DNA of 64,000 nt from Thermostichus vulcanus str. 'Rupite' (GTDB lineage Bacteria; Cyanobacteriota; Cyanobacteriia; Thermostichales; Thermostichaceae): NCBI RefSeq assembly GCF_022848905.1, contig NZ_JAFIRA010000005.1:6659-70658 (forward strand). The letters run 5' to 3'. The stretch's first letter is position 1; each line of letters starts with the position of its first letter. Both the position numbers and the translations under genes were made by a program. The notes beneath the pieces are model-generated. The model searched no databases. It worked only from the letters and a program-made list of their open reading frames with translations, and had not been told where the DNA came from. Below are positions 1 through 64,000 of the stretch, piece by piece.

Positions 1-127
1 ACGCATCCCTGACCTCTGCTCGGTCAGGATGGATCGTAAAAAATGGAGAGTAGGAAATAGGGAGGCTTCGCCCACGCATCCCTGACCTCTGCTCGGTCAG
101 GATGGATCGTAAAAAATGGAGAGTAGG
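1..127. repeat. Tandem 73-bp repeats derived from the tRNA-Ala 3' end
   Basis: Bases 1-54 and 74-127 are identical, with a period of 73 bp. Read on the minus strand, each unit carries the 3' half of tRNA-Ala (anticodon-stem 3' side, variable loop, start of the T arm, acceptor 3' strand), the T6 run and about 20 bp of 3' flank. The 15-base core ATCCCTGACCTCTGC occurs three times, at 5-19, 78-92 and 136-150, the last inside the real tRNA gene. In the partial copies the T loop is replaced by a GC-rich insert (about 55-77). The array may continue left of the window. Origin is unclear: repeated partial duplication, or scars of tRNA-targeted integration. Confidence 0.8.
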
Positions 128-189
128 GAATTCGAATCCCTGACCTCTGCGGTGCGATCGCAGCGCTCTACCAGCTGAGCTAACTCCCC
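117..189 (-). tRNA. tRNA-Ala (anticodon CGC)
   Basis: On the minus strand a 73-nt cloverleaf folds: acceptor GGGGAGU/ACUCUCC, D arm AGCUC...GAGC, anticodon stem CUGCG/CGCAG around the loop AUCGCAC (anticodon CGC), and T arm AGGGA-UUCGAAU-UCCCU. The acceptor contains G3:U70, the alanine identity pair, and A73 is the discriminator. CCA is not encoded; a T6 run follows directly and may terminate transcription. The 5' end overlaps the stop codon of the upstream Uma2 gene by about 10 nt. Confidence 0.93.
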
Positions 190-818
190 GTAGCTTTACC
201 AGAATAACTCGAATCCGCAGCCAGTATCTGCTCCGCTCGCAATTCCAGCCCTGGGAACAGCTCAGACTTGACGGCATCGGATCCCTTCAGTTCCAGCGGG
301 TCGTACCACCCCTCATGCAACAGCAGCAGGCTCACCTTCTCTTCTAATGGATCGACAATCCAATACTCCCCAATCCCCAACACACTGTATTCCGCCCGTT
401 TGGCGCGATAATCACTGGCCCGGCTCGACTCGCTCACCACCTCCACCACCAAAAGTGGGGGCGGCTCATTCAAGCGGATCAACGCCTCTCGCCCTTGTAA
501 CCCCTGCCATTGCTCCTCCGTCAGCACCACCACATCCGGGATCCGCACCGTATCCCAGCGATTCCCCCGTGGCGATTGCACTCCCAGCCCCCCTTGTACA
601 GTTGTCCAAGCCAACTGCTGTCGGGAGATCTCCGCATCAAAAACCCGACTCAGAAATTTTTGAATCTCTGTGTGCCGTCCAGTTGGCAGTGCCATAGGAA
701 CCAGCTCCCCCGCCACCAACTCGTAGCGAATATCACTGCCATCGGCATAGGTAAGGTATTCTGCCAGGGTTAGGTGATCGGACTCTGTTGTCAGGGTAGA
801 ACCTGTTGCCAAAGCCAT
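180..818 (-). CDS. Uma2-family (DUF820) PD-(D/E)XK nuclease-like protein
   Basis: This 212-residue protein belongs to the Uma2/DUF820 family, which is strongly expanded in cyanobacteria and has a restriction-endonuclease-like fold; substrates are not known. Visible family features are YELVAGELV near residue 32, PDVVVLTEEQW near 95, LLVVEVVSESSR near 122 and the following K/Y-rich helix, which supply the expected acidic and lysine residues. The last three codons and the stop lie inside the tRNA-Ala gene on the same strand, so transcript processing of the tRNA would cut the 3' end of this mRNA. Another Uma2 gene (43627-44334) and a Uma2 pseudogene (47195-47576) lie in the window. Confidence 0.85.
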   Translation of the reverse strand: MALATGSTLTTESDHLTLAEYLTYADGSDIRYELVAGELVPMALPTGRHTEIQKFLSRVFDAEISRQQLAWTTVQGGLGVQSPRGNRWDTVRIPDVVVLTEEQWQGLQGREALIRLNEPPPLLVVEVVSESSRASDYRAKRAEYSVLGIGEYWIVDPLEEKVSLLLLHEGWYDPLELKGSDAVKSELFPGLELRAEQILAADSSYSGKATGS

Positions 819-897
819 AGAACTTGCTCAGCCAGGACTTGCTTATTCGCCATCGTAGCCTTGTCTGCAATTGATCTATCGAGCTAAGGATCCCGCG

Positions 898-1101
898 ATG
901 CCAATCTACAAAAGCCTGAGTACCCCCGAACTCATCCAGTCTGTGGATGAAAGCGGCGATCCTTTGGCTGCTCAAGAACTGGTAGACAGGATGAAAGCGG
1001 ATCCCAGTCGCACCCCCGTCAATCCTCAGCAAGACCCAGACTGGCCTGCCAAGCTAGAGGCCCTTATCGCCCATCACCTCAACTCTACTAACCCACAATA
1101 A
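898..1101 (+). CDS. Small hypothetical protein, 67 aa
   Basis: I do not recognise the family. ATG 898 is preceded by AAGGA at a suitable distance, and I prefer it to an upstream in-frame start at 871. The product is an acidic, mostly helical small protein that begins MPIYKSLSTPELIQ and has no signal peptide or membrane segment. It is divergently oriented from the Uma2 gene and convergent with petF. A small cytosolic conserved protein is plausible but its function cannot be inferred. Confidence 0.55.
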   Translation: MPIYKSLSTPELIQSVDESGDPLAAQELVDRMKADPSRTPVNPQQDPDWPAKLEALIAHHLNSTNPQ

Positions 1102-1161
1102 AAACCCTCAATAAAGAGGCTGCAACTGGGCGCAGCGGCTGGCTCCACCCAGCCAAAACAA

Positions 1162-1188
1162 CCCCCTCAACAAACGATGCCGAGGGGG
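1162..1188 (-). terminator. Rho-independent terminator downstream of petF
   Basis: CCCCCTC at 1162-1168 pairs with GAGGGGG at 1182-1188. Read on the minus strand the stem is followed by TTGTTTT. It lies about 45 bp beyond the petF stop. Confidence 0.65.
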
Positions 1189-1234
1189 AATTGGTCAGCC
1201 AGGGGGCAAGGATGAAGCCGGGGAGCGGCCTGAT

Positions 1235-1534
1235 TCAATAAAGCTCTTCTTCTTGGTGGGTGATGATGGTGCAGTCGGAGGTAGGGTAAGCCACGCAGGT
1301 CAACACATAGCCCGCCTCGATCTGATCATCATCCAGGAAGGATTGATCGCTTTGATCCACCGTGCCGCTGGTCAGTTTGCCCGCACAGGTTGAGCAGGCT
1401 CCCGCGCGGCAGGAATAGGGCAGCTCCAAGCCTTGCTCCTCAGCCACATCCAAAATGTACTCGTCATCCGGTACTTCGATGGTGGTGTTCAAGCCTTGCT
1501 CTTCGTTGATCAGAGTGACCTTATAGGTAGCCAT
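1235..1534 (-). CDS. petF: Plant-type [2Fe-2S] ferredoxin
   Basis: This 99-residue soluble ferredoxin carries electrons from photosystem I to FNR and other acceptors. Cluster ligands fit CX4CX2C...C at residues 42, 47, 50 and 80 (motif [14 protein letters not shown]). The acidic C-terminus ends EEELY, as in photosynthetic ferredoxins. I chose the start at MATYKV, the normal N-terminus; nine codons further upstream are open but unlike the family. It is a single-gene unit with its own terminator downstream. Paralogues elsewhere in the genome cannot be excluded, so the numbering (fed1 or similar) is open. Confidence 0.95.
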
Positions 1535-1561
1535 CCTGGTTGTGTCTCCAGTGAAAAACAT

Positions 1562-2009
1562 CCACTCCTCATCCTGCCACCCTTCTGCCCCGGATCAAGC
1601 ACAATTCTGGAGGGAAATAGGCAAATCTTCCTGTTTTTTACAGAAACACCCCCAAACCCCCTGCCCAGTAACGGTTCTAGCCCTTGCCGGCTGACTGAAA
1701 ATCCTCAGAAATAGCCCCACCGATGCGTACCGACAGCCTCTTCTAACAATCGGTTGGGTGCAACGGGTTTACCTAGCCGAGTTGAATCCCGGCCCAAATT
1801 GCCGAACTCCTGCAGATCCCCCTAGCCCAAGTGGAGCAACTTCTCTAAGACGCTACCCGTTGAGGGTCAAGAAGACTCTGTCCCTACCACCTCAATAGGT
1901 TCCAATCGATATGGATCCCTTTTTCCCAAGCTTTCTGCCCCGCCCAGCCAGAAAAAAACAGCAATACTTGTCAAACTGCGCGGATCTGCCTGTATGATTT
2001 ACGGAGTAA
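1562..2009. other. Intergenic region with a short HTH-like coding remnant
   Basis: About 450 bp have no intact gene. At 1785-1848 the plus strand reads IPAQIAELLQIPLAQVEQLL followed by a stop, which resembles the end of a helix-turn-helix protein, but an in-frame stop lies just upstream. It looks like a decayed gene end. A candidate promoter lies at 1968-1998; otherwise I see nothing. Confidence 0.3.
1968..1998 (+). promoter_or_regulatory. Candidate promoter of lipoprotein copy 1
   Basis: TTGTCA (1968-1973) is separated by 19 bp from TATGAT (1993-1998). The duplicated 2-kb unit starts 12 bp further on, at 2010, so only copy 1 has this upstream sequence. The spacer is longer than ideal. Confidence 0.35.
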
Positions 2010-2155
2010 CCAGAGCAACCGCTGACACAGGCGTGTATGCGTCTCCCAGTCGATTGGCAATCTCCCAGGGCCTTCAGTTGCCTTAGAAAACCTGATCGGG
2101 TAAGTTAAGGGAAGTGTTCAGCCGAACCCTACTTTTTTGGTAAAGAGGAGAAAGA

Positions 2156-3943
2156 ATGAACGGAAAATCATATAAGTGGCTGATGAAGTCACTTGGGTCT
2201 CTGTCGCTGGCATCCGCAGTAGTGATGCTACCGATGATTTTGGCTGGTTGTAGCGATGACAGCTCTTCCAGCACTGTGCCCCTGCCCCCTCCCCCGCCTC
2301 CGGCTCCGCCGCCAGCTCCCCCGGCTCCTCCGGCTCCGCCCCCAACCCCAACTCCTCAGAACCTGCTGCTCAGTGTCGTTGTTACCCGGACCAGCAGTGG
2401 TGGTTCTGGTTTAGGTGAAACCACGGGTCTTCTGCCAGGTGGTACAGTTACCGGTGTTAGCATTGACACCTCTTTCCGTTTCCGTTTCGGGACTTCTGTC
2501 AATGCGGCTCCCTTCGCGTCATCCTTCACGATTCGTGCCAGCAGCGGGGCTACCGTTTCCACAACCTGTGAGTTCAACTTTGACTCTACAGAAGTTGTCT
2601 GCACTCCCAACTCGCCGTTGGTGAATGATCAGACCTACACTCTGACCATTTCTAATGTGCCAGATCTGTTTGCGGATGGACGGCCTTTGTTCCCCAGTCC
2701 ACAGACTTTCACCTTCACCACTGGCGCGACTGCGGTTGGGCCTGGCCCGATTAGCTTCTTGGCCAGTCAGTTTGCTGCAGTGACCCCGAATGGTCAGATC
2801 TTCTCTAACCCGGTGGTGATTCCGGTGGGTTACGGTATTCGCCGGACTAGCCCAGCTGAGAATGTGCCGGTGGGTGTGCGCACCGACTATCGTGCGCTGT
2901 TGTCCTTCCCGATTCCGTCTTCGATTCCTGCCAACGCGGTGGTGCAGAGTGCGCGGTTGACCTTGGTGCAGCTACCGTCGAATGACAGTGTTTCTCTGCC
3001 TGGGTTTGGGGATACGGGTCTGGGCTTTTTCTTCTTGGATCCGACTCCGCACAACATTCCTGCGAACAACGTGGTGTTCCAGGAAGTGACCTTGGGTGCA
3101 CCCAACAATGTGGTTTCTAGCGATTTCTTTGCTCCTGCCTCGACTCCGAGTTTCATTGCTTTGAGCATCAATGGCAATGTACTGGGTGGGGATATATCGG
3201 CAGGGCCGCGGGTGGCTGATGTGGCACCGGGTGTGCAGCGTTCTGTTTCGGGTAGCCGGTTCTACCAGATTCGTCTGCAGTGTGCCCGTGAGGTGTTCAA
3301 CAACCAAGCCACGCCTTCGCTGCTGAGTGTGGGCACGATTAGTCAGTCTTTCAGCTTTAACCTGCCGACTCAGAATGTGCAGTTTGAAGCCGTGGGCAAT
3401 GCCACCTTCGCCCAGACGTTGATCACTCGGGATAATGGTGGTGAGGTTATAACAAATGCCGCTACGGTTAACGCGACTTTTGGATTGCAGGTTAACCCGA
3501 ACACGGTCACTGTAGTTGTCAGTGGTTCTACGTTTGTGGGAACCATCAATCCTTCGAGTTCCATTGTCACCTTCTCGGCTAGCAATGCTGTTCCGCCTGC
3601 CGCACTAGCTATTCTGTTCCCAGGGAACTCGATTAGCGTCACTACCCAACCTGTAGTTGTAACGGGAGCAACTTCGCAGAGTCAGGTCAATGCCTTTGGG
3701 CAGTTTAATCCCATCTTCTTGGGTAATTTGGCTGCCACGATTGATCTGTTCTCGACGGTGAGCTTGGGTACGGCCAGTGCCAGCAGTGTGGTAGCCAATG
3801 CGGGTGGAGCCAACTTCGAGGTCAGTCAGGGTGTGAATGGTGTGTGCCGGGCTGAGTTTGATAAGGATCCGGGCACGGGTACTGCTCCGATTACCACGGC
3901 GCGTGGGCCGCGCTTGGATGTGACCTTCACCATCCCTCGGTAG
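2156..3943 (+). CDS. Proline-rich Ig-like lipoprotein, copy 1
   Basis: This 595-residue exported lipoprotein has a signal peptide with lipobox LAGC (Cys32), a Ser/Asp stretch, then a proline-rich linker at about 42-67 that probably spans cell wall or periplasm. Residues about 68-190 look like an SbsA/Big_5-type Ig-like domain (it ends QTFTFTTG). The remaining 400 residues are beta-rich, Ser/Thr/Asn/Val-rich and not recognised. The start at ATG 2156 has a strong AGGAGAAAG ribosome site. It is followed by its own terminator and by an almost identical tandem copy. A surface or periplasmic scaffold role is inferred. The Ser/Thr-rich composition and the glycosyltransferase genes downstream make it a candidate glycosylation substrate. 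Confidence 0.8.
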   Translation: MNGKSYKWLMKSLGSLSLASAVVMLPMILAGCSDDSSSSTVPLPPPPPPAPPPAPPAPPAPPPTPTPQNLLLSVVVTRTSSGGSGLGETTGLLPGGTVTGVSIDTSFRFRFGTSVNAAPFASSFTIRASSGATVSTTCEFNFDSTEVVCTPNSPLVNDQTYTLTISNVPDLFADGRPLFPSPQTFTFTTGATAVGPGPISFLASQFAAVTPNGQIFSNPVVIPVGYGIRRTSPAENVPVGVRTDYRALLSFPIPSSIPANAVVQSARLTLVQLPSNDSVSLPGFGDTGLGFFFLDPTPHNIPANNVVFQEVTLGAPNNVVSSDFFAPASTPSFIALSINGNVLGGDISAGPRVADVAPGVQRSVSGSRFYQIRLQCAREVFNNQATPSLLSVGTISQSFSFNLPTQNVQFEAVGNATFAQTLITRDNGGEVITNAATVNATFGLQVNPNTVTVVVSGSTFVGTINPSSSIVTFSASNAVPPAALAILFPGNSISVTTQPVVVTGATSQSQVNAFGQFNPIFLGNLAATIDLFSTVSLGTASASSVVANAGGANFEVSQGVNGVCRAEFDKDPGTGTAPITTARGPRLDVTFTIPR

Positions 3944-3982
3944 AGGGTTGCTCTGATGAGCTAGTTTTCTAGGCCAACAGTG

Positions 3983-4014
3983 AAGCGGGTGCTGAAACCT
4001 CAGGCCCGCTTTTT
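3983..4014 (+). terminator. Terminator of lipoprotein copy 1
   Basis: AAGCGGG pairs with CCCGCTT around an inner CTGA/TCAG stem, followed by T5. The sequence is duplicated with the gene. Confidence 0.85.
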
Positions 4015-4055
4015 CTACACTCTCTCTACTTTGGCTTTGGGAACATGCTTTATGT

Positions 4056-6060
4056 CCAGAGCAACCGCTGACACAGGCGTGTATGCGTCTCCCAGTCGAT
4101 TGGCAATCTCCCAGGGCCTTCAGTTGCCTTAGAAAACCTGATCGGGTAAGTTAAGGGAAGTGTTCAGCCGAACCCTACTTTTTTGGTAAAGAGGAGAAAG
4201 AATGAACGGAAAATCATATAAGTGGCTGATGAAGTCACTTGGGTCTCTGTCGCTGGCATCCGCAGTAGTGATGCTACCGATGATTTTGGCTGGTTGTAGC
4301 GATGACAGCTCTTCCAGCACTGTGCCCCTGCCCCCTCCCCCGCCTCCGGCTCCGCCGCCAGCTCCCCCGGCTCCTCCGGCTCCGCCCCCAACCCCAACTC
4401 CTCAGAACCTGCTGCTCAGTGTCGTTGTTACCCGGACCAGCAGTGGTGGTTCTGGTTTAGGTGAAACCACGGGTCTTCTGCCAGGTGGTACAGTTACCGG
4501 TGTTAGCATTGACACCTCTTTCCGTTTCCGTTTCGGGACTTCTGTCAATGCGGCTCCCTTCGCGTCATCCTTCACGATTCGTGCCAGCAGCGGGGCTACC
4601 GTTTCCACAACCTGTGAGTTCAACTTTGACTCTACAGAAGTTGTCTGCACTCCCAACTCGCCGTTGGTGAATGATCAGACCTACACTCTGACCATTTCTA
4701 ATGTGCCAGATCTGTTTGCGGATGGACGGCCTTTGTTCCCCAGTCCACAGACTTTCACCTTCACCACTGGCGCGACTGCGGTTGGGCCTGGCCCGATTAG
4801 CTTCTTGGCCAGTCAGTTTGCTGCAGTGACCCCGAATGGTCAGATCTTCTCTAACCCGGTGGTGATTCCGGTGGGTTACGGTATTCGCCGGACTAGCCCA
4901 GCTGAGAATGTGCCGGTGGGTGTGCGCACCGACTATCGTGCGCTGTTGTCCTTCCCGATTCCGTCTTCGATTCCTGCCAACGCGGTGGTGCAGAGTGCGC
5001 GGTTGACCTTGGTGCAGCTACCGTCGAATGACAGTGTTTCTCTGCCTGGGTTTGGGGATACGGGTCTGGGCTTTTTCTTCTTGGATCCGACTCCGCACAA
5101 CATTCCTGCGAACAACGTGGTGTTCCAGGAAGTGACCTTGGGTGCACCCAACAATGTGGTTTCTAGCGATTTCTTTGCTCCTGCCTCGACTCCGAGTTTC
5201 ATTGCTTTGAGCATCAATGGCAATGTACTGGGTGGGGATATATCGGCAGGGCCGCGGGTGGCTGATGTGGCACCGGGTGTGCAGCGTTCTGTTTCGGGTA
5301 GCCGGTTCTACCAGATTCGTCTGCAGTGTGCCCGTGAGGTGTTCAACAACCAAGCCACGCCTTCGCTGCTGAGTGTGGGCACGATTAGTCAGTCTTTCAG
5401 CTTTAACCTGCCGACTCAGAATGTGCAGTTTGAAGCCGTGGGCAATGCCACCTTCGCCCAGACGTTGATCACTCGGGATAATGGTGGTGAGGTTATAACA
5501 AATGCCGCTACGGTTAACGCGACTTTTGGATTGCAGGTTAACCCGAACACGGTCACTGTAGTTGTCAGTGGTTCTACGTTTGTGGGAACCATCAATCCTT
5601 CGAGTTCCATTGTCACCTTCTCGGCTAGCAATGCTGTTCCGCCTGCCGCACTAGCTATTCTGTTCCCAGGGAACTCGATTAGCGTCACTACCCAACCTGT
5701 AGTTGTAACGGGAGCAACTTCGCAGAGTCAGGTCAATGCCTTTGGGCAGTTTAATCCCATCTTCTTGGGTAATTTGGCTGCCACGATTGATCTGTTCTCG
5801 ACGGTGAGCTTGGGTACGGCCAGTGCCAGCAGTGTGGTAGCCAATGCGGGTGGAGCCAACTTCGAGGTCAGCCAAGGTAGCAACGGTGTGTGCCGGGCTG
5901 AGTTTGATAAGGACCCTGGCACGGGTACTGCCCCGATCACCACGGCTCGTGGGCCCCGCTTGGATGTGACCTTCACCATCCCTCGGTAGAGGGTTGCTCT
6001 GATGAGCTAGTTTTCTAGGCCAACAGTGAAGCGGGTGCTGAAACCTCAGGCCCGCTTTTT
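4056..6060 (+). repeat. Tandem duplication unit 2 (2005 bp)
   Basis: This is the second copy of 2010-4014. The differences I found by eye, 12 substitutions, all fall within 5872-5956, opposite 3826-3910. The leader, the rest of the gene and the 3' region look identical. Confidence 0.95.
4202..5989 (+). CDS. Proline-rich Ig-like lipoprotein, copy 2
   Basis: This is a 595-residue near-identical copy of the preceding lipoprotein: same lipobox (Cys32), proline linker, Ig-like domain and ribosome site. The only amino-acid difference is Val to Ser in the motif SQG(V/S)NGVC near the C-terminus. The sequence upstream of the shared leader differs from copy 1, so copy 2 either uses a different promoter (a weak TTTATG lies at 4050) or depends on read-through past the copy 1 terminator. 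The next gene downstream encodes the OGT-like glycosyltransferase. Two identical loci in tandem can recombine to change copy number. Confidence 0.8.
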   Translation: MNGKSYKWLMKSLGSLSLASAVVMLPMILAGCSDDSSSSTVPLPPPPPPAPPPAPPAPPAPPPTPTPQNLLLSVVVTRTSSGGSGLGETTGLLPGGTVTGVSIDTSFRFRFGTSVNAAPFASSFTIRASSGATVSTTCEFNFDSTEVVCTPNSPLVNDQTYTLTISNVPDLFADGRPLFPSPQTFTFTTGATAVGPGPISFLASQFAAVTPNGQIFSNPVVIPVGYGIRRTSPAENVPVGVRTDYRALLSFPIPSSIPANAVVQSARLTLVQLPSNDSVSLPGFGDTGLGFFFLDPTPHNIPANNVVFQEVTLGAPNNVVSSDFFAPASTPSFIALSINGNVLGGDISAGPRVADVAPGVQRSVSGSRFYQIRLQCAREVFNNQATPSLLSVGTISQSFSFNLPTQNVQFEAVGNATFAQTLITRDNGGEVITNAATVNATFGLQVNPNTVTVVVSGSTFVGTINPSSSIVTFSASNAVPPAALAILFPGNSISVTTQPVVVTGATSQSQVNAFGQFNPIFLGNLAATIDLFSTVSLGTASASSVVANAGGANFEVSQGSNGVCRAEFDKDPGTGTAPITTARGPRLDVTFTIPR

Positions 6061-6064
6061 TTTT
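6029..6064 (+). terminator. Terminator of lipoprotein copy 2
   Basis: It has the same hairpin as at 3983-4014, here with a longer run of nine T residues. Confidence 0.85.
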
Positions 6065-6154
6065 AATACCAGTGTTGTAGCCCGTATCCTGATTCACCTC
6101 AGGATCACTTTAACTTAGGCCCATTCACCTAGCCAGATAATATAATTAGAGCCT

Positions 6155-8998
6155 GTGAAGTTCAAGGATCCAGCTCAAGTGACACCCGATACCTTTGCGG
6201 CAACCTTTCAAGCGGCAACCCAGTGGCATCAGTCTGGAGAACTGCAGCAGGCAGAGGCGGCCTATCGTCAGGTGCTCAGCCTAAAGCCCGACCAACCGGA
6301 TGTACTGCACCTTCTGGGCATTCTTTACTATCAAACGGGTCATCTTGAGGAGGCGGTGGCTTTAATTTCTCAAGCCATCCAGATCAACCCTAAACAGGCT
6401 GCTTTTCACAGCAACCTTGGGGCAGTATTCCAGGCCCTGGGCAAGTTAGAAGAGGCCATTAGCCAGTACACGCACGCGGCTGCCCTCCAACCTGACCATT
6501 TGCAGGCTCTATTTAACCTTGGCCTTTGTCATTTTCAACTGGGCCAGTACGACCAAGCCGAGCACTACTATCAGCAGGCGCTGGCCCTTCAGCCACAGGA
6601 TCCACATATCTTGACCGATCTAGCTCATATTTATCGACAGAGGGGATGGTTCTCGACGGCTATTGAACACCTGGAATTGGCTTTGCAAGCTGAATTCACA
6701 CCCGATCGGGCTCGACAGTTGGCGGATCTATACCGGGATTCAGAGCAGTTTGAATCAGCGATTGCCCTGTATCAGCAGTTAATTCAACAAAACCCTGAAC
6801 AGGCAGCCTTGTACAACGGCTTGGGGTTGACCCTGGCACAGCAGGGGAACCTAGAAGAGGCAGTTGTTGCCTTTCGAAAGGCGCTAACACTGGATCCGTT
6901 TCTGGTGGAAGCTCACCTAAACCTGGGTACGGCCCTACTGGATCAAGAAGAACCGACCGCAGCGATAGAAGCTTATCAAGCGGCTTTAGCTCTCCAACCA
7001 GATCGCCCGCGGACTTACTTTAACCTGGCTACAGCCTTTCGCAAGCTGAAGGAACCGGAACGAGCACTTGATTATTACCATGTGGCGATTGGTTTACAAC
7101 CAAGCTACGCCGAGGCCTATCGGGGTTTGGCTGGGTTCTTGTCCGACCGCGAGTTCCGGAAAACCTTTCCGACTGGCATGTTGGATAGCATGTCTCACCT
7201 GACCCGTGCCTTGGGCTGGCGGCCAGATTATGCAGAAGCCTACTTTGAGTCAGGCTGTTTGTTGTTAGACCAAATGCAGTTTAAGGCGGCAATTTCCTTA
7301 TTTGAGGCTGCTCTGGAGCACAAGCCGGACTTTGCCCTAGCTTACAACAATATGGGCATCGCCTATCGTCACTTGAATGAACCGGAGAAGGAGGAGATTC
7401 AATACCGCCAAGCTTTGGTCCATGATCCGGAGCTGGGGGAAGCCTACAGCAATCTGGGGTTAATGCTACAAAACCAAAGGCGGCATGCTGAGGCTGTGCC
7501 TGTTTTACAGGAAGCCATTCGCCTTAAGCCAGACTTTTTGGATGCTCATCGGGCACTGGGTTCTGCCTACAAAGATTTGAACCGTTTGGCAGAGTCTGTG
7601 GAGTCTTTTGAGCGAGCTTTAGAGATTAACCCGGAGGATCCTTCTACTTACGCTGGGCTGGCAGGTACGCTCCTACAACAATGTCGGCATGATGAAGCCA
7701 TCAAAGCCTATCGCAAATCGGCCAAGCTGGCTCCGGGGGTGATTGCTTTCCACGGCAACATCCTGATGGGCTTACACTATGCTCCTGATTTTGACCCCGA
7801 TGAAACTTACCGGGAGCATAAAAAATGGGGCGATGCCTATCAAGCTTCGGTAGCTCAGTACCGCCGACCCTATCATCGGGATCGAGATATGAAGCGCCCG
7901 TTGAACATCGGCTATATCTCAGGTGACTTCAAATTGCACTCGGTTAGCTTATTTTTCGAGCATGTCTATAACCATCATGATCACGAGCAATTTAAGATTC
8001 ACTGTTATTCGAATGGGCCAACTTCTGATGCCGTAACAGAACGGATGAGGGAAAAAGCGGATGTTTGGCATGATATTTCTAAAACATCCTCAGATTTCGA
8101 GGTGGCGACTTTAATTCATGAAGACAAGATCGATATTTTGGTAGACTTGGCGGGACATACAGGTTACAACCGACTCAATGTGCTGGCCTTAAAACCGGCT
8201 CCTATTCAAGCGACTTATCTGGGATATCCAGACACAACGGGTTTGAGTCTGGTGGATTATCGAATTACGGATGCTTATGCAGATCCGCCCGGTATGACCG
8301 AGAGATATCACACGGAAAAGTTAATTCGGCTGCCCAAGAGCTTCTTATGCTACAACCCCATTGATGCTTTTCCGCCAGTATCGGAACTGCCTGCTTTGGC
8401 AACAGGCTACATTACCTTTGGCTGCTGCAACAATGCCACTAAAATTACCCCCAATGTGGTGGAGGTATGGGCGGAAATTTTGAAGCGGTTGCCCACCGCT
8501 CGGCTGTTGCTGAAAAATATGCGCTACACCGACCGCAGTGTGTGTGAGATTTTCTGGGAACGTTTCGAGCGCTGCGGAGTTGAGCGGGAACGGGTGCATT
8601 TGGTAGGTGATCGGCAAGGGTTTCTCGAACATTTCCAGGTTTATAGCGAAGTTGATATTGGCTTAGATCCGTTCCCCTACAACGGCACTACGACTACCTG
8701 TGAAACCTTGTGGGGAGGGGTACCGGTGGTTGTTCTGGCTGGGAACGCCCATGTGTGCCGAGTGGGTGTTTCTATCCTCACCAATGTCGGGCTTCCGGAG
8801 CTGATTGGGCAAACTCGTGAAGAATATGTAGAAATAGCTGTGCGTCTGGCGGAAGATCTCCCTCGGTTGCGAGACCTGCGGCACAATTTGCGCTCCATGA
8901 TGGAGGCATCGCCGCTACGGGATCCACAGGCTCACGCACGTGCTCTGGAACGGGCCTATCGGCAAATGTGGAAAGCCCTTGTGGTTAGCGGTCAGTAG
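6155..8998 (+). CDS. TPR protein with O-GlcNAc transferase (GT41, SPINDLY/OGT-like) domain
   Basis: This 947-residue cytosolic protein has about 13 tetratricopeptide repeats (about 10-545; NLG, A and P consensus positions are clear) and a GT41 catalytic region (about 575-940). GT41 enzymes move a nucleotide-activated sugar to Ser/Thr of proteins. Visible family motifs are LNIGYISGDF near 580 with the His of LHSVSLFFEH near 594, DLAGHTGYNRL, PIQATYLGYPDTTG, the ITFGCCNNATKITP region with the conserved Lys, and DPFPYNGTTTTCETLWGG near 839. Start codon is GTG 6155 with a weak ribosome site. Neighbours are a Ser/Thr-rich lipoprotein pair upstream and a glycosyltransferase and FkbM methyltransferases downstream on the other strand. 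A role in protein O-glycosylation is inferred; substrate and sugar are unknown. Confidence 0.88.
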   Translation: MKFKDPAQVTPDTFAATFQAATQWHQSGELQQAEAAYRQVLSLKPDQPDVLHLLGILYYQTGHLEEAVALISQAIQINPKQAAFHSNLGAVFQALGKLEEAISQYTHAAALQPDHLQALFNLGLCHFQLGQYDQAEHYYQQALALQPQDPHILTDLAHIYRQRGWFSTAIEHLELALQAEFTPDRARQLADLYRDSEQFESAIALYQQLIQQNPEQAALYNGLGLTLAQQGNLEEAVVAFRKALTLDPFLVEAHLNLGTALLDQEEPTAAIEAYQAALALQPDRPRTYFNLATAFRKLKEPERALDYYHVAIGLQPSYAEAYRGLAGFLSDREFRKTFPTGMLDSMSHLTRALGWRPDYAEAYFESGCLLLDQMQFKAAISLFEAALEHKPDFALAYNNMGIAYRHLNEPEKEEIQYRQALVHDPELGEAYSNLGLMLQNQRRHAEAVPVLQEAIRLKPDFLDAHRALGSAYKDLNRLAESVESFERALEINPEDPSTYAGLAGTLLQQCRHDEAIKAYRKSAKLAPGVIAFHGNILMGLHYAPDFDPDETYREHKKWGDAYQASVAQYRRPYHRDRDMKRPLNIGYISGDFKLHSVSLFFEHVYNHHDHEQFKIHCYSNGPTSDAVTERMREKADVWHDISKTSSDFEVATLIHEDKIDILVDLAGHTGYNRLNVLALKPAPIQATYLGYPDTTGLSLVDYRITDAYADPPGMTERYHTEKLIRLPKSFLCYNPIDAFPPVSELPALATGYITFGCCNNATKITPNVVEVWAEILKRLPTARLLLKNMRYTDRSVCEIFWERFERCGVERERVHLVGDRQGFLEHFQVYSEVDIGLDPFPYNGTTTTCETLWGGVPVVVLAGNAHVCRVGVSILTNVGLPELIGQTREEYVEIAVRLAEDLPRLRDLRHNLRSMMEASPLRDPQAHARALERAYRQMWKALVVSGQ

Positions 8999-9024
8999 AA
9001 TTGGGCGTAATCTGAAAGGTTGAT

Positions 9025-10170
9025 CTAAGATTGCCGCTCTTTGTGATTTTGCTTCATCTCTGGAGCCAACTGCTCAAAGAGGTTCCAAAACTTTTTGGCA
9101 ACAGCTGACCAGCTTAAATCCTTGGCCCGCTCTAACCCTTTTGCAATCAAGGGGGATCTCACCTGATAGTTCTGAATACGTTGTAAGGCCTCTGCCAGTT
9201 GCTGAACAGATCCTTGACACAGCAGGGAGGCAGAGAGCTGTTCTGCAGTTTGGGTGGATTTAAGAGACTCTAAGCCAGATGCACCTGAACGCTCATCCTG
9301 ATAGCTGATGACAGGACAACCACAGGCCATGGCCTCAAGAGGGCTGTCGGCTCGGAAGGTTGAATGGGAGATCAGCGCTAGAGAAGAGGAATAGGCACAG
9401 GCTAACTCTGGATTGTTAAGGCTGAGGTAATGGATGCCATTGCCCTGCGGCAGTTGAGCCTTAGCAGGATCCACTGGAATATGGCTGGGAAAAGCAAAGA
9501 CCAGCTCTGTGCGAGAAAGTTTCTGCCCTTGCAGGAGTTCCCAGGCTTGGCTAAGGGATTGAATCCCACGATAGTCCGTCAGCTGTTCGGGTAGGACGGC
9601 CAAGAAAAAGGGACGGGTTAATTTAAATTTGCGGCGAAACTCTGCCATCGCATCAGGGGTAGCAGGCTTAGCCCAGCCCCCAATGGCAGGATAAACAAGT
9701 GAGATTTGTTCTGGACGGATCCCTGGATAGTATGTCTGAAAGCCAGATAAAACATCATCTGAAAAGCAGATGTAGTGTGAGGCACTCAAGATAGAGTTTT
9801 TCTTCTCTATATATTCAGATTGAAACTGGCTGCCAGTTTCTGCTTCCAAGTCGTATATGCATGAAATAGAAGGGGTTGTTAGCGTTGTTGTATATCCGGT
9901 TGAGATGAACAAACTTGCATCTAGTTGGTCGCAGGCAGACTGTAAGCCCGCTCGATCATCTTCAGCATCTTCGAAGGAAAAATGGGGTATCTCAGAAAAA
10001 AAAGTCCCTGGGGGCATCCAGGTTTGTCCACGAGTTAGAACAACAAACTGAGTTGCTTTCTTATCTGCAACCCACTCTGCAAACAAACTCAGCCACATGT
10101 GGGACTGATCAATTCTATTGGAACGAAAGTATCCTTCAGACTGCCAGATCACACCATCGATCACAATCAT
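9025..10170 (-). CDS. Glycosyltransferase, family 4-like
   Basis: This 381-residue probable GT-B glycosyltransferase has no membrane segment. The C-terminal half contains SPLEAMACGCPVIS near 275-290, the acceptor/donor motif of GT4 enzymes, and PFFLAVLPEQLTDYRG begins the typical second Rossmann domain. It would transfer a sugar from a nucleotide donor to a glycan or lipid. It converges with the OGT gene (26-bp gap) and is the last gene of a minus-strand run with the two FkbM genes (12-bp gap to the next), which suggests co-transcription and work on one glycan. The N-terminal half is divergent and the donor cannot be predicted. Confidence 0.8.
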   Translation of the reverse strand: MIVIDGVIWQSEGYFRSNRIDQSHMWLSLFAEWVADKKATQFVVLTRGQTWMPPGTFFSEIPHFSFEDAEDDRAGLQSACDQLDASLFISTGYTTTLTTPSISCIYDLEAETGSQFQSEYIEKKNSILSASHYICFSDDVLSGFQTYYPGIRPEQISLVYPAIGGWAKPATPDAMAEFRRKFKLTRPFFLAVLPEQLTDYRGIQSLSQAWELLQGQKLSRTELVFAFPSHIPVDPAKAQLPQGNGIHYLSLNNPELACAYSSSLALISHSTFRADSPLEAMACGCPVISYQDERSGASGLESLKSTQTAEQLSASLLCQGSVQQLAEALQRIQNYQVRSPLIAKGLERAKDLSWSAVAKKFWNLFEQLAPEMKQNHKERQS

Positions 10171-10182
10171 ACAGATCTCCCG

Positions 10183-11052
10183 TTATGAACCTTGCAGGGC
10201 TGCAAACATTTTTGCCAGGTAAAAGTCTTTGAATCGCGTTTGCATGAGCTGATCGTGAACGTTGAGAATGAATGCAGTGAGATCATACGACAGGAAGATT
10301 TCGTGTAGGATGACAGCCATTACCAGACGTTGGCGCGGTGTCAAACTCTCCAACTGCATAAAGTTCTTAGCATAGACGTAATCGCACCAGAGAACTTGGG
10401 TATAGGGGCGATAGGAACGGGCAGAAAAGGGCTTGAGGCAAGCCCCAGAGTTTCCGGTCATGCCATGTAACCAGAAGCCATGTTCTCGAAGGGCAACATC
10501 TACATCACTAAAAAGAGCTTGATTTTTATAGATTGGAATATATTCGACCTCTGTTTGGATAACCGTAATATTTTTTAGGGTTTTGCTTGCGCCTCGAATA
10601 ACATCTAGTTCAGCACCTTGAACATCAATTTTGAGGAAATCAACTTCCCCTAATTCAGGAATATCGTCCAAGCGAGTTGTTTGTACCTCTTCGGTTCGTA
10701 TGACCTGGCAGACATCTGACAATCCCTCAAAGTGTTTTAATACTTCCTCGTCTGGCTTATAGAGAGAGGAGGTGTACCCGACGTTGGTCAAGTAAAACTT
10801 CCGTCGAGAGCCATCACCAATGTAGTAGGGGAGATAAGTTCGCTTAACTTTATCTGCACTTGGAGCTTCAGTTAGCGCCCTAGCATTCAACTTTTCACAT
10901 TCCTCTTTTTGTGGTTCAAATCCAATAACCTGGGCATGTCCCTCCTGAACGAGTTTATCGAAGTTATCTCCACCTAAGAACATAGCCCCTACATCCACAA
11001 TTTTGATGAAGGGCATATCCTTACCAAGGATCTCACTGATTGGGAAAGGCAT
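10183..11052 (-). CDS. FkbM-family SAM methyltransferase
   Basis: This 289-residue protein has an FkbM-type methyltransferase fold: SAM-binding region KIVDVGAMF near 17-25, acidic loop IGFEPQ near 43-48, and the family signature FLKIDVQGAELDVIRG near 139-154. FkbM enzymes methylate hydroxyl groups, commonly of sugars in surface glycans. It lies between a longer FkbM gene (21-bp gap) and a glycosyltransferase gene (12-bp gap), all on the minus strand, so it is most likely a glycan-modifying step in one operon. The C-terminal 90 residues are helical and unassigned. The substrate is unknown. Confidence 0.82.
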   Translation of the reverse strand: MPFPISEILGKDMPFIKIVDVGAMFLGGDNFDKLVQEGHAQVIGFEPQKEECEKLNARALTEAPSADKVKRTYLPYYIGDGSRRKFYLTNVGYTSSLYKPDEEVLKHFEGLSDVCQVIRTEEVQTTRLDDIPELGEVDFLKIDVQGAELDVIRGASKTLKNITVIQTEVEYIPIYKNQALFSDVDVALREHGFWLHGMTGNSGACLKPFSARSYRPYTQVLWCDYVYAKNFMQLESLTPRQRLVMAVILHEIFLSYDLTAFILNVHDQLMQTRFKDFYLAKMFAALQGS

Positions 11053-11073
11053 TACTTTGCTCCAGCAGATAAT

Positions 11074-12603
11074 TCAGATTAAACCGGCTTCGCTCAGAAG
11101 TGGAAATCGATTTGGATGTACAGCGGTTAAGTTTAACGTACTAGGAGGCTGAACAGAAGCCTGAATTGGGCTGAGATCTTTGAGAAGGGGATTATACACA
11201 TAAATGAGGTAGCCAAACTCAGCAAGAACTCTAGCCGACTCAAGTCCGGTTGTTTGACCAGCATGCTGATTCTCAAACATGATTACCGGGGTACATGCCT
11301 CGATCATTTTTCTCCCGCCCTTCAAGACAGGAACCTCTGCCCCTTCTGCATCAACCTTGAGGAGGTCAATGGTTGGATTCCCCTCTGAGATCCACAGTTC
11401 ATCAAGGGTGATCTGCTGAACAGGTTTTGTTTCTTCCACTACCGACATCGGATCGGTAACGATGCGATTGAAGACACTTGCGCCTTCCTCGACAAGGTAA
11501 ACTTCGCCGGGTTCTTCTCCTACGGCTGCCTCGATAACCTGTACGGACTTGTCCAGTTTATTTTGAGTGGTTGTAGCCCGCAAACATTCCAGACATCCCG
11601 GTGTTGGTTCGATGGCGTAGACTTTTCCGGACTTACCCACACAACGAGCAAACAAAAATGTATAGACACCAACATTGGCGCCTACATCAATAGCATTCAT
11701 GCCAGGCTTGAGTATTTGCCTGCACAGCTCAATTTCACTTTCAAACCAGCGATCTTGAGTCAGGAGGACAAAAGTTACAATGCTTCTCAGATTAGGTTCT
11801 AGGTTGAACTTGTATCCTTCATACTGGATCCATATTTCAAGTTTTTCTTTCGAGCTAGAACCCTTGCCTTCTTCTTGAGGTGTTGCTTCTGCCTCTGAAT
11901 CGGGTTCTACTATGGGGGATTGCTCCTGCTGAACGTAGTGATTAAGGGCAAGCTTGAGAGCTTGAATGGCTCTCTCTCTCTGGTTCGGGTAACGACTGGC
12001 AATTCTTTGCAGTAGGAAAGGGCCCTCTGGTTGTGCTTGAGCAACTGCATTCATGGCTACAACCATTTGCGCCTCTAGATCCTCAGGATCAATCGCTGCT
12101 GCCAGCCGCCAGTAGGGCAAAGCTTCAGGCCGATAAGCAACTCCACTGTGGTGAGCTAACCAGCGGGCTAAAGCATGTAGATACCGCTCTCTGAGATCCA
12201 GTTGTGATTTGGCAACTGTTTTTTTGATTCGCCCTGATGGTTTTCCGCCCGCGCTATGGCTTGCTGTAGTATCAGCCAGTTTTGTGGGATCCCAGACTAG
12301 CTTGGTTTCCAAGCCAGATAATCCCAGAGTGGGATCCTCGAGGTAGCGTTCAGTTAGCAATTTAGAGAGAAGATCTTTCCCTTCTTGAATAACGGTATGA
12401 AAGCTTCCTAGAGCAAGTAATGCATGAAGACGATTTAGTTGGCAAGGAAGATGAGTCGGATCAAGATCCAGCCCTTGACGCCAAGAAGCAAGAGCTAGAG
12501 CCCAGGCCGCGCGGCGTTCCCGAGATGTTTGAGCTTGTAGGGCCCGCAGGTGATGTGACAATCCCAGCTCATTATATTCATCGGGAGTAGTACACATCCC
12601 CAT
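11074..12603 (-). CDS. FkbM-family methyltransferase with N-terminal helical (TPR-like) region
   Basis: This 509-residue protein has an N-terminal helical domain (about 1-235, TPR-like; motif RQGLDLDPTHLPCQLNRL) and a C-terminal FkbM methyltransferase (about 290-490). SAM motif is MNAIDVGANVGVYTF near 300-315, acidic loop YAIEPTPGCLECL, and signature IDLLKVDAEGAEVPVLKGG near 412-430. A methyl group on a sugar hydroxyl is the likely product. It is first in the minus-strand run with a shorter FkbM gene and a glycosyltransferase. The TPR-like part may bind the same protein partner as the TPR array of the OGT encoded nearby; that is inference. Start ATG 12603; an AT-rich promoter-like stretch lies at 12632-12640. 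Confidence 0.82.
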   Translation of the reverse strand: MGMCTTPDEYNELGLSHHLRALQAQTSRERRAAWALALASWRQGLDLDPTHLPCQLNRLHALLALGSFHTVIQEGKDLLSKLLTERYLEDPTLGLSGLETKLVWDPTKLADTTASHSAGGKPSGRIKKTVAKSQLDLRERYLHALARWLAHHSGVAYRPEALPYWRLAAAIDPEDLEAQMVVAMNAVAQAQPEGPFLLQRIASRYPNQRERAIQALKLALNHYVQQEQSPIVEPDSEAEATPQEEGKGSSSKEKLEIWIQYEGYKFNLEPNLRSIVTFVLLTQDRWFESEIELCRQILKPGMNAIDVGANVGVYTFLFARCVGKSGKVYAIEPTPGCLECLRATTTQNKLDKSVQVIEAAVGEEPGEVYLVEEGASVFNRIVTDPMSVVEETKPVQQITLDELWISEGNPTIDLLKVDAEGAEVPVLKGGRKMIEACTPVIMFENQHAGQTTGLESARVLAEFGYLIYVYNPLLKDLSPIQASVQPPSTLNLTAVHPNRFPLLSEAGLI

Positions 12604-12656
12604 AAGTTACACCTACTCACTGAAGTCGCTGGACTATAATAGCATCTCATCTACTT

Positions 12657-12691
12657 GTTCTCTTCCCCATGCCTGTTCCTAGCTGGTTCGG
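12657..12691 (+). promoter_or_regulatory. 35-bp element shared with 58086-58120 (copy A)
   Basis: This element matches 29 of 35 positions with a second copy upstream of the ECF sigma gene. The conserved core is CCCCATGCCTG, 3 variable bases, then CTAGCTGGTTC. A TATAAT lies just upstream at 12635-12640. It lies 69 bp before the ATG of the lipoprotein-like gene. Function unknown. Confidence 0.4.
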
Positions 12692-12760
12692 AATTTGCCT
12701 TGAGGGGCTAGAAAAGTTTGATAAGTTAGGAAGCAGTGGATTGAGTTTTAAGGGGTGTTC

Positions 12761-13393
12761 ATGTTGCGCCGTTTCCCTGTCTGGATTACCGTCGTCGCCC
12801 TGTGGGGAGGGATCGCCTGTACCCAGGCAGCACCCGTGCAAGCCCCTGACGAAGTTGTGAATACCTTTATTGCGGCTACCGACAAGGGGGACTGGGGTAC
12901 TGCGGATAGCTACCTGACCGAGCGCTTCAGTAATGCCCTACGGCCCGGCTCTCTACCCTCAATCTGGGGCTTGGTCGGGGAGAATCCACAGATACGCAAC
13001 CAAGAGGTGACTGGCAACACCGCCTACGTCTGGGTGGAAGGGACAAGTTCGCTGGAAGATGCAGGGCAGCGCCTGGGGCTAGATCCCCTAACCCTGCGCA
13101 GCTACTTAACCGAGCCGGATTTTGCGGATCCGAACTACCAACAGTTGGCCTCACAGTTGGTTGGGATGCGCCTGGAGGGAGACACCGTTATCTCTCGCGT
13201 CAAGATCACTCTTTACCGGCAGGAGGCAGGCTGGCGGATCGAGGTTTGGCAACCGGATGCCCCAGAAGGGGAGGCTTCTAGGCCGGACACAACCCCTCAA
13301 CTTCAGCTAGCCCCCCAGGGATCCGAATTACAGAACCCAGGAGCCGCTGATTCCTCCTCAACCGAAGCTGAGGAACCTTCAGAAAACCCATAG
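12761..13393 (+). CDS. Exported NTF2-like hypothetical protein (paralogue A)
   Basis: This 210-residue exported protein has a hydrophobic signal segment (about 7-20), then GIACTQA, which could be a weak lipobox or a signal-peptidase I site. The mature part has the pattern VVNTFIAATDKGDW...Y, typical of NTF2-like/DUF4878 folds, and an internal ITLYRQEAGWRIEVW strand pair. I chose ATG 12761 (AAGGGG upstream) over a GTG two codons earlier. It is paralogous to the next gene: both contain LTEPD..DP...L.SQL and TLYR..GWR.E. The tail (175-210) is Ser/Pro/Glu-rich and disordered. Function unknown. Confidence 0.7.
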   Translation: MLRRFPVWITVVALWGGIACTQAAPVQAPDEVVNTFIAATDKGDWGTADSYLTERFSNALRPGSLPSIWGLVGENPQIRNQEVTGNTAYVWVEGTSSLEDAGQRLGLDPLTLRSYLTEPDFADPNYQQLASQLVGMRLEGDTVISRVKITLYRQEAGWRIEVWQPDAPEGEASRPDTTPQLQLAPQGSELQNPGAADSSSTEAEEPSENP

Positions 13394-13447
13394 TGCATGG
13401 GTGGTTGGGAGCTTAGGCGCTGTCATTGTTTCCGGGATGGTGTTGAC

Positions 13448-14293
13448 GTGAGACCGTGGTTTTTTCTGGTTTTGGCTCTACTGCCTCTGAGCGGCTGCTG
13501 GCAGGTCAAAACAGCTGAGCAGACTTTGCAAGCATTTGTGGAGGCTGCCAATGCGCGGGACTTTGCCACTGCTGAGGCATTGCTCACCCCACGGCTGTTG
13601 CGAGGGATCCCTCCGGGTGCGTTGGATCAATCCTGGCCTTCGGCGGAAAATGCCACCCTTACCCAGATTCAAGAGGTGGGTAATACGGCTGTATACCGGG
13701 TGGATTCGGTTTTGACTCCCGAAGCAGTTGTGCCAACCTTTGGCTTCCAATTCACGGTGGAAGAGTTACAGACTTTTTTAACGGAGCCGGATCGGGAGGA
13801 TCCCCGCTTTCGCCCGTTGAGATCTCAGTTGGCTTTTTATGAGCCTTTAGAGGATGGGCGTTTGCGCTCGGCAATGGATGTCACCCTTTATCGCAGACCT
13901 GAGGGGTGGCGGGTGGAGTTGGCTCGCTTGCGGCCCCTGAATACAGAGGTTCTGAATGAGCCTATAGAACTAGCAGAAGAAGGGCAGCCTTTCCAGCTAA
14001 CTGGAACTGTGCGACTCCTCAACCGAACTGAAGGGTGGATTGGGGTCAACTTAGAAGAGGTCAGCCCAAGTTTAGAGCGCTATGCAGGCACCTGGATTTC
14101 AGTGGTTCCTGCAGAGAATGCCCAAGTTACACGCCTTGGCCGCCCTGCCAGTTGGTTAGATTTACAACCTGGGGATCCCGTGGAGATGGAAGGCACCGTT
14201 CGGTTTGCTATTGTCGCTGACGTAGAAGGACGGATCCCGGCAGCAATTACTGCCGAGCGTATTACAGTCATTGCAGATGGGGACAGTCGATGA
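13448..14293 (+). CDS. Lipoprotein, NTF2-like (paralogue B)
   Basis: This 281-residue lipoprotein starts, in my reading, at GTG 13448, giving the textbook signal MRPWFFLVLALLPLSGC with lipobox LSGC; an upstream in-frame start at 13397 would bury the signal. The N-terminal 150 residues parallel the upstream gene (FVEAANARDFATAEALL, LTEPDREDPRF, VTLYRRPEGWRVEL). The extra C-terminal domain (about 175-281) is beta-rich with GTVRLLN and EMEGTVRFAI, resembling an OB-like fold. The gap to paralogue A is 54 bp, so they are probably co-transcribed after a gene duplication. Function unknown; an envelope role is inferred. Confidence 0.7.
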   Translation: MRPWFFLVLALLPLSGCWQVKTAEQTLQAFVEAANARDFATAEALLTPRLLRGIPPGALDQSWPSAENATLTQIQEVGNTAVYRVDSVLTPEAVVPTFGFQFTVEELQTFLTEPDREDPRFRPLRSQLAFYEPLEDGRLRSAMDVTLYRRPEGWRVELARLRPLNTEVLNEPIELAEEGQPFQLTGTVRLLNRTEGWIGVNLEEVSPSLERYAGTWISVVPAENAQVTRLGRPASWLDLQPGDPVEMEGTVRFAIVADVEGRIPAAITAERITVIADGDSR

Positions 14294-14490
14294 TTGCGAG
14301 AAGGGATCCACCCTGATGTTCCCTTTTGCCCCTGGCCAGCCATTGATATTCCCCCGCTCCTTGTCACAGAAGGGTTAGGAAATCGAATCAAACAGGTCAT
14401 CCTAGTGAAGAAAGCATTCAAGAACTCTCGCGGAAAAGGATCTGGCTGTGGCCTGACTAGAATGGGATCCCAAGCTGTTGAGAGCAACAC

Positions 14491-14928
14491 ATGTCAGACC
14501 GTCTGGATCGCATCGAGGCCATTTTGATGACTGTGGCCGAGCAGACTGCCGCTAATACCCGTGCCATTCAAGCTCTAACGGAGGATCGAGAAGAAACACG
14601 CCGTGCGATTGGCACTCTCTATCAAACTGTGCAAACCCTAGCAGAGGATCGAGAAGAAACACGCCGTGCGATTGGCACTCTCTATCAAACTGTGCAAACC
14701 CTAGCAGAGGATCGGGTGCACCTCTACAGCATTTTGGAAACCCTCACCCAAGAAACCCGGCAAAATACCCGTGATATTGCTGAGCTGCGGGCTAGCATTG
14801 CCGAGCTGCGAACCAGCATTGTCGAGCTGCGAACCAGCATTGCTGAGTTGCAAGCCAGCATTGCTGAACTGCGGCAAATATCGGAGCAACAGAACCGCGC
14901 CATCACTTACCTGATGAGCAAAGATTAA
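14491..14928 (+). CDS. Coiled-coil repeat protein
   Basis: This 145-residue, almost entirely coiled-coil protein starts MSDRLDRIEAILMTVAEQT, a pattern common among small cyanobacterial DUF-type coiled-coil proteins. Residues 31-72 contain two identical 21-residue repeats (EDREETRRAIGTLY...), and residues about 97-127 are heptads of the form AELRTSI. The gene converges with the Rpn-like gene and the two overlap by 4 bp. Part of its 3' end is duplicated at 15856-15895. Proteins of this kind are often found next to nuclease-like genes; the role is not known. Confidence 0.7.
   Translation: MSDRLDRIEAILMTVAEQTAANTRAIQALTEDREETRRAIGTLYQTVQTLAEDREETRRAIGTLYQTVQTLAEDRVHLYSILETLTQETRQNTRDIAELRASIAELRTSIVELRTSIAELQASIAELRQISEQQNRAITYLMSKD
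14581..14706 (+). repeat. Perfect 63-bp tandem repeat inside the coiled-coil gene
   Basis: 14581-14643 and 14644-14706 are identical and in frame (21 codons each). A third, diverged unit starts at 14707. Confidence 0.95.
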
Positions 14929-15791
14929 GTCGGATTCTGAAACCAAGCCAGCAAATCCGCTTCAGAAGTAAAGTCCAGCAGAGCCACGGCCAAGTTTTCC
15001 AGCTGATCCAGCGGCAAGGCGCGGATCCGAGCCTCCAGCTCAGAAGATAGGGATCCGAACTTACGTTCCAGCTGACGCAGGGTTAGTTGAAGTTCTCCCT
15101 GTTGCAATCCCTGTTGCAATCCCTGTTGCAATCCTTCCTGGCGCCCTTCTTTGAGAGCTTCGGCTCGCCACTCTTGATAGATCACTGATTCCCGCATATC
15201 GATCTCCTCTAGGATTTGCCTGATGACCTCTTTGTCCAATACTAGCCCCGCCAAGACTGCTGTTGACGCTTTCAGATCTCCCTTGATCCGGGGATCCTCT
15301 ATCTGCTGAAGTTGCCCAGCCACCTGTCTGAGCATGATCTCTGGAGCTTGATCCATTTGGGTCAACAGGACAAATGGCAAAAGTCCGGGTAGAGCCAGCA
15401 ATGAAGCGGGATCCTGTTCCCACAATCGCAGCACCCCAAATCGGTGCCTTAGCTCATCAGCACGAAACTCTGTCTCAAATACCCATGAGGATCCGCTGCG
15501 GCGCAAATAAACCACAAGCTGTTGCACCCGCCGCTGTGGATATTTGCGATAAAGACGCAGACGATAATCTGCCATTCGAAAGGGCAATTGAGGATCTGGA
15601 TCTGTCTGAAACTCCAGATGAAGAATCTGGTCAAAGTCACTGAGCAGTATCACCGAATCCGCTCGAATAGGCTCTGCTGACAATTCAGTTGGATCCAATT
15701 GCGTCAGAGAAAGAGGGGATCCGAGCAGCCACTGAGCAAATTGTTCAGGGAAAAGCTCCACCAGATATTTACAGACGTTGTCGTAGGCCAT
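14925..15791 (-). CDS. Rpn-family recombination-promoting nuclease / DUF4351 protein
   Basis: This 288-residue protein has an N-terminal PD-(D/E)XK-type domain as in Rpn/PDDEXK_2 putative transposases (MAYDNVCKYLVELFP; DQILHLEFQTDPDPQLPFRM gives the acidic residues, YRLRLYRKYP follows). Its C-terminus resembles DUF4351 (LRQLERKFGSL...LENLAVALLDF). Between them is a Gln/Gly-rich linker QQGLQQGLQQG, encoded by three 12-bp repeats. Rpn proteins make DNA breaks and promote RecA-independent recombination; here this is known only from the family. The gene overlaps the coiled-coil gene by 4 bp at the stops. A copy of its last 40 bp lies at 16135-16174 beside a MITE. Confidence 0.78.
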   Translation of the reverse strand: MAYDNVCKYLVELFPEQFAQWLLGSPLSLTQLDPTELSAEPIRADSVILLSDFDQILHLEFQTDPDPQLPFRMADYRLRLYRKYPQRRVQQLVVYLRRSGSSWVFETEFRADELRHRFGVLRLWEQDPASLLALPGLLPFVLLTQMDQAPEIMLRQVAGQLQQIEDPRIKGDLKASTAVLAGLVLDKEVIRQILEEIDMRESVIYQEWRAEALKEGRQEGLQQGLQQGLQQGELQLTLRQLERKFGSLSSELEARIRALPLDQLENLAVALLDFTSEADLLAWFQNPT

Positions 15792-15855
15792 GAATCAAGG
15801 ACAAGCAGAGGACTCAACGGTAACTGGGATCCAGGGATCCGTACTACCTGAGGTG

Positions 15856-15895
15856 TCGGAGCAACAAAACCGCGCCATCACCTACCTGATGAGCA
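15856..15895 (+). repeat. Duplicated 3' end of the coiled-coil gene
   Basis: This segment is near-identical to 14881-14920. Together with 16135-16174 it forms a second copy of the coiled-coil/Rpn gene junction, now split by a MITE. Confidence 0.85.
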
Positions 15896-15898
15896 TTA

Positions 15899-16132
15899 CA
15901 GCCCTTTGCGCCAAGGGCACGCTAGCGCGACCGTTAGTCACCTAGCACGGGGGAATCCCCTTCGCGACAGCGGTGCGGAGCACTCTAGCGCTTTCAAAAT
16001 AGGGTAAGGACACAACAGTTGTTGTCGCAAACCCACGTTCACTTGATGGGATGGCGCAGCCTGCCGTAGGTATTGTTGCTACACGCAACGCTAATGCTAC
16101 GTGACACGCGACTGCGGAGCATTAAAAGGCTG
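15899..16132. mobile_element. MITE, copy 1 (234 bp, TA target)
   Basis: This non-coding element has terminal inverted repeats starting CAGCCCTTT at the left, with CAGCCTTTT as the reverse complement of the right end, and is flanked by TA on both sides (15897-15898, 16133-16134). A second copy (32818-33061) shares almost the whole sequence. It is inserted in a duplicated copy of the 14.9-kb gene junction, whose uninterrupted version keeps a single TA at 14926-14927. TA duplication and short inverted ends suggest mobilisation by an IS630/Tc1-type transposase, which is not in the window. Internal GC-rich palindromes resemble small dispersed repeats. Confidence 0.85.
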
Positions 16133-16134
16133 TA

Positions 16135-16174
16135 AGTTGGATTCTGAAACCAAGCCAGCAAATCCGCTTCAGAA
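16135..16174 (-). repeat. Duplicated 3' end of the Rpn-like gene
   Basis: This segment is near-identical to 14928-14967 and encodes EADLLAWFQNPT on the minus strand. The MITE insertion replaced the stop codon context. No further Rpn homology is visible upstream. Confidence 0.85.
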
Positions 16175-16460
16175 ATTTTGGCGATACAATGGCCAGAATT
16201 GGCAAATCTTTCAATTCAATCTTTCAATGACAGTGTGGAGCCTATCAGGAATGTGAGCGCAGTTCCACCTTTCCTTGGATTGAGAAAGCCTATCTCTATC
16301 TATTTCTGGAGCAAGCACAACAGGATGAAATTGCGGCTGAGCAAGCTTGACGAAAGTTGGTGTAAAAACACTTGGCAAGCCGGTAAAGTGGTGAAATAAG
16401 CAAGTGTAAGATAAATTTAATAAACCTACAGCCCTTTCGCTTTTCCCCAGAAGTCACACG
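16175..16460. other. Degenerate intergenic segment with a coding-like remnant
   Basis: Plus-strand codons around 16215-16350 read FPWIEKAYLYLFLEQAQQ and continue to a stop, with stops also upstream; it looks like a decayed gene of unknown family. A lone MITE-end motif TACAGCCCTTTCGC lies near 16427. Confidence 0.35.
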
Positions 16461-17414
16461 ATGATGCGCACCCTATCCCGCTTGCTGCTCACCTCAGGGA
16501 TCCTTGGATTGATGTGGGCAGGGGATACCTGGGTGCGGATCTTTTCTGTTCCCGTTCCTGGTTGGTTTTCTGCTGCTGCTCAGGCTGAATCTATGGCGCA
16601 ACTTCAGGAATGGGTGGTTAGTCCCGAAACCGCCAGCGAACTGATCCAGCAGGGAGCGACCCTCCTCGATGCCCGAGACGCGGAGTTGCACCCACAGGGG
16701 TTCCTCAAGGGATCCGTTCTTGCCCCTTGGAGGGAATTCTCGCAACAGGAAGCGCCCCACAACGGCAAACTTTTGACAGATGATGCCCTTCTGACGGAGA
16801 AATTGCAGGCACTGGGGGTGTTTCAGAATCGCCCAGTAGTGGTGGTGGGGGACTCGGTTCAAGGTTGGGGAGAAGATGGGCGGATTGTTTGGATGTTGCG
16901 CAGCCTCGGTCATTCCCAGGCGGTGATGGTGGATGGGGGCTATGGGGCCTTGGTGACGTTAGGGATCCCGACCACGACAACCTTGACCGCGCCACAACGG
17001 GGTGACTTTGAGGTACAACGCACTGACCTCTGGACCATTGATCGCGATACCCTACAGGCCAGCCTCGGATCCGATAGCGTGGTGATCATTGATAGCCGTG
17101 AAGCCAAAGAATATGAGGGGGCTACTCCCTATGGAGAAGCGCGCGGCGGGCATATTCCCGGTGCGGTTCACCTTCATTACAAAGAGCTGATGGATGCCCA
17201 GGGATCCCTCTTGCCACCTGAGGAAATTCGCGCCCGCTTGCAAAAGGCAGGGGTTAATCCAGAGGCCGAGATCATCTCCTACTGCACAGCCGGGATCCGC
17301 TCGGCTTGGTTGACCACCGTTTTGGCGAACTTGGGCTTGCGGGCGAAGAATTATCCGGGATCCATCTACGAATGGGCCGCCAGCGACCCCCAAGACTACC
17401 CCCTAGAAAAATGA
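16461..17414 (+). CDS. Exported two-domain rhodanese (sulfurtransferase)
   Basis: This 317-residue tandem rhodanese, of the thiosulfate/mercaptopyruvate sulfurtransferase type, has an N-terminal hydrophobic segment and a possible cleavage site AAAQA (about 38-42), so it is probably periplasmic or lumenal. The first domain (about 50-165) has WGEDGRIVWMLRSLGH and lacks an active Cys; the second (about 185-310) has SYCTAGIRS near 273-281, with Cys275 as catalytic residue. The stop overlaps the next start as ATGA, so translation is coupled to an NDH-2-like flavoprotein. A role in sulfur transfer is known for the family; the physiological donor is unknown. Confidence 0.82.
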   Translation: MMRTLSRLLLTSGILGLMWAGDTWVRIFSVPVPGWFSAAAQAESMAQLQEWVVSPETASELIQQGATLLDARDAELHPQGFLKGSVLAPWREFSQQEAPHNGKLLTDDALLTEKLQALGVFQNRPVVVVGDSVQGWGEDGRIVWMLRSLGHSQAVMVDGGYGALVTLGIPTTTTLTAPQRGDFEVQRTDLWTIDRDTLQASLGSDSVVIIDSREAKEYEGATPYGEARGGHIPGAVHLHYKELMDAQGSLLPPEEIRARLQKAGVNPEAEIISYCTAGIRSAWLTTVLANLGLRAKNYPGSIYEWAASDPQDYPLEK

Positions 17415-18616
17415 CGGGATCCCTGCCCACGGTGATCTTGGCCGGATGTGGTTACGGGGCCATCGATGCTTTGCGGGCCCTCAAAGGTCAAGCACGGGTG
17501 ATTGCCATCAATCCCTACCCTTATATTGTCAATTCCGGCATGTCCACGCGGCTTTTGAGTGGCCGGTTCTCTCTGGACTTGGTGCGGATCCCGCTGTTGG
17601 AGCATATTCACACCAATGGGGCAGAGTATGTTCAGGGGCGGGTGACCCAGATCCAGCCCGAGGTGCAAACCCTCACGGTTCAAACGGAACTGGGCCGACG
17701 AAGGCTTGCCTATGACTACCTCCTGGTGAATGTGGGCCGGGAGCTGCGCACAATCGCGGGGATCCACCACGCTTTTACCATTCGTCCTGCCGAACAACTG
17801 CTGGCAGCTCAAACCTGGATCCGGGACTGTTGGCGCCGGGCAGCACAGGGGGATCCGACGCCGGGGTTGCTCACATTTGTTGTTGCGGGGGGAGGCTGCA
17901 CCGGTACCGAGCTGATGGGAGAACTGTACGATCTCTGCCAAGAGATGAGCGCCACAACCGGGATCCCGCTCACTCAGGCCAGATGGGTGTTGATCAACCG
18001 CAACCGATATCTTGCCACCGGCATTGCGGTTGAAAAAGAGGGTCAAAACAACCGCTTCAGTCGCTGCATCGAAACCGGGATCCGCCGTTTGGGGGTGGAA
18101 ATCTGGGCGGAATGCCAGGTGAAAGCCTTTGGGCCGGAGCAGGTGTGGTTAGAGGATGGCCGTGAACTGTTGGCGCAAACTCGCCTGTGGGCCGGGGGAT
18201 TACAAGTGCCGCAGTGGCTGTCGGAATGTGGATTGCCGGTGGGGCCAGAGGGATCCCTGATCGTGGATGAATGTTTGCGGGTAAAAGGCTCAGAACGGAT
18301 CTTGGCCATGGGGGACTGTGCCGATTTTGCCTGGGGATCCCAAACTCGACGCTTGCCCAAGATAGGGGTGTATGCGGTGCGCCAAGGGCCGATTGCCGCC
18401 CAGAACCTGCTGCGGCTGATTCGGGGCCAACCCCTCATTCCCTACCGTCCGCAAGCCACCGCTTTTGTCTGTGTGACCGTGGGCAATCGCATTGCTGTTG
18501 CCAAAAAGGGGTGGTTCATCTGGCGGGGGTACTGGGCCACCGTTCTGAAAAACCTGTTTGACTGGCTCTACATGCGCAACCTCAAGCCCGTGCGCTGGCG
18601 GGAGTTTTTCTACTAG
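17411..18616 (+). CDS. NDH-2-like FAD/NAD(P)-dependent oxidoreductase
   Basis: This 401-residue pyridine-nucleotide:disulfide-type flavoprotein is closest in layout to type-II NADH dehydrogenases. N-terminal FAD motif is VILAGCGYGAIDAL, second dinucleotide motif VVAGGGCTGTELMGEL near 155-170, then AMGDCADF near 300 and VYAVRQGPIAAQNLL near 320, the NDH-2 quinone-side pattern. The C-terminal helix with Trp and Arg (WLYMRNLKPVRWREFFY) may bind the membrane. I start at ATG 17411 because it overlaps the rhodanese stop (ATGA). It would oxidise NAD(P)H and reduce quinone; a sulfide:quinone-type activity is a less likely alternative. Confidence 0.78.
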   Translation: MTGSLPTVILAGCGYGAIDALRALKGQARVIAINPYPYIVNSGMSTRLLSGRFSLDLVRIPLLEHIHTNGAEYVQGRVTQIQPEVQTLTVQTELGRRRLAYDYLLVNVGRELRTIAGIHHAFTIRPAEQLLAAQTWIRDCWRRAAQGDPTPGLLTFVVAGGGCTGTELMGELYDLCQEMSATTGIPLTQARWVLINRNRYLATGIAVEKEGQNNRFSRCIETGIRRLGVEIWAECQVKAFGPEQVWLEDGRELLAQTRLWAGGLQVPQWLSECGLPVGPEGSLIVDECLRVKGSERILAMGDCADFAWGSQTRRLPKIGVYAVRQGPIAAQNLLRLIRGQPLIPYRPQATAFVCVTVGNRIAVAKKGWFIWRGYWATVLKNLFDWLYMRNLKPVRWREFFY

Positions 18617-18755
18617 TACCTTCTCTTCGAGCACTAGCCCAAGCTCCGCCAAGAACGGGGTTAAGATCAGATCAATATCCAGGATCAGCATCAAGAATCC
18701 CTACCCATCAGCCTCCCTTTCCCTTTGCGAGAGCAGCAGCCAGCCAGGAGTACGA

Positions 18756-19232
18756 ATGCCTCTAGATAACCTGCGCGGACTCTATCAGCAAGTCATTCTG
18801 GAGCGATACAAAAAGCCCCACAACCGTGGCAAAGTGGATCCCGTTCATCGTTACCAACGGGGGCACAATCCCTCCTGCGGCGATACTATCGATCTCACCC
18901 TGCAACTGGATCCGGCCCAAGAGCGAATTGCAGATGTGAAATTTGAGGGGGAAGGCTGTGCCATAGCTCTTGCTTCAGCAGATTTGATGGCGGATGCTCT
19001 ACGAGGGCGAACCATACCGGAGGCGATGCAGTTAATCGAGCGATTTCAAGCCATGATGCGGGGGGGGGAAGAGTTTCCCCGAGAACAACGGGCCCTGAAT
19101 GCCATGAAAGGGGTAGCCCAGTTTCCGGTTCGAATTAAGTGTGCCAACCTGGCCTGGCATACCCTGAAACACGCATTGGAATCAGCCGAACCAAATGCAG
19201 CCGCCTTTGTGAGCAACGAAAGCACCGACTAA
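18756..19232 (+). CDS. sufU: SufU/IscU-like iron-sulfur cluster scaffold or sulfur acceptor
   Basis: This 158-residue protein has the three Cys positions of SufU: NPSCGDTIDL, GEGCAIALAS and IKCANLAWHTLKHAL. It starts at ATG 18756 with AGGAG five bases upstream. SufU accepts persulfide sulfur from SufS or acts as an Fe-S scaffold in the cytosol. It follows the rhodanese/NDH-2 pair by 139 bp, which hints at a small sulfur-handling cluster, but sufS and the rest of suf are not here. A run of nine G (19060-19068) encodes RGG in the middle of the gene and could be prone to slippage. Confidence 0.85.
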   Translation: MPLDNLRGLYQQVILERYKKPHNRGKVDPVHRYQRGHNPSCGDTIDLTLQLDPAQERIADVKFEGEGCAIALASADLMADALRGRTIPEAMQLIERFQAMMRGGEEFPREQRALNAMKGVAQFPVRIKCANLAWHTLKHALESAEPNAAAFVSNESTD

Positions 19233-19322
19233 TAACTTTTCCCCGGTCTTACCCCACTCCCTCGCTAATCTGAGTTAGCTAGAAAAGATTCCTAAGATTT
19301 ACAGTTCTTGTTGGGGCGGGTC

Positions 19323-19700
19323 ATGTCACAGCAGGTTTTGCTCGTTGAGGATGATGCCAATCTCTGCTACATCCTGAGTTTGCTGTTGGAGCGGGAGGAT
19401 ACCGAGTTCGTGGCGGTTGCTTCTGCCCGCAATGCGATTCGCCATTGCCAAACCTCTCGGCCGGATCTGATTATTCTGGATTTGGAACTGGCTGGAGATG
19501 AGGGATTTGCCCTCCTGGATTGGTTGGATAAAAATCCTCCTGCCAAACCGATTCCCATCCTGATCTATACCGCCCGCGATGTGGAATATCGGGAGCGTGT
19601 CCGCCTACAATCCCAGTTCACCCAGGTCTTCACCAAGGGACGCATCAGTCCAGCGGAGTTCCAAGAACGGGTACACCAACTGCTAGCCAAAGCCTCATGA
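19323..19700 (+). CDS. Receiver-only response regulator (first of a pair)
   Basis: This 125-residue single REC domain has an acidic pair in LLVEDD (9-11), phospho-acceptor Asp53 in IILDLELAG, Thr83 in LIYTARD and a Lys in VFTKG near 105. It has no output domain, so it acts by protein contact or phosphorelay. I choose ATG 19323 rather than the TTG 15 bases upstream. It overlaps the following receiver gene by 4 bp (ATGA). No histidine kinase is adjacent. Confidence 0.85.
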   Translation: MSQQVLLVEDDANLCYILSLLLEREDTEFVAVASARNAIRHCQTSRPDLIILDLELAGDEGFALLDWLDKNPPAKPIPILIYTARDVEYRERVRLQSQFTQVFTKGRISPAEFQERVHQLLAKAS

Positions 19701-20074
19701 CCCATCGCCTCTTGATTATTGATGACGAACCCGATATCTGGGAGATGACCCAGCTGATCCTAGAAAACTTGGCCGGCTGGCAGGTCTTAACAGCGGGATC
19801 CGGCCCAGAAGGGATCCAGAAAGCAGCCCAAGAGCAACCGGAAGCAATCCTGCTGGATGTGATGATGCCAGACATGGACGGCCCAACCACTTTAGCCCGT
19901 CTGCGAGCCTTGCCGGAAACCCAAGGGATCCCGGTCATTTTCCTCTCGGCCAAGGTTAAGAATGCTCAGGATAGCTCCTTTGCACATTTGGGAGCGAATG
20001 GGATCATCAGCAAACCCTTTAATGCCGCCACCTTAGCTTCGGAAATCGCTGCCTTGGTGGGCTGGGATCCCTAA
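19697..20074 (+). CDS. Receiver-only response regulator (second of a pair)
   Basis: This 125-residue CheY-like receiver has acidic residues in IIDDEPD, Asp54 in LLDVMMPDMDG, Ser84 in FLSAK and Lys106 in ISKPF, all in canonical places. It is translationally coupled to the first receiver through ATGA. Paired stand-alone receivers fit a phosphorelay or a phototaxis/regulatory hub in cyanobacteria, but the partner kinase is not visible here. Confidence 0.87.
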   Translation: MTHRLLIIDDEPDIWEMTQLILENLAGWQVLTAGSGPEGIQKAAQEQPEAILLDVMMPDMDGPTTLARLRALPETQGIPVIFLSAKVKNAQDSSFAHLGANGIISKPFNAATLASEIAALVGWDP

Positions 20075-20287
20075 CTGAGATTGACCTGAGATTGCCCAGA
20101 TTCACTTCTCCCCCGTTACCGATCCTAAAGCAGGTCTTAAGAACTGTGAGGATTGCGGCTCGCATCCGCCAAATTGCGTAGGCAAAGAGTGCAAATGACT
20201 TACGTATATTCTCGGTTTTTCCCTGGTTTTTCCCCAGTCGATGCCTAAGATAGGGGCATGAACAAGAGAAGTCCCGAGGAAATACGG

Positions 20288-20488
20288 ATGATAACTACCG
20301 TCGATCCAACCCTGGATTACCGCGCCTACCGCTTGGCAGCCCTGTTGAGTGAGAACCTGCCGTTGGGAGAGCTCTTGGGGATTTCCCTCAAGTGGCAGAA
20401 CGACGCCTCTTCTCCTGACCAGCGTCAGTCTGGGGTTTCTCGTTTATCCATGCAGCAAATTGAACAACGTTACCTAAACCCACGCTAG
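20288..20488 (+). CDS. Small conserved cyanobacterial-type protein, 66 aa
   Basis: I do not recognise this protein as a named family. ATG 20288 has AGGAA seven bases upstream and is preferred over ATG 20258. The sequence starts MITTVDPTLDYRAYRLAALL and is hydrophilic, with no membrane segment. The next gene starts 8 bp downstream and encodes another small helical protein, so the two are probably one operon. Confidence 0.6.
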   Translation: MITTVDPTLDYRAYRLAALLSENLPLGELLGISLKWQNDASSPDQRQSGVSRLSMQQIEQRYLNPR

Positions 20489-20496
20489 AATACGCC

Positions 20497-20781
20497 ATGA
20501 CTACTTCTCCTTTTAATACAGCCTCTTTGACGGCTTCTAGCATCCAAGAAGTCGTAGAGCAGGTGTTCCGCAATCGATTCTTGAGTTTGGGCCAGGAAAA
20601 TTTAATCAACGATCTCCTGTTTCAGCACCGCTACTCCGAAATTGACCTGGAGATGTTGGATCAGCTCAGCTTGGCTTTGCTCAATCATGAAATTTCAGTG
20701 GAATCAGTTGCCCCCCCACGAGCGCGTATGTCTTCGACAGGCTTTGCCAACGCCCAGCCGGCCCACAGGGCAACAGCTTAG
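20497..20781 (+). CDS. Small conserved cyanobacterial protein, 94 aa
   Basis: This small helical protein has the pattern RFLSLGQENLINDLLFQHRY followed by SEIDLEMLDQLSLAL, which I recall as a recurring small cyanobacterial family without assigned function. The C-terminal 20 residues are low-complexity. It lies 8 bp after the preceding small gene. No signal peptide or cofactor motif is seen. Confidence 0.6.
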   Translation: MTTSPFNTASLTASSIQEVVEQVFRNRFLSLGQENLINDLLFQHRYSEIDLEMLDQLSLALLNHEISVESVAPPRARMSSTGFANAQPAHRATA

Positions 20782-20972
20782 GGTTCCCCGTGCAGCGTTG
20801 ATGGGATCCCTCCAATCGGTGCGGTTGAGGTGGACAAGGCGAGGGATCCCCGTCAACACCAGCAGAAGAGTTTGTTGGTTCTCCAGATGGTGTGATTAAG
20901 TGAGGGATCCCTGCTCTGTTCCATATTGGGATCCGGAGAACCGCCAAAGCCAAGAGGATCCCATGTCCCAGC

Positions 20973-21656
20973 TCAACCTGAAAAGGAAGGGCTGACAGAA
21001 GACGTCGGCTCTAAGGCACGTAAGCGTTGGCGTAACTGGGTGATTAAATCTGCCCGTTCCAGCAGTGAATCGGGCATCTCCGGGCCGGTGATCACCATAT
21101 CCATGGAAATGGGCCGCTGATCGATCAGAGCCAGCACCTCCTCCTCCGGGATCAGGCCCAGCTTCATGGCCAAGCTCAGCTCATCCAACACCACCAAGTC
21201 ATAACGGCCACTGCCCACAGCCGCTTGGGTAAAGTGCCACAGCTCATCCAGAGCCACCCGTTCCTCGGGATCCAACTGGGGGGTATCAATACAGCGGTGG
21301 AGCCGACAGCGCGCCCACTCCAATGAGCTACCCAGCAAAAGACGATTCTCTGGCCCCTGGTTAATTCCACCCTTGAGAAATTGCACGATCAGCACCTGGG
21401 TTCCCTGACCTGCCAATCGCAAGGCTTGAGCCATGACGGGAGTAAAGGTGCCCCGACTGGGGTGGGTGTAAAGCTGCAGGGATCCCTGAGGAATCAACTT
21501 GGCAGATCGCTCGGGCGAGCTGGCCTGCTCTGCAGATCGTTTGGCACGGGTAATCGAAACGGCATCTTTGGAGGAGGGCATGGGATCTGGGGAAGCAGTG
21601 CAAACCACGGTTTTATCTCGTGAGCGGGTCGGGGAACTGGATTGCCGAACTGACAT
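20973..21656 (-). CDS. CobO/BtuR-like P-loop protein with degenerate Walker A
   Basis: This 227-residue protein is homologous in outline to cob(I)yrinic acid a,c-diamide adenosyltransferase (BtuR/CobO): strand-helix TFTPVMAQALRLAGQG, then VLIVQFLKGG, and YDLVVLDELSLAMKLGL as the Walker B region. In the true enzymes the P-loop reads like GNGKGKTT; here the same place is THPSRGTFT, so the phosphate-binding Lys is absent. The first 55 residues are low-complexity and poorly conserved; a start at Met26 is possible. It may be a non-canonical NTP-binding or regulatory paralogue rather than an adenosyltransferase. Confidence 0.65.
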   Translation of the reverse strand: MSVRQSSSPTRSRDKTVVCTASPDPMPSSKDAVSITRAKRSAEQASSPERSAKLIPQGSLQLYTHPSRGTFTPVMAQALRLAGQGTQVLIVQFLKGGINQGPENRLLLGSSLEWARCRLHRCIDTPQLDPEERVALDELWHFTQAAVGSGRYDLVVLDELSLAMKLGLIPEEEVLALIDQRPISMDMVITGPEMPDSLLERADLITQLRQRLRALEPTSSVSPSFSG

Positions 21657-22687
21657 GGCGCAGGGCCTACAAGTGGTGGAGAGCAGTGACCATGGATTCC
21701 ATCAAACACCACCTGTGCGTATCCGTCAATGAATTAGTTCTGGCTCTGCGGAACGCACAAATTGTCCTCAATACAGTGCCCAGAGGCACAATTCTTGTCC
21801 ATCCTAGCTTTCCGTCGTGAGCAGCCTTGGCAAGAAAAGAAAGAGCTTTCTAGGGAGATGCGACATTTTTTCCATAATGGCTTAAGAGGTATTCTCTATC
21901 GCGTATTTCATTGGCAGGGAATACATATTGGGATAGATATAGCCAGAAGTAAGATTGCTTTACAGATAAAAATGCTGGCGCTTTAATGGTGACAACGAGA
22001 GACAATCGCAACAGGCTTAAAAGGGACAATCATACACCTAAGCCTTGCCTAGACTGGAAAATCGCCTGTTCCCTAGATGGGGAACAGAGGGCTGAGATGT
22101 AAAATTGATTTTGTTTTGTGTCATCAATTGGATCCATCTTTTGTAGCCTAAATTTTTGGTTTTCTTATGAAAAGCAACGGATTAAAAACTCCAAAAAATA
22201 AAAGATGGCGAGGAAGATTTTAGCCATTTTCGAGAATTTGCCTATCTCTCTGTGAAATTTCGTGTATTCTTGTCTTGTGGGGTTAATCCTTTGTTTGTCT
22301 CAGGGTTTTAATTTGTTTTCTCTGTTGGCTGTTCGGCTACTACTCTTGTATAGTATTTATTCGAAATTATTATTGCGGTAGATGCGATTTTGATATTCAG
22401 CAGAATCCTATTCAAGACTGGCGAACAGAAGCGCTGGATCCCTGAGGGCTGGGGCTGTCGGGATCCGGCCTCTGCTGTAAAGGAGAATCTTTCTGGCCCG
22501 AGAACGGCCTACTTACCGAGGGAGATCTGATCCCAGAGAGTGTCTGAACTATCATCAAAGCAACCGGGAGACGAATGGGGATCCAACCGTAAATGGGAAC
22601 GAACCCTCCCCAAAAGGTGTCCCAACGGTTGTGATCCCCTTGCTCAGGACCTCGAGATTATCTGCCCTGCTCCCCCCCCCCGCTCCC
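21657..22687. other. AT-rich, gene-poor kilobase
   Basis: About 1 kb lacks a convincing gene; 22090-22430 is much more AT-rich than the surroundings and holds only one GGATCC. A perfect 8-bp hairpin CTGTTCCC...GGGAACAG lies at 22066-22087. A 74-codon plus-strand reading frame at 21762-21986 has no ribosome site and no family resemblance. A non-coding RNA or remnant of foreign DNA is possible. Confidence 0.4.
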
Positions 22688-23833
22688 ATGGATCCCTTGA
22701 ATGACTCTCTGAACCGTGCAGCGCAGGAACGACCCTACTGGTTGGCGTGGGCACAGGTGAAGGGAATTGGTCCCCACCGTCTGAAGCGGCTACGGGAGTG
22801 TTTTGGCTCTTTACAACGGGCCTGGGAAGCAGATGAACTGGCCTTGCAACAGGTAGAGGGAATTGGCCCTACACTAGCCCAGTCGATCCAAGCCGCCCGT
22901 CTGCACCTGATCCCGGAGCAAGTCCTGGAGCAAACCCTCAAGCCAGGGATCCCCTTCCTCACCCCCGCCGATCCCGACTATCCGCCCTTGCTGTGGCAGT
23001 TGCCGGATCCGCCGCCGATTCTTTACGTGCTGGGAGAGTGTCCCACCTGGGAACAGCCGGCCATTGCCATCGTCGGTACCCGTGCCCCCACCGCCTATGG
23101 TCGGCATTGGACAAAGCAGATCGGCGCTGCCCTAGCCGAAGCCGGATGTGTGGTGGTATCGGGGTTGGCGGCGGGGATCGATGGTGTGGCTCACCAAGCC
23201 TGTTTGGATGCCGGGGGCAAAACCCTTGCTGTGGTCGGCACCGGCGTGGATGTGGTGTATCCCGCCCAACATCGACCGTTGCACCAGCGCATTCAAACGC
23301 AAGGGGCGATCCTCAGTGAATATCCGCCCGGTACGCCCCCTGCCAAAGAACATTTCCCCCAACGCAATCGCATCATCGCTGGCTTGTGCCGTGCCACGCT
23401 GGTCATGGAAGCCCCCGATCACTCTGGTGCCCTGATCACTGCGTATTTGGCCAACAACTACGGGCGGGAGGTGTATGCCCTGCCGGGCAACATCAATACA
23501 GCGGCGGCCCGCGGCTGCCTCAACCTGATCCGGACAGGCGCGGGCATGATTTTGGGGATCGAGAGCTTGTTGGCAGATTTGCAGTTGGTTCAGGGATCCC
23601 CTCGGGAAACAGCAGACGCTGAATCTACCGGATCCGGGAAGGCCCAAGCTAGCCCCACGGATCCGAATCAACAGCTCCTTTGGCAAGTTTTGGGATCCGA
23701 ACCCATAGGCATTGATGCTCTAGCCCAGGCCACCCAGATGGAGATCACCACTCTGTCCAGTACCTTGCTGATGATGGAGCTAGAGGGTTGGCTGATCCAA
23801 CTGCCGGGAATGCGCTACCGCCGTGCTCCCTAG
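22688..23833 (+). CDS. dprA: DNA-processing protein A
   Basis: DprA binds incoming single-stranded DNA during transformation and loads RecA. From ATG 22688 the protein has 381 residues: a helix-hairpin-helix region (VKGIGPHRLKRLRECFG, VEGIGPTLAQSI), the Rossmann core with IAIVGTRAPTAYG, VVSGLAAGIDGVAHQACL, FPQRNRIIAGL and REVYALPGNI, and a C-terminal winged helix (PIGIDALAQATQM). A GTG at 22631 is also in frame; a run of ten C (22672-22681) lies between the two starts. The 3' end overlaps the convergent SRAP gene by about 54 bp. Presence of DprA suggests natural competence. Confidence 0.92.
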   Translation: MDPLNDSLNRAAQERPYWLAWAQVKGIGPHRLKRLRECFGSLQRAWEADELALQQVEGIGPTLAQSIQAARLHLIPEQVLEQTLKPGIPFLTPADPDYPPLLWQLPDPPPILYVLGECPTWEQPAIAIVGTRAPTAYGRHWTKQIGAALAEAGCVVVSGLAAGIDGVAHQACLDAGGKTLAVVGTGVDVVYPAQHRPLHQRIQTQGAILSEYPPGTPPAKEHFPQRNRIIAGLCRATLVMEAPDHSGALITAYLANNYGREVYALPGNINTAAARGCLNLIRTGAGMILGIESLLADLQLVQGSPRETADAESTGSGKAQASPTDPNQQLLWQVLGSEPIGIDALAQATQMEITTLSSTLLMMELEGWLIQLPGMRYRRAP

Positions 23834-24553
23834 CGACAGAACTGTAACCGGCTCTCCGACCGGCTCTCGACAGGCGGGATCCTCGTGACGGGGGGAATTC
23901 ACATGGGTACTGACCGGATAAGCCACCATCGCCTCAGGGGGAAAGGGGCGCAACAACGACACAACCCGCCTGGGATCCTGAAGGTTCGGATCCAGCCAGT
24001 CATCATAGGCTTCTGGAGGCAAAATTACGGGCATACGCTCATGCAGCACCTGCATCAACGCATTGGCGGTGGTGTTGAGAATGGCACAGGTCTCAATTAC
24101 AGACCCTTCCGGCCCTTGCCAACGTTCCCAAATGCCTGCAAAGGCAAACACAGGCCGTTCTTGCAGATGAATCCAGTAGGGTTGCTTGGTTTTGCCGGAT
24201 CCCGTCCACTCGTAAAAGCCATCCGCCGGGATCAAACAGCGCCGTCGCCGAAGTGCCGTTCTGAAGGAAGGCTTCTCAGCTGCCGTTTCAGAGCGGGCAT
24301 TGATCCATCCCCCCTTAAATACCTTGCTCCAGGCGGGCACCAAACCCCAGCGAAAATGGGTTGCTTTGCGGGGAAGGGATCCCCCTGCCTCGAAAGCCAC
24401 CACCGCCAGTACAGGCTGAGAAGGGGCAATGTTGTAGCGGGGGGCCAGTGGCGGGATCCCGGCTTCTTGGGCATCTTCTTGGGCATCCAGATGCAAATCG
24501 AAATGCTGCATGAGCACTTCCGGATCCACCGCCAAACTAAATCGCCCACACAT
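23780..24553 (-). CDS. SRAP/HMCES-YedK family abasic-site protein
   Basis: This 257-residue protein starts Met-Cys (MCGRFSL); Cys2 forms the covalent thiazolidine link to abasic sites in single-stranded DNA. Other family residues are NIAPSQPV, WGLVPAW, INARSETAAEKPSF, RCLIPADGFYEW (catalytic Glu) and HERMPVIL. It shields abasic sites at replication forks. It lies 45 bp downstream of treS on the same strand, and its 3' end overlaps dprA on the opposite strand. The C-terminal 20 residues, within the overlap, are not conserved-looking. Confidence 0.92.
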   Translation of the reverse strand: MCGRFSLAVDPEVLMQHFDLHLDAQEDAQEAGIPPLAPRYNIAPSQPVLAVVAFEAGGSLPRKATHFRWGLVPAWSKVFKGGWINARSETAAEKPSFRTALRRRRCLIPADGFYEWTGSGKTKQPYWIHLQERPVFAFAGIWERWQGPEGSVIETCAILNTTANALMQVLHERMPVILPPEAYDDWLDPNLQDPRRVVSLLRPFPPEAMVAYPVSTHVNSPRHEDPACREPVGEPVTVLSLGSTAVAHSRQLDQPTL

Positions 24554-24598
24554 AAAAGTGCCTCAGTAGAGATTCTTTTCGGATCCCGCTCCATGAGC

Positions 24599-27500
24599 TC
24601 AGACCTTAGTGGAAATGCCCAGCAATTGCAGGATCCCTCGCAACGGAATCTCCACCCAATCGGGGCGGTTGTTCAATTCATATCCCAATTCATAAATTGC
24701 CTTTTCCAACAAATAGGCATCCAACAAAACTTCTAACTCCTGCAGATTACGGGGCAAAAAAGCCGACTGGGAGGCCACCTGCAAATATTCCGCCAAAAAG
24801 CCTGCACACACCCAGCGATGCCAAAACTGGGCCCAGCGCATCATGGCAGCGCGGTTGTCCTCGTTGATCAAGCCACTGTCCAGTTGTTGGCGCAAGGCCA
24901 TACTCACCGCATAGTGAAAGGAGCGCAGCATCCCCGCCACATCCCGCAAAGGGAATCGTTTCAGCCGCCGTTCCCCCAAAGAGCGGGCCGGTTCTCCTTC
25001 AAAGTCGATGATGACGAAGTCCTTACCGGTAAATAGTACTTGGCCGAGGTGATAATCCCCATGACAACGGGTGCGCAGAGCCGTGATCTTTTGCTCTAAG
25101 ACCAAGCGAAAACGGCTCATGATCTCGTCTTCTTGATCTTTAACGACACGAGCCAATTTGGCTTCCGGCTCTGGTAGTTTGTGCATTTGCTTATGGAGCA
25201 GGGGAAACACCTGCCCGGCCAAATTGCGCATGGACTGGTAAATAGAGCGCTGATAAAGACTGGAAAAAGGTTCGGGCGCAAAATCTTTGTCTTCGGTCTC
25301 GGCAGCAAGGGCAATGTGCAACTCGGCGGTTCGCTTAGCCAAGATCCGCACCGACTCCAGGTAGCTGCCAATGGTGGCATAGGCCAGTTCTGGCAAAGGC
25401 AATTGGGCCAGTTGCAGCAGGGATCCCTGCGGTACGGGTACGGGATCCACCGCTTGGTGATGGATCAACACCGTCTCGAAGTACTGGCTAAGGCTGTCGA
25501 GAGTGTAGTGCCAGGCATCCCCCTCATTGGGGATGTACTCCTGCAAAATGGCCAAGGTAATCGACTTGTCGGCGGATTCAAAACTCCGGGATCCCTTGCG
25601 GCGGCGATACTCCAGGGATCCGAGCACCCGTGGCACCTGCACTTGGGCATGGTGTTGGACGAGGTAGCGGCCAATCTCCAGCTCCGGGTTCACTCCTTCC
25701 GAAACCTTGCGGTAAAACTTGAGAATGTAGTGATTGCCATAAACCACCGAGGTGTTGCTCTGCTCCGCCTTGAGAACGCGCGGCTCTAGGTCAGGATCGT
25801 ACTCAAAGGGAGAAAGGGTAGTGGCCAACAGTTCCCCTGAACTTTGCCGCAGACGGCCCTGCTGGGCGATGATCTGCAACGGAATATGCAAAAAGGTCTT
25901 GTCTGCCAAAGCATCGAAGAGGATCCCAGGTGGCTCCCCCTGCACCTGTACCGGCGCAATAATGGCCTGAGGCATCTCCATGCGCATTTGCAAAGCGGCC
26001 TCTTGGGTGGCATAGCCCACCGGGATTAGGTAGGTTTCCGCATCTCCTTCCGTGAACTCCGTCTGTAGGATCAAAATCTGGCCGCGAAAAGGGGGATCCG
26101 CCTCCCGATTGCAGGGAATGGCATCCACAATTTGGGTTGCCTGAATTTGTCGGGCTTTGGAACCAAACCAACGACAGCGATAGAGGTAGTCGCCCAACAC
26201 TGCTTCCACCAGCTTCCGGGTTTCCCCTTGAAAGAGACTTTCCCAAGAGCCATTTTTTGCCTTCAGAGTGGGGATGCGCTCCAACTCTTCCGGCTTGCTG
26301 TGGCTAGGGTGAAGCCGTTCCGATTGCCGTTGCGGTTCGATGGAAAACCAATAGAACGAATGGGGGCCCAACGTCAGGAAATAGGGCAACTGCCCAATCG
26401 GGGGGAACTCGGTGCGCCCGAAGATCTCCACCGGAATGAACCCTTCCCATTCCGCCAGCTCCAGCTCCACACACTGCACATAGCGAGATAGGTTGGCCAC
26501 CACCAGGATGCGCTCCTCTTCAAACACCCGCATAAAGCAGAGCACCTTGCGATTTTCCGGATGCAACAGCTCGAAGGATCCCTGGCCGAAAGCTTGGAAG
26601 CGCTTGCGCACGGCGATCAGCCGTTTCATCGCCCACCACAAAGAATAGGGGTTGTTCCGCTGCGCCTCCACGTTGACGGTTTCGTAGTGGTATTCGGCAT
26701 CGATCACAATCGGTAAATAGAGTTTTTGCGGATTGGCCCGCGAAAAACCAGCATTGCGGTCGGCACTCCACTGCATCGGGGTGCGTACCCCATTGCGATC
26801 CCCGAGGTAGATGTTGTCCCCCATGCCGATTTCGTCCCCGTAGTAGAGAACGGGGGTTCCCGGCAGGGAAAACAACAGGCTGTTCATCAATTCAATGCGA
26901 CGACGGCTATTGCCCAGTAGCGGTGACAAACGACGGCGAATGCCCAGGTTCACCCGTGCGCTTGGGTCTTTGGCGTAAACCTGGTACATATAGTCCCGCT
27001 CTTCGTCGGTGACCATTTCCAGGGTGAGTTCGTCGTGGTTGCGCAAGAAGATGGCCCACTGGCAGTTCTCGGGAATGGGGGGTGTCTGTTGCAAGATATC
27101 AATAATCGGAAAGCGGTCTTCCATCTGGATGGCCATAAACAGGCGCGGCATCAAAGGGAAGTGGAAGTCCATGTGGCATTCATCTCCCTCGCCAAAATAG
27201 GCCACCGCATCTTCCGGCCATTGGTTGGCTTCGGCTAGTAACATGCGATCCTGATACTTGTGGTCGATGTGCTTGCGCAGGGCTTTTAGGAAAGCGTGGG
27301 TTTCGGGGAGGTTTTCGCAGTTGGTGCCTTCCCGTTCGTAGAGATAGGGCACTGCATCCAGGCGCAGACCATCCACACCCATATCCATCCAAAAATCCAC
27401 CACCTCAAAGATGGCCTTCTGCACGGCGGGGTTGTCGTAGTTCAAATCCGGCTGGTGGGAATAAAAACGGTGCCAGTAATAGGCTTTGGCCACCGGATCC

Positions 27501-28003
27501 CAGGTCCAGTTGGAGGTTTCAAAATCTTGGAAAATGATGCGCGCTTCTTTGTATTTCTCGGGGGTATCACTCCAAACGTAAAAATCCCGTTCTGGGGTAC
27601 CCGGAGCGGAGCGTCTGGCCCGTTGAAACCAGGGGTGCTGGTCAGAAGTGTGGTTGAGGATCAGCTCGATGATGACACGGATCCCCCGTTGGTGGGCGGC
27701 GTCTAGCAGCGCTTTGAAGTCTTCGAGGGTGCCAAAGGTGGGGTTAACGCTGGTGAAATCCGCCACGTCGTAGCCATCATCCCGCAAGGGAGATGGGAAA
27801 AAAGGCAGCAACCAGATGGCGGTCACCCCCAGATCCTGCAGGTAGTCCAGCTTTTCCGTCAGCCCCTGAAAGTCTCCTACCCCATCGCCATCGCTATCGG
27901 CAAAGGCTCGCACCGGTACCTCGTAAATCACCGCGTCCTTGTACCAAAGGGGGTTCGGGGTCAGGGTGGTGGAGACGGAGCGCAGAGAGGTTCGAGTCAT
28001 CAT
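24599..28003 (-). CDS. treS: Trehalose synthase - maltokinase fusion
   Basis: This 1134-residue two-enzyme polypeptide starts with a GH13 trehalose synthase (maltose-trehalose isomerase) at about 15-560: LWYKDAVIYEVPVRAF, nucleophile in GLRLDAVPY, acid/base in LLAEANQWP, and the FLRNHDE motif. It is followed by a maltokinase (Pep2-like) at about 600-1125: VVYGNHYILKFYRK, catalytic CHGDYHLGQVL and FVIIDFEGEPA. The product maltose-1-phosphate feeds GlgE alpha-glucan synthesis; the fusion is common. I use the ATGATG at 28003; an upstream extension to 28066 has no ribosome site. The SRAP gene follows on the same strand. Confidence 0.93.
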   Translation of the reverse strand: MMTRTSLRSVSTTLTPNPLWYKDAVIYEVPVRAFADSDGDGVGDFQGLTEKLDYLQDLGVTAIWLLPFFPSPLRDDGYDVADFTSVNPTFGTLEDFKALLDAAHQRGIRVIIELILNHTSDQHPWFQRARRSAPGTPERDFYVWSDTPEKYKEARIIFQDFETSNWTWDPVAKAYYWHRFYSHQPDLNYDNPAVQKAIFEVVDFWMDMGVDGLRLDAVPYLYEREGTNCENLPETHAFLKALRKHIDHKYQDRMLLAEANQWPEDAVAYFGEGDECHMDFHFPLMPRLFMAIQMEDRFPIIDILQQTPPIPENCQWAIFLRNHDELTLEMVTDEERDYMYQVYAKDPSARVNLGIRRRLSPLLGNSRRRIELMNSLLFSLPGTPVLYYGDEIGMGDNIYLGDRNGVRTPMQWSADRNAGFSRANPQKLYLPIVIDAEYHYETVNVEAQRNNPYSLWWAMKRLIAVRKRFQAFGQGSFELLHPENRKVLCFMRVFEEERILVVANLSRYVQCVELELAEWEGFIPVEIFGRTEFPPIGQLPYFLTLGPHSFYWFSIEPQRQSERLHPSHSKPEELERIPTLKAKNGSWESLFQGETRKLVEAVLGDYLYRCRWFGSKARQIQATQIVDAIPCNREADPPFRGQILILQTEFTEGDAETYLIPVGYATQEAALQMRMEMPQAIIAPVQVQGEPPGILFDALADKTFLHIPLQIIAQQGRLRQSSGELLATTLSPFEYDPDLEPRVLKAEQSNTSVVYGNHYILKFYRKVSEGVNPELEIGRYLVQHHAQVQVPRVLGSLEYRRRKGSRSFESADKSITLAILQEYIPNEGDAWHYTLDSLSQYFETVLIHHQAVDPVPVPQGSLLQLAQLPLPELAYATIGSYLESVRILAKRTAELHIALAAETEDKDFAPEPFSSLYQRSIYQSMRNLAGQVFPLLHKQMHKLPEPEAKLARVVKDQEDEIMSRFRLVLEQKITALRTRCHGDYHLGQVLFTGKDFVIIDFEGEPARSLGERRLKRFPLRDVAGMLRSFHYAVSMALRQQLDSGLINEDNRAAMMRWAQFWHRWVCAGFLAEYLQVASQSAFLPRNLQELEVLLDAYLLEKAIYELGYELNNRPDWVEIPLRGILQLLGISTKV

Positions 28004-28189
28004 ACCGGGACAGAAATAGCAGGGGGTAACTTCGCAACCATAACCGCTGTACAGGGATCCCCTCAAGCTGGGTCAAGGTTGGAGCTGGTTTTACCAGTGT
28101 GTCTGGGTCGGTCTTGAACTGGAACCTAGATCCGCAAAACTTGGCCCAAAGCATCATTCCTTCATACTCTCTTCGCTTTCGGGTAACCT

Positions 28190-29383
28190 TCACGCAATGC
28201 CCCCCCGCTTTTGGGCTTCCTTGCGGGAGACGGCCACATTGCGTAGTCCGGTGCGGATCAACTCCTGTTCGATCAGGGCAAAGAACCGCTGCCGATCCCC
28301 ACCCCGTACCACCGCCAAATGATGGGCTTCTGCCAAGGCAACCGGGTAGCCAAAGCCCTTTTGCACCTGGCTCAAGACTCCTGCCAAGGCTCGCTGTAGC
28401 AACTGGGCATCTTGTGCAACCCAAGCCGGGAACTCCACACGGGCAATCTCTGCCTCCTCCAGGGATCCCTGACTGACATTCAGGTAACAACAGTGAATAT
28501 GGTGCTCTCCGAAGGGAGCCAATACCTTTGCCCCACTGCGCCAAATCGGGCTGCGCTCTCCCGGTTGTAGTAGGGATCCCCAGAAGATCCGATCCGGCAA
28601 CGGCGCAAACGGCTGGCAAGGCGGAGCCTGCTCTGAGCTGCAATAGCGGTGACATTCACAGCTTAAGAACGGACACAGCCCCAAGCGCAGATAGTTCACC
28701 GTCTCGCTGCTGCGGGAGGCGCTGATGTACCCCACCAACGGGATCCGGGCCGCTCGTAACCGTTCCAGAACCGCCAACAGGGGATCCAACCACAGCCGTT
28801 GCTCCTCAGCCGCCAACGACTCCAGCCCCCACGGAATCAACGATCCATCCACCAGCGCCAAGGTGGTACGGCGACGGGGGACAGCAAGAGCCAACTGGGC
28901 CAGTTCCTCCCATTCCGCCTGGGTACGCCGCAGCGCCAAAACCTCTTCTGCCCGCAAACCGGAGTTGTGTTGCAGTTCGGCCGAGCGGTACAGCAACACC
29001 GGCAGGCTATCCAACAGCGGCCATTGCTGGGTGCCGTAGTGCAACACCACCCGTCCCACATTGATCAAGGAGCAATAGGCGATCTCGTGATGGTTGGGCA
29101 CAATCTGGGATCCATCCGTGGCCACCACCGTGTGTCGTCCCTTTAGGGGCTCAATTTTGGCTTGGGATCCCCAGGTCTGCGGCGGCTCGGCTGGGCTGGC
29201 ACAGGTAAACGAAAGATGGGATCCCCAATCGGCATAGCGAGATTGCCAAACCTGCGGTTCCTGTTGCAGCTGCTCTAGGATGTGTAGAGCCTGCTGCAAA
29301 CGCTTCTGGCTGGCTTTGGCTTCCTGTTGCAGGTGTTGAGTCAGGCCGGGGATTTGGCCACTGAGCTTAACGAGATCCAACAT
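28190..29383 (-). CDS. NurA-domain nuclease
   Basis: This 397-residue protein has the NurA fold: VVATDGSQI near 86-94 (first metal Asp), TLALVDGSLI near 170-180, GYISASRSSETVNYLR, and a C-terminal HHLAVVRGGDRQRFF. NurA is a 5'-3' nuclease that in archaea works with HerA in end resection; cyanobacterial members are widespread but uncharacterised. A four-Cys cluster CPFLSCECHRYC near 240-252 may bind metal. Its start overlaps the 3' end of the queD-like gene by 17 bp, so both are in one transcript. HerA is not in the window. Confidence 0.82.
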   Translation of the reverse strand: MLDLVKLSGQIPGLTQHLQQEAKASQKRLQQALHILEQLQQEPQVWQSRYADWGSHLSFTCASPAEPPQTWGSQAKIEPLKGRHTVVATDGSQIVPNHHEIAYCSLINVGRVVLHYGTQQWPLLDSLPVLLYRSAELQHNSGLRAEEVLALRRTQAEWEELAQLALAVPRRRTTLALVDGSLIPWGLESLAAEEQRLWLDPLLAVLERLRAARIPLVGYISASRSSETVNYLRLGLCPFLSCECHRYCSSEQAPPCQPFAPLPDRIFWGSLLQPGERSPIWRSGAKVLAPFGEHHIHCCYLNVSQGSLEEAEIARVEFPAWVAQDAQLLQRALAGVLSQVQKGFGYPVALAEAHHLAVVRGGDRQRFFALIEQELIRTGLRNVAVSRKEAQKRGGIA

Positions 29384-30305
29384 AAGCGGGTGGGGCTACA
29401 GCTTCCCCAGCGGGGATCCCTAGGGGTTCCGTCCCGCTGACGGGAGCAGAGGCTGTTGCTTCCAGTTCTAATTCTTCCAGCGGAAACTCTCCGTACACCT
29501 CGCTACTGTTGTTGGGGCTTTCTTGCAAATGCACCCGATGCAACTGTACCCCCAGCTCCCGCACCGGCAAAGTGAGCAGTTGTTGAATGCGCAGGGCGAT
29601 ATTCTCGGCGGTGGGCACCACCTGGGCAAAGTATTCGATGTCTTCGTTCAAGAAGGTGTGGTCGAAGGGCTTCACCACCCAGTGGTCGATCACCTGCTGC
29701 AACGCCACCAAGTCCACGATCATGCCGGTACGAGGGTCGATGGATCCCTTGACGGTCACCTCCAGGCCGTAGTTGTGGCCATGGCCGTGGGGGCGGGCAC
29801 ACAACCCGTAAATCTGGCTATTTTCCTCAAAGCTGAGGTGATCCAACGCCAATCGATGGGCGGCGCTGAAATGGGTGGCTACGGTTAAATAGGCTTGCAT
29901 GGCTTCTCCTCGATAGTCGGCCCAAAGCTCAGGACTTTCATACAGACGAATGCTCGTCAAGGGCAAAGCATCCCCCAGACGCTGCCAAATCGCATAGGCG
30001 ATAAACTCAGTGGTCGGCAGGGTTTGAGCAAACTCCGGCCAAGCCTGATTCAGATAGGCAAAGTTGAGATCTTGAATCACCCGTTGTTGCAAAACCTGCT
30101 TCACATCCGACAGGTTCAAAACCATGCCATAGGCATCCACCTCCCCCTGCATACCAACCTGCAACACATAATTGTGCCCATGCCCAGGGAAACAGGCATT
30201 TGGGCCAAATCGGGCGAGATTTTCAGCTTCCGAGAGCTCAGGTAGCCAATAACGATGGCTGGCGGCAAATTGCGCACGGCGATAGATTGTACAGGTTCTG
30301 GACAT
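29367..30305 (-). CDS. Double-domain 6-carboxytetrahydropterin synthase-like protein
   Basis: This 312-residue protein has two PTPS/QueD domains in tandem. Domain 1 (about 1-135) has FAASHRY, CFPGHGHNY and PTTEFIAYAI; domain 2 (about 136-270) has FSAAHRL, CARPHGHGHNY, FDHTFLNED and PTAENIALRI. Both keep the zinc histidines and the catalytic Cys, but domain 1 reads QDLNFAYLN where the family has a DHxxLN, so its catalytic His is missing. QueD makes the precursor of queuosine and related deazapurines from dihydroneopterin triphosphate. The residues after 270 are low-complexity. It is translationally overlapped with the NurA gene. Confidence 0.85.
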   Translation of the reverse strand: MSRTCTIYRRAQFAASHRYWLPELSEAENLARFGPNACFPGHGHNYVLQVGMQGEVDAYGMVLNLSDVKQVLQQRVIQDLNFAYLNQAWPEFAQTLPTTEFIAYAIWQRLGDALPLTSIRLYESPELWADYRGEAMQAYLTVATHFSAAHRLALDHLSFEENSQIYGLCARPHGHGHNYGLEVTVKGSIDPRTGMIVDLVALQQVIDHWVVKPFDHTFLNEDIEYFAQVVPTAENIALRIQQLLTLPVRELGVQLHRVHLQESPNNSSEVYGEFPLEELELEATASAPVSGTEPLGIPAGEAVAPPAYVGSR

Positions 30306-30522
30306 GAGTTGAAAACATCCGCAAAGGGATCCACTCTCTCAGCATAAACCCCAGACTAAAAACTTTGTTAAATCCGGTCGCGGGAGGAAAAATCGGGTTG
30401 GATGGAACTTATGATCTGATCCCCTAGTCTGAAGAACAACAGTAATGCCATTCCAGAGACTCCGCCCCTCTGATGCCAGGGGAAAGCCTCCCCTCTCCCC
30501 CAAGGGTGATACGCTATTGAGC

Positions 30523-30825
30523 ATGAGTGAGTCTTACCTGAATCACCCCACCTTTGGTCTGCTCTACAGCCTGTGTCAGGTTAATGAAAACCAGGCTCTT
30601 TTCACGACCCTTTACGCCCAAAGGCTGTTTTTTCGGGTTTATTTTGGATCCCTTGAGAACACCCCAGACGGCCAGAACGTGGGTGCTGAAGAGCTGATCT
30701 TTGATCCGATTAGCCGCAACGAGGCCCGCCAGTTAATCGAAGAACAGATGCGCTTGATGCGCCGGGCCGCCCGCAAAGATGAGCTGGAGCAGTTACAGCT
30801 GATCTATAAGCAAACCTTTGCCTAA
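30523..30825 (+). CDS. pipX: PII-interacting protein X
   Basis: This 100-residue small protein of the Tudor-like PipX type (SESYLNHPTFGLLY, TLYAQRLFF, ISRNEARQLIEEQ, LQLIYKQTFA) binds NtcA as co-activator when 2-oxoglutarate is high and PII when nitrogen is plentiful. The ATG at 30523 matches the family N-terminus; an upstream extension to 30445 is not family-like. PipX of Synechococcus elongatus has 89 residues; an extra acidic insertion (ENTPDGQNVGAEE) lies near 45-57. PII and NtcA-type sites lie 6 kb away in the same window. Confidence 0.93.
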   Translation: MSESYLNHPTFGLLYSLCQVNENQALFTTLYAQRLFFRVYFGSLENTPDGQNVGAEELIFDPISRNEARQLIEEQMRLMRRAARKDELEQLQLIYKQTFA

Positions 30826-30891
30826 AGATAAGACTTTCCTGAGACTCTCTTGTGTTCCGACTCAAGACGTTTTTCCCACAGACAACCGAGT

Positions 30892-31173
30892 GACATGCTC
30901 CCGACCCTCATGCTGTGCCTACCAGATGGTGTCTAAGTTCATCAACAACTTGAAGTCTGTATCTGGTCGCAGGCTGCGGTCTGAGTTTGCAGAGCGCATG
31001 AACAAGTTCTGTCGCGTAGCGGTGCAGAGCACTGTTGGAAGTCCGTGCTTGGGAATGAGTCGTACTTCATTGCCAGTTGTGGCGGGGTCACAGTGTCCGT
31101 CTTGAAACGGTACACTGAACAGCAGGATTCCCCTGATTCGGGCAGCGCGCGCGACTTCCTGCCGACTGGCTAA
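30892..31173 (+). pseudogene. Decayed IS200/IS605-type TnpA (Y1 transposase), C-terminal part
   Basis: Pieced across frames, the plus strand reads MLCLPDG, then SKFINNLKSVSGRRLRSEF and AERMNKF, then WKSVLGNESYFIASCGG and VSVLKRYTEQQ, with a stop at 31171. This is the C-terminal half of a Y1 HUH transposase, including the helix with the catalytic Tyr (KRYTEQQ). Two lesions are visible: a 1-bp shift near 30930, and a 26-bp GC-rich segment (31010-31035) replacing the expected Tyr codon between NKF and WKS. The N-terminal HUH part and the element ends are absent. Confidence 0.8.
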
Positions 31174-31201
31174 AAAACCCTGGTAGGATGGAGGATAAGA
31201 T

Positions 31202-31573
31202 GTGAGCGTTCCCGCCATGATCACCGTTACCAACAGTGCAGTCCAAGAATTAAAGCGCCTGCGCAGCAAGTACGAAAAAGAGGGATCCGAGCCGATTCTG
31301 CGTTTGGGGGTGAAGCCCAGCGGTTGTTCCGGCCTGTCTTACGTGATGAATTTTGAGCCGCAGTTCAATCCCGACGACCAGGTTTTTGATTTTGATGGCA
31401 TCCGGGTAGCTGTGGATCCCTTGAGCATGACCTTGATCAGCGGCATCACCGTTGATTTTTCGGAAGATTTGCTGGGGGGGGGCTTTCGCTTCAAGAATCC
31501 CAATGCTGTCGCCAGTTGTGGCTGTGGTACCTCTTTTGCCACTTCCGAGACTGCTGCCATGGCCAGCCATTAA
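31202..31573 (+). CDS. A-type iron-sulfur carrier (IscA/SufA)
   Basis: This 123-residue HesB/IscA family protein carries Fe-S clusters or iron to apoproteins. Conserved Cys lie in PSGCSGLSY and the C-terminal CGCG. GTG 31202 is chosen because GGAGG (31190-31194) sits seven bases upstream; ATG 31217 is five codons in. A run of nine G (31474-31482) encodes the glycines of LLGGGF. The remnant transposase ends just upstream. Cyanobacteria have two or more A-type proteins, so I give no specific symbol. Confidence 0.9.
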   Translation: MSVPAMITVTNSAVQELKRLRSKYEKEGSEPILRLGVKPSGCSGLSYVMNFEPQFNPDDQVFDFDGIRVAVDPLSMTLISGITVDFSEDLLGGGFRFKNPNAVASCGCGTSFATSETAAMASH

Positions 31574-31636
31574 CTCCAATCTCAATCACTTTCCATCCCA
31601 ATGATCTGGGTGCAAGGATCCAGGGAAGGAATTGAA

Positions 31637-31674
31637 CCAAAAAACGACCCCAATGGGGGGCCGCTTGGTCTTTG
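31637..31674. terminator. Bidirectional terminator between iscA-like and DUF4278 genes
   Basis: Inner stem CCCC-AAT-GGGG (31648-31658) lies inside ACCAA...TTGGT. On the minus strand the hairpin is followed by GTTTTTTGG; on the plus strand CTTT follows. It lies between two convergent genes. Confidence 0.65.
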
Positions 31675-31745
31675 AGGATCTCTGGCTCAGAACGCACACA
31701 GAATCCTCAGAAGTTGAAGAATCGCCTACTTGAGCCAGCAGTTAG

Positions 31746-31919
31746 TTAGTAGGTCACACCCCGGTAGATCAAAGGTTGATTAGGGTGAGGCATCGCGTTT
31801 TTGCTGGTGTGGTGTACCAGCAGGGTTTGGCCGCGATATTGAGCCTGCAATTCTTCATCGCTGAGCTGAGCATGCGCGGGGACGTAGTCAAAGTTGTTGC
31901 CACGAAAAGAGAGTTTCAT
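31746..31919 (-). CDS. DUF4278 small protein, 57 aa
   Basis: This short gene starts MKLSFRGNNFDYVP and ends PLIYRGVTY, with a central YRGQTLLVHH. The repeated (Y/F)RG(x)Y-like motifs at both ends are the DUF4278 signature, a family of very small, mainly cyanobacterial proteins of unknown function. GGAGG lies six bases before the ATG, a strong translation signal. It has a terminator downstream and is probably monocistronic. No membrane or metal-binding motif is visible. Confidence 0.85.
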   Translation of the reverse strand: MKLSFRGNNFDYVPAHAQLSDEELQAQYRGQTLLVHHTSKNAMPHPNQPLIYRGVTY

Positions 31920-32239
31920 GAGTCGCCTCCATCAACGAATGGTTGAATCTGATGTCGTTGAAACACTACGCCAAATAAGCATGGCGGAACTAGGTTGAGG
32001 CGCGTTCCTTCGGGGGGATCCCTACTTCCGTCTCTGTGCAGTTCCAGATAAATGACCAACCACAGAGATGAACGATTTATCCTATGTCTGTATCGTATCT
32101 TACGGTTTTGGAGATTTTTCTGCGGTTTAGAGAAATTTAATGTTTTAGTGTTGGCAACTGGGAACGCCAAGTCCTGGGAGTCAGGAATGGCTCCGTGTCA
32201 CCCAGAATGAAATGGTTCAGTGCCCAAACCCTCTATCTG
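31920..32239. other. Intergenic, 320 bp
   Basis: The region is upstream of the DUF4278 gene and downstream of the TerB-like gene on the same strand. An AT-rich stretch at 32085-32155 could hold the DUF4278 promoter. I see no gene or repeat. Confidence 0.3.
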
Positions 32240-32656
32240 TCAGCTGGAGACTGCTTTCGCCATCCGGCGGAAAAATTGCCTGACACTCCTCACCAAGCTG
32301 GGGGCTGATTCTGGCCGTGCCGGGATCCCAGCCATCAGGGTGTGATAGTCGTCCAAAAGGCTGTGCTCTTCTGGTGAGACATTGTCGTCCGCGATCAAGA
32401 GGTTGCCGATCGCCCCCAACAACTGCATCCGTTCGGTTTCAGTCGCCTGCGTCAAATAATCTGCCATCCACCGTTCCGTTTGTTCAGTGGGGATTGGCTT
32501 TTGAAAGAGCTCCCGCAGTTCGGTATCGTGCTCCAGGTTATATCGCCGCAGCAGGGATCCAAGATAGGCCGATTCCTGAGGTTCCAAGTGCCCATCGGCC
32601 CAGGCCGAGCCGGCCACAATTTTGAGCAGCAACTGATGTTGGGTCGTGGGGTTCAT
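32240..32656 (-). CDS. TerB-like (tellurite-resistance domain) protein
   Basis: This 138-residue all-helical protein has TerB features: LLKIVAGSAWADGHLEPQE and IADDNVSPEEHSLLDDY, two acidic D-G-x-(x)-E loops that in TerB bind metal. Such stand-alone TerB domains are common in cyanobacteria, with membrane-stress or phage-related roles proposed, none proven here. I start at the Met before NPTTQHQ, which has AAGGG upstream; 18 further codons are open. It is flanked by a MITE upstream. Confidence 0.75.
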   Translation of the reverse strand: MNPTTQHQLLLKIVAGSAWADGHLEPQESAYLGSLLRRYNLEHDTELRELFQKPIPTEQTERWMADYLTQATETERMQLLGAIGNLLIADDNVSPEEHSLLDDYHTLMAGIPARPESAPSLVRSVRQFFRRMAKAVSS

Positions 32657-32817
32657 GGTGGGATCCCTTTCAGAGAAACAAGAGGTGATACAAGGTAGCA
32701 GTTCGTTCACCTTAACTATGCCTTAGCAGGGCCCACCTCAAACAGGAGGATACCGTCATGTCCAAACCCCAACCATCAAGCGGAACAAGCTTTGAAAAAT
32801 CTGGAGAGGGCTGAGTA

Positions 32818-33061
32818 CAGCCCTTTACGCCAAGGGCACGCTAGCGTGACCGCTAGTCACCTAGCACGGGGGAATCCCCTTCGCGACAGCGGTGCGGAGC
32901 ACTCTAGCGCTTTCAAAATAGGGTAAGGACACAACTGTTGTTGTCGCAAACCCACGTTCACTTTACACGTTCACTTTAGGGGTAGCGCAGCCTGCCATAG
33001 GCATTGTTGCTACGCAACGCTAATGCTACGCGACACGCGACTGCGGAGCATTAAAGGGCTG
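32818..33061. mobile_element. MITE, copy 2 (244 bp, TA target)
   Basis: This copy has perfect inverted ends (CAGCCCTTTA) flanked by TA at 32816-32817 and 33062-33063. It is highly similar to 15899-16132 and about 10 bp longer because of a short duplication around CACGTTCACTTTA. It sits between the TerB-like gene and the stop of an amt gene and interrupts nothing obvious. No coding capacity. Confidence 0.88.
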
Positions 33062-33134
33062 TATCTTTGACCTGGTCGAGAACAACTTTATCATTCTCGG
33101 TAATGGGGACAGGCTTATACAGTTGGGGTAGGAA

Positions 33135-34610
33135 TCATCGTTCCAATTCACTTGAGGCACTGACAAAGTCAGGGTAAGCGATATTGCCGTGCTCACCGAT
33201 ATCCAAGCCGGCCAACTCTTCTTCTGCTGAGACCCGCAGGCCAATGGTACCCCTCAAAATCAAAAACAACACCAAACAACTCACAAACGACCATCCCCCC
33301 AGGGCGATCACCCCCAGCACCTGCACTGGCAAAATCTGCCAGCTCACCCCCGCCTCCGCATGGGCAAACCAGGGGATCCCGGCGGCAATCACCCCCCACG
33401 CCCCGCACACTCCATGCACCGATACCGCCCCCACCGGGTCATCCACCTTCAAGGTGCCTTCGATAAACAGCACCGAGATCACCACCAAAACCCCAGCAAT
33501 GGAGCCAATTAAGATTGCTCCTACAGGATGAACCGTTGCGCAGGGAGCGGTGATGCCCACCAAGCCCGCCAGCACTCCGTTGGCCGCAAAGGTCATATCT
33601 GGCTTGGTAAAAATGGCCCAGGAGGTACAGAGGGCACCAATGGCTCCGGCTGACCCCGCCAAGTAGGTATTGAAGGCAATCCAGCCCATGTCAGGAATCG
33701 CTGCTGTGGTGGATCCGGCATTGAAACCAATCCAGCCCACCCACAAGATGAACACCCCCAACATAGATAGAGGTAAGCTGTGCCCAGGGATGGCACGCGG
33801 CTCCCCGGTAGCACTGTACTTGCCCAGGCGCGGCCCCAAGACCAAGGTTCCGGCAAAAGCTGCCGCTCCCCCCACCAGGTGGACCACCCCCGACCCGGCA
33901 AAGTCGATGTAGCCCAAGTTCTCTAGCCAACCTGCGCTGCCACCGTTGTAGTCGGCAAACAAGCCATTCCAAGCCCAACCTCCAGAAATCGGGTAGATAA
34001 CTGCAGAAATCACAATGGAGTAGATCAAATAGGCCACAAAGCGAGTGCGCTCGGCCATCGCTCCAGAGACAATCGTGGCGGCTGTGGCAGCAAACACCAA
34101 CTGAAAGCAAAAGAAGGTGAAAGGCCAAGCATCGTTTTGGCTACCCGCCTCAGCCGCCTGCTGCCAGGTGAAGAAAAACCAGTCTGTACCCAAGAAACCG
34201 GCTACGTGGGAACCAAACATCAACCCAAAGCCCAAAGCCCAAAAGGCACAGGCCCCACAGCAAAAATCCATCAGGTTTTTCAAGACGATGTTGGCGGCAT
34301 TTTTGGCCCGCGTGAAGCCCGCCTCCACCATGGCAAAACCCGCCTGCATGAAAAACACCAGTGCCCCAGCCACAATAGTCCAGACAAGATCAGCATGATA
34401 CTGCTGGGTTTGTAACAGGGCTTGCAGCTCAGCCCAGGCCTCGGGAGGCAAGGCTTGCTCCAATGCTGTCAGATCCGTTTGGGCCAGGGCGGGCGGGGCC
34501 ATTACACTCCCCAACCCCAGCAGCCCCCCGATCCACAGCAGGATCCTCCCTCCTTTGCTCAAACCCAATGCACTCCCCTGCCGCAGACGCGGGAAAACCA
34601 TCCTTCTCAT
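33135..34610 (-). CDS. amt: Ammonium transporter (Amt family)
   Basis: This 491-residue Amt/MEP/Rh channel has a signal-like N-terminus (cleavage near PALAQ), 11 membrane helices, and family motifs FMQAGFAMVEAGFTRAKNAANI, FAFAGTGVVHLVGG-type segment (here FAGSGVVHLVGGAAA) and a C-terminal tail ending in EEELAGLDIGEHGNIAYPDF. It moves ammonium into the cell. A perfect NtcA box lies 78 bp upstream (34688-34701), so induction on nitrogen limitation is expected. It is paralogous to the next gene on the same strand but separated from it by a terminator. Confidence 0.93.
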   Translation of the reverse strand: MRRMVFPRLRQGSALGLSKGGRILLWIGGLLGLGSVMAPPALAQTDLTALEQALPPEAWAELQALLQTQQYHADLVWTIVAGALVFFMQAGFAMVEAGFTRAKNAANIVLKNLMDFCCGACAFWALGFGLMFGSHVAGFLGTDWFFFTWQQAAEAGSQNDAWPFTFFCFQLVFAATAATIVSGAMAERTRFVAYLIYSIVISAVIYPISGGWAWNGLFADYNGGSAGWLENLGYIDFAGSGVVHLVGGAAAFAGTLVLGPRLGKYSATGEPRAIPGHSLPLSMLGVFILWVGWIGFNAGSTTAAIPDMGWIAFNTYLAGSAGAIGALCTSWAIFTKPDMTFAANGVLAGLVGITAPCATVHPVGAILIGSIAGVLVVISVLFIEGTLKVDDPVGAVSVHGVCGAWGVIAAGIPWFAHAEAGVSWQILPVQVLGVIALGGWSFVSCLVLFLILRGTIGLRVSAEEELAGLDIGEHGNIAYPDFVSASSELER

Positions 34611-34687
34611 AATTCTTAACGTTTAACGAACGAAATTTGTCCAAGTCCCTTGCCTTTGATCTTGAGGTGTCTTTTTCTGCTGAGCAA

Positions 34688-34701
34688 GTATCCCTTTATA
34701 C
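34688..34701 (-). promoter_or_regulatory. NtcA box upstream of amt (33135-34610)
   Basis: GTA-TCCCTTTA-TAC fits the NtcA consensus GTA-N8-TAC exactly. It lies in the gap before the amt start. A -10 at the expected spacing is weak. Confidence 0.7.
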
Positions 34702-34702
34702 C

Positions 34703-34730
34703 AAAAGAAAAGAGGGTCAATTCTGACCCC
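34703..34730 (-). terminator. Terminator of the upstream amt gene (34801-36213)
   Basis: GGGTCA (34714-34719) pairs with TGACCC (34724-34729); on the minus strand it is followed by TCTTTTCTTTT. It separates the two amt transcription units. Confidence 0.75.
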
Positions 34731-34800
34731 CTTTGATGCTATTCAGTGCTATCCAGGTTTTCTGTTAGCTCAAGTAGCTCAAGTAACTCTACTTAAGAGT

Positions 34801-36213
34801 TTAAGATTGCTCCGAGTCGGTGGCGGCACTGACAAAGTCGGGATAAGCCACGTTGCCATGCTCGCCCACGTCCAAACCGGCGATCTCTTCTTCAGCACTG
34901 GTGCGCAAGCCAGTGATTGCCTTGAGGATGAGGAATAGGATCAAACAGGTGATGAAGGGCCAGAGGAAGTAAGCCAAAGCACCGATAATCTGCACTCCGA
35001 ATTGGCCCCAGGTGACATCCTCGGCATAGTTGGCATTGGCAAAGAAGGGGATCCCTGCCGCCAATACTCCCCAGATGCCGCAGGTGCCGTGTACCGAAAC
35101 CGCGCCCACCGGGTCATCAATTTTCAGCACCGTATCCAGAATCACCACAGAAATCACCACCAGGATCCCGGCGATGGAGCCGATGATCAACGCTCCCAAC
35201 GGATGAACGCTGTCGCAGGGAGCTGTAATACCCACCAAACCCGCCAGCACACCGTTCGCGGCAAAGGTCATATCCGGTTTACCAAAGTGGGCCCAGGAGG
35301 TAAACATTGCTCCAATCGCCCCGGCAGAAGCCGCCAGCAGGGTATTCATGGCAATCCAACCAATGTCGGTAGAAGCAGCGGTGGTAGAACCGGCGTTAAA
35401 CCCAATCCAGCCCAGGGTGAGAATGAACACCCCCAACATGCCCAGAGGCAGGTTGTGGCCCGGAATTGCTCGCGGTTCACCGTTGGGGCCGTACTTGCCA
35501 ATGCGAGGGCCCAGCACAATAGCACCCGCCAAAGCGGCAGCACCCCCCACCAAGTGCACCACACCAGAGCCAGCGTAGTCGATGTAGCCGAGGTTCTCTA
35601 ACCAGCCAGCTGTGTCGCCGTTGTAGTCTGCAAATAAACCATTCCAGCCCCAGCTCCCCGAGATGGGGTAAATCAGCCCAGAGATGATCACGGAATAAAT
35701 TAGATAGGCAGAAAACTTGGTACGCTCCGCCATTGCCCCGGAAACAATGGTAGCGGCTGTGGCTGCGAACACCATTTGAAAGACAAAGAACGTGAAGGGC
35801 CAGCCGCCTGCCTCATAGGCTTGTTGCCAGCCAAAGGCAAACCAACTGGTACCGAAGAAGCCGCCACTGTTGCCAAACATCAGACCAAACCCGAGGAACC
35901 AGAAGGCGCAACAGCCCATGCAGAAGTCCATCAAGTTTTTCATCATGATGTTGGCGGCATTCTTAGAACGGGTAAAGCCTGTCTCCACCATGGCGAAACC
36001 CGCCTGCATGAAGAACACCAAGGCTGCGGACACGATCGTCCAGACAATGTCAGCGTGGTACTGAACTTCGTCGGCCTCCTGGGCAAAGGCAGTTCCTTGG
36101 CTAAACAAAAACACCAACCCCCCGATCAGGGTGGCAGTCAGGCTCCACTTGGCTGGCCGCCAGAGCCACTGTGGCACTTGGCTTTTGAGCTTTTGGATCA
36201 TCGTCATAGTCAT
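34801..36213 (-). CDS. amt: Ammonium transporter (Amt family), second copy
   Basis: This 470-residue Amt protein is closely similar to its neighbour: signal segment to AFAQEAD, YHADIVWTIVSAALVFFMQAG..., FAGSGVVHLVGG-like segment (YAGSGVVHLVGGAAAL), and tail EEEIAGLDVGEHGNVAYPDF. I start at ATG 36213 (MTMTMIQK), preceded by AGGTGAG; an upstream extension to 36261 is open. It lies 170 bp downstream of glnB on the same strand, the usual glnK-amt order, and PII would block the channel when nitrogen is ample. No perfect NtcA box is seen in its own leader, so it may be read from the glnB promoter. Confidence 0.93.
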   Translation of the reverse strand: MTMTMIQKLKSQVPQWLWRPAKWSLTATLIGGLVFLFSQGTAFAQEADEVQYHADIVWTIVSAALVFFMQAGFAMVETGFTRSKNAANIMMKNLMDFCMGCCAFWFLGFGLMFGNSGGFFGTSWFAFGWQQAYEAGGWPFTFFVFQMVFAATAATIVSGAMAERTKFSAYLIYSVIISGLIYPISGSWGWNGLFADYNGDTAGWLENLGYIDYAGSGVVHLVGGAAALAGAIVLGPRIGKYGPNGEPRAIPGHNLPLGMLGVFILTLGWIGFNAGSTTAASTDIGWIAMNTLLAASAGAIGAMFTSWAHFGKPDMTFAANGVLAGLVGITAPCDSVHPLGALIIGSIAGILVVISVVILDTVLKIDDPVGAVSVHGTCGIWGVLAAGIPFFANANYAEDVTWGQFGVQIIGALAYFLWPFITCLILFLILKAITGLRTSAEEEIAGLDVGEHGNVAYPDFVSAATDSEQS

Positions 36214-36383
36214 GCTTTTCGACTCACCTAAAGTGACGGTACTTCTCACAACGCATTTCACAACGCATTACAGGGAAGGTTGGGCCAAAATCAGCCCACT
36301 GATACACCACAGCAAACTCACCCAAGGCTCGGGTCATCGACCCAAGCTTCTGGGACAACCCATCTGTAACCCATCTGTTTAGA

Positions 36384-36749
<366 letters not shown>

Positions 36750-36781
36750 CTAATTTCTAACACTGCTGACACCACCAAATT

Positions 36782-36795
36782 GTAAATCTAGATAC
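36782..36795 (-). promoter_or_regulatory. NtcA box of glnB
   Basis: GTA-AATCTAGA-TAC matches GTA-N8-TAC exactly. On the minus strand TAGAAA follows after 22 bp, a class II NtcA promoter layout, about 60 bp before the glnB start. Confidence 0.85.
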
Positions 36796-36909
36796 ATTTT
36801 TATCTTTTACTGAAGATGTTTAGCACTCTAAATTCCCTCTCGTCAAGGCCAAAAGGCTAAAGTTAAGCCACGCTAACCGGACAAAGGCTTGGGCCTTGGC
36901 TTGGGATCC

Positions 36910-38307
36910 CTATTCGTTGCTCCTTTGCTCCTGTTGAGAAGGTATGGTTTGCAACGATCCCAAGCTGGCTGTGATCAAAGCCACCGCTAGCCACCACAGC
37001 ATTTGAACCTGGGGGCGGTACCAGATGGTATCCACCAGCCCATGGGCCATCATGCCCACACAAGCAGCCAACCCTGCCGCCACCCACAGCCCTTGCGGAT
37101 CTCGGGATCCCAGAGCCAAACGCCATTGGCGCCAGCCGTGATCGAAGAGTACCAACAAAAACCAGGCAAAGGTCAGGGATCCGATGAAACCCGTTTCCAA
37201 GGTTAGCTCCAGGGGCACGGAGTAGGAGCCGAGGGCACTGAAGTTGCCTCGTTGGTAGAGGGGATAAACGCGGTTAAAGGCGACATTACCAGGGCCGATC
37301 CCCAGAATCGGAAAATCACGGATCATGTCCAACACCGCCGCCCAAACATTGATGCGAAAGTTATTGCTGGTATCGACCCGCCCCAAAAAGAGGCTCTGCA
37401 CCCGCAGTCGTAAGGGGCGTACCGTCAGGATCCCCAGCAGCAGAGCGGCTCCGCCTCCGGCAAACAGAGCGGGCAGAGTCCAGCGTCGCCACCGCCCTGG
37501 CAGATGGATGCTGTTCCATTGCACCAACAGCACCGCCATCGTGGCCACCATCACCAAAGCGCCAATCCAAGCGCCGCGACTGTAGGTGAGCAACAAACAG
37601 ATCAGGTTCACCAGGGTGATGAAGGTTGCCAGCAGCTTCGCCCCCCAACTGGGCCAGATCCAGGCCGCCCCCAGCCCCAGCGGGATGAGCGGGATCAAAT
37701 AGCCGCCGTAGAGATTGGGGTTGCGCAGATAGCTATACACCCGGGTTACACCGGCCAAGCCGGATTCCGGATCCACCCAGGTAGCCAGTTCCGCCGCCCC
37801 GTAAAAGTATTGCCGCAGGCCGTAGACTCCCATCACTAGGCTGACCAAAAGTAGGGATCCCACAACCCAATCCCGGCATCGAGGCTTTTGCAGCAGGCGA
37901 TGCAGCAACAAGTAGCCCGCCAGGTAGAGGGTCAGCTTCAGCCAGCCATCCCGCGCTGCATAGGGAACCGGAGAAAAAATCGTCGCCAGAGTAGCGATGC
38001 CCCAAAACAGGCCCAGGGGCAGATGGGCTGCCACCCAGGATGGGGTTTGCACCAGCCAACCCAAACCCAACATTGCCGCCATCACCAGCAGGATGAGGCC
38101 GAGGATCCCGGTGGAGGGTTGCGCCGAGAAGCCCCAGTAGAGCATGACCAATCCCAGGGCGATCCCGTCAGAAGTTTGTACCCATAGACTGTTTTTTCCC
38201 CAGTGCTGCAGGGATCCCGACAAACGACCTAAGACACTCCCCTGCCACCAAGCTTGGACATCAAAATCCCGCAGTAGGAAACCGCGCCACAGTTCCATTG
38301 CTCGTTC
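36910..38307 (-). CDS. ictB: IctB, O-antigen-ligase-family membrane protein
   Basis: This 465-residue protein with about 10 membrane helices matches IctB: ELATWVDPESG...RVYSYLRNPNL, LLTYSRGAWIG, DTSNNFRINVWAAVL, LGIGPGNVAFNRVYPLYQ and HGLVDTIWYRPQ. IctB was named for inorganic carbon accumulation in Synechococcus; it belongs to the Wzy/O-antigen ligase superfamily and its exact reaction is unsettled. I start at ATG 38307 (MERAMELWRG); a GTG at 38346 is in frame. It precedes glnB on the same strand with its own intervening promoter. Confidence 0.88.
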   Translation of the reverse strand, partial: ERAMELWRGFLLRDFDVQAWWQGSVLGRLSGSLQHWGKNSLWVQTSDGIALGLVMLYWGFSAQPSTGILGLILLVMAAMLGLGWLVQTPSWVAAHLPLGLFWGIATLATIFSPVPYAARDGWLKLTLYLAGYLLLHRLLQKPRCRDWVVGSLLLVSLVMGVYGLRQYFYGAAELATWVDPESGLAGVTRVYSYLRNPNLYGGYLIPLIPLGLGAAWIWPSWGAKLLATFITLVNLICLLLTYSRGAWIGALVMVATMAVLLVQWNSIHLPGRWRRWTLPALFAGGGAALLLGILTVRPLRLRVQSLFLGRVDTSNNFRINVWAAVLDMIRDFPILGIGPGNVAFNRVYPLYQRGNFSALGSYSVPLELTLETGFIGSLTFAWFLLVLFDHGWRQWRLALGSRDPQGLWVAAGLAACVGMMAHGLVDTIWYRPQVQMLWWLAVALITASLGSLQTIPSQQEQRSNE

Positions 38308-38487
38308 CATAGTCCTCCAGATCCTGCGAAGCAGGTATTCATACACCCCAAGTCACGTTCCGAGTCTAGATCTCCTGGGGTTAGGAGCGGTCATCTGGAT
38401 GTGGAAGGGATCCCTATGACTAACAAAAGGCTCGCACCGGACTATCCAGCCCCTGTGCGGCAGCTCTTTACGAAAACCAGCGTAAAG

Positions 38488-38508
38488 CCCCCGGTTTCTA
38501 ACCGGGGG
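38488..38508 (+). repeat. Left-end subterminal hairpin of the IS608-like element
   Basis: A 9-bp perfect stem with loop TCT is preceded by AAAG. It is identical to the right-end hairpin. Confidence 0.9.
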
Positions 38509-38652
38509 ATATAAGCGCACAGGCTGAATTGATTCAGCCGTGGTGTGGGTCGTTGATGTATTCCAACACCTTTCCAACCGAATGCCGATAATGCTTGTAC
38601 TCTGTCATGTAGATAACGGCGAAGCATCTACAGGAATAGTACAATAGCCCCC

Positions 38653-39825
38653 ATGAAACGGGTCACCACCACACTCAAGCTCAAGTTTCTTGATCTCAAC
38701 GCGGTCAAAGCAGAGATGTTTGCCCAGACGGTTTGGGCGACAACCGCACTGGCAAACGAGCTGCTGCGCATGAGTTCGAAGGAACGCAAAGCCTTGACCA
38801 CCGCCAAAGTGGTGACACCCCTCAAGTCTGCCCTCTCCAACCAGGTGATTCGTGTCCTGAAGGGGAAAGCCGGCCAGCGGGCTAAACACTTCAAGGTGTT
38901 CTGGCCAGAGGTCAACAACCAAAACTGGAAGCTGCACAAAGTAGGTAGCACCTACTCAGTGAGTTTTCCCACAATTCAGGGTGACAAGCGGGTTCCCCTT
39001 GAGGTTAGCAGTTCCTACTATGCCGAGCGTCTTGAGCGCATCCTGGCCGAGCAGGATTGTGAACGGGGAACCTTGAAGCTGATGCAAATACGTGGGGCTT
39101 GGTATGCCGTTCTGTCTATCACTTGGGAAGTTCCCGAAGTGAAGAGTACGGAGCGACTAGGTGTTGACCGTGGGCAGAACCGTTTGGCGGTGGCGGCCAC
39201 CCGTTGGGGTCGGGCGGTGTTTTTTGGGGGTGGAGAGGTAGCCTATCGTCGTCGTCGTTTCCAGAAGCGTCGTGCCCAGTTGCAACAGGCGGGTAAATAC
39301 CGAGCACTCAAGCGACTGGAGCGCAAAGAAGCCCGTTGGATGAGGGCAGTCAACCACACCGTTAGCCGCCGCATTGTACGGTTTGCCAATGCGGTAAATG
39401 CAGATGTGTGGATGGAAGACCTCTCAGGTATCCGCCAATCCAGACAGAGCCAGAAGGCTCGCTCTGATGCCGGGAAATCGCGCCATACCTGGTCGTACTA
39501 CGACTTGGAGTGGAAGGTTGCCTACAAGCTGGAAATGGCGGGCAGGACGCTGCATAAACGTCCTGCTGCCTACACATCCAAAACCGACCACAGGACAGGA
39601 TTGATTGGGAAAAGGAGTGGGCATTTGTTCACCGGGCAGGACGGGTATTGCTGTGATGCCGACTGGAATGCCGCAATGAACCTAGCCCAGTGGGACGGAT
39701 TCTCGTGTCCTCTGAGTCTAAAAGAAGCCGTATCTGTAATGGGTACGGTCGGCTCAGGGGATGGGGTAGTTGGCAATCCCCTGAACTCCATGAATCCCTC
39801 ACAGCTTCAAGCTGTGGGGAGCTAG
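38653..39825 (+). CDS. tnpB: TnpB-like RNA-guided nuclease of an IS608-like element
   Basis: This 390-residue TnpB carries the RuvC triad in ERLGVDRGQNRLAVA, VWMEDLSGI and CCDADWNAAMNLAQ. The zinc-finger segment between the last two is abnormal: usual TnpB has two CxxC pairs (TSxxCxxCG...CxxCG), while here it reads TSKTDHRTGLIGKRSGHLFT with no Cys. TnpB proteins use an RNA from the element's right end to cut sites next to the element's target motif. The right-end hairpin starts 11 bp after the stop. The start is ATG 38653; there is no GGATCC in the gene, unlike its surroundings. Whether it is active is not known. Confidence 0.9.
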   Translation: MKRVTTTLKLKFLDLNAVKAEMFAQTVWATTALANELLRMSSKERKALTTAKVVTPLKSALSNQVIRVLKGKAGQRAKHFKVFWPEVNNQNWKLHKVGSTYSVSFPTIQGDKRVPLEVSSSYYAERLERILAEQDCERGTLKLMQIRGAWYAVLSITWEVPEVKSTERLGVDRGQNRLAVAATRWGRAVFFGGGEVAYRRRRFQKRRAQLQQAGKYRALKRLERKEARWMRAVNHTVSRRIVRFANAVNADVWMEDLSGIRQSRQSQKARSDAGKSRHTWSYYDLEWKVAYKLEMAGRTLHKRPAAYTSKTDHRTGLIGKRSGHLFTGQDGYCCDADWNAAMNLAQWDGFSCPLSLKEAVSVMGTVGSGDGVVGNPLNSMNPSQLQAVGS

Positions 39826-39864
39826 AAGGGAGAATCCCCCGGTTTCTAACCGGGGGAGTGTCAA
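39700..39864 (+). ncRNA. Candidate TnpB guide (omega/re) RNA scaffold
   Basis: By analogy with other IS200/IS605 elements, the 3' part of tnpB and the right end should form the scaffold. Two hairpins are seen: CACAGC-TTCAA-GCTGTG (39800-39816) and the right-end hairpin (39836-39856). The guide would begin at 39865 (CTACGGCGACGCC...), which is host sequence. Extent is estimated. Confidence 0.45.
39836..39856 (+). repeat. Right-end subterminal hairpin of the IS608-like element
   Basis: The same 9-bp stem and TCT loop as the left end, preceded by GAAT and followed by GTGTCAA. Confidence 0.9.
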
Positions 39865-40837
39865 CTACGGCGACGCCACAGATAGCATCCACAATCAACC
39901 TCAGGGTTGGCCCAACTATCTCCAGCTAGGGCTAACTGAGGCTCATAGTCCTGCCCTAATTCAGGTGTTGCAGAGCCGTTCTTGGGAATGGGAGTTAGAC
40001 GATCCGGAAGAGGAGGAGTACGTAGCTTTTTGGGCTTCGATTCATGCTTGGCGAGCCTTAGGGCAACTGAGGGCAGAGGCGGCCATACCCGAACTGCTCC
40101 GGTTGATCGTGCTCTGCACGGCGCGAAGCGCCATCGAAGAGTCTGATCAGATCATCCTATCCAACGATTGGATTCAGGACTGGATAGGAGAAGAACTGCC
40201 GCTTGTATTGGGGTTAATTGGCCCGCCAGCGCTACCTCCTCTGCAGGAGCTGATTACCCAACAACTGCAAGAGTTTCGGAACACAACCTCACCAGACATC
40301 TATGGTTTCACCACGGCGCTAGATGCCCTGCAAGAGATCGCCACTGGCTGCAGAAGGTTCCCAAATACGAAGCTAGGGGTACCCCTGCCGCCAGCGGATC
40401 CAGCGGCTGCCTCTAAAGTTTTGGAGTTATTGCACGCTTGGTTGCAGCCTTATGCCGAGCAGGATTCTGAGATCAACGCCTGGCTCATCGCTGCCTTTTT
40501 AGAAATCCAGAAACGTTTGTCAACAGAACCCGCTTTACTGGTGGATGCACCGATCCTTAAAGTGATTGAGAAAGCCTTTGCTGATGAGTGTGTGGATCAC
40601 CAAATCTGCGGAGATTGGGAAGATCTACAGCTGGAACTGGGCTTGCTGACCTTTGAACAACTCTCGGCTGAGAAACAGGCCCAAGTCAAACAACAGGAAA
40701 AAAGAGAACGGTTGTTTCGTAAAGAATGGGCTGCTAGGAAACGCACTATGAAACAAGTTGAGAAAATAGGCTTTGGGTCTTCGACTCAATCCTCACAAAA
40801 GAAGAAGAAAACCAAAAAACGTCGCTGATGCAACCTT

Positions 40838-40867
40838 CCCCTAGAGGTGACTGAGAGCCTCTTGGGG
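40838..40867. terminator. Hairpin between convergent genes
   Basis: CCCCTAGAGG pairs with CCTCTTGGGG around a 10-nt loop. It has no clear T run, so termination is only possible. Confidence 0.4.
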
Positions 40868-40886
40868 AGCCAATCCCCCGTGCCCT

Positions 40887-41138
40887 TTAGGCGGCATAGA
40901 CGGCAGATTGGCCCTGGGCTCCCGTTACCCATTCAGACACAAGAGAGGAGCTTTGGGAAGCAGACGTAGCTAAGGACTCCGTCCCGCTGTCGCGATCAGC
41001 AGCAGGCTGTTGGTTTTCTCGATTCTGCGCTGTACAGTAGTGAATCTCGATACGAGTTGGGCGGCCCAACCCCAGGGCGGATCCCATGCAACGGGCCAAG
41101 ATCTGTACTTTAAACTCCAATTCGCTAATGCTTTCCAT
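40887..41138 (-). CDS. Small hypothetical protein, 83 aa
   Basis: I do not recognise this family. It starts MESISELEFKVQILARCMGS, continues with GLGRPTRIEIHYC, and ends in a Ser/Thr/Gln-rich low-complexity tail. The first 40 residues look conserved-type (amphipathic helix then strand). Start chosen at ATG 41138 instead of the TTG three codons upstream. It converges with the HEAT-like gene and is divergent from the M23 peptidase gene. Confidence 0.5.
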   Translation of the reverse strand: MESISELEFKVQILARCMGSALGLGRPTRIEIHYCTAQNRENQQPAADRDSGTESLATSASQSSSLVSEWVTGAQGQSAVYAA

Positions 41139-41526
41139 GGTTTTCAAGCCTTCAAATTTAATTCAGCAAAAAGAAAAAACCCAACAAAGCGGTAAATTCA
41201 CTGAGAACGAGATATTGCTACTTGCGTTGGTCGCGATATCTGTTCATGCCTTAAATCATAAAAGAAGGTTTATCTATCCTCCTCGGTGGGAATACAGAAT
41301 TTATTAGAATTTCTTGGCCTAGAGTGGCTTTGGCTCTATAAAGCTTGTGCAAAGCTATCACCTTTTCGGGGAGAAAAATGCGGCCTCCTTTATCCATTTT
41401 TAGTAAAGAGCAGCAGGAGTACAGGGATCCGCCCAGCTTCATCCTCAACTTTGCGCAGGGATCCCGGCTAAATTGCTTAGACAAGCGGCGCTGGCCTGCG
41501 CAAAATGGAGCCTAGGAGAAGTACGG
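41139..41526. other. Intergenic, 388 bp, with candidate promoter
   Basis: TTGGCC (41314-41319), 17 bp, TATAAA (41337-41342) is a good sigma-70-type promoter for the M23 gene. The rest is AT-rich and without recognisable genes. Confidence 0.4.
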
Positions 41527-42456
41527 ATGGTCTGGGGAGTGGTGGTGAAGAATTTTCCGGCTAATTTTCTGGCCAACTGGGGAAGGCTGGGATGGCTTTC
41601 CAGCTTTGGTTGGATGGTTTGCACAGGAGCGCTCTCGGCTGCGGCCAGCAACCCCCAGGTTCAGATTAGCCCGACGGATCCCCCGTTGGGATACACCGTT
41701 TCTGTACAGATCACGGCCCCACCGGAAACCTTGCTTCTGGATCAGCCCTGGGTCAACCTCACCCATCCCGATGGCACACAAGCCGCCTATCCAGCCTTCC
41801 CTGTGGCACCCAACCGTTGGCGCGCTTTGCTCCCCACGACCCCTTTGGATGCCCCTGGATCCCGTCAGGTTCAGATTCACGGCTTTGCCGAGGAGCCTAT
41901 CTTGCCCTTGTCCCTTCAGCCACGGGACTTTCCAGTCCAAAGCATTCGCCTGCCACCCGGAGCGAGTGTATGGGCTACAGAGGTGGAATGGGCCAAGGTG
42001 GAGGCCTTTCGTCAGCACATCAGCCCGGAAAAGTATTGGCAAGGGTATTTCCAACGTCCGGCCCAGGGCCCGGTGACCACCGTGTTTGGGGTGCGCCGCT
42101 ACTACAACGGCGAATTTGCGGAAGATTACTACCATCGCGGCATCGACTATGCCGGCCCTGTGGGAGCAGTGGTGGTGGCTCCGGCAGCTGGCCGGGTTGG
42201 GTTGGTCGGGTACGAGTCGGAGGGCTTTCGCATCCACGGCAATACCGTTGGCATCGATCACGGCCAGGGGGTAACCAGTCTGCTGCTGCACCTCAGCCGC
42301 ATTGATGTCCAGGAAGGGGACTGGGTGGAAGCGGGGCAGCCGGTTGGGGCCATTGGTGCTACCGGAACCGCGACTGGGCCTCACCTACACTGGGGGTTAT
42401 TCGTTCACAATCGTTCTGTGGATCCTGTGCCGTGGTTGCATTTGGCTATCGAGTAA
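41527..42456 (+). CDS. M23-family metallopeptidase (LytM/lysostaphin-type)
   Basis: This 309-residue exported protein has an N-terminal hydrophobic segment to about residue 40 (SAAAS), a beta-rich N-terminal domain, and an M23 domain at about 185-305 with zinc ligands in YYHRGIDYAG and GPHLHWGLF, plus GNTVGIDHG and GDWVEAGQPVGAIGATG. All catalytic residues are present, so it is likely an active peptidoglycan endopeptidase or a septal regulator. The ATG at 41527 has AGGAG eight bases upstream; an upstream in-frame extension to 41473 is possible. It precedes holA by 44 bp. Confidence 0.88.
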   Translation: MVWGVVVKNFPANFLANWGRLGWLSSFGWMVCTGALSAAASNPQVQISPTDPPLGYTVSVQITAPPETLLLDQPWVNLTHPDGTQAAYPAFPVAPNRWRALLPTTPLDAPGSRQVQIHGFAEEPILPLSLQPRDFPVQSIRLPPGASVWATEVEWAKVEAFRQHISPEKYWQGYFQRPAQGPVTTVFGVRRYYNGEFAEDYYHRGIDYAGPVGAVVVAPAAGRVGLVGYESEGFRIHGNTVGIDHGQGVTSLLLHLSRIDVQEGDWVEAGQPVGAIGATGTATGPHLHWGLFVHNRSVDPVPWLHLAIE

Positions 42457-42500
42457 CGGCCATCGAGTAACGGTTTGGGTTGACATCTGTTGGAAATACC

Positions 42501-43478
42501 GTGCCCGTCTATTTCTATTGGGGAGAAGATCACTACCGTCTTATGCAGGCGGTGCAACAGTTGCGGGAACAGGTGCTGGATCCCGATTGGGCCGCCTTCA
42601 ATTACGATCGCCTACCGCCGGAATCCACTATCACCGGACTCAACCAGGCCATGACCCCCCCTTTCGGAGCAGGGGCTCGCTTGGTTTGGTTGGAAGACAC
42701 CCATTTGACCCAACATTGCCCAGAGGACCTTTGGGAGGAAGTGGAGCGGACTTTGGCGCAGTTGCCCAGTACCACCCACCTGCTGTTGACCACCACCAGC
42801 AAACCAGATGGCCGCCTGAAATCCACCAAGATCCTAAAAAAAACGGCGATTGTGCGAGAGTTTCAACCCCTGGCCGCCTGGGATGAAGAAGGGATCCTCA
42901 AGCAGGTCCACTCTGAAGCCAGCCAACGGCATCTTAAGCTCAGCCCTGAAGCAGCCCAGAAATTGGCCGAGGCGGTAGGCAATGACTCCCGTCGCTTGGT
43001 GATGGAACTGGAAAAGTTGGCCCTCTTCACAGCCGGTTCAAGGGATCCGATTACGCCAGAGCAGATCGAAGCTTTAGTCCCAGCCAGTGCTTATAACAGC
43101 TTTCAATTGGCGGCCTGCCTACGCAAAGGGGACCTGGATCAAGCCCTGCTGATCTTGACCCATCTGCTGGATCAAAACGAGCCTGCCCTGAAGATTCTGG
43201 CGGTGTTGGTGGGCCAATTTCGCACATGGTTGTGGGTGCGGCTACTGCTGGATCAGGGGGAACGGGATCCCAAGGCCATTGCTCAAAAGGCGGAAATCGG
43301 CAACCCCAATCGGGTTTACTTCCTGCAGAAAGAAGTGGGATCCCTGAAAACGGTGACTTTGTTGAAAGTGATGCAGCAGCTTTTGCAACTGGAATATGAC
43401 CTCAAGCAAGGGCAGCCGGAACGGGGTGCCTTTCAGGAGGCGCTGATCCAAATTGTTGCCCTTCTCAAGGCAGCCTAA
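42501..43478 (+). CDS. holA: DNA polymerase III delta subunit
   Basis: This 325-residue clamp-loader subunit opens the beta clamp. It has the typical start MPVYFYWGEDHYRLMQAV, an AAA+-like N-terminal part, GARLVWLED, TTTSKPDGRLKSTKILKK, ALVPASAYNSFQLA and a C-terminal ILAVLVGQFRTWLWVRLL. I prefer GTG 42501; TTG 42480 is seven codons upstream. It follows the M23 peptidase gene closely and may be co-transcribed. As usual for delta subunits, no P-loop is present. Confidence 0.9.
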   Translation: MPVYFYWGEDHYRLMQAVQQLREQVLDPDWAAFNYDRLPPESTITGLNQAMTPPFGAGARLVWLEDTHLTQHCPEDLWEEVERTLAQLPSTTHLLLTTTSKPDGRLKSTKILKKTAIVREFQPLAAWDEEGILKQVHSEASQRHLKLSPEAAQKLAEAVGNDSRRLVMELEKLALFTAGSRDPITPEQIEALVPASAYNSFQLAACLRKGDLDQALLILTHLLDQNEPALKILAVLVGQFRTWLWVRLLLDQGERDPKAIAQKAEIGNPNRVYFLQKEVGSLKTVTLLKVMQQLLQLEYDLKQGQPERGAFQEALIQIVALLKAA

Positions 43479-43626
43479 TTGTTCGGATCCCTGCTGTGTT
43501 CACCTATCCCCTAGGTTTCAAAAGCAGCTCGGCCTCACCCAAACGCTACAGTAGTAGACATCTGACTCACCCACACCTCTAGCTATACCTTTACCGGTTG
43601 AGCTGTCCTTCAGGAGGTATCCTGCC

Positions 43627-44334
43627 ATGGTGATCACCGGTGAATTAACCCGTGACCCACTCCTTTCCCTTCCACCCTTAGAGAATGGGGATCACCTCAG
43701 CCGCGACGAGTTTGAGCGCCGCTATGCTGCCATGCCCCACTTGAGGAAAGCCGAACTGGTGGAAGGAGTGGTCTATATGGCATCACCCCTGAGAATGAGA
43801 AGTCATGGGGAACCCCACGGGGACTTGACAACTTGGCTGGGTGTTTACAAAGCATCAACACCAGGAATTGTGCTGGGCATTGAACCGACAGTCCGCTTGG
43901 ATCCGGATAATGAACCCCAGCCGGATGTCGTGTTGTTTGTGCCCGGTCGTCAAGCCTCGATTAACGCAGAAGACTACATCGAAGGATCCCCCGAACTGGT
44001 GGTAGAAGTCGCTGCCAGCAGTGCCGCACTGGATCTGCACGATAAAAAGCGGGCTTATCACCGCAATGGCGTACAGGACTATATCGTTTGGCGTACCTTG
44101 GAAGGCCAGTTGGATTGGTTCCAATGGGAATCTCAGGGCTACGTTGCCCAAGTCCCCGATGAACAGGGGATCCTGCGAAGCCGGGCTTTTCCGGGGTTGT
44201 GGTTGGCTCTACCCGCTTTGCTGGCTGGAGAATTGGGACGGGTCTTGTCGGTGTTGCAAGAAGGCCTGAAAACACCCGAACATGCAACCTGGGTTGAGGA
44301 ACTCCAGCGCCTTGGTCCATCCTCGCCAGCCTAG
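43627..44334 (+). CDS. Uma2-family (DUF820) nuclease-like protein
   Basis: This 235-residue Uma2 protein has ELVEGVVYMASPLRMRSHGEPH, QPDVVLFVPGRQ, SPELVVEVAASSAALDLHDKKRAYHRNGVQDYIVW, supplying the acidic, Glu and Lys residues of the PD-(D/E)XK core. Strong ribosome site AGGAGGT precedes ATG 43627. It is monocistronic, converging with cruA. The long variant with RSHGEPHGDL differs from the Uma2 at 180-818, so they are not recent duplicates. Confidence 0.85.
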   Translation: MVITGELTRDPLLSLPPLENGDHLSRDEFERRYAAMPHLRKAELVEGVVYMASPLRMRSHGEPHGDLTTWLGVYKASTPGIVLGIEPTVRLDPDNEPQPDVVLFVPGRQASINAEDYIEGSPELVVEVAASSAALDLHDKKRAYHRNGVQDYIVWRTLEGQLDWFQWESQGYVAQVPDEQGILRSRAFPGLWLALPALLAGELGRVLSVLQEGLKTPEHATWVEELQRLGPSSPA

Positions 44335-44381
44335 ACTCTTTCCTCGGCTTGGATCCAAGTTGGGCTTGGGTCTTGGGTCTT

Positions 44382-46421
44382 TCACTGGGCGGAGGGGGGT
44401 GGGCCTGCAGTAGGCAGTTGCAACTCGATACGCGGTTGCCCTACGCCGTAGGTGAGGATGTAGCTCCAATGGAGGCACCGCAGCCAGAGACGCGGATAAT
44501 GGGCCTCTAGCCAAGGTTGCAGACGCCGCAATAGCCCTGGCACCCAACCCCTGAGCAAAAAAGAGAGCAGGGCCAGCCCGGTATAGCTGAAATAGGTGGG
44601 CAACCAGTCGGCAAACCCCTTGGCCCCTACGGCGTTCCAGATCCACAGCAGCAGCCTTGGGTTTTGCAGAGCGGCCTTGATCGCCATGCGGTTGAACGGG
44701 ATCCACCCAGCCCGATCCTTGATGAAATCATCCACCACTTCTGGGCTCTCACTGGCAAGAATGCCAAAAAAACTATTCAGAGTCGCGTTGATCCGGGCAG
44801 GGGGCAAAACCTTACCCGTGGGCACCATCATCCCCCGCGAGAACAGCCAAGTGACGGCGGAATTACCCTGATAGGCTCGGATTTGGGCTAGATCGGGGGC
44901 CGTGAGCAGATTGTGACGGAGGGCGGTATGGGAAAGATCGCACAGGCGCGGGCAGTTGCGGATTAACGAGCCAAAGCCGGTGAAACTAAGGGGCGATTGC
45001 ATGGCTGCCGCATCTCCAATGAGCAGCACCCGGTCAAAGCGGCTGTCGGGATCCGAGTGAGGAGCACCGTGATGAAAACGTCCGGGGATATAGCCAAAGG
45101 TGGCTTTTTTCCACTGCAGTTGCTCGGGGTCGCAGCGGCGGTATTCCGGCAGGATGGTGAAAAAGTCTTCGTACAGCTCCAGCAGGGATCCGGGATTCTC
45201 GGGATGAACCTGGTGGTAATGAAACAGGTAAAACGTCAGGTCGTTGCCGGGGCCGGGGAAGAGTTCCCAAATCAACTGCCGACCGCGACTGATGTCCCCA
45301 TGGCTGGCGAGAATATCCCCAAATTGGGGATCCCAAACCCCCGGCTCAAATCCCCCTTGGATGGTTGCTCCCACAGTTGGGCAAACGCTATCGAAGGCCC
45401 GTTGCCGATACAGCTGTTGAGCAATCGGTGAAGCGGTGCCCATCGCATCTACCAAAAGGCGGGATCCCAAGGTAAAAACTTGCCCCTCTCGCAAGTCCTT
45501 GAGAACCAGGGTTACCTCTTGCTCCGTGAGGTAAGCCCGTTGAAATTCGCTGCGGTCATAGATGGCTCCCCCGCAAGACCGGAGAATCTCACCGCACAGG
45601 TGCAACAGTTTTTCCGCATCAATGGCCAGGTTCAACACGGTTGGCGTATGCACCACGGGGGCCTTAATCGGGCTGTTACCATCAAAGAATTTGTTGAATC
45701 CATCCGTATATTCCCGCAGGATCAAGCTTTCCACTTGCTCCGCACTGAGAAGGCCCATCTCCACTAGGGTTCTCAACTCTCGCCGGGAAATGTTCCACTC
45801 GCGGTTCATGCGGCCAAAAGGCAGGCGCTCCACCAGGGCCACCCGGTAGCCCAGACGAGCCATGGCCGCTCCATAAATCGCCCCAAGCGCTCCACCCACG
45901 ATCACCAGATCCCAATGGCTCTCAGCAGGGTCAGGTGAAGGTTGCTTAAACAACACCGGCTGAGGATGTTTTGGGGGGGATTGCACCTCCTCACGCCAAC
46001 GCTTTTCCCACCAATAGACCCGTTGCAGGTCAAACTCCCCATTCGGGATCCGCCGGAAATACTTCACAGTTTGTGGGTAGAACGGCTCCAGTTGTTCAAA
46101 AATAGAACCCGCCTCCAAGTTAATTTCAGGCAATTGCGGGTAGCGATGGGGAAATTGTGCCTGAATCGCGGTTTCCAGCTCTCTCAGCCATTTGCGCTGC
46201 TTCGGAAAAGGCCGCTCCGACCACTGAAACACCTTCAGGTAGGTGGTATTCAATCCTGTCCAGGTCAACAAAGCCAGTTCGGCACCGGATCCCTGGATGC
46301 GCAAGCCACTGGCCGTCGGGATCCGTTTCCCCCCTTCCGGCAGAGGAATCGTTTGTAGCCATCGCACCACTTCAGCACGATTGGGAAAGGGGATCTCGCG
46401 GTAGTACAGCTGGGTGAGCAC
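44382..46421 (-). CDS. cruA: CruA-type lycopene cyclase / FAD-dependent oxidoreductase
   Basis: This 679-residue flavoprotein fits CruA: an N-terminal extension of about 170 residues, FAD motif WDLVIVGGALGAIYGAAMA near 168-187, LVERLPFGRMNREWNISR, DAMGTASPIA, LIGDAAAMQSPLSFTGFGS and a hydrophobic C-terminus (WLPTYFSYTGLALLSFLL). CruA cyclises lycopene to gamma/beta-carotene in some cyanobacteria and green sulfur bacteria; the paralogue CruP is shorter and of debated activity, so CruA fits better by length. It is last in a minus-strand series with mobA upstream on the left side; no cofactor protein is adjacent. Confidence 0.82.
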   Translation of the reverse strand: MLTQLYYREIPFPNRAEVVRWLQTIPLPEGGKRIPTASGLRIQGSGAELALLTWTGLNTTYLKVFQWSERPFPKQRKWLRELETAIQAQFPHRYPQLPEINLEAGSIFEQLEPFYPQTVKYFRRIPNGEFDLQRVYWWEKRWREEVQSPPKHPQPVLFKQPSPDPAESHWDLVIVGGALGAIYGAAMARLGYRVALVERLPFGRMNREWNISRRELRTLVEMGLLSAEQVESLILREYTDGFNKFFDGNSPIKAPVVHTPTVLNLAIDAEKLLHLCGEILRSCGGAIYDRSEFQRAYLTEQEVTLVLKDLREGQVFTLGSRLLVDAMGTASPIAQQLYRQRAFDSVCPTVGATIQGGFEPGVWDPQFGDILASHGDISRGRQLIWELFPGPGNDLTFYLFHYHQVHPENPGSLLELYEDFFTILPEYRRCDPEQLQWKKATFGYIPGRFHHGAPHSDPDSRFDRVLLIGDAAAMQSPLSFTGFGSLIRNCPRLCDLSHTALRHNLLTAPDLAQIRAYQGNSAVTWLFSRGMMVPTGKVLPPARINATLNSFFGILASESPEVVDDFIKDRAGWIPFNRMAIKAALQNPRLLLWIWNAVGAKGFADWLPTYFSYTGLALLSFLLRGWVPGLLRRLQPWLEAHYPRLWLRCLHWSYILTYGVGQPRIELQLPTAGPPPSAQ

Positions 46422-46550
46422 GGTGCCAAGAAATGAAACTGAGCTTGTCGTTTGCAGGGCAAATCTTTACTCATTGTGACATGAGGGATCCCTTGCACCC
46501 GAGGCAATTCAATTGTCCAGATGTCCAGGACAGACCCTCAAGGCCGAACC

Positions 46551-47165
46551 TCAGGGATTCGCACCCTCTAGATCCGCGGGGACATTGCAGTTGGTCAACA
46601 TCTGCGCCTGCCAAAGCGGCAGCACCACCGTTGGGATCCCGGACAACCAGTCTTGAAACGATCCCCCGCCGGTTTGGAGAAAAGCCTCTAGCTGGTGCAT
46701 CTGGGACAAGCGGTAAAAGCCGCATAGCGGTTCCCATCCCCGCTGGGTTTTGGGCAGAGCGGCAACCATTTCTGGGGGCAGGGATCCAAGGCGATGTCTC
46801 CATTCCCACAAGACTTGTTCATCCAAACAAGGCATATCGCAGGCCAGCAGCAAAACCCAGTCTGGAGGGATAGCCTCTGCCTGCAAGCGAGCTACCCCTT
46901 CCTGAAAAGCCAGCAACGGGCCGCGATGGGGGGCGCTTTCCCGCCAGAGGTGCCAACCCGGATCCACCACATCGGTGTAACGCTCCGGCCAAGGGGTGAG
47001 AATGTAAACCCTCTCGGTACAGGCTGCCGCCACCTGCGCCACTCGCCGTAACAACGGGATCCCCTGCCAAAGCAACAGGGCTTTATCGGATCCCATGCGG
47101 CGGCTATTGCCCCCCGCCAAAACCAGGGTATCCACCCGCGGTAGGGCAGAAAAAGCCTTAGTCAT
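46551..47165 (-). CDS. mobA: Molybdenum cofactor guanylyltransferase
   Basis: This 204-residue MobA transfers GMP to molybdopterin. It has the nucleotidyltransferase signature VLAGGNSRRMGSDKALL, LLLACDMPCLD (metal Asp), and PLCGFYRLS. A single cytosolic domain. The gene is between the Uma2 pseudogene upstream and the cruA start downstream, all on the minus strand. Molybdoenzymes such as nitrate reductase are expected elsewhere. Confidence 0.88.
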   Translation of the reverse strand: MTKAFSALPRVDTLVLAGGNSRRMGSDKALLLWQGIPLLRRVAQVAAACTERVYILTPWPERYTDVVDPGWHLWRESAPHRGPLLAFQEGVARLQAEAIPPDWVLLLACDMPCLDEQVLWEWRHRLGSLPPEMVAALPKTQRGWEPLCGFYRLSQMHQLEAFLQTGGGSFQDWLSGIPTVVLPLWQAQMLTNCNVPADLEGANP

Positions 47166-47194
47166 CCGGATTCAGACCTGACCGATCTGAGTGA

Positions 47195-47576
47195 TCAGAG
47201 TTTTGCAAGTTGCGCTTGACCCACTGCTGGGGATATCCACCTCAATCGCCAAATCCGGAGGAGGATCTGGGAGGAGGATCTGTTTTCTGTTTTTAAATCA
47301 ATAGCCACCTTACCCCGCACCGCCAACTCATTTTGATTTTGAATGTAGTAGCACTCATCAGACTCCAACCCTTTCCGGAGGTCTTCTCGATTCCAGGTAG
47401 TGGATCCAAAGTTGGCCATCTCTCACGTCCATTTCTTCTGTGGCGACCTCGACAATCCGCTCCAAAAGTCGTCTATAGCGCTCATGAATCGGTAGCAGCG
47501 ACAGGATTTCTAACGTCCCCTCTTCATAGGTCAACCGTTTAGCGGGATCCGATTCCATCGCCTGAAAGGCTCCCAT
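47195..47576 (-). pseudogene. Uma2-family pseudogene
   Basis: Minus-strand fragments in different frames read KRLTYEEGTLEILSLLPIHE, STTWNREDLRKGLESDECYY and, after another shift, DPPPDLAIEVDIPSS, which are consecutive parts of a Uma2 protein. One frameshift is caused by a perfect 13-bp tandem duplication (CAGATCCTCCTCC twice on the minus strand, near 47255-47282). Another lies near 47400. The C-terminal third and the first strand are lost. It abuts ycf46 end to end. Confidence 0.82.
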
Positions 47577-49208
47577 TCAGGAGGGCAAAAAACACTGTTT
47601 CATCTCTTGGAGTACCTTGACATCTTGGGAGGCGGTACGTGCCCCCGCTTGGGCAGCCCAACACTTGAGGTTCTCAATTTGGTCGCGGGCAATCGAGGCT
47701 AGCGGCACCGTTTCGGCAATTGCTTGCAGAATATCTGCCTGGGTAAAGTCCCGCCGGCCTTCTCCACTGCTACCCCCAAAGGCGTTGTACATGGCATCCA
47801 CAATGGCTTGTTCGATTTCCGCCCCACTAAAGTTTTCCGACTGAGCCGCCAAAACCCCGAGGTCGAACTCCCGCAGGCGACTGGGTCGTAACCGTTGCAG
47901 ATGGACACGAAAGATTTCTTTGCGTTCCGCTTCGGTGGGTAAGTTCAAGAAGAAAATCTCATCAAAGCGGCCTTTGCGCAGCAGTTCTGGTGGCAGCAAC
48001 GGCACATTGTTAGCAGTAGCAACAATAAAGACGGGGCTGGTTTTCTCCTGCATCCAGGTGATCAGGCTGCCAAACACCCGCCGACTGGTCCCGGAGTCTC
48101 CGTCGGCACCACTGGCAATATTGCCAAAGGCTTTGTCGATCTCATCGATCCAGAGCACACAGGGGGCCATCGCTTCTGAGAGTTGGATCATCTGCCGTAC
48201 CCGACTTTCCGATTCCCCGACAATCCCGGCGAACAGACGCCCGGCATCCAACCGCAGCAGGGGCAAGCGCCATTCGTTGGCAATGGTTTTGGCGGATAGG
48301 GATTTGCCAGTGCCTTGGATCCCGACCAGCAACACGCCCTTGGGATTGGGCAAACCGTAGCGACGTGCCTCTTCCGTAAAGGCCTCCTGACGCACCCGTA
48401 CCCAGGCTTTCAGGTTGTCTAAGCCCCCCACACTTTTTAGGGTCTCGCGGGCGGTGAAAAACTCCAGAATACCGGTTTGGCGGATGGCTTGTTTTTTCTC
48501 CTCCAAGACCAGGTCAATATCGGCTTCGTTGACCTCTTGTTTGGCGGCCAAAGCGCGGGCTAAAACACGGCGGATGCGCTCCCGGCTCAAACCCTGGCAG
48601 GCTTTCACCAACTGTTCGTAGGCCAGGGGGGTCAGTTTTAACTTCTCCGGAGCCACGTAAAGCTGGATCAGACGGCTGATCTCTTCGCTACTGGGCAGAG
48701 GAATATCCACGACGGTCATTTCTTCTGCCAGATCACTGGGGATTTCCAGCGTGTGGCTGAGGATAAGCAAGATCTTGCGGCTGCGCTTCAGCTCGCGGCT
48801 GAGGTTCTTCAGTTCGCGGATGACTGGGGCATTTTTGTCACTGCTGGCGTTGCGCAAAACAAAGTGCAGATCCCGCAGCACAAACAGAGTATCTTCACTA
48901 GGGGCAGAGCGCATCACCCGCCCCAGGGCGGCCATGACCGAACCGCGATCCTCGCCATTGTCTTGCCAGCCCCGCACCAAGTCCCAGATCAACAGTTTGC
49001 GGGGTGGATCCGTGCGCTTGGCCACCTGGGCCAGCACAGCATCGGCAGGTTCCTCTTCTGGAGAAACCAAGTAAATGAGGGGGTAACGGGCCCGGATCAT
49101 CAGGTCGAGAGCCGTGATCAGCTCCGCTTGTGGTTCCGACGGGATCCCGTTTGGGGAGAGAGCTAACCTGCTTTCGCTTTCAGGCAGGCGTTGGGCGGCA
49201 TCAGTCAT
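47577..49208 (-). CDS. ycf46: AAA+ ATPase Ycf46
   Basis: This 543-residue AAA protein has an N-terminal STAND-like region (about 25-250) and a C-terminal AAA module with Walker A GIQGTGKSLSAKT near 300, Walker B CVLWIDEIDKAF near 355, sensor ATANNVPLLPPELLRKGRFDE and arginine fingers. It is conserved in cyanobacteria and red-algal plastids and has been linked to CO2/photosynthesis regulation in Synechocystis. It is single-standing, following thiE on the same strand by 21 bp, so the two may be co-transcribed. Confidence 0.9.
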   Translation of the reverse strand: MTDAAQRLPESESRLALSPNGIPSEPQAELITALDLMIRARYPLIYLVSPEEEPADAVLAQVAKRTDPPRKLLIWDLVRGWQDNGEDRGSVMAALGRVMRSAPSEDTLFVLRDLHFVLRNASSDKNAPVIRELKNLSRELKRSRKILLILSHTLEIPSDLAEEMTVVDIPLPSSEEISRLIQLYVAPEKLKLTPLAYEQLVKACQGLSRERIRRVLARALAAKQEVNEADIDLVLEEKKQAIRQTGILEFFTARETLKSVGGLDNLKAWVRVRQEAFTEEARRYGLPNPKGVLLVGIQGTGKSLSAKTIANEWRLPLLRLDAGRLFAGIVGESESRVRQMIQLSEAMAPCVLWIDEIDKAFGNIASGADGDSGTSRRVFGSLITWMQEKTSPVFIVATANNVPLLPPELLRKGRFDEIFFLNLPTEAERKEIFRVHLQRLRPSRLREFDLGVLAAQSENFSGAEIEQAIVDAMYNAFGGSSGEGRRDFTQADILQAIAETVPLASIARDQIENLKCWAAQAGARTASQDVKVLQEMKQCFLPS

Positions 49209-49229
49209 GGCATCGGTTGTGAAGTCAAG

Positions 49230-50282
49230 TTAAGACAAAGCAGGGATCCCTTGGGGTAGCAATTCCCCCAGCATCAGGCGTGCGGTTTGGGTCGGATCAG
49301 GGGCTTCCATCAACGCCCGCACCACGGCAACACGAGTGGCCCCCGCCTCCCGCACTTGGGCCAGATTGTGGGCATCAATGCCGCCAATGGCAAACCAGGG
49401 AATGTGGGCTTTATCGGCAGCCAAGCGCACATACTCCAGTCCGGCAGCGGGTTTATCGGCTTTGGTGGGGGTGGGGTAAACGGGGCCAACCCCGATGTAA
49501 TCCACACCCGCAGTCAATGCCTGGGCCAATTCCTCCGGGTTGGTGGTGGAAAGGCCAATCAGCTTCTGGGATCCCAGCAGTTGTCGGGCCCAGGCCACCG
49601 GCAAATCGGTTTGGCCGAGGTGAACTCCATCCGCCTGACTGATCAGGGCCAAGTCAATGCGGTCGTTGACAATCATCAGGGCATGGTAACGGTTGCACAG
49701 TTGCCGCAGTTGCTCCAGTTGCCGCAGCATTTCACGGTCGGAGAGGTTTTTCTGACGGTACTGCACCAGCGTTACCCCACCGCGCAAGGATTTTTCCACC
49801 GCTTCTAGCCAGTCGGGGACGGGGCTGGTCACCAGGTAAAGATAGGCCGACAAAAGGCGTTGCCGCAGGGATCCCCCCAGGAGTTCATGTTCCAGTGTAT
49901 AGAGGCGATAGCGCATATCCTGGGCCAGCTTGGCCAAGCCGGGCGCTACCCAATGGCTGGATTCTGCCAGTTTCCCGTATTCTTCTAAGACTCGTAGCGC
50001 TTCCTGAACGCGGCTGCAATTGGCCTGCAACAGATGGCTGAGATCGCGGCGTCGCTCTTCTTGGGGGTGGGAGAGTTGTGTCCCGGGATCGGCGGGAGTA
50101 TCGCGGGCAAAGCGCAAGGGATCGCTGTGCCACTGGGCCAAAGCCTGGCGCATTTCCTTGCATTCACGGGAGCCTGCAGCATCTTCCAGGCCAAAGCGAA
50201 ACCACTCTTCCAAAACCCGCAGTCCTTCACGGGCACGGTCCAGGTTGGCATCGAGAATACGGGCGACGGCCTGAGGTTTCAT
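49230..50282 (-). CDS. thiE: Thiamine-phosphate synthase with N-terminal ThiD2 domain
   Basis: This 350-residue protein has an N-terminal ThiD2-like domain (about 1-130: [40 protein letters not shown]) and a C-terminal ThiE TIM barrel (about 150-345: [61 protein letters not shown]). It joins HMP-PP and thiazole phosphate. The ThiD2 fusion is typical of cyanobacteria. ATG 50282 matches the family start with AAGGGAAAT upstream; a longer frame to 50387 overlaps the upstream gene. No TPP riboswitch is seen in the leader. Confidence 0.93.
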
Positions 50283-50310
50283 ATTTCCCTTGACGTGGGG
50301 AAAGCTACCT

Positions 50311-50649
50311 TCACTGTAAATCGGAATGGTTATCCTGACTGTCTGTGGAGGTGAGGGAGGGAGCTTGTGGCTGTTGCCACAGCGCATTGAGAAACGCCTG
50401 CTCTAGGGTATGACCCCAGGCAAATTCTCGTGGGTTAGGCTGTTCTGGCAGGTAGGCCCAGGCATAACGCTCACAATCGGGAAAATAGCGAATTTCCCAC
50501 CAAGTTCCCCCCACCGGCACATCTTTCACCGCCCGCAAAAAAGGACCGCGATGGCGGGTGAGGCGCTCTTCGACAAAATAGGGGCCTTCTAGCTGGAGGG
50601 TTTCTACGGCTGCGATGAACTCGGCCCGTTGTCGCTCATTTCGGATCAT
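50311..50649 (-). CDS. Conserved hypothetical protein, 112 aa
   Basis: I do not recognise a named family. The protein is compact and soluble: MIRNERQRAEFIAAVETLQL then RHRGPFLRAVKDVPVGGTWW, EIRYFPDCERYAWAYLPEQP and HTLEQAFLNALWQQ, a pattern of helix, strands and helix with many aromatic residues, likely a conserved cyanobacterial protein. The gene ends 28 bp before the thiE start on the same strand, so it probably leads the thiE transcript. Divergent from the LpxB-like gene. Confidence 0.65.
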   Translation of the reverse strand: MIRNERQRAEFIAAVETLQLEGPYFVEERLTRHRGPFLRAVKDVPVGGTWWEIRYFPDCERYAWAYLPEQPNPREFAWGHTLEQAFLNALWQQPQAPSLTSTDSQDNHSDLQ

Positions 50650-50705
50650 CTCCTCGGTTCCGCTCTCGAATTGGCTCTATTTTAGGGGGAGATTTCGGGT
50701 GTGCT

Positions 50706-51938
50706 GTGGGATCCCTCTCAATTCAGTCTCAATCCCGGCGAGATCCGCCGCGGGTGCTTTGCCTGAGCAATGGACATGGGGAAGATGAGGTGGCCAGTCG
50801 CATTGCGGTTGCGCTTGTGCAACGCGGGATCCAGGTGCGGGCTTTGCCGATTGTGGGGGAAGGGAAAGCTTATGTGCGCCAAGGGATCCCGATCTTGGTT
50901 ACCCCTCAGGTGATGCCGTCGGGGGGCTTCATTTACCAGGATTGGCGACAGCTGTGGCGGGATGTGCGGGGCGGGTTGCTGGGGTTGACGGGTCGGCAAC
51001 TGGCTGTGATCCGCCAGGAAGCGGCCCAGACGGATCTCGTGCTGGCGGTGGGGGATATTGTGCCGCTGCTGATGGCCTGGTGGAGCGGGATCCCCTATGG
51101 GTTTGTGGGTACAGCCAAGTCCGATTACTACTGGCGCGATGAACAAGGGCCCTACCGGCGCGCCTGGATCCCTTGGGGGGAACCCATCTCCGATTATTTG
51201 CCCTGGGAACGCTGGTTGATGGGGCACAAACGCTGTCGCGGAGCTTTTTTGCGGGATGAACTGACGGCCACCGCCCTATCCAAACGGGGCTTGAGAACCT
51301 TTTACCTGGGCAACCCGATGATGGATGGGCTGGAGGCGCAAAGGGACCTGCCCCTGGATCCACACCGACCGGCATTGTTGCTGTTGCCGGGATCCCGTCC
51401 GCCGGAAGCCTATCGCAACTGGGCCTTGATGATGCAGGTGGTGCAAGGGATCCCAGCGGAGATTCAAGTTTACGCCGCCCTCAGTCCGAATTTGGATCCG
51501 GCCCAACTCCAGGAGCGGATCCCGGCTGAGCGTAGAGATCTACCCCTGATCTGGGGAGACTTTGGCACCTGTGTACAACGGGCCACTGTGGTACTGGCCA
51601 TGGCAGGAACGGCCACCGAACAGTGTGTGGGTTTGGGCAAACCGGTGATCACCTTGCCGGGAGAGGGGCCACAATTTACCCCTCGCTTTGCAGAAGCCCA
51701 AACTCGTCTGCTGGGATCCGCTGTCCAGCTCACGTCTGTCGAGCACGCCCCCAGGCTACTTCATCAGATTCTGGAGCGCCTGGCCACCGATCCAACCTAC
51801 ACCGCCCAACTGCAAGCCCATGGGCACCAACGGATGGGATCGCCGGGAGCAACCCAGCGCATTGCAGCTCAAATACAAACCTGGCTGAACTTTGGGGGAT
51901 CCGACGCGATTTTGCGGCCAACTGGACAAGGTATATAG
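50706..51938 (+). CDS. Lipid-A-disaccharide synthase-related protein
   Basis: This 410-residue GT-B protein is related to LpxB but belongs to the cyanobacterial 'LpxB-related' group: CLSNGHGEDEVASRIAVALVQRG, LVLAVGDIVPLLMAW, FLRDELTATALSKRG, YLGNPMMDG, LLLLPGSRPPEAYRN, and AMAGTATEQCVGLGKPVITLPGEGPQFT. The nucleotide-sugar-binding C-terminal half is well preserved, but the substrate is unknown because true lipid A genes are elsewhere or absent. Start GTG 50706. It precedes ndhF by 25 bp on the same strand. Confidence 0.82.
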   Translation: MGSLSIQSQSRRDPPRVLCLSNGHGEDEVASRIAVALVQRGIQVRALPIVGEGKAYVRQGIPILVTPQVMPSGGFIYQDWRQLWRDVRGGLLGLTGRQLAVIRQEAAQTDLVLAVGDIVPLLMAWWSGIPYGFVGTAKSDYYWRDEQGPYRRAWIPWGEPISDYLPWERWLMGHKRCRGAFLRDELTATALSKRGLRTFYLGNPMMDGLEAQRDLPLDPHRPALLLLPGSRPPEAYRNWALMMQVVQGIPAEIQVYAALSPNLDPAQLQERIPAERRDLPLIWGDFGTCVQRATVVLAMAGTATEQCVGLGKPVITLPGEGPQFTPRFAEAQTRLLGSAVQLTSVEHAPRLLHQILERLATDPTYTAQLQAHGHQRMGSPGATQRIAAQIQTWLNFGGSDAILRPTGQGI

Positions 51939-51963
51939 TGATTAAAAAATCCTTAATAAGCGG

Positions 51964-53808
51964 ATGTCAAACCTTATTTTGTTGGAGAGCAGTTGGTGGA
52001 TTCCTTTCTATGGACTGGCGGGGGCCGCTTTGGCTCTGCCCTGGGCCACAGGATGGGTGAAGCGCAGTGGCCCTCGTCCAGCAGCTTACCTCAATATTTT
52101 GTTGACTTTGGTGGCTCTTGTCCACGGCCTGTGGGTGCTGCGGCAGGTGTGGGGTCATGCCCCTTACATTGTGGACTACCCCTGGTTTCGGGTGGCGGAT
52201 CTGGATTTGTTCCTGTCTCTGGAGATTTCTCCCCTCACCATGGGGGCAGTGGTCTGGATTAGCGGTCTCAGTTTGTTAGCGCAAATCTACGCGCTCGGCT
52301 ACTTGGATAAAGACTGGGGCTTGGGCCGTTTTTCCGCGTTGATGGGCTTTTTTGAGGGGGCGCTCACCGGCATTGCCATGAGCGATTCGCTGTTTTTGAG
52401 CTACGCCTTGCTGGAGATGCTCACCCTCTCCACCTATCTGCTAGTGGGCTTCTGGTATGCTCAGCCTCTGGTGGTGACAGCGGCACGGGATGCCTTTTTA
52501 ACCAAGCGGGTGGGGGATCTGCTGCTGCTGATGGGGGTGGTGACGGTTTCCAACTTCTCAGGGACTTTGACATTTTCCGGCCTGCGGGATTGGGCGGCGA
52601 CGGCCAGTTTGGATCCCACCTGGGCGGCCTTGATGGGGTTGGCCTTGATGGCAGGGCCACTGGGCAAATGTGCCCAGTTTCCGCTGCACCTGTGGTTGGA
52701 TGAAGCGATGGAAGGGCCTAACCCGGCCTCGATTATGCGCAACTCAGTGGTGGTAGCCTGCGGGGCCTTTGTGCTGATTAAGCTGCAACCGCTTTTGGCC
52801 CTCTCCCCGATCACAGATGGTTTTTTGGTTACCATCGGCACGATCACCGCCATTGGCGGATCCCTGGTGGCGCTGGCCCAAATCGATATCAAGCGAACCT
52901 TCTCCTATTCCACCAGTGCCTATTTGGGATTGGTCTTTGTGGCAGTGGGGATGCAGCAACCGGATTTGGCGCTGGAGCTATTGCTGATGCACGGTCTGGC
53001 CAAGGCATTGCTGTTTACGGGGGTGGGATCCATTATCTACACCACTGCTACCCAGAACCTGACGGAATTGGGGGGCTTGCGCAGTCGCATGCCGGCTACT
53101 GTAACCGCTTTTGCCGTGGGATCCCTGGGGATGGTGGCGCTGTTGCCGCTGGGGTGCTTTTGGACCATGGCTCGCCTAGCCTTGGTGTATAGCGTTTTGC
53201 AACCGGCGCTGGTGGGGGTGTTGTTGCTGGTGAATGGCTTGACCACTCTGAACCTGATGCGGGTGTTTGGGTTGGTATTTCAGGGATCCCCGCAACCGAA
53301 AACCCGGCGGGCACCGGAGGTGGGCTGGCTGATGGCCCTGCCGATGGGGATCCTAGCGGTACAAACCCTGCTCATGCCCTGGTTGTTCTGGCATTGGCAG
53401 CTTTATCCGGCTTGGATCCCGGAGCTGAAGCTGATGGCGGTGTTGCTGGTGGTTTCCGGGGCCTTGGGGGCCGGCCTTGGGGGCTGGCTCTACTGGGGGG
53501 GTAAACGGATGTTGCGCTTACCTTGGCCGGAGCTACAAAATCTGCTGGCCTATGACTTCTATACGGGGCAACTGTATCAATCTTTGGTGGTGCAACCGAT
53601 CAGCAGCCTGTCGCGGGGGCTGGAGTGGCTGGATCGCCACTGGGTGGATGGGTTGGTGAATGGGGTTGGGCTAGCTTTTTTGTTCAGCGGCGAAACCTTG
53701 AAATACACCTTATCGGGGCGGATGCAACTGTACGTGTTGCTGATCCTAATTGGGGTCGTGGTGGTGGTGGCCTGGTTAATGCGCTCACCGCTACCGGGAT
53801 TGGTTTAA
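51964..53808 (+). CDS. ndhF: NAD(P)H dehydrogenase subunit NdhF of a CO2-uptake NDH-1 complex
   Basis: This 614-residue antiporter-like subunit has about 15 membrane helices: DKDWGLGRFSALMGFFEGA, MLTLSTYLLVGFWYAQP, LGKCAQFPLHLWLDEAMEGP, IDIKRTFSYSTSAYLGLVF and HGLAKALLFTGVGSIIYTT. Together with ndhD and the cup gene downstream it fits the NDH-1MS or MS' complexes, which turn CO2 into bicarbonate while pumping protons. Operon layout fits ndhF3/D3/cupA or ndhF4/D4/cupB; without a small cupS gene I favour the F4 type. The gap to ndhD is 252 bp. Confidence 0.88.
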   Translation: MSNLILLESSWWIPFYGLAGAALALPWATGWVKRSGPRPAAYLNILLTLVALVHGLWVLRQVWGHAPYIVDYPWFRVADLDLFLSLEISPLTMGAVVWISGLSLLAQIYALGYLDKDWGLGRFSALMGFFEGALTGIAMSDSLFLSYALLEMLTLSTYLLVGFWYAQPLVVTAARDAFLTKRVGDLLLLMGVVTVSNFSGTLTFSGLRDWAATASLDPTWAALMGLALMAGPLGKCAQFPLHLWLDEAMEGPNPASIMRNSVVVACGAFVLIKLQPLLALSPITDGFLVTIGTITAIGGSLVALAQIDIKRTFSYSTSAYLGLVFVAVGMQQPDLALELLLMHGLAKALLFTGVGSIIYTTATQNLTELGGLRSRMPATVTAFAVGSLGMVALLPLGCFWTMARLALVYSVLQPALVGVLLLVNGLTTLNLMRVFGLVFQGSPQPKTRRAPEVGWLMALPMGILAVQTLLMPWLFWHWQLYPAWIPELKLMAVLLVVSGALGAGLGGWLYWGGKRMLRLPWPELQNLLAYDFYTGQLYQSLVVQPISSLSRGLEWLDRHWVDGLVNGVGLAFLFSGETLKYTLSGRMQLYVLLILIGVVVVVAWLMRSPLPGLV

Positions 53809-54060
53809 CGGGTGAGAACCAGGATGTGGGCTCATTGGGTTGGGTTTTGTTACCCCGTTGCGGAGCGACTTAGGCTGAAAGTGGTCAAGGGAACTTTGCT
53901 GAATGGTTGCAGGGGCTTTTACAAGAGTGGGGCCAATTAGGTAAGGATGTTCACTTGGGATCCAAATCGGGATCACATGGGATCACAACGGTTGGGTTTT
54001 GCAATGGTTTGCAATTGCTAGAGGTTTGAGGGTGAGCGTGCGAGCAGCTGGGAGAGAGAA

Positions 54061-55566
54061 ATGTTAAGCCTACTGATTGGGATCCCATTGCTGGGGGCCG
54101 CCGTGATTGGGTTGATCCCCGAACGAGGGAATAAGCAGGTGCATCGAACCTTAGCCCTGATCTTTGGGCTAATCCTCTTGGGCCTGAGTTTAGGCTTGCT
54201 GTTGAACTTTGATCCCCATCTGGGCTCTTTACAACTGACGGAGACCGTGGCTTGGATCCCGCAGTTGGGTTTGATTTACGAATTGGGGGTGGATGGTCTT
54301 TCCCTGCCCTTGGTGGTCTTGAATGGTTTGCTGATGTTCATTGCCATTTGGGCCAGTGGCCAAGTGGAGCGGCCCCGTCTGTATTACAGCCTGTTGTTGA
54401 TGTTGGCAGCAGCGGTGGCAGGGGCTTTCTTGGCGCAAAACTTGCTGCTGTTTTTCCTGTTTTATGAGGTCGAGCTAATTCCGCTGTACTTGCTAATTGC
54501 CATTTGGGGCGGGCCACGCCGTACCTATGCCGCCACCAAGTTTCTGGTGTACACGGCTCTGTCCGGGATCCTGCTTTTGATCGGCTTCTTTGGACTCAGT
54601 TGGCTGAGTGATACCAACAGCTTCACCTACACGGTGTTGCAGGCTCATCCTTTGCCCTTGCTGCAGCAGAGCCTATTGTTAATCCCGATTTTGGTGGGAT
54701 TGGCCATTAAGATCCCGTTGGTCCCCTTTCATACCTGGCTGCCGGATGCTCACGTGGAAGCGTCCACCCCCATCTCGGTGCTCTTGGCGGGATTGCTGCT
54801 GAAATTGGGCACCTATGGTCTGTTGCGGTTTGGTTTGCAACTGTTGCCGGATGCTTGGGAACAAGCGGGGCCGTGGTTGGCGGGTTGGGCAGTGGTGAAC
54901 GTGCTGTATGGCTCCTTGAATGCCCTAGTGCAGCAGGATATGAAGAAGTTGGTGGCCTACAGTTCAATCGCCCACATGGGCTACATTTTATTGGCGGCGG
55001 CGGCGGCCACTCCTTTGTCTTTGGTGGGATCCATCTTTCAAATGATCAGCCACGGCTTAATTTCGGCGCTGCTCTTTTTGCTGGTGGGGGCAGTTTACAC
55101 CAACACAGGTACACGGGATCTAAAGCTGCTAGAGGGGTTGCTGAATCCCGAGCGGGGCTTACCCTTGATTGGCAGTTTGATGGTGTTGGGGGTAATGGCC
55201 AGTGGGGGTACGCCGGGCATGGTGGGTTTTATCGCTGAATTTGTTGTCTTTCGCGGCAGCTTTCCGATGTTTCCGCTGCAGACCTTACTGTGCATGATCG
55301 GGACGGGCTTGACGGCAGCCTATTTCCTGTTGATGGTGAACCGCGCCTTTTTTGGCCGCTTGTCGGAGGTGGCTATTGCAATGCCCCGCCGCCGCGTGGG
55401 AGAACGGTTGCCTGCCGCAGTCTTGGCGGTGCTCGTGGTGCTCTTGGGCCTACAACCGGCTTGGGTGACGGGATGGGTGGAACCCACAACCGCTCATCTG
55501 TTGCACCCACCAGCAATAGCTACTGCACCCGTTACGGCTGCAGAGGGTCCCTTGTCCCTGCTGTAA
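54061..55566 (+). CDS. ndhD: NAD(P)H dehydrogenase subunit NdhD of a CO2-uptake NDH-1 complex
   Basis: This 501-residue NdhD/NuoM-like subunit has 14 membrane helices: ELGVDGLSLPLVVLNGLLMF, FYEVELIPLYLLIAIWGG, PLVPFHTWLPDAHVEASTPISV, QQDMKKLVAYSSIAHMGYIL and GTPGMVGFIAEFVVFRG. Conserved proton-channel residues (Glu in YEVELIP, Lys in VAYSSIAH loop, Lys in GLAIKIPLV) are present. It lies between ndhF and the Cup gene, as in the CO2-uptake operons. Start ATG 54061. Confidence 0.9.
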   Translation: MLSLLIGIPLLGAAVIGLIPERGNKQVHRTLALIFGLILLGLSLGLLLNFDPHLGSLQLTETVAWIPQLGLIYELGVDGLSLPLVVLNGLLMFIAIWASGQVERPRLYYSLLLMLAAAVAGAFLAQNLLLFFLFYEVELIPLYLLIAIWGGPRRTYAATKFLVYTALSGILLLIGFFGLSWLSDTNSFTYTVLQAHPLPLLQQSLLLIPILVGLAIKIPLVPFHTWLPDAHVEASTPISVLLAGLLLKLGTYGLLRFGLQLLPDAWEQAGPWLAGWAVVNVLYGSLNALVQQDMKKLVAYSSIAHMGYILLAAAAATPLSLVGSIFQMISHGLISALLFLLVGAVYTNTGTRDLKLLEGLLNPERGLPLIGSLMVLGVMASGGTPGMVGFIAEFVVFRGSFPMFPLQTLLCMIGTGLTAAYFLLMVNRAFFGRLSEVAIAMPRRRVGERLPAAVLAVLVVLLGLQPAWVTGWVEPTTAHLLHPPAIATAPVTAAEGPLSLL

Positions 55567-55618
55567 ATCCGGTGTTCATCTCACCCTCTCACTGTTGATC
55601 CTGACCCTTCCTCCTCCT

Positions 55619-56803
55619 ATGGCTTCCACTCTCCCTCGTGATGGCGCTGCTCTTTCTCCCTCCTGTTTTCTCCTGGTGGGCCTGGATCCCCTAGATCAGG
55701 TGCGGATTAGCCCGATTCTGCAACGGTTGGAGGCGGGTGGGGCTCTTTTACCGGATTCGCGGATTAACCGTCTGGAGGTGATCGGGATCCTGCACAGCTA
55801 TGGGGAGGTATTGGATGCCTATTCCCGCAATTTGATCTTTATTGCCGACCATCAATTTCTCGAGCTTTTTCCGGCCTTTAAGTATTTCAACGGCGAGATT
55901 ACCCTCGGCAAGTGGCTGCGCTACCTCTGGCATGACCGCATTAACTATGAGTTTGCGGAATATTGCATGAAGGCGATGCTTTGGCATGGGGGCGGCGGGT
56001 TGGATAGCTATCTGGATACGCCGGAGTTTGTTCAGCGGGCCAAGGCGGCCATTCAAGCCAAAATTCAATTCAATCCCTTTTTGCAGGGACTGGGGATCCT
56101 CTTTCCGGAGTTTGCTTTGGAGCAGGTGCGCATGCTGGCCATGTACAGCGGCTTGGGTCAGTTTTGGCGGGTGATGAGTGATATCTTTTTGGCCTTGGCC
56201 AAACGCTATGAGAGTGAGCCTCACCTGACAATTCCAGATGTGGTGGCCCATGTGCAGCAGGGGTTGGTGGAGGCTGCCAACAAACCGATTACTTATGCCC
56301 CTTGCATTTGGGGGCAACGCCATGAGGTGATCCCAGAGTCGGTGGGGCTAACCTTTTTGCCGGATACGGCCATTCCCTATGTGGAGGCGGTGTTTTTTCG
56401 CTCATTTCCCTTCATGGGTACCCTGTCCTACAATGCGCAGGCCGGGCAAATCCCGGAAGACCAGGCGGATTTTGCCTATGGTGCCCTCTATGCCGATCCC
56501 CTGCCAGTAGGGAGTGCCGGGATCCCGCCCACCCTGTTGATGCAGGATATGCTGCGCCATTTGCCCCCTTACCTAGAGGAGCACTACCGCCGCAGTCTGC
56601 GGGGAGAAGATGATATTCGGGTGAAGATCTGTCTGAGTTTCCAGAAATCCATGTTCTGTGTGACCACAGCGGCTCTGCGGGCTTTGGCTCCCTACCCATT
56701 GGAAACTCAGGATCCGGAACAACAACTGGCCAATCGAGAGTTTCTCACCCCCTGGTTGCAACGGCTGGCTAGATCCCAGCTGTTGAGTGTGCAGGAAGGG
56801 TGA
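55619..56803 (+). CDS. CO2 hydration protein (CupA/CupB, ChpX/ChpY)
   Basis: This 394-residue protein is a Cup/Chp subunit that converts CO2 to bicarbonate on the NDH-1 complex. Recognisable segments are RINRLEVIGILHSYGEVLDA, IADHQFLELFPAFKYFNGE, HDRINYEFAEYCMKAMLWHG and ITYAPCIWGQRHEVIPES. No carbonic-anhydrase family fold is obvious; known Cup proteins use a zinc site with His/Arg residues. ATG 55619 is taken as the start; a TTG lies eight codons upstream. CupB is the likelier type because no cupS follows, but this is inference. Confidence 0.9.
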   Translation: MASTLPRDGAALSPSCFLLVGLDPLDQVRISPILQRLEAGGALLPDSRINRLEVIGILHSYGEVLDAYSRNLIFIADHQFLELFPAFKYFNGEITLGKWLRYLWHDRINYEFAEYCMKAMLWHGGGGLDSYLDTPEFVQRAKAAIQAKIQFNPFLQGLGILFPEFALEQVRMLAMYSGLGQFWRVMSDIFLALAKRYESEPHLTIPDVVAHVQQGLVEAANKPITYAPCIWGQRHEVIPESVGLTFLPDTAIPYVEAVFFRSFPFMGTLSYNAQAGQIPEDQADFAYGALYADPLPVGSAGIPPTLLMQDMLRHLPPYLEEHYRRSLRGEDDIRVKICLSFQKSMFCVTTAALRALAPYPLETQDPEQQLANREFLTPWLQRLARSQLLSVQEG

Positions 56804-57105
56804 CGGGATCCCAAGTCGAATGGCGAGTTGAATGGATCGATCCGTGCTCCTCAGGCATCCAAATCGAAGAGGTGGGCGTAATCTTTGCAGAGGCCGCAAA
56901 TACCCTGCTGAAAACCCTAATGGTGTTCATGGGTTTTCAAGGTTTTCAGACAAAACAGGGATCCCGGAAAGCAACCGGATCCCTGATTGGGGCTTGAACT
57001 GAGAAGAAACTGCCCGCAAGGGTAGGGAGTTGATCTGCAGTTGAGTGTGGATGAGAGCGGGGTGCGCCTCTACTACCGTTTGTTGACTTTTTAGGGAACA
57101 CTCTC
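56804..57105. other. Intergenic, 302 bp
   Basis: The gap holds a hairpin at 56956-56985 (CAGGGATCC...GGATCCCTG) that on the minus strand is followed by TTTTG. The arms are GGATCC palindromes, so pairing may be incidental. No gene seen. Confidence 0.35.
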
Positions 57106-57903
57106 ATGCGTAAGCATCTTGTTTCTTTAGTGGCCAGTGGCTTGGCTCTGCTCGGTTGTAGTAGCAGCAATGCTTCTCCGATGGGCATGATACCCTCCCA
57201 AGCCGATTTGGTGGCTTTGAGCAGCGGTAATCGCCTTACCTTGATTCGTTCTGCAGATGCGTCTGTACAGGGATCCCTGAGGGTGACTGGGGTGAATGGC
57301 AATTTGATCGGGATAGATGTGCGCCCCGCCAATGGAGCCCTCTATGCCCTTAGTGATACCAATATCCTCTACACCATCAACTTACAGACGGGAGCAGCCA
57401 CCGTTGCCAGCAGGCTGTCGGTTCCGTTCACAGGGGGCAGCCTTTCCGGCATGGATTTCAACCCCGTTCCGGATCGTCTGCGGCTGGTGGGAGCCAACGG
57501 TCAGAACTTCCGCATCAATGTCGATACCGGTGAAGTGATTCAGGATGGCACCTTAGCCTTTGCCCCTGGGGAACTCCAGGGATCCCCACCGGCGATCACG
57601 GCGGCTGCCTACACCAACAACGTGGCTGGAGCCCAATCCACCCGACTGCTAAACATTGATGGGGAACGGAATCTGTTGGTGTTGCAAAATCCTCCCAATG
57701 ACGGTGTGCTTACCCCGATTGGCCCCTTGGGCGTTCCTTTTGGCTCTGTGGGCGGGTTTGATATTCGTACCGATACCAATGGTGTGGACACGGGCTTTGC
57801 CATTGGGGGATCCACCCTCTATCGAATTGATTTGAGCTCTGGGCGAGCCACAACCTTGGGTACGGTGGCAGGTGGACCCTTTTTGGGCTTGGCCGCTTTG
57901 TAG
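57106..57903 (+). CDS. DUF4394 lipoprotein
   Basis: This 265-residue exported lipoprotein has signal MRKHLVSLVASGLALLGC with lipobox LLGC (Cys18). The mature part is a beta-propeller-like DUF4394 domain: NRLTLIRSADASVQGSLRVT, IDVRPANGALYALSDTNILY, GMDFNPVPDRLRLVGANGQNFRINVDTG, FDIRTDTNGVDTGFAI. Function is unknown; the family is common in envelope-linked proteins. The ECF sigma/anti-sigma pair follows by 247 bp, suggesting a shared envelope-stress context. Confidence 0.85.
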   Translation: MRKHLVSLVASGLALLGCSSSNASPMGMIPSQADLVALSSGNRLTLIRSADASVQGSLRVTGVNGNLIGIDVRPANGALYALSDTNILYTINLQTGAATVASRLSVPFTGGSLSGMDFNPVPDRLRLVGANGQNFRINVDTGEVIQDGTLAFAPGELQGSPPAITAAAYTNNVAGAQSTRLLNIDGERNLLVLQNPPNDGVLTPIGPLGVPFGSVGGFDIRTDTNGVDTGFAIGGSTLYRIDLSSGRATTLGTVAGGPFLGLAAL

Positions 57904-58085
57904 GGGATTGAGCCTCAGTTGAGCCCTGGGTGAACCCTTCCTTCCTCTCTCGCCGGGTGCGCTGGGCTGGCCCGATTCCGCGCTCTGGGGTTGGGCTAGC
58001 CAGTGGAGCCTTCCTGGCTCCGTTGCTCTAGCTTGACCCCTATTTTTGCAAACGATAGATTATGGAGGGCCTCTTCCTGGGAACG

Positions 58086-58120
58086 GTTCTTTCCCCCATG
58101 CCTGCGTCTAGCTGGTTCTG
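58086..58120 (+). promoter_or_regulatory. 35-bp element shared with 12657-12691 (copy B)
   Basis: 29 of 35 bases match copy A. It lies about 30 bp before the ECF sigma start. GGAAC is found at 58080-58084 and CGTC inside the element, but with a spacing longer than usual for ECF promoters. Confidence 0.4.
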
Positions 58121-58150
58121 TTGTTCCTTCCCTGCGGTGCTCCCTTGCCC

Positions 58151-58753
58151 ATGATGAAATTCGAGGGTGATAAGACCGGCAGATCCCTGCAGGAGAGCAC
58201 AGATGCAGAGGTATTTTCGGCTCTCAAGGCGGGTCAGTCCCAGGCACTGGCCATCCTTTATGACCGGCATGTGGGCTTAGTGTATGGTATTGCCTACAAG
58301 GTGCTGGGCAATGCTGCCGAAGCCGAGGACCTCACCCAAGATATTTTTTTGAACCTGTCTCGTTCCTCATTCGATGCCCAGCGGGGATCCCTGCGCACCT
58401 ATTTGGGCATTCTGGTTCGCTCCCGCTGTTTGGATCGGCTGCGATCCTGGCGCAATCGACAGCGGTCTTTGGAACGGGGCAAAGTGGAACTACAGGCACA
58501 AGGAAGTAGCAGCGGGGATCCCTCCTTTGAGCACCTTTCCCAAACCGAACAGGTAGAAGAGGTACAAACAGCCTTGGCAGAGTTATCGGACAGTCAACGG
58601 CAAATTTTGAAAATGGCCTATTACGAAGGGATGAGCCAATCGGAGATCGCCAAACAACTGGATCTTCCCTTGGGCACCGTCAAGGCTAGGGCGAGGCGAG
58701 GACTGCTACGGCTGCGGCAATTATTGGATCCCAAAGGGAGAGGCCCGTCATGA
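58151..58753 (+). CDS. ECF-type RNA polymerase sigma factor
   Basis: This 200-residue sigma-70 family protein has region 2 (LYDRHVGLVYGIAYKVLGNAAEAEDLTQDIFLNL) and region 4 (LSDSQRQILKMAYYEGMSQSEIAKQLDLPLGTVKAR), with no region 1 or 3, so it is an ECF sigma. Start ATG 58151 (an ATG also at 58154). Its stop overlaps the anti-sigma start as ATGA. It probably transcribes its own operon; the 35-bp element upstream, also present at 12.66 kb, is a candidate recognition site but its spacing does not fit the common ECF consensus. Confidence 0.92.
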   Translation: MMKFEGDKTGRSLQESTDAEVFSALKAGQSQALAILYDRHVGLVYGIAYKVLGNAAEAEDLTQDIFLNLSRSSFDAQRGSLRTYLGILVRSRCLDRLRSWRNRQRSLERGKVELQAQGSSSGDPSFEHLSQTEQVEEVQTALAELSDSQRQILKMAYYEGMSQSEIAKQLDLPLGTVKARARRGLLRLRQLLDPKGRGPS

Positions 58754-59502
58754 AAGCAGAATCAGCATCTCCAGAAGAACTGCAACTGTGGCTGGCGGGC
58801 TATGTCCTTGGGGATCTCTCCCCAGAGGAGGCGGAAGGTTTGCAAGCTATCTTGAAGCAGCAACCGCAACTGCAACAGGAACTGGAAGCTCTCCAGCAGT
58901 CTTTAGAAATGGCTCACGCTGTGGAGGAACGGCAACCGCCCCCTTCACTGCGAGCCTCCCTGTTACAGGCTCAAGCGGAACAAGCCCGTCAGCCTTTGCC
59001 AACTCCGGGGCGTAGGCTTTCCTGGGGATCCCGGCTGAGTCCCGTGGGCGCTTTGGCGGCTGGGCTGATCCTGGCGTTGGGGTTGGGGAATCTTTACCTG
59101 TGGCGCCGGCTACAGGTAGCGCAGGTGCAGGAGGTGCCGGGAGCGGTTTTGACCTATGAGTTGCAGCCCACTGCCGAAAATCTCACCGGCTCTGTCACGG
59201 TAGAGGTGGATCCAGATCGCCTGCAGGGCCGCTTGCTGGCGCGGGATTTACCCCCTCTGCCGGAAGGACGAGTGTATGCCCTCTGGGTGGTGTTAGAGCC
59301 GGGAGCCCCTTTTACCACCGATGAAGCTGGGGCCATTCTCATCGAGGCCTTTCGCGTGGATAGGGCCAGACACCTAGAGCAAGAGCTTCGTCTGCCGCCT
59401 GTGTTTCAATCGGTGCAGTGGGTACAGACAGTGGCCATTACCGAAGAAGAGGACAGCCGCCCCCAAGCCCACCAGGGATCCCCCTTGTGGATTGCCGGTT
59501 GA
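58750..59502 (+). CDS. RskA-like anti-sigma factor
   Basis: This 250-residue single-pass membrane protein has an N-terminal helical domain (about 1-60: WLAGYVLGDLSPEEAEGL) without the His/Cys zinc motif of ZAS proteins, a membrane helix at about 98-115 (LSPVGALAAGLILALGLGNL), and a C-terminal RskA domain (LPPLPEGRVYALWVVLEPG). It should bind and inhibit the ECF sigma encoded just upstream through a 4-bp overlapping junction, with release by regulated proteolysis in response to an envelope signal. Confidence 0.88.
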   Translation: MKAESASPEELQLWLAGYVLGDLSPEEAEGLQAILKQQPQLQQELEALQQSLEMAHAVEERQPPPSLRASLLQAQAEQARQPLPTPGRRLSWGSRLSPVGALAAGLILALGLGNLYLWRRLQVAQVQEVPGAVLTYELQPTAENLTGSVTVEVDPDRLQGRLLARDLPPLPEGRVYALWVVLEPGAPFTTDEAGAILIEAFRVDRARHLEQELRLPPVFQSVQWVQTVAITEEEDSRPQAHQGSPLWIAG

Positions 59503-59648
59503 GCGGTGCAGTCATCGCCTGGAGATAGAAGGTTATCAATGGTTAGGGGTGACACTTCACCAGGGATCCCCTGAGATTCCCTTGTGATTAAGAGATTAAG
59601 ATAAGAGTCGCTACCCCTGCGCCGCAAACGGTAACTTGGAGGCCACCG

Positions 59649-59870
59649 ATGGGCGAAGCTAAGCGCCGCAAAACCCGTGAAACCCAGGATCCTGACCAAG
59701 AGCTGGTGTTTCCCAAACTGAAGGATATTCCCCTCACCAAGGGGCAAGCCCGCACGATCTACAATTGGACAACCCGCGGAGCTTGGACAGGCATCATTCT
59801 GTTGGCCATTGTTTGGGTTGTCATCCGATTTGTAGGCCCAACCTTTGGCTGGTGGCATTTGGTCGGTTGA
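59649..59870 (+). CDS. DUF2839 small membrane protein
   Basis: This 73-residue protein starts MGEAKRRK, a signature of cyanobacterial DUF2839, and has one membrane helix (about 47-66: AWTGIILLAIVWVVIRFVG) after LPLTKGQA-like and YNWTTRGAW segments. GGAGG is nine bases before the ATG. Function unknown. It lies between the sigma/anti-sigma pair and the Nit-like gene, with a 51-bp gap to the latter. Confidence 0.82.
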   Translation: MGEAKRRKTRETQDPDQELVFPKLKDIPLTKGQARTIYNWTTRGAWTGIILLAIVWVVIRFVGPTFGWWHLVG

Positions 59871-59921
59871 GCCTCTGCCCAAGCTTTTTAGGATACCTCA
59901 GCCTCTTCCGGAGTTTTCCCT

Positions 59922-60749
59922 ATGCGTCCCTACCTGGCAGCCGCCATTCAGATGACCAGCATTCCCGATCTGGCCAGCAATTTGCAGCAGGCAGAAGAGT
60001 GGATTGATTTTGCGGTGCGGCAGGGATGTGAGCTGGTGACACTGCCGGAAAACTTTGCCTTTATGGGACCAGAGGCGGAGAAAACTCGCCTTGCCCAAGA
60101 GATCTCAGACCGAGCAGAAGAATTCTTGGGCAAAATGGCCCAGCGATACCAGGTGTTTGTCCTGGGCGGAGGGTATCCTGTCCCAGATCGGCAGGGCAGA
60201 GTCTACAACACCGCCGCCCTCTACGATCCCGAGGGTAAGGAAATCGCCCGCTATCGCAAAATTCATCTGTTTGATGTCAACTTGCCCGATGGCAACACCT
60301 ACCGGGAGTCCAGCACGGTGGTCAGTGGCGATGAACTGGTGACCTGTGAGCAGGAACGGTTGGGGATCCTGGGATTGTCGGTCTGTTACGACGTGCGCTT
60401 CCCAGAGCTATACCGCTCTTTGGTGGATCGCGGTGCCCAGATCTTGCTCATTCCAGCTGCCTTTACCGCCTACACAGGTCGGGATCACTGGCAAATTTTG
60501 TTGCAATGTCGGGCGATTGAGAATACCTGCTATGTGATCGCTCCGGCCCAGGTGGGCAACCATTACGAACGGCGGCAATGCCATGGCCACGCCATGATTT
60601 TGGATCCCTGGGGTGCGATCCTGGCGGATGCAGGGGGTGAAAAACCAGGGGTTGCCATTGCCGAGATTGATCCCGATCGCCTGCAATCGGTACGGCGGCA
60701 GATGCCCTCGCTGCAACATCGTCGCTTAGCCTGCGCCGTTATCCCCTGA
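59922..60749 (+). CDS. Carbon-nitrogen hydrolase, Nit1-like amidase
   Basis: This 275-residue nitrilase-superfamily enzyme has the Glu-Lys-Cys triad: Glu in LVTLPENFAF, Lys in YRKIHLFDVN, Cys in GLSVCYDVRFPELYR. It is closest to Nit1/deaminated-glutathione amidases (repair of deaminated glutathione) or omega-amidases. Soluble. The glutaredoxin-like gene starts 6 bp after its stop, supporting a thiol-metabolism link. Substrate assignment is from family resemblance only. Confidence 0.87.
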   Translation: MRPYLAAAIQMTSIPDLASNLQQAEEWIDFAVRQGCELVTLPENFAFMGPEAEKTRLAQEISDRAEEFLGKMAQRYQVFVLGGGYPVPDRQGRVYNTAALYDPEGKEIARYRKIHLFDVNLPDGNTYRESSTVVSGDELVTCEQERLGILGLSVCYDVRFPELYRSLVDRGAQILLIPAAFTAYTGRDHWQILLQCRAIENTCYVIAPAQVGNHYERRQCHGHAMILDPWGAILADAGGEKPGVAIAEIDPDRLQSVRRQMPSLQHRRLACAVIP

Positions 60750-60755
60750 GAACCT

Positions 60756-61040
60756 ATGATCGGAACCCTAGCTTGGCCCCCGCTGATTCTCTACAGCAAA
60801 CCCGGTTGTCACCTTTGCGAAGGGCTAGCCGAAAAACTCTGGCAGATTCCGGAAATTCCCGCTTTGGAAATCCGCGACATCACCACGAATTCCACTTGGT
60901 GGGAGCGTTACCAGTTGGAAATTCCGGTGCTCAGCCTGGCAATGGATCCCGAGCGCCCTTTGCCCCAACCTTCGCCGCGACTGACGGTACAACAGTTGCG
61001 GACTTGGCTAGAGAAGCAATTAACAAGCTGTCAATATTGA
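60756..61040 (+). CDS. Glutaredoxin-like DUF836 protein
   Basis: This 94-residue thioredoxin-fold protein has ILYSKPGCHLCEGLAEKL with CHLC in the active-site position (CxxC), then IRDITTNSTWWERYQLEIPVL (cis-Pro after IPV region). It is predicted to reduce or exchange disulfides. It is directly downstream of the Nit1-like amidase (6-bp gap) and converges with tolC, 9 bp from its stop. Confidence 0.85.
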   Translation: MIGTLAWPPLILYSKPGCHLCEGLAEKLWQIPEIPALEIRDITTNSTWWERYQLEIPVLSLAMDPERPLPQPSPRLTVQQLRTWLEKQLTSCQY

Positions 61041-61049
61041 TTGAATGAA

Positions 61050-62609
61050 CTAGAGGGTACCGGTGGCCCGGCGTAGCTGCACTAGGGCGCGGTTGTAGGC
61101 AAGGATGGCATTGGAGAGGTTCCCGCGAGCGGTGGTCAGGGCTGTTTCAGCGTTGATCACCTCCGTTTGGGTACCGACCCCGGCTTGCACGCGCAAACGG
61201 GCCAAGCGCAGGCTTTCTTCTGCGGAAGCAATCGCCACTTTGGCTGCATCGATCTGTTCGCGGCTGGATGCCAGGGTCAGGAAGGCTTCCTCCACCCCCC
61301 GTTGGATTTCGTTGCGGGATCCCACAAAACTGCTCACGGCCACTTGCCCATCAATCTGGGCTTGGCGGGCTTGAGCCTGAGACTCTCCCCCATCAAACCA
61401 AGTCAAGCTAAAATTGGCCCCTGCCGAGTAGCCCACATCAAAACTGTCGCGGCTGGCGTTGAAATCGTTGACGGCATCGAGGGTGGCGAACAACCCAATA
61501 CGGGGGCCATTGCTGGCTTCTGCCAGGCGCACACGACTTTGGGCTTGTTCCAGTTGTTGCCGTTGAATCTCCAGTTCCTGCCGTTGGGCAAAGGCGGCCA
61601 CAATTGTCTCTTCTAGGCTCAGATCCCATTCCCCCATCGGCTCAATGCGATCACTGGCCACCACATCGGTGGGGTTGGGAAAGTTGAGCAACTCTGCCAA
61701 GCGACGACGATTCAGTTGTTGGGTATTCTGTGCCGCCAGTAGCGTTTGCCGATTGTTGGCCACTTCTGTTTCTGCCTGTAGGATCTCGAAGCGGGTTCCC
61801 AATCCTGCCCGTTCCCGCGCCTGGGCATCGCGGAGGGTGGCTTCAGAGCTTTCAACAGCGGCTTGGCTGATGGCAACGCTGGCATCAGAACTTTGCAGGT
61901 CATAGTAGGCATTGGCCACACTTTGTTTTACCGTTTGCAAGGTTTGCTCCAATTGCAACTGGGCAATGCGCAGAGCTTCCTGGGCCAGCTTTAAGTTTTG
62001 ATCCCGCAGGCCACTGTCAAAGGCGGTATACTCCACCCGCACGACGCTCGCCGAGAGAGTATGGGATTCACGGCTGGGCCCACCCCCCGGAGAAGGGGCA
62101 TCGCTGTATTGGTAGTTAGCGCTGCTGGAGAGGGTAGGGGCATAGGCGGCCTCTGCCAGAGCAATTCCTGCCTCAGCGCGTTGCACGGCCAATTCTGCCT
62201 GTTGGATGGCGGGGTTTTGGGCTACAGCAATATCCAGAGCTTCCTCTAAAGATAGGCCTTCTCTGCGCTCAATCCGCACTTCCAAGGGGGATTGCGGGAC
62301 TACCAATTCTTCTGCCGTCAGGGATCCCTCCAGAACTGGGGCAACAGTGGGAGCTGTGTCAGGTGGTATTGTGTCAGGTGGTATGGACAAGGTGGGGGGC
62401 GGAGCGGGGGTGATGATTTCGCGGCTGTCAGGTAAGACAAAAGCGGCAGGGTCAGGGGAGTCCGGTTGAGCAAGGGCAGGAGCAACCCAAAGCAGACCTA
62501 AAAGGATGCTCCAGGGGGTAGAACGAGTAAAGCGCAACTGGGATCCCGGTGGGCTTATCTGCTGGCGGAAAGATTGAAGCTGACTACTGGCCACATCCTG
62601 CATCACCAT
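61050..62609 (-). CDS. TolC-family outer-membrane efflux protein
   Basis: This 519-residue exported protein has a signal peptide ending near VAPALAQ (about 48), a Pro/Thr-rich linker (about 50-105), and a TolC fold (about 115-515) with the internal duplication typical of OEPs: EALDIAVAQNPAIQQAELAVQ, NAYYDLQSSDASVAISQAAV, ARERAGLGTRFEILQAET, and later EAFLTLASSREQIDAAKVAI, RLRVQAGVGTQTEVINAET. It forms the outer-membrane exit duct of efflux or type I secretion. No pump genes are adjacent. It may start at Met1 or Met3. Confidence 0.9.
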   Translation of the reverse strand: MVMQDVASSQLQSFRQQISPPGSQLRFTRSTPWSILLGLLWVAPALAQPDSPDPAAFVLPDSREIITPAPPPTLSIPPDTIPPDTAPTVAPVLEGSLTAEELVVPQSPLEVRIERREGLSLEEALDIAVAQNPAIQQAELAVQRAEAGIALAEAAYAPTLSSSANYQYSDAPSPGGGPSRESHTLSASVVRVEYTAFDSGLRDQNLKLAQEALRIAQLQLEQTLQTVKQSVANAYYDLQSSDASVAISQAAVESSEATLRDAQARERAGLGTRFEILQAETEVANNRQTLLAAQNTQQLNRRRLAELLNFPNPTDVVASDRIEPMGEWDLSLEETIVAAFAQRQELEIQRQQLEQAQSRVRLAEASNGPRIGLFATLDAVNDFNASRDSFDVGYSAGANFSLTWFDGGESQAQARQAQIDGQVAVSSFVGSRNEIQRGVEEAFLTLASSREQIDAAKVAIASAEESLRLARLRVQAGVGTQTEVINAETALTTARGNLSNAILAYNRALVQLRRATGTL

Positions 62610-62870
62610 AGTTTGTAGTTCTTAACATCACCTTTAGCAGTATCGCAAAGTGAGGGACAAAGGCCAGACGGTTTTCCACAGGCTCCCTTTCCGCTCTGGA
62701 CGGCTGTTGCTGTGGTAATCAGCCCGTCACACTCCTCAACAGACCCCTAAAGCCTTGCCAAAACCCCCCTACAATTGGGTCGGAGACGCTTTTGAAGGCA
62801 ACCGATTAAGATGGTGCGAACCATCCTGGGTGTGCTGGATGGGTGTTGGTGGTGATGATAGGGGGCAATT

Positions 62871-64000
62871 GTGGCAGGTTCTCGAGGCAACAACGGGCCA
62901 GAGTCCACTCCTAAACGTGGGGAAGCATCCTCTCGTCGGGCTCGCGCCCCCAGACGAAAAAGCAAAACAGCTGCAGCCGATGGGCAACTCCCCGATTTGG
63001 AAACAGCTCAAGGGGAAGAAACAGGTTCGAAAATGCCCACAGAGCAGGGATCTTTACAGGGGAATTCACCTAGCTTGAGTCCACTGAAAAATCTCTCTAT
63101 ACTGCAAGGAACTTTATTGCCCGACTCTTCATCTTCTCTTCAACCTATGCATGTCTCTCCCTCAGGTGATTTGGATCCGTGCGCGTCAGCAGCGACAGGG
63201 CACATCCCACCCGCTGATGGCTTGCCCCCAGAGCGGGATCCCGACGCAGAGCACCACCAAGCCCTGAGACAGCGACAACAGCTAGAGGCCCGCTTGCTCA
63301 AAGCCGAGGCGGAACTGCAGGAGCGGCAGATCCTCCAGGAGCAACTGCAAGCCCAGGTGCAGGCCTTACGCACTCAACTGGCCCAAACCGAACTGCAGGC
63401 GCGCAAACAGCAGCAACAGCTAGAACTGCTGCAATTGAAGGCTCAGCCCACACCGGATCCGAATCGGGAGGCAGAGTATCAAGCCCTACGGCAGCAAGTG
63501 GCCGAGCAGCAACAGCGGTTGCAGGAGCGAGAGCAGGCTTTGCAGCAGATGCAACAGGTTTTGGCGGATCAGGCCGTGCAAGTGGCGGATCGGGAGGCGC
63601 AGATCGCGGCCCGTCAGCGGCTCAACGAACGTCAACGGCAGGATATTGAAGCCCTACAAGAACAGATCGAGCAGTTGCGGCTAGCCCACGCCCAGGAGCG
63701 TCGTCAGTGGGAGCATCGCCAACAGGAGTTACAAGCTTCTCTCCTGGAGGCACAGGATTTGGCGGAAAAACGGGTAGACATGTTGCAGCGCTTTAAGGCG
63801 GAACTCTCCCTTGCCCGGACGCAAATTGCCGAAACCCAAGCGGAGCTGAGCAGTTTGCGGGCCCTCCACGGGGATCAGCAGGCTGCCTGGCAAGAACAGC
63901 GGGAACACCTAGAGGCGCGGCTGGCGGGTTATGCGGAAACCGAAGCAGAAGCAGAGCAGCGCTGGCAAGAACAACGGCAGGAACTGGAAGCAGCTCTAGA
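62871..64000 (+). CDS. Large coiled-coil protein (partial, runs off the window)
   Basis: An open frame starts at GTG 62871, with AGGGGG five bases upstream, and has no stop before the window end (at least 376 codons). The N-terminus (about 1-45) is basic and low-complexity (KRGEASSRRARAPRRKSK), followed by a Ser/Pro/Gly-rich stretch; from about residue 125 on it is a long Gln/Glu/Ala/Leu coiled coil (RQRQQLEARLLKAEAELQE, QQQRLQEREQALQQMQQ). Such proteins act as scaffolds or in cell-envelope/division processes in cyanobacteria; none can be assigned here. Confidence 0.78.
   Translation, partial: MAGSRGNNGPESTPKRGEASSRRARAPRRKSKTAAADGQLPDLETAQGEETGSKMPTEQGSLQGNSPSLSPLKNLSILQGTLLPDSSSSLQPMHVSPSGDLDPCASAATGHIPPADGLPPERDPDAEHHQALRQRQQLEARLLKAEAELQERQILQEQLQAQVQALRTQLAQTELQARKQQQQLELLQLKAQPTPDPNREAEYQALRQQVAEQQQRLQEREQALQQMQQVLADQAVQVADREAQIAARQRLNERQRQDIEALQEQIEQLRLAHAQERRQWEHRQQELQASLLEAQDLAEKRVDMLQRFKAELSLARTQIAETQAELSSLRALHGDQQAAWQEQREHLEARLAGYAETEAEAEQRWQEQRQELEAAL

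Follow-up and report, generated by a model that had tools for sequence, protein, structure and literature searches.

A SPINDLY-type glycosyltransferase and two FkbM methyltransferases linked to a duplicated lipoprotein gene in Thermostichus vulcanus 'Rupite': a candidate glycosylation set

In the hot-spring cyanobacterium Thermostichus vulcanus str. 'Rupite' (Synechococcus A/B-type), a duplicated lipoprotein gene is followed by a gene for a TPR-containing family 41 glycosyltransferase (GT41) and, convergently to it, by genes for a GT4-like glycosyltransferase and two FkbM methyltransferases. This arrangement raises the question of whether the lipoprotein carries a methylated O-glycan built by these enzymes, as a sequence-only reading of the locus had proposed. 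The proposal was followed up in the 64-kb window (the whole stretch of DNA analyzed) and by comparison of six genus genomes, i.e., the window genome G000 and its relatives G001 to G005. The open reading frames, rechecked in the window, lie at the positions originally given.

The lipoprotein and its constant leader

The two lipoprotein genes (2156..3943 and 4202..5989, plus strand) each encode 595 amino acids and their products differ by one residue; the protein consists of a signal peptide with lipobox, a Pro-rich linker, a Big_5 Ig-like domain, a core, a variable segment, and a C-terminus. The lipobox LAGC at residues 29 to 32 (MILAGC at 27 to 32, by eye) is kept in the relatives, and a signal peptide with such a lipobox, read here from the sequence, is what defines a bacterial lipoprotein. 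The Big_5 domain (amino acids 93 to 189, E 8e-8) is present in all members, and the core gave a weak match to the CBM96-like NCBIfam family DNRLRE (18.2 bits, cut-off 34). The description as Ser/Thr/Pro-rich needs qualification: Ser and Thr make up 21.5% of the residues compared to a mean of 12.8% in local open reading frames of more than 250 amino acids, and the Pro residues are mostly confined to one linker. An AlphaFold2 model of the lipoprotein alone reached a pLDDT of 35 and was set aside.

What sets the protein apart most is a hypervariable segment rich in Ser, Thr, Ala, Val, and Gly (3311..3814, approximately amino acids 386 to 553, plus strand; 5357-5860 in copy 2). Across G000, G002, G003, and G004 the segment measures 162 to 189 amino acids and is 19 to 31% identical between species, with the flanking core at 75 to 84% and the C-terminus at 69 to 83% identity. 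Its composition is stable (Ser and Thr 25 to 36%, Ala, Val, and Gly 33 to 44%, D/E/K/R/H/C/W/Y 2 to 3%), and it would be the likeliest acceptor region for a glycan.

The duplication that had been noted is borne out by two open reading frames in a tandem direct repeat of about 1.98 kb (2021-4005 and 4067-6051, offset 2046) with 12 mismatches. All of them, mostly silent, fall inside one 85-bp patch (3826..3910 in copy 1, 5872-5956 in copy 2, plus strand; 12 of 85 bases). At these 12 sites, copy 2 agrees with G002 at seven and with G004 at five, compared to two in each case for copy 1, and G003 agrees with copy 1 at four and with copy 2 at one. Since the copies side with different relatives, the patch may be a gene-conversion tract. 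G002 to G004 have a single copy, and the duplication appears to be recent and unique to the window genome among the genus genomes compared.

Copy 1 is preceded by a 5' leader (2090..2155, plus strand) that recurs before copy 2 (4136-4201). About 70 nucleotides of this leader are near-identical in G000, G001, G002, G003, and G005, even ahead of unrelated lipoprotein bodies, and its core motif (0 to 1 mismatch) occurs once per genus genome and twice in the window genome. Leader and signal peptide together (2090-2302 and 4136-4348; L053, L054, L055, and L056) precede at least three unrelated bodies in the lipoprotein family. The comparison suggests that the leader marks a surface lipoprotein locus with swappable bodies within the genus. 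An RNA element in the leader was rejected, as there was no Rfam match and the fold z-score was −0.10. Downstream of each copy lies a terminator-like hairpin (AAGCGGG...CCCGCTT followed by a T run; 3983..4014 and 6029-6062, plus strand; read directly, loop >8). Because this hairpin stands between the lipoprotein and GT41 genes, the two are probably transcribed separately.

The enzymes of the block

The protein encoded at 6155..8998 (plus strand) has an N-terminal TPR superhelix, and its matches to the Pfam TPR and Glyco_transf_41 families exceed the cut-offs (E 3e-57 for the latter); a signal peptide is not evident. It had been called an OGT, and while the GT41 family and the TPRs are upheld, structure match and catalytic residues point to the SPINDLY type. 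The best solved-structure match is Arabidopsis SPY (373 bits; human OGT 182, XcOGT 124), a plant O-fucosyltransferase with which the catalytic region shares 44% identity. K763, H595, S596, Y842, and T846 correspond to K665, H495, S496, Y744, and T748 of AtSPY, which were shown to be essential or important (PMC9715652). Y744 has been proposed to select small donors, the residue in human OGT being Cys917 (PMC9715652). An OGT (UDP-GlcNAc) type was rejected for the window enzyme, which has Tyr842 where human OGT has this small Cys and matches SPY with 373 against 182 bits. Since the enzyme is SPINDLY-type and not OGT-like, fucose or another small hexose seems likelier than GlcNAc. We treat fucose as a preference rather than a result, because the solved bacterial GT41s XcOGT and TtOGT also have Tyr at the donor position with no good donor known (PMC9715652). 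The gmd gene found in all genus members, here 24.5 kb past the window end, is compatible with a GDP-fucose donor and goes no further. The likeness to SPY thus comprises the catalytic identity, the tested residues including the donor-selecting Tyr, and the TPR superhelix, whereas the window enzyme is bacterial, has genes for an exported protein and for methyltransferases as neighbors, and has a donor that is only predicted.

Convergent to the GT41 gene lies a gene for a GT4-like (GT-B) glycosyltransferase (9025..10170, minus strand). Its presence agrees with the original description, but the assignment to GT4 is weak, all Pfam and NCBIfam matches staying under the curated cut-offs (Glycos_transf_1 at 18.7 and 19.4 bits against 26.4 and 27). 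The two FkbM methyltransferases, FkbM 1 (10183..11052, minus strand) and FkbM 2 (11074..12603, minus strand), are both over the cut-off for Methyltransf_21 / TIGR01444, as had been read. FkbM 2 has a long N-terminal extension with no assigned fold; the TPR-like character once suggested for it was dropped, since a TPR match was found in only one of the six family members checked (E 0.2). No polymerase, flippase, or sugar-biosynthesis genes were found within the block. A defence system was likewise rejected, PADLOC having given only TPR-type matches and one weak mad2.

The motif GGATCC occurs 218 times in the window compared to 23 expected, an excess that agrees with the HIP derivative GGGATCCC reported for Synechococcus JA-3-3Ab and JA-2-3B (PMC4390886). 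The counts of five in 6155-8998 and five in 9025-12603, made by eye, proved exact, and the motif is indeed scarcer in the island (1.55 per kb in 6155-12603 against 3.89 per kb in 12604-64000, Poisson P 6e-4). GC content over the same intervals is 49.0% against 55.6%, and 44 to 51% in the single enzyme genes. As both GC and HIP density are low, the enzyme genes fit a horizontal origin. Beyond them lie two small paralogous lipoprotein-like genes (12755..13393 and 13397..14293, plus strand) with no family match, which are present or absent along with the enzyme set, yet look native in HIP density and GC.

Inheritance within Thermostichus and relation to pilin modules

The lipoprotein, GT41, GT4-like, and both FkbM genes occur together in four of the six genus members (G000, G002, G003, and G004). 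In all three relatives the lipoprotein gene adjoins the GT41 gene and the small lipoprotein-like genes follow the set; gene order is the same in G002 and G003, and FkbM 1 is relocated upstream in G004. In G001 and G005, the lipoprotein body, FkbM 1, and the small lipoprotein-like genes are absent, no enzyme set was found at the locus, and GT41 occurs only as distant paralogues; the FkbM 2 domain does occur in G001, as a pilin-locus fusion. The locus itself is recognizable in both by the Uma2-like gene, the ferredoxin region, and the 5' leader (79 to 89% DNA identity), with a leader peptide that is 69 to 76% identical. Behind this leader peptide stands an unrelated, beta-helix-like body. The G001 body has a counterpart of 61% identity in the outgroup genus G007 and none in G000 and G002 to G005; given this occurrence in the outgroup, the beta-helix-like body is probably older. 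In a small tree of the single gene gmd, G004 (with the set) is sister to G005 (without it) at 99% identity, and this pairing suggests at least two joint changes of body and enzymes. Taken together, our comparisons argue strongly for a genomic linkage in which the enzyme set is inherited with one lipoprotein body type.

The FkbM 1 family was searched in 242 cyanobacterial genomes, and the neighborhoods of 47 matches outside the genus were read. Of these 47 loci, 24 have a GT41 gene and 22 an FkbM 2 type no more than 3 kb away, while fewer than one chance FkbM-GT41 adjacency would be expected (a rough figure, with about 2 to 3 GT41 per genome of ~5 Mb). A pilin gene is found within 3 kb of the GT41 in 15 of the 24, and the usual order is pilA-GT41 >< FkbM 1-FkbM 2 (e.g., L167, L214, L222). 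Neighborhood conservation had been named as a check: the set is kept in four of the six genus members and missing from G001 and G005, and in cyanobacteria outside the genus 15 of the 24 pairings stand beside pilin. FkbM of these two types occur in 9 of the 80 nearest named GT41 loci (script count; among the matches listed, all non-cyanobacterial), and because of this low count among the matches listed, pairing with GT41 is common for this FkbM family but not universal for GT41.

Similar sets adjoin other genes further afield. In a Geobacteraceae MAG (L114, 911-5554), a member of the window's FkbM 1 subfamily and a SPY-like GT41 are encoded next to a flagellin, and the same subfamily plus a GT41 adjoin a pilin gene in Burkholderiales (L105) and a lipoprotein-like gene in Myxococcales (L110), the three neighbors being recognized by N-terminal sequence only. 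GT41-FkbM fusions occur in G001 beside pilin, at the corresponding gene of G004, and in L204 and L207 (G231 and G164). The fused proteins comprise 961 to 1283 amino acids (L227:8398-12249, adjoining a pilin gene; L229:420-4214; L204:9593-12478; L207:7048-9951). In two small cyanobacterial genomes, a 916-aa Gly/Asp-repeat protein (RTX-like by eye) and proteins of 428 to 432 amino acids are encoded before the GT41/FkbM-GT41 genes (L204:209-4322, L207:15188-19317); they represent a possible further substrate type.

For an Ogt encoded beside pilA, a part in the glycosylation of pilin has been reported (PMC12288463). The GT41 tree places the four genus proteins in a clade (99/99) of SPY-like enzymes, most of them from outside the cyanobacteria, and unites the pilin-adjacent GT41s, Thermostichus ones included, in a separate clade (97/98), which refutes orthology of the window GT41 with the cyanobacterial pilin Ogt. 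Pilin function is therefore not simply transferable to it. Neither a pilin motif nor adjacency to pilA was found beside the genus set (L049-L052). FkbM 1 branches separately from its pilin-module counterpart, but FkbM 2 clusters with the fusion domain of the Thermostichus pilin locus (SH-aLRT 85). With GT41 and FkbM 1 outside the pilin-module groups and FkbM 2 inside one, the block is a mosaic, similar to the pilin module but not copied from it. The window genome also encodes a second GT41 of 999 amino acids, divergently oriented to an adjoining type IV pilin gene (L224:8365-12465, C2) and belonging to the pilin-Ogt clade. Two more, divergent GT41s (L225 and L226; 696 and 664 amino acids) show no FkbM or pilin linkage.

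A candidate glycosylation set and its alternatives

The reading that we prefer, and hold with some reserve to be probable, is that of an enzyme set dedicated to this lipoprotein, which it would O-glycosylate and methylate in the cytoplasm. There, the SPINDLY-type GT41 would bind the precursor through its TPR superhelix and transfer a small hexose to Ser/Thr residues of the lipoprotein; fucose donated by GDP-fucose is the likeliest sugar and the variable segment the probable site. Elongation of the glycan may fall to the GT4-like enzyme, and the two FkbM enzymes would cap or tailor it by O-methylation. Sec would then export the precursor, which would receive its lipid at Cys32 and end up exposed at the cell surface. 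Gene content, co-inheritance with the lipoprotein body, the parallel to the pilin module, and the conserved catalytic residues are observed; what we infer is the substrate, the sugar and its site, the sequence of steps, and the location at the surface. Modification would have to precede export, since no signal peptide is evident on the GT41 and its proposed substrate leaves the cytoplasm. HMW1C modifies a Sec-exported adhesin in the cytoplasm before export, and we know of no lipoprotein precedent for such glycosylation by a cytoplasmic GT41. HMW1C/NGT resembles the window enzyme as a cytoplasmic GT41 adjoining its substrate gene, but adds N-linked glucose without methyltransferases, and the window GT41 is distant from it (52 bits).

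GT41 and FkbM are often combined in flagellin glycosylation islands (PMC4875605), and because these islands and the pilin modules pair the substrate gene with such enzymes, the lipoprotein would by analogy be the substrate. The flagellin islands share with the window the clustering of a substrate gene with glycosyltransferase and FkbM genes (PMC4875605, PMC5109656), but the candidate substrate here is a lipoprotein and the block lacks sugar-biosynthesis genes. In the pilA-ogt system of S. elongatus (Ogt) and Nostoc punctiforme (ogt), reviewed in PMC12288463, a TPR-GT41 likewise adjoins a surface-protein gene, and in many genomes it is convergent to two FkbM genes, whereas the window has a lipoprotein in place of pilin, a GT41 of another clade, and an extra GT4-like gene. 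The proposal of a methylated O-glycan on the lipoprotein thus gains from the inheritance of the set with the body, from the same kinds of enzymes beside pilins, and from the Ogt precedent (PMC12288463), and loses its OGT type. Against our preferred reading count the placement of the window GT41 outside the pilin-Ogt clade, the lack of a known lipoprotein precedent for modification ahead of export, the hairpin between lipoprotein and GT41 genes, the weak GT4 call, the number of only six genus genomes, and the Tyr shared with bacterial GT41s for which no good donor is known.

Another target of the set, most likely type IV pilin or cytosolic proteins, with the lipoprotein as a mere neighbor, is in our view unlikely but deserves attention: pilA adjoins similar enzymes in other cyanobacteria, Ogt acts on pilin (PMC12288463), and SPY, the nearest characterized GT41, modifies cytosolic and nuclear proteins. 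However, a different GT41, one of the pilin-Ogt clade, already stands beside pilin in Thermostichus, and lipoprotein body and enzymes come and go jointly at one locus. FkbM and GT4 enzymes often act on polysaccharides and natural products, and a match resembling V. cholerae RfbT would also suit a role of the FkbM and GT4-like enzymes, possibly joined by the GT41, in tailoring an envelope polysaccharide or glycolipid, the lipoprotein bearing no protein-linked glycan. The lack of polymerase, flippase, and sugar-biosynthesis genes in the block speaks against this, as do the FkbM-GT41 adjacencies and fusions, which link the methyltransferases to a protein glycosyltransferase, and we consider it rather improbable. 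It is more improbable still that the duplication, and with it the idea of a two-copy substrate, reflects an assembly artefact or a recent neutral event at an otherwise ordinary horizontally acquired block. An assembly of 3.7 Mb in 120 contigs, copies identical outside one patch, and a single copy in G002 to G004 would agree with it, but the flanks and the junction of the copies are not alike, which a simple assembly loop would not readily explain; the patch distinguishes the copies, and the remaining linkage is independent of the duplication.

A broader and tentative possibility, more doubtful than the dedicated set itself, is a modular surface-antigen locus in which constant promoter, leader, and signal peptide are combined with interchangeable bodies. 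The Ser/Thr-rich body with its SPINDLY-type glycosyltransferase and methyltransferases would then be one allele of a serotype-like exchangeable coat, possibly directed against phages or grazers.

The comparative data sharpen the original proposal toward a SPY- rather than OGT-type enzyme, a pilin-module-like set, and linkage to one interchangeable body. Glycosylation of bacterial surface proteins is itself already known, and what appears new here is a lipoprotein in the substrate slot. If the preferred reading is true, cyanobacterial protein glycosylation by GT41 would reach beyond pili to a lipoprotein, and a bacterial SPINDLY-type enzyme would have an evident candidate substrate, where the solved bacterial GT41s XcOGT and TtOGT have no good native activity known (PMC9715652). 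The pairing of GT41 and FkbM beside pilin, flagellin, and lipoprotein genes would then be a general sequence marker for glycosylated, methylated surface proteins.
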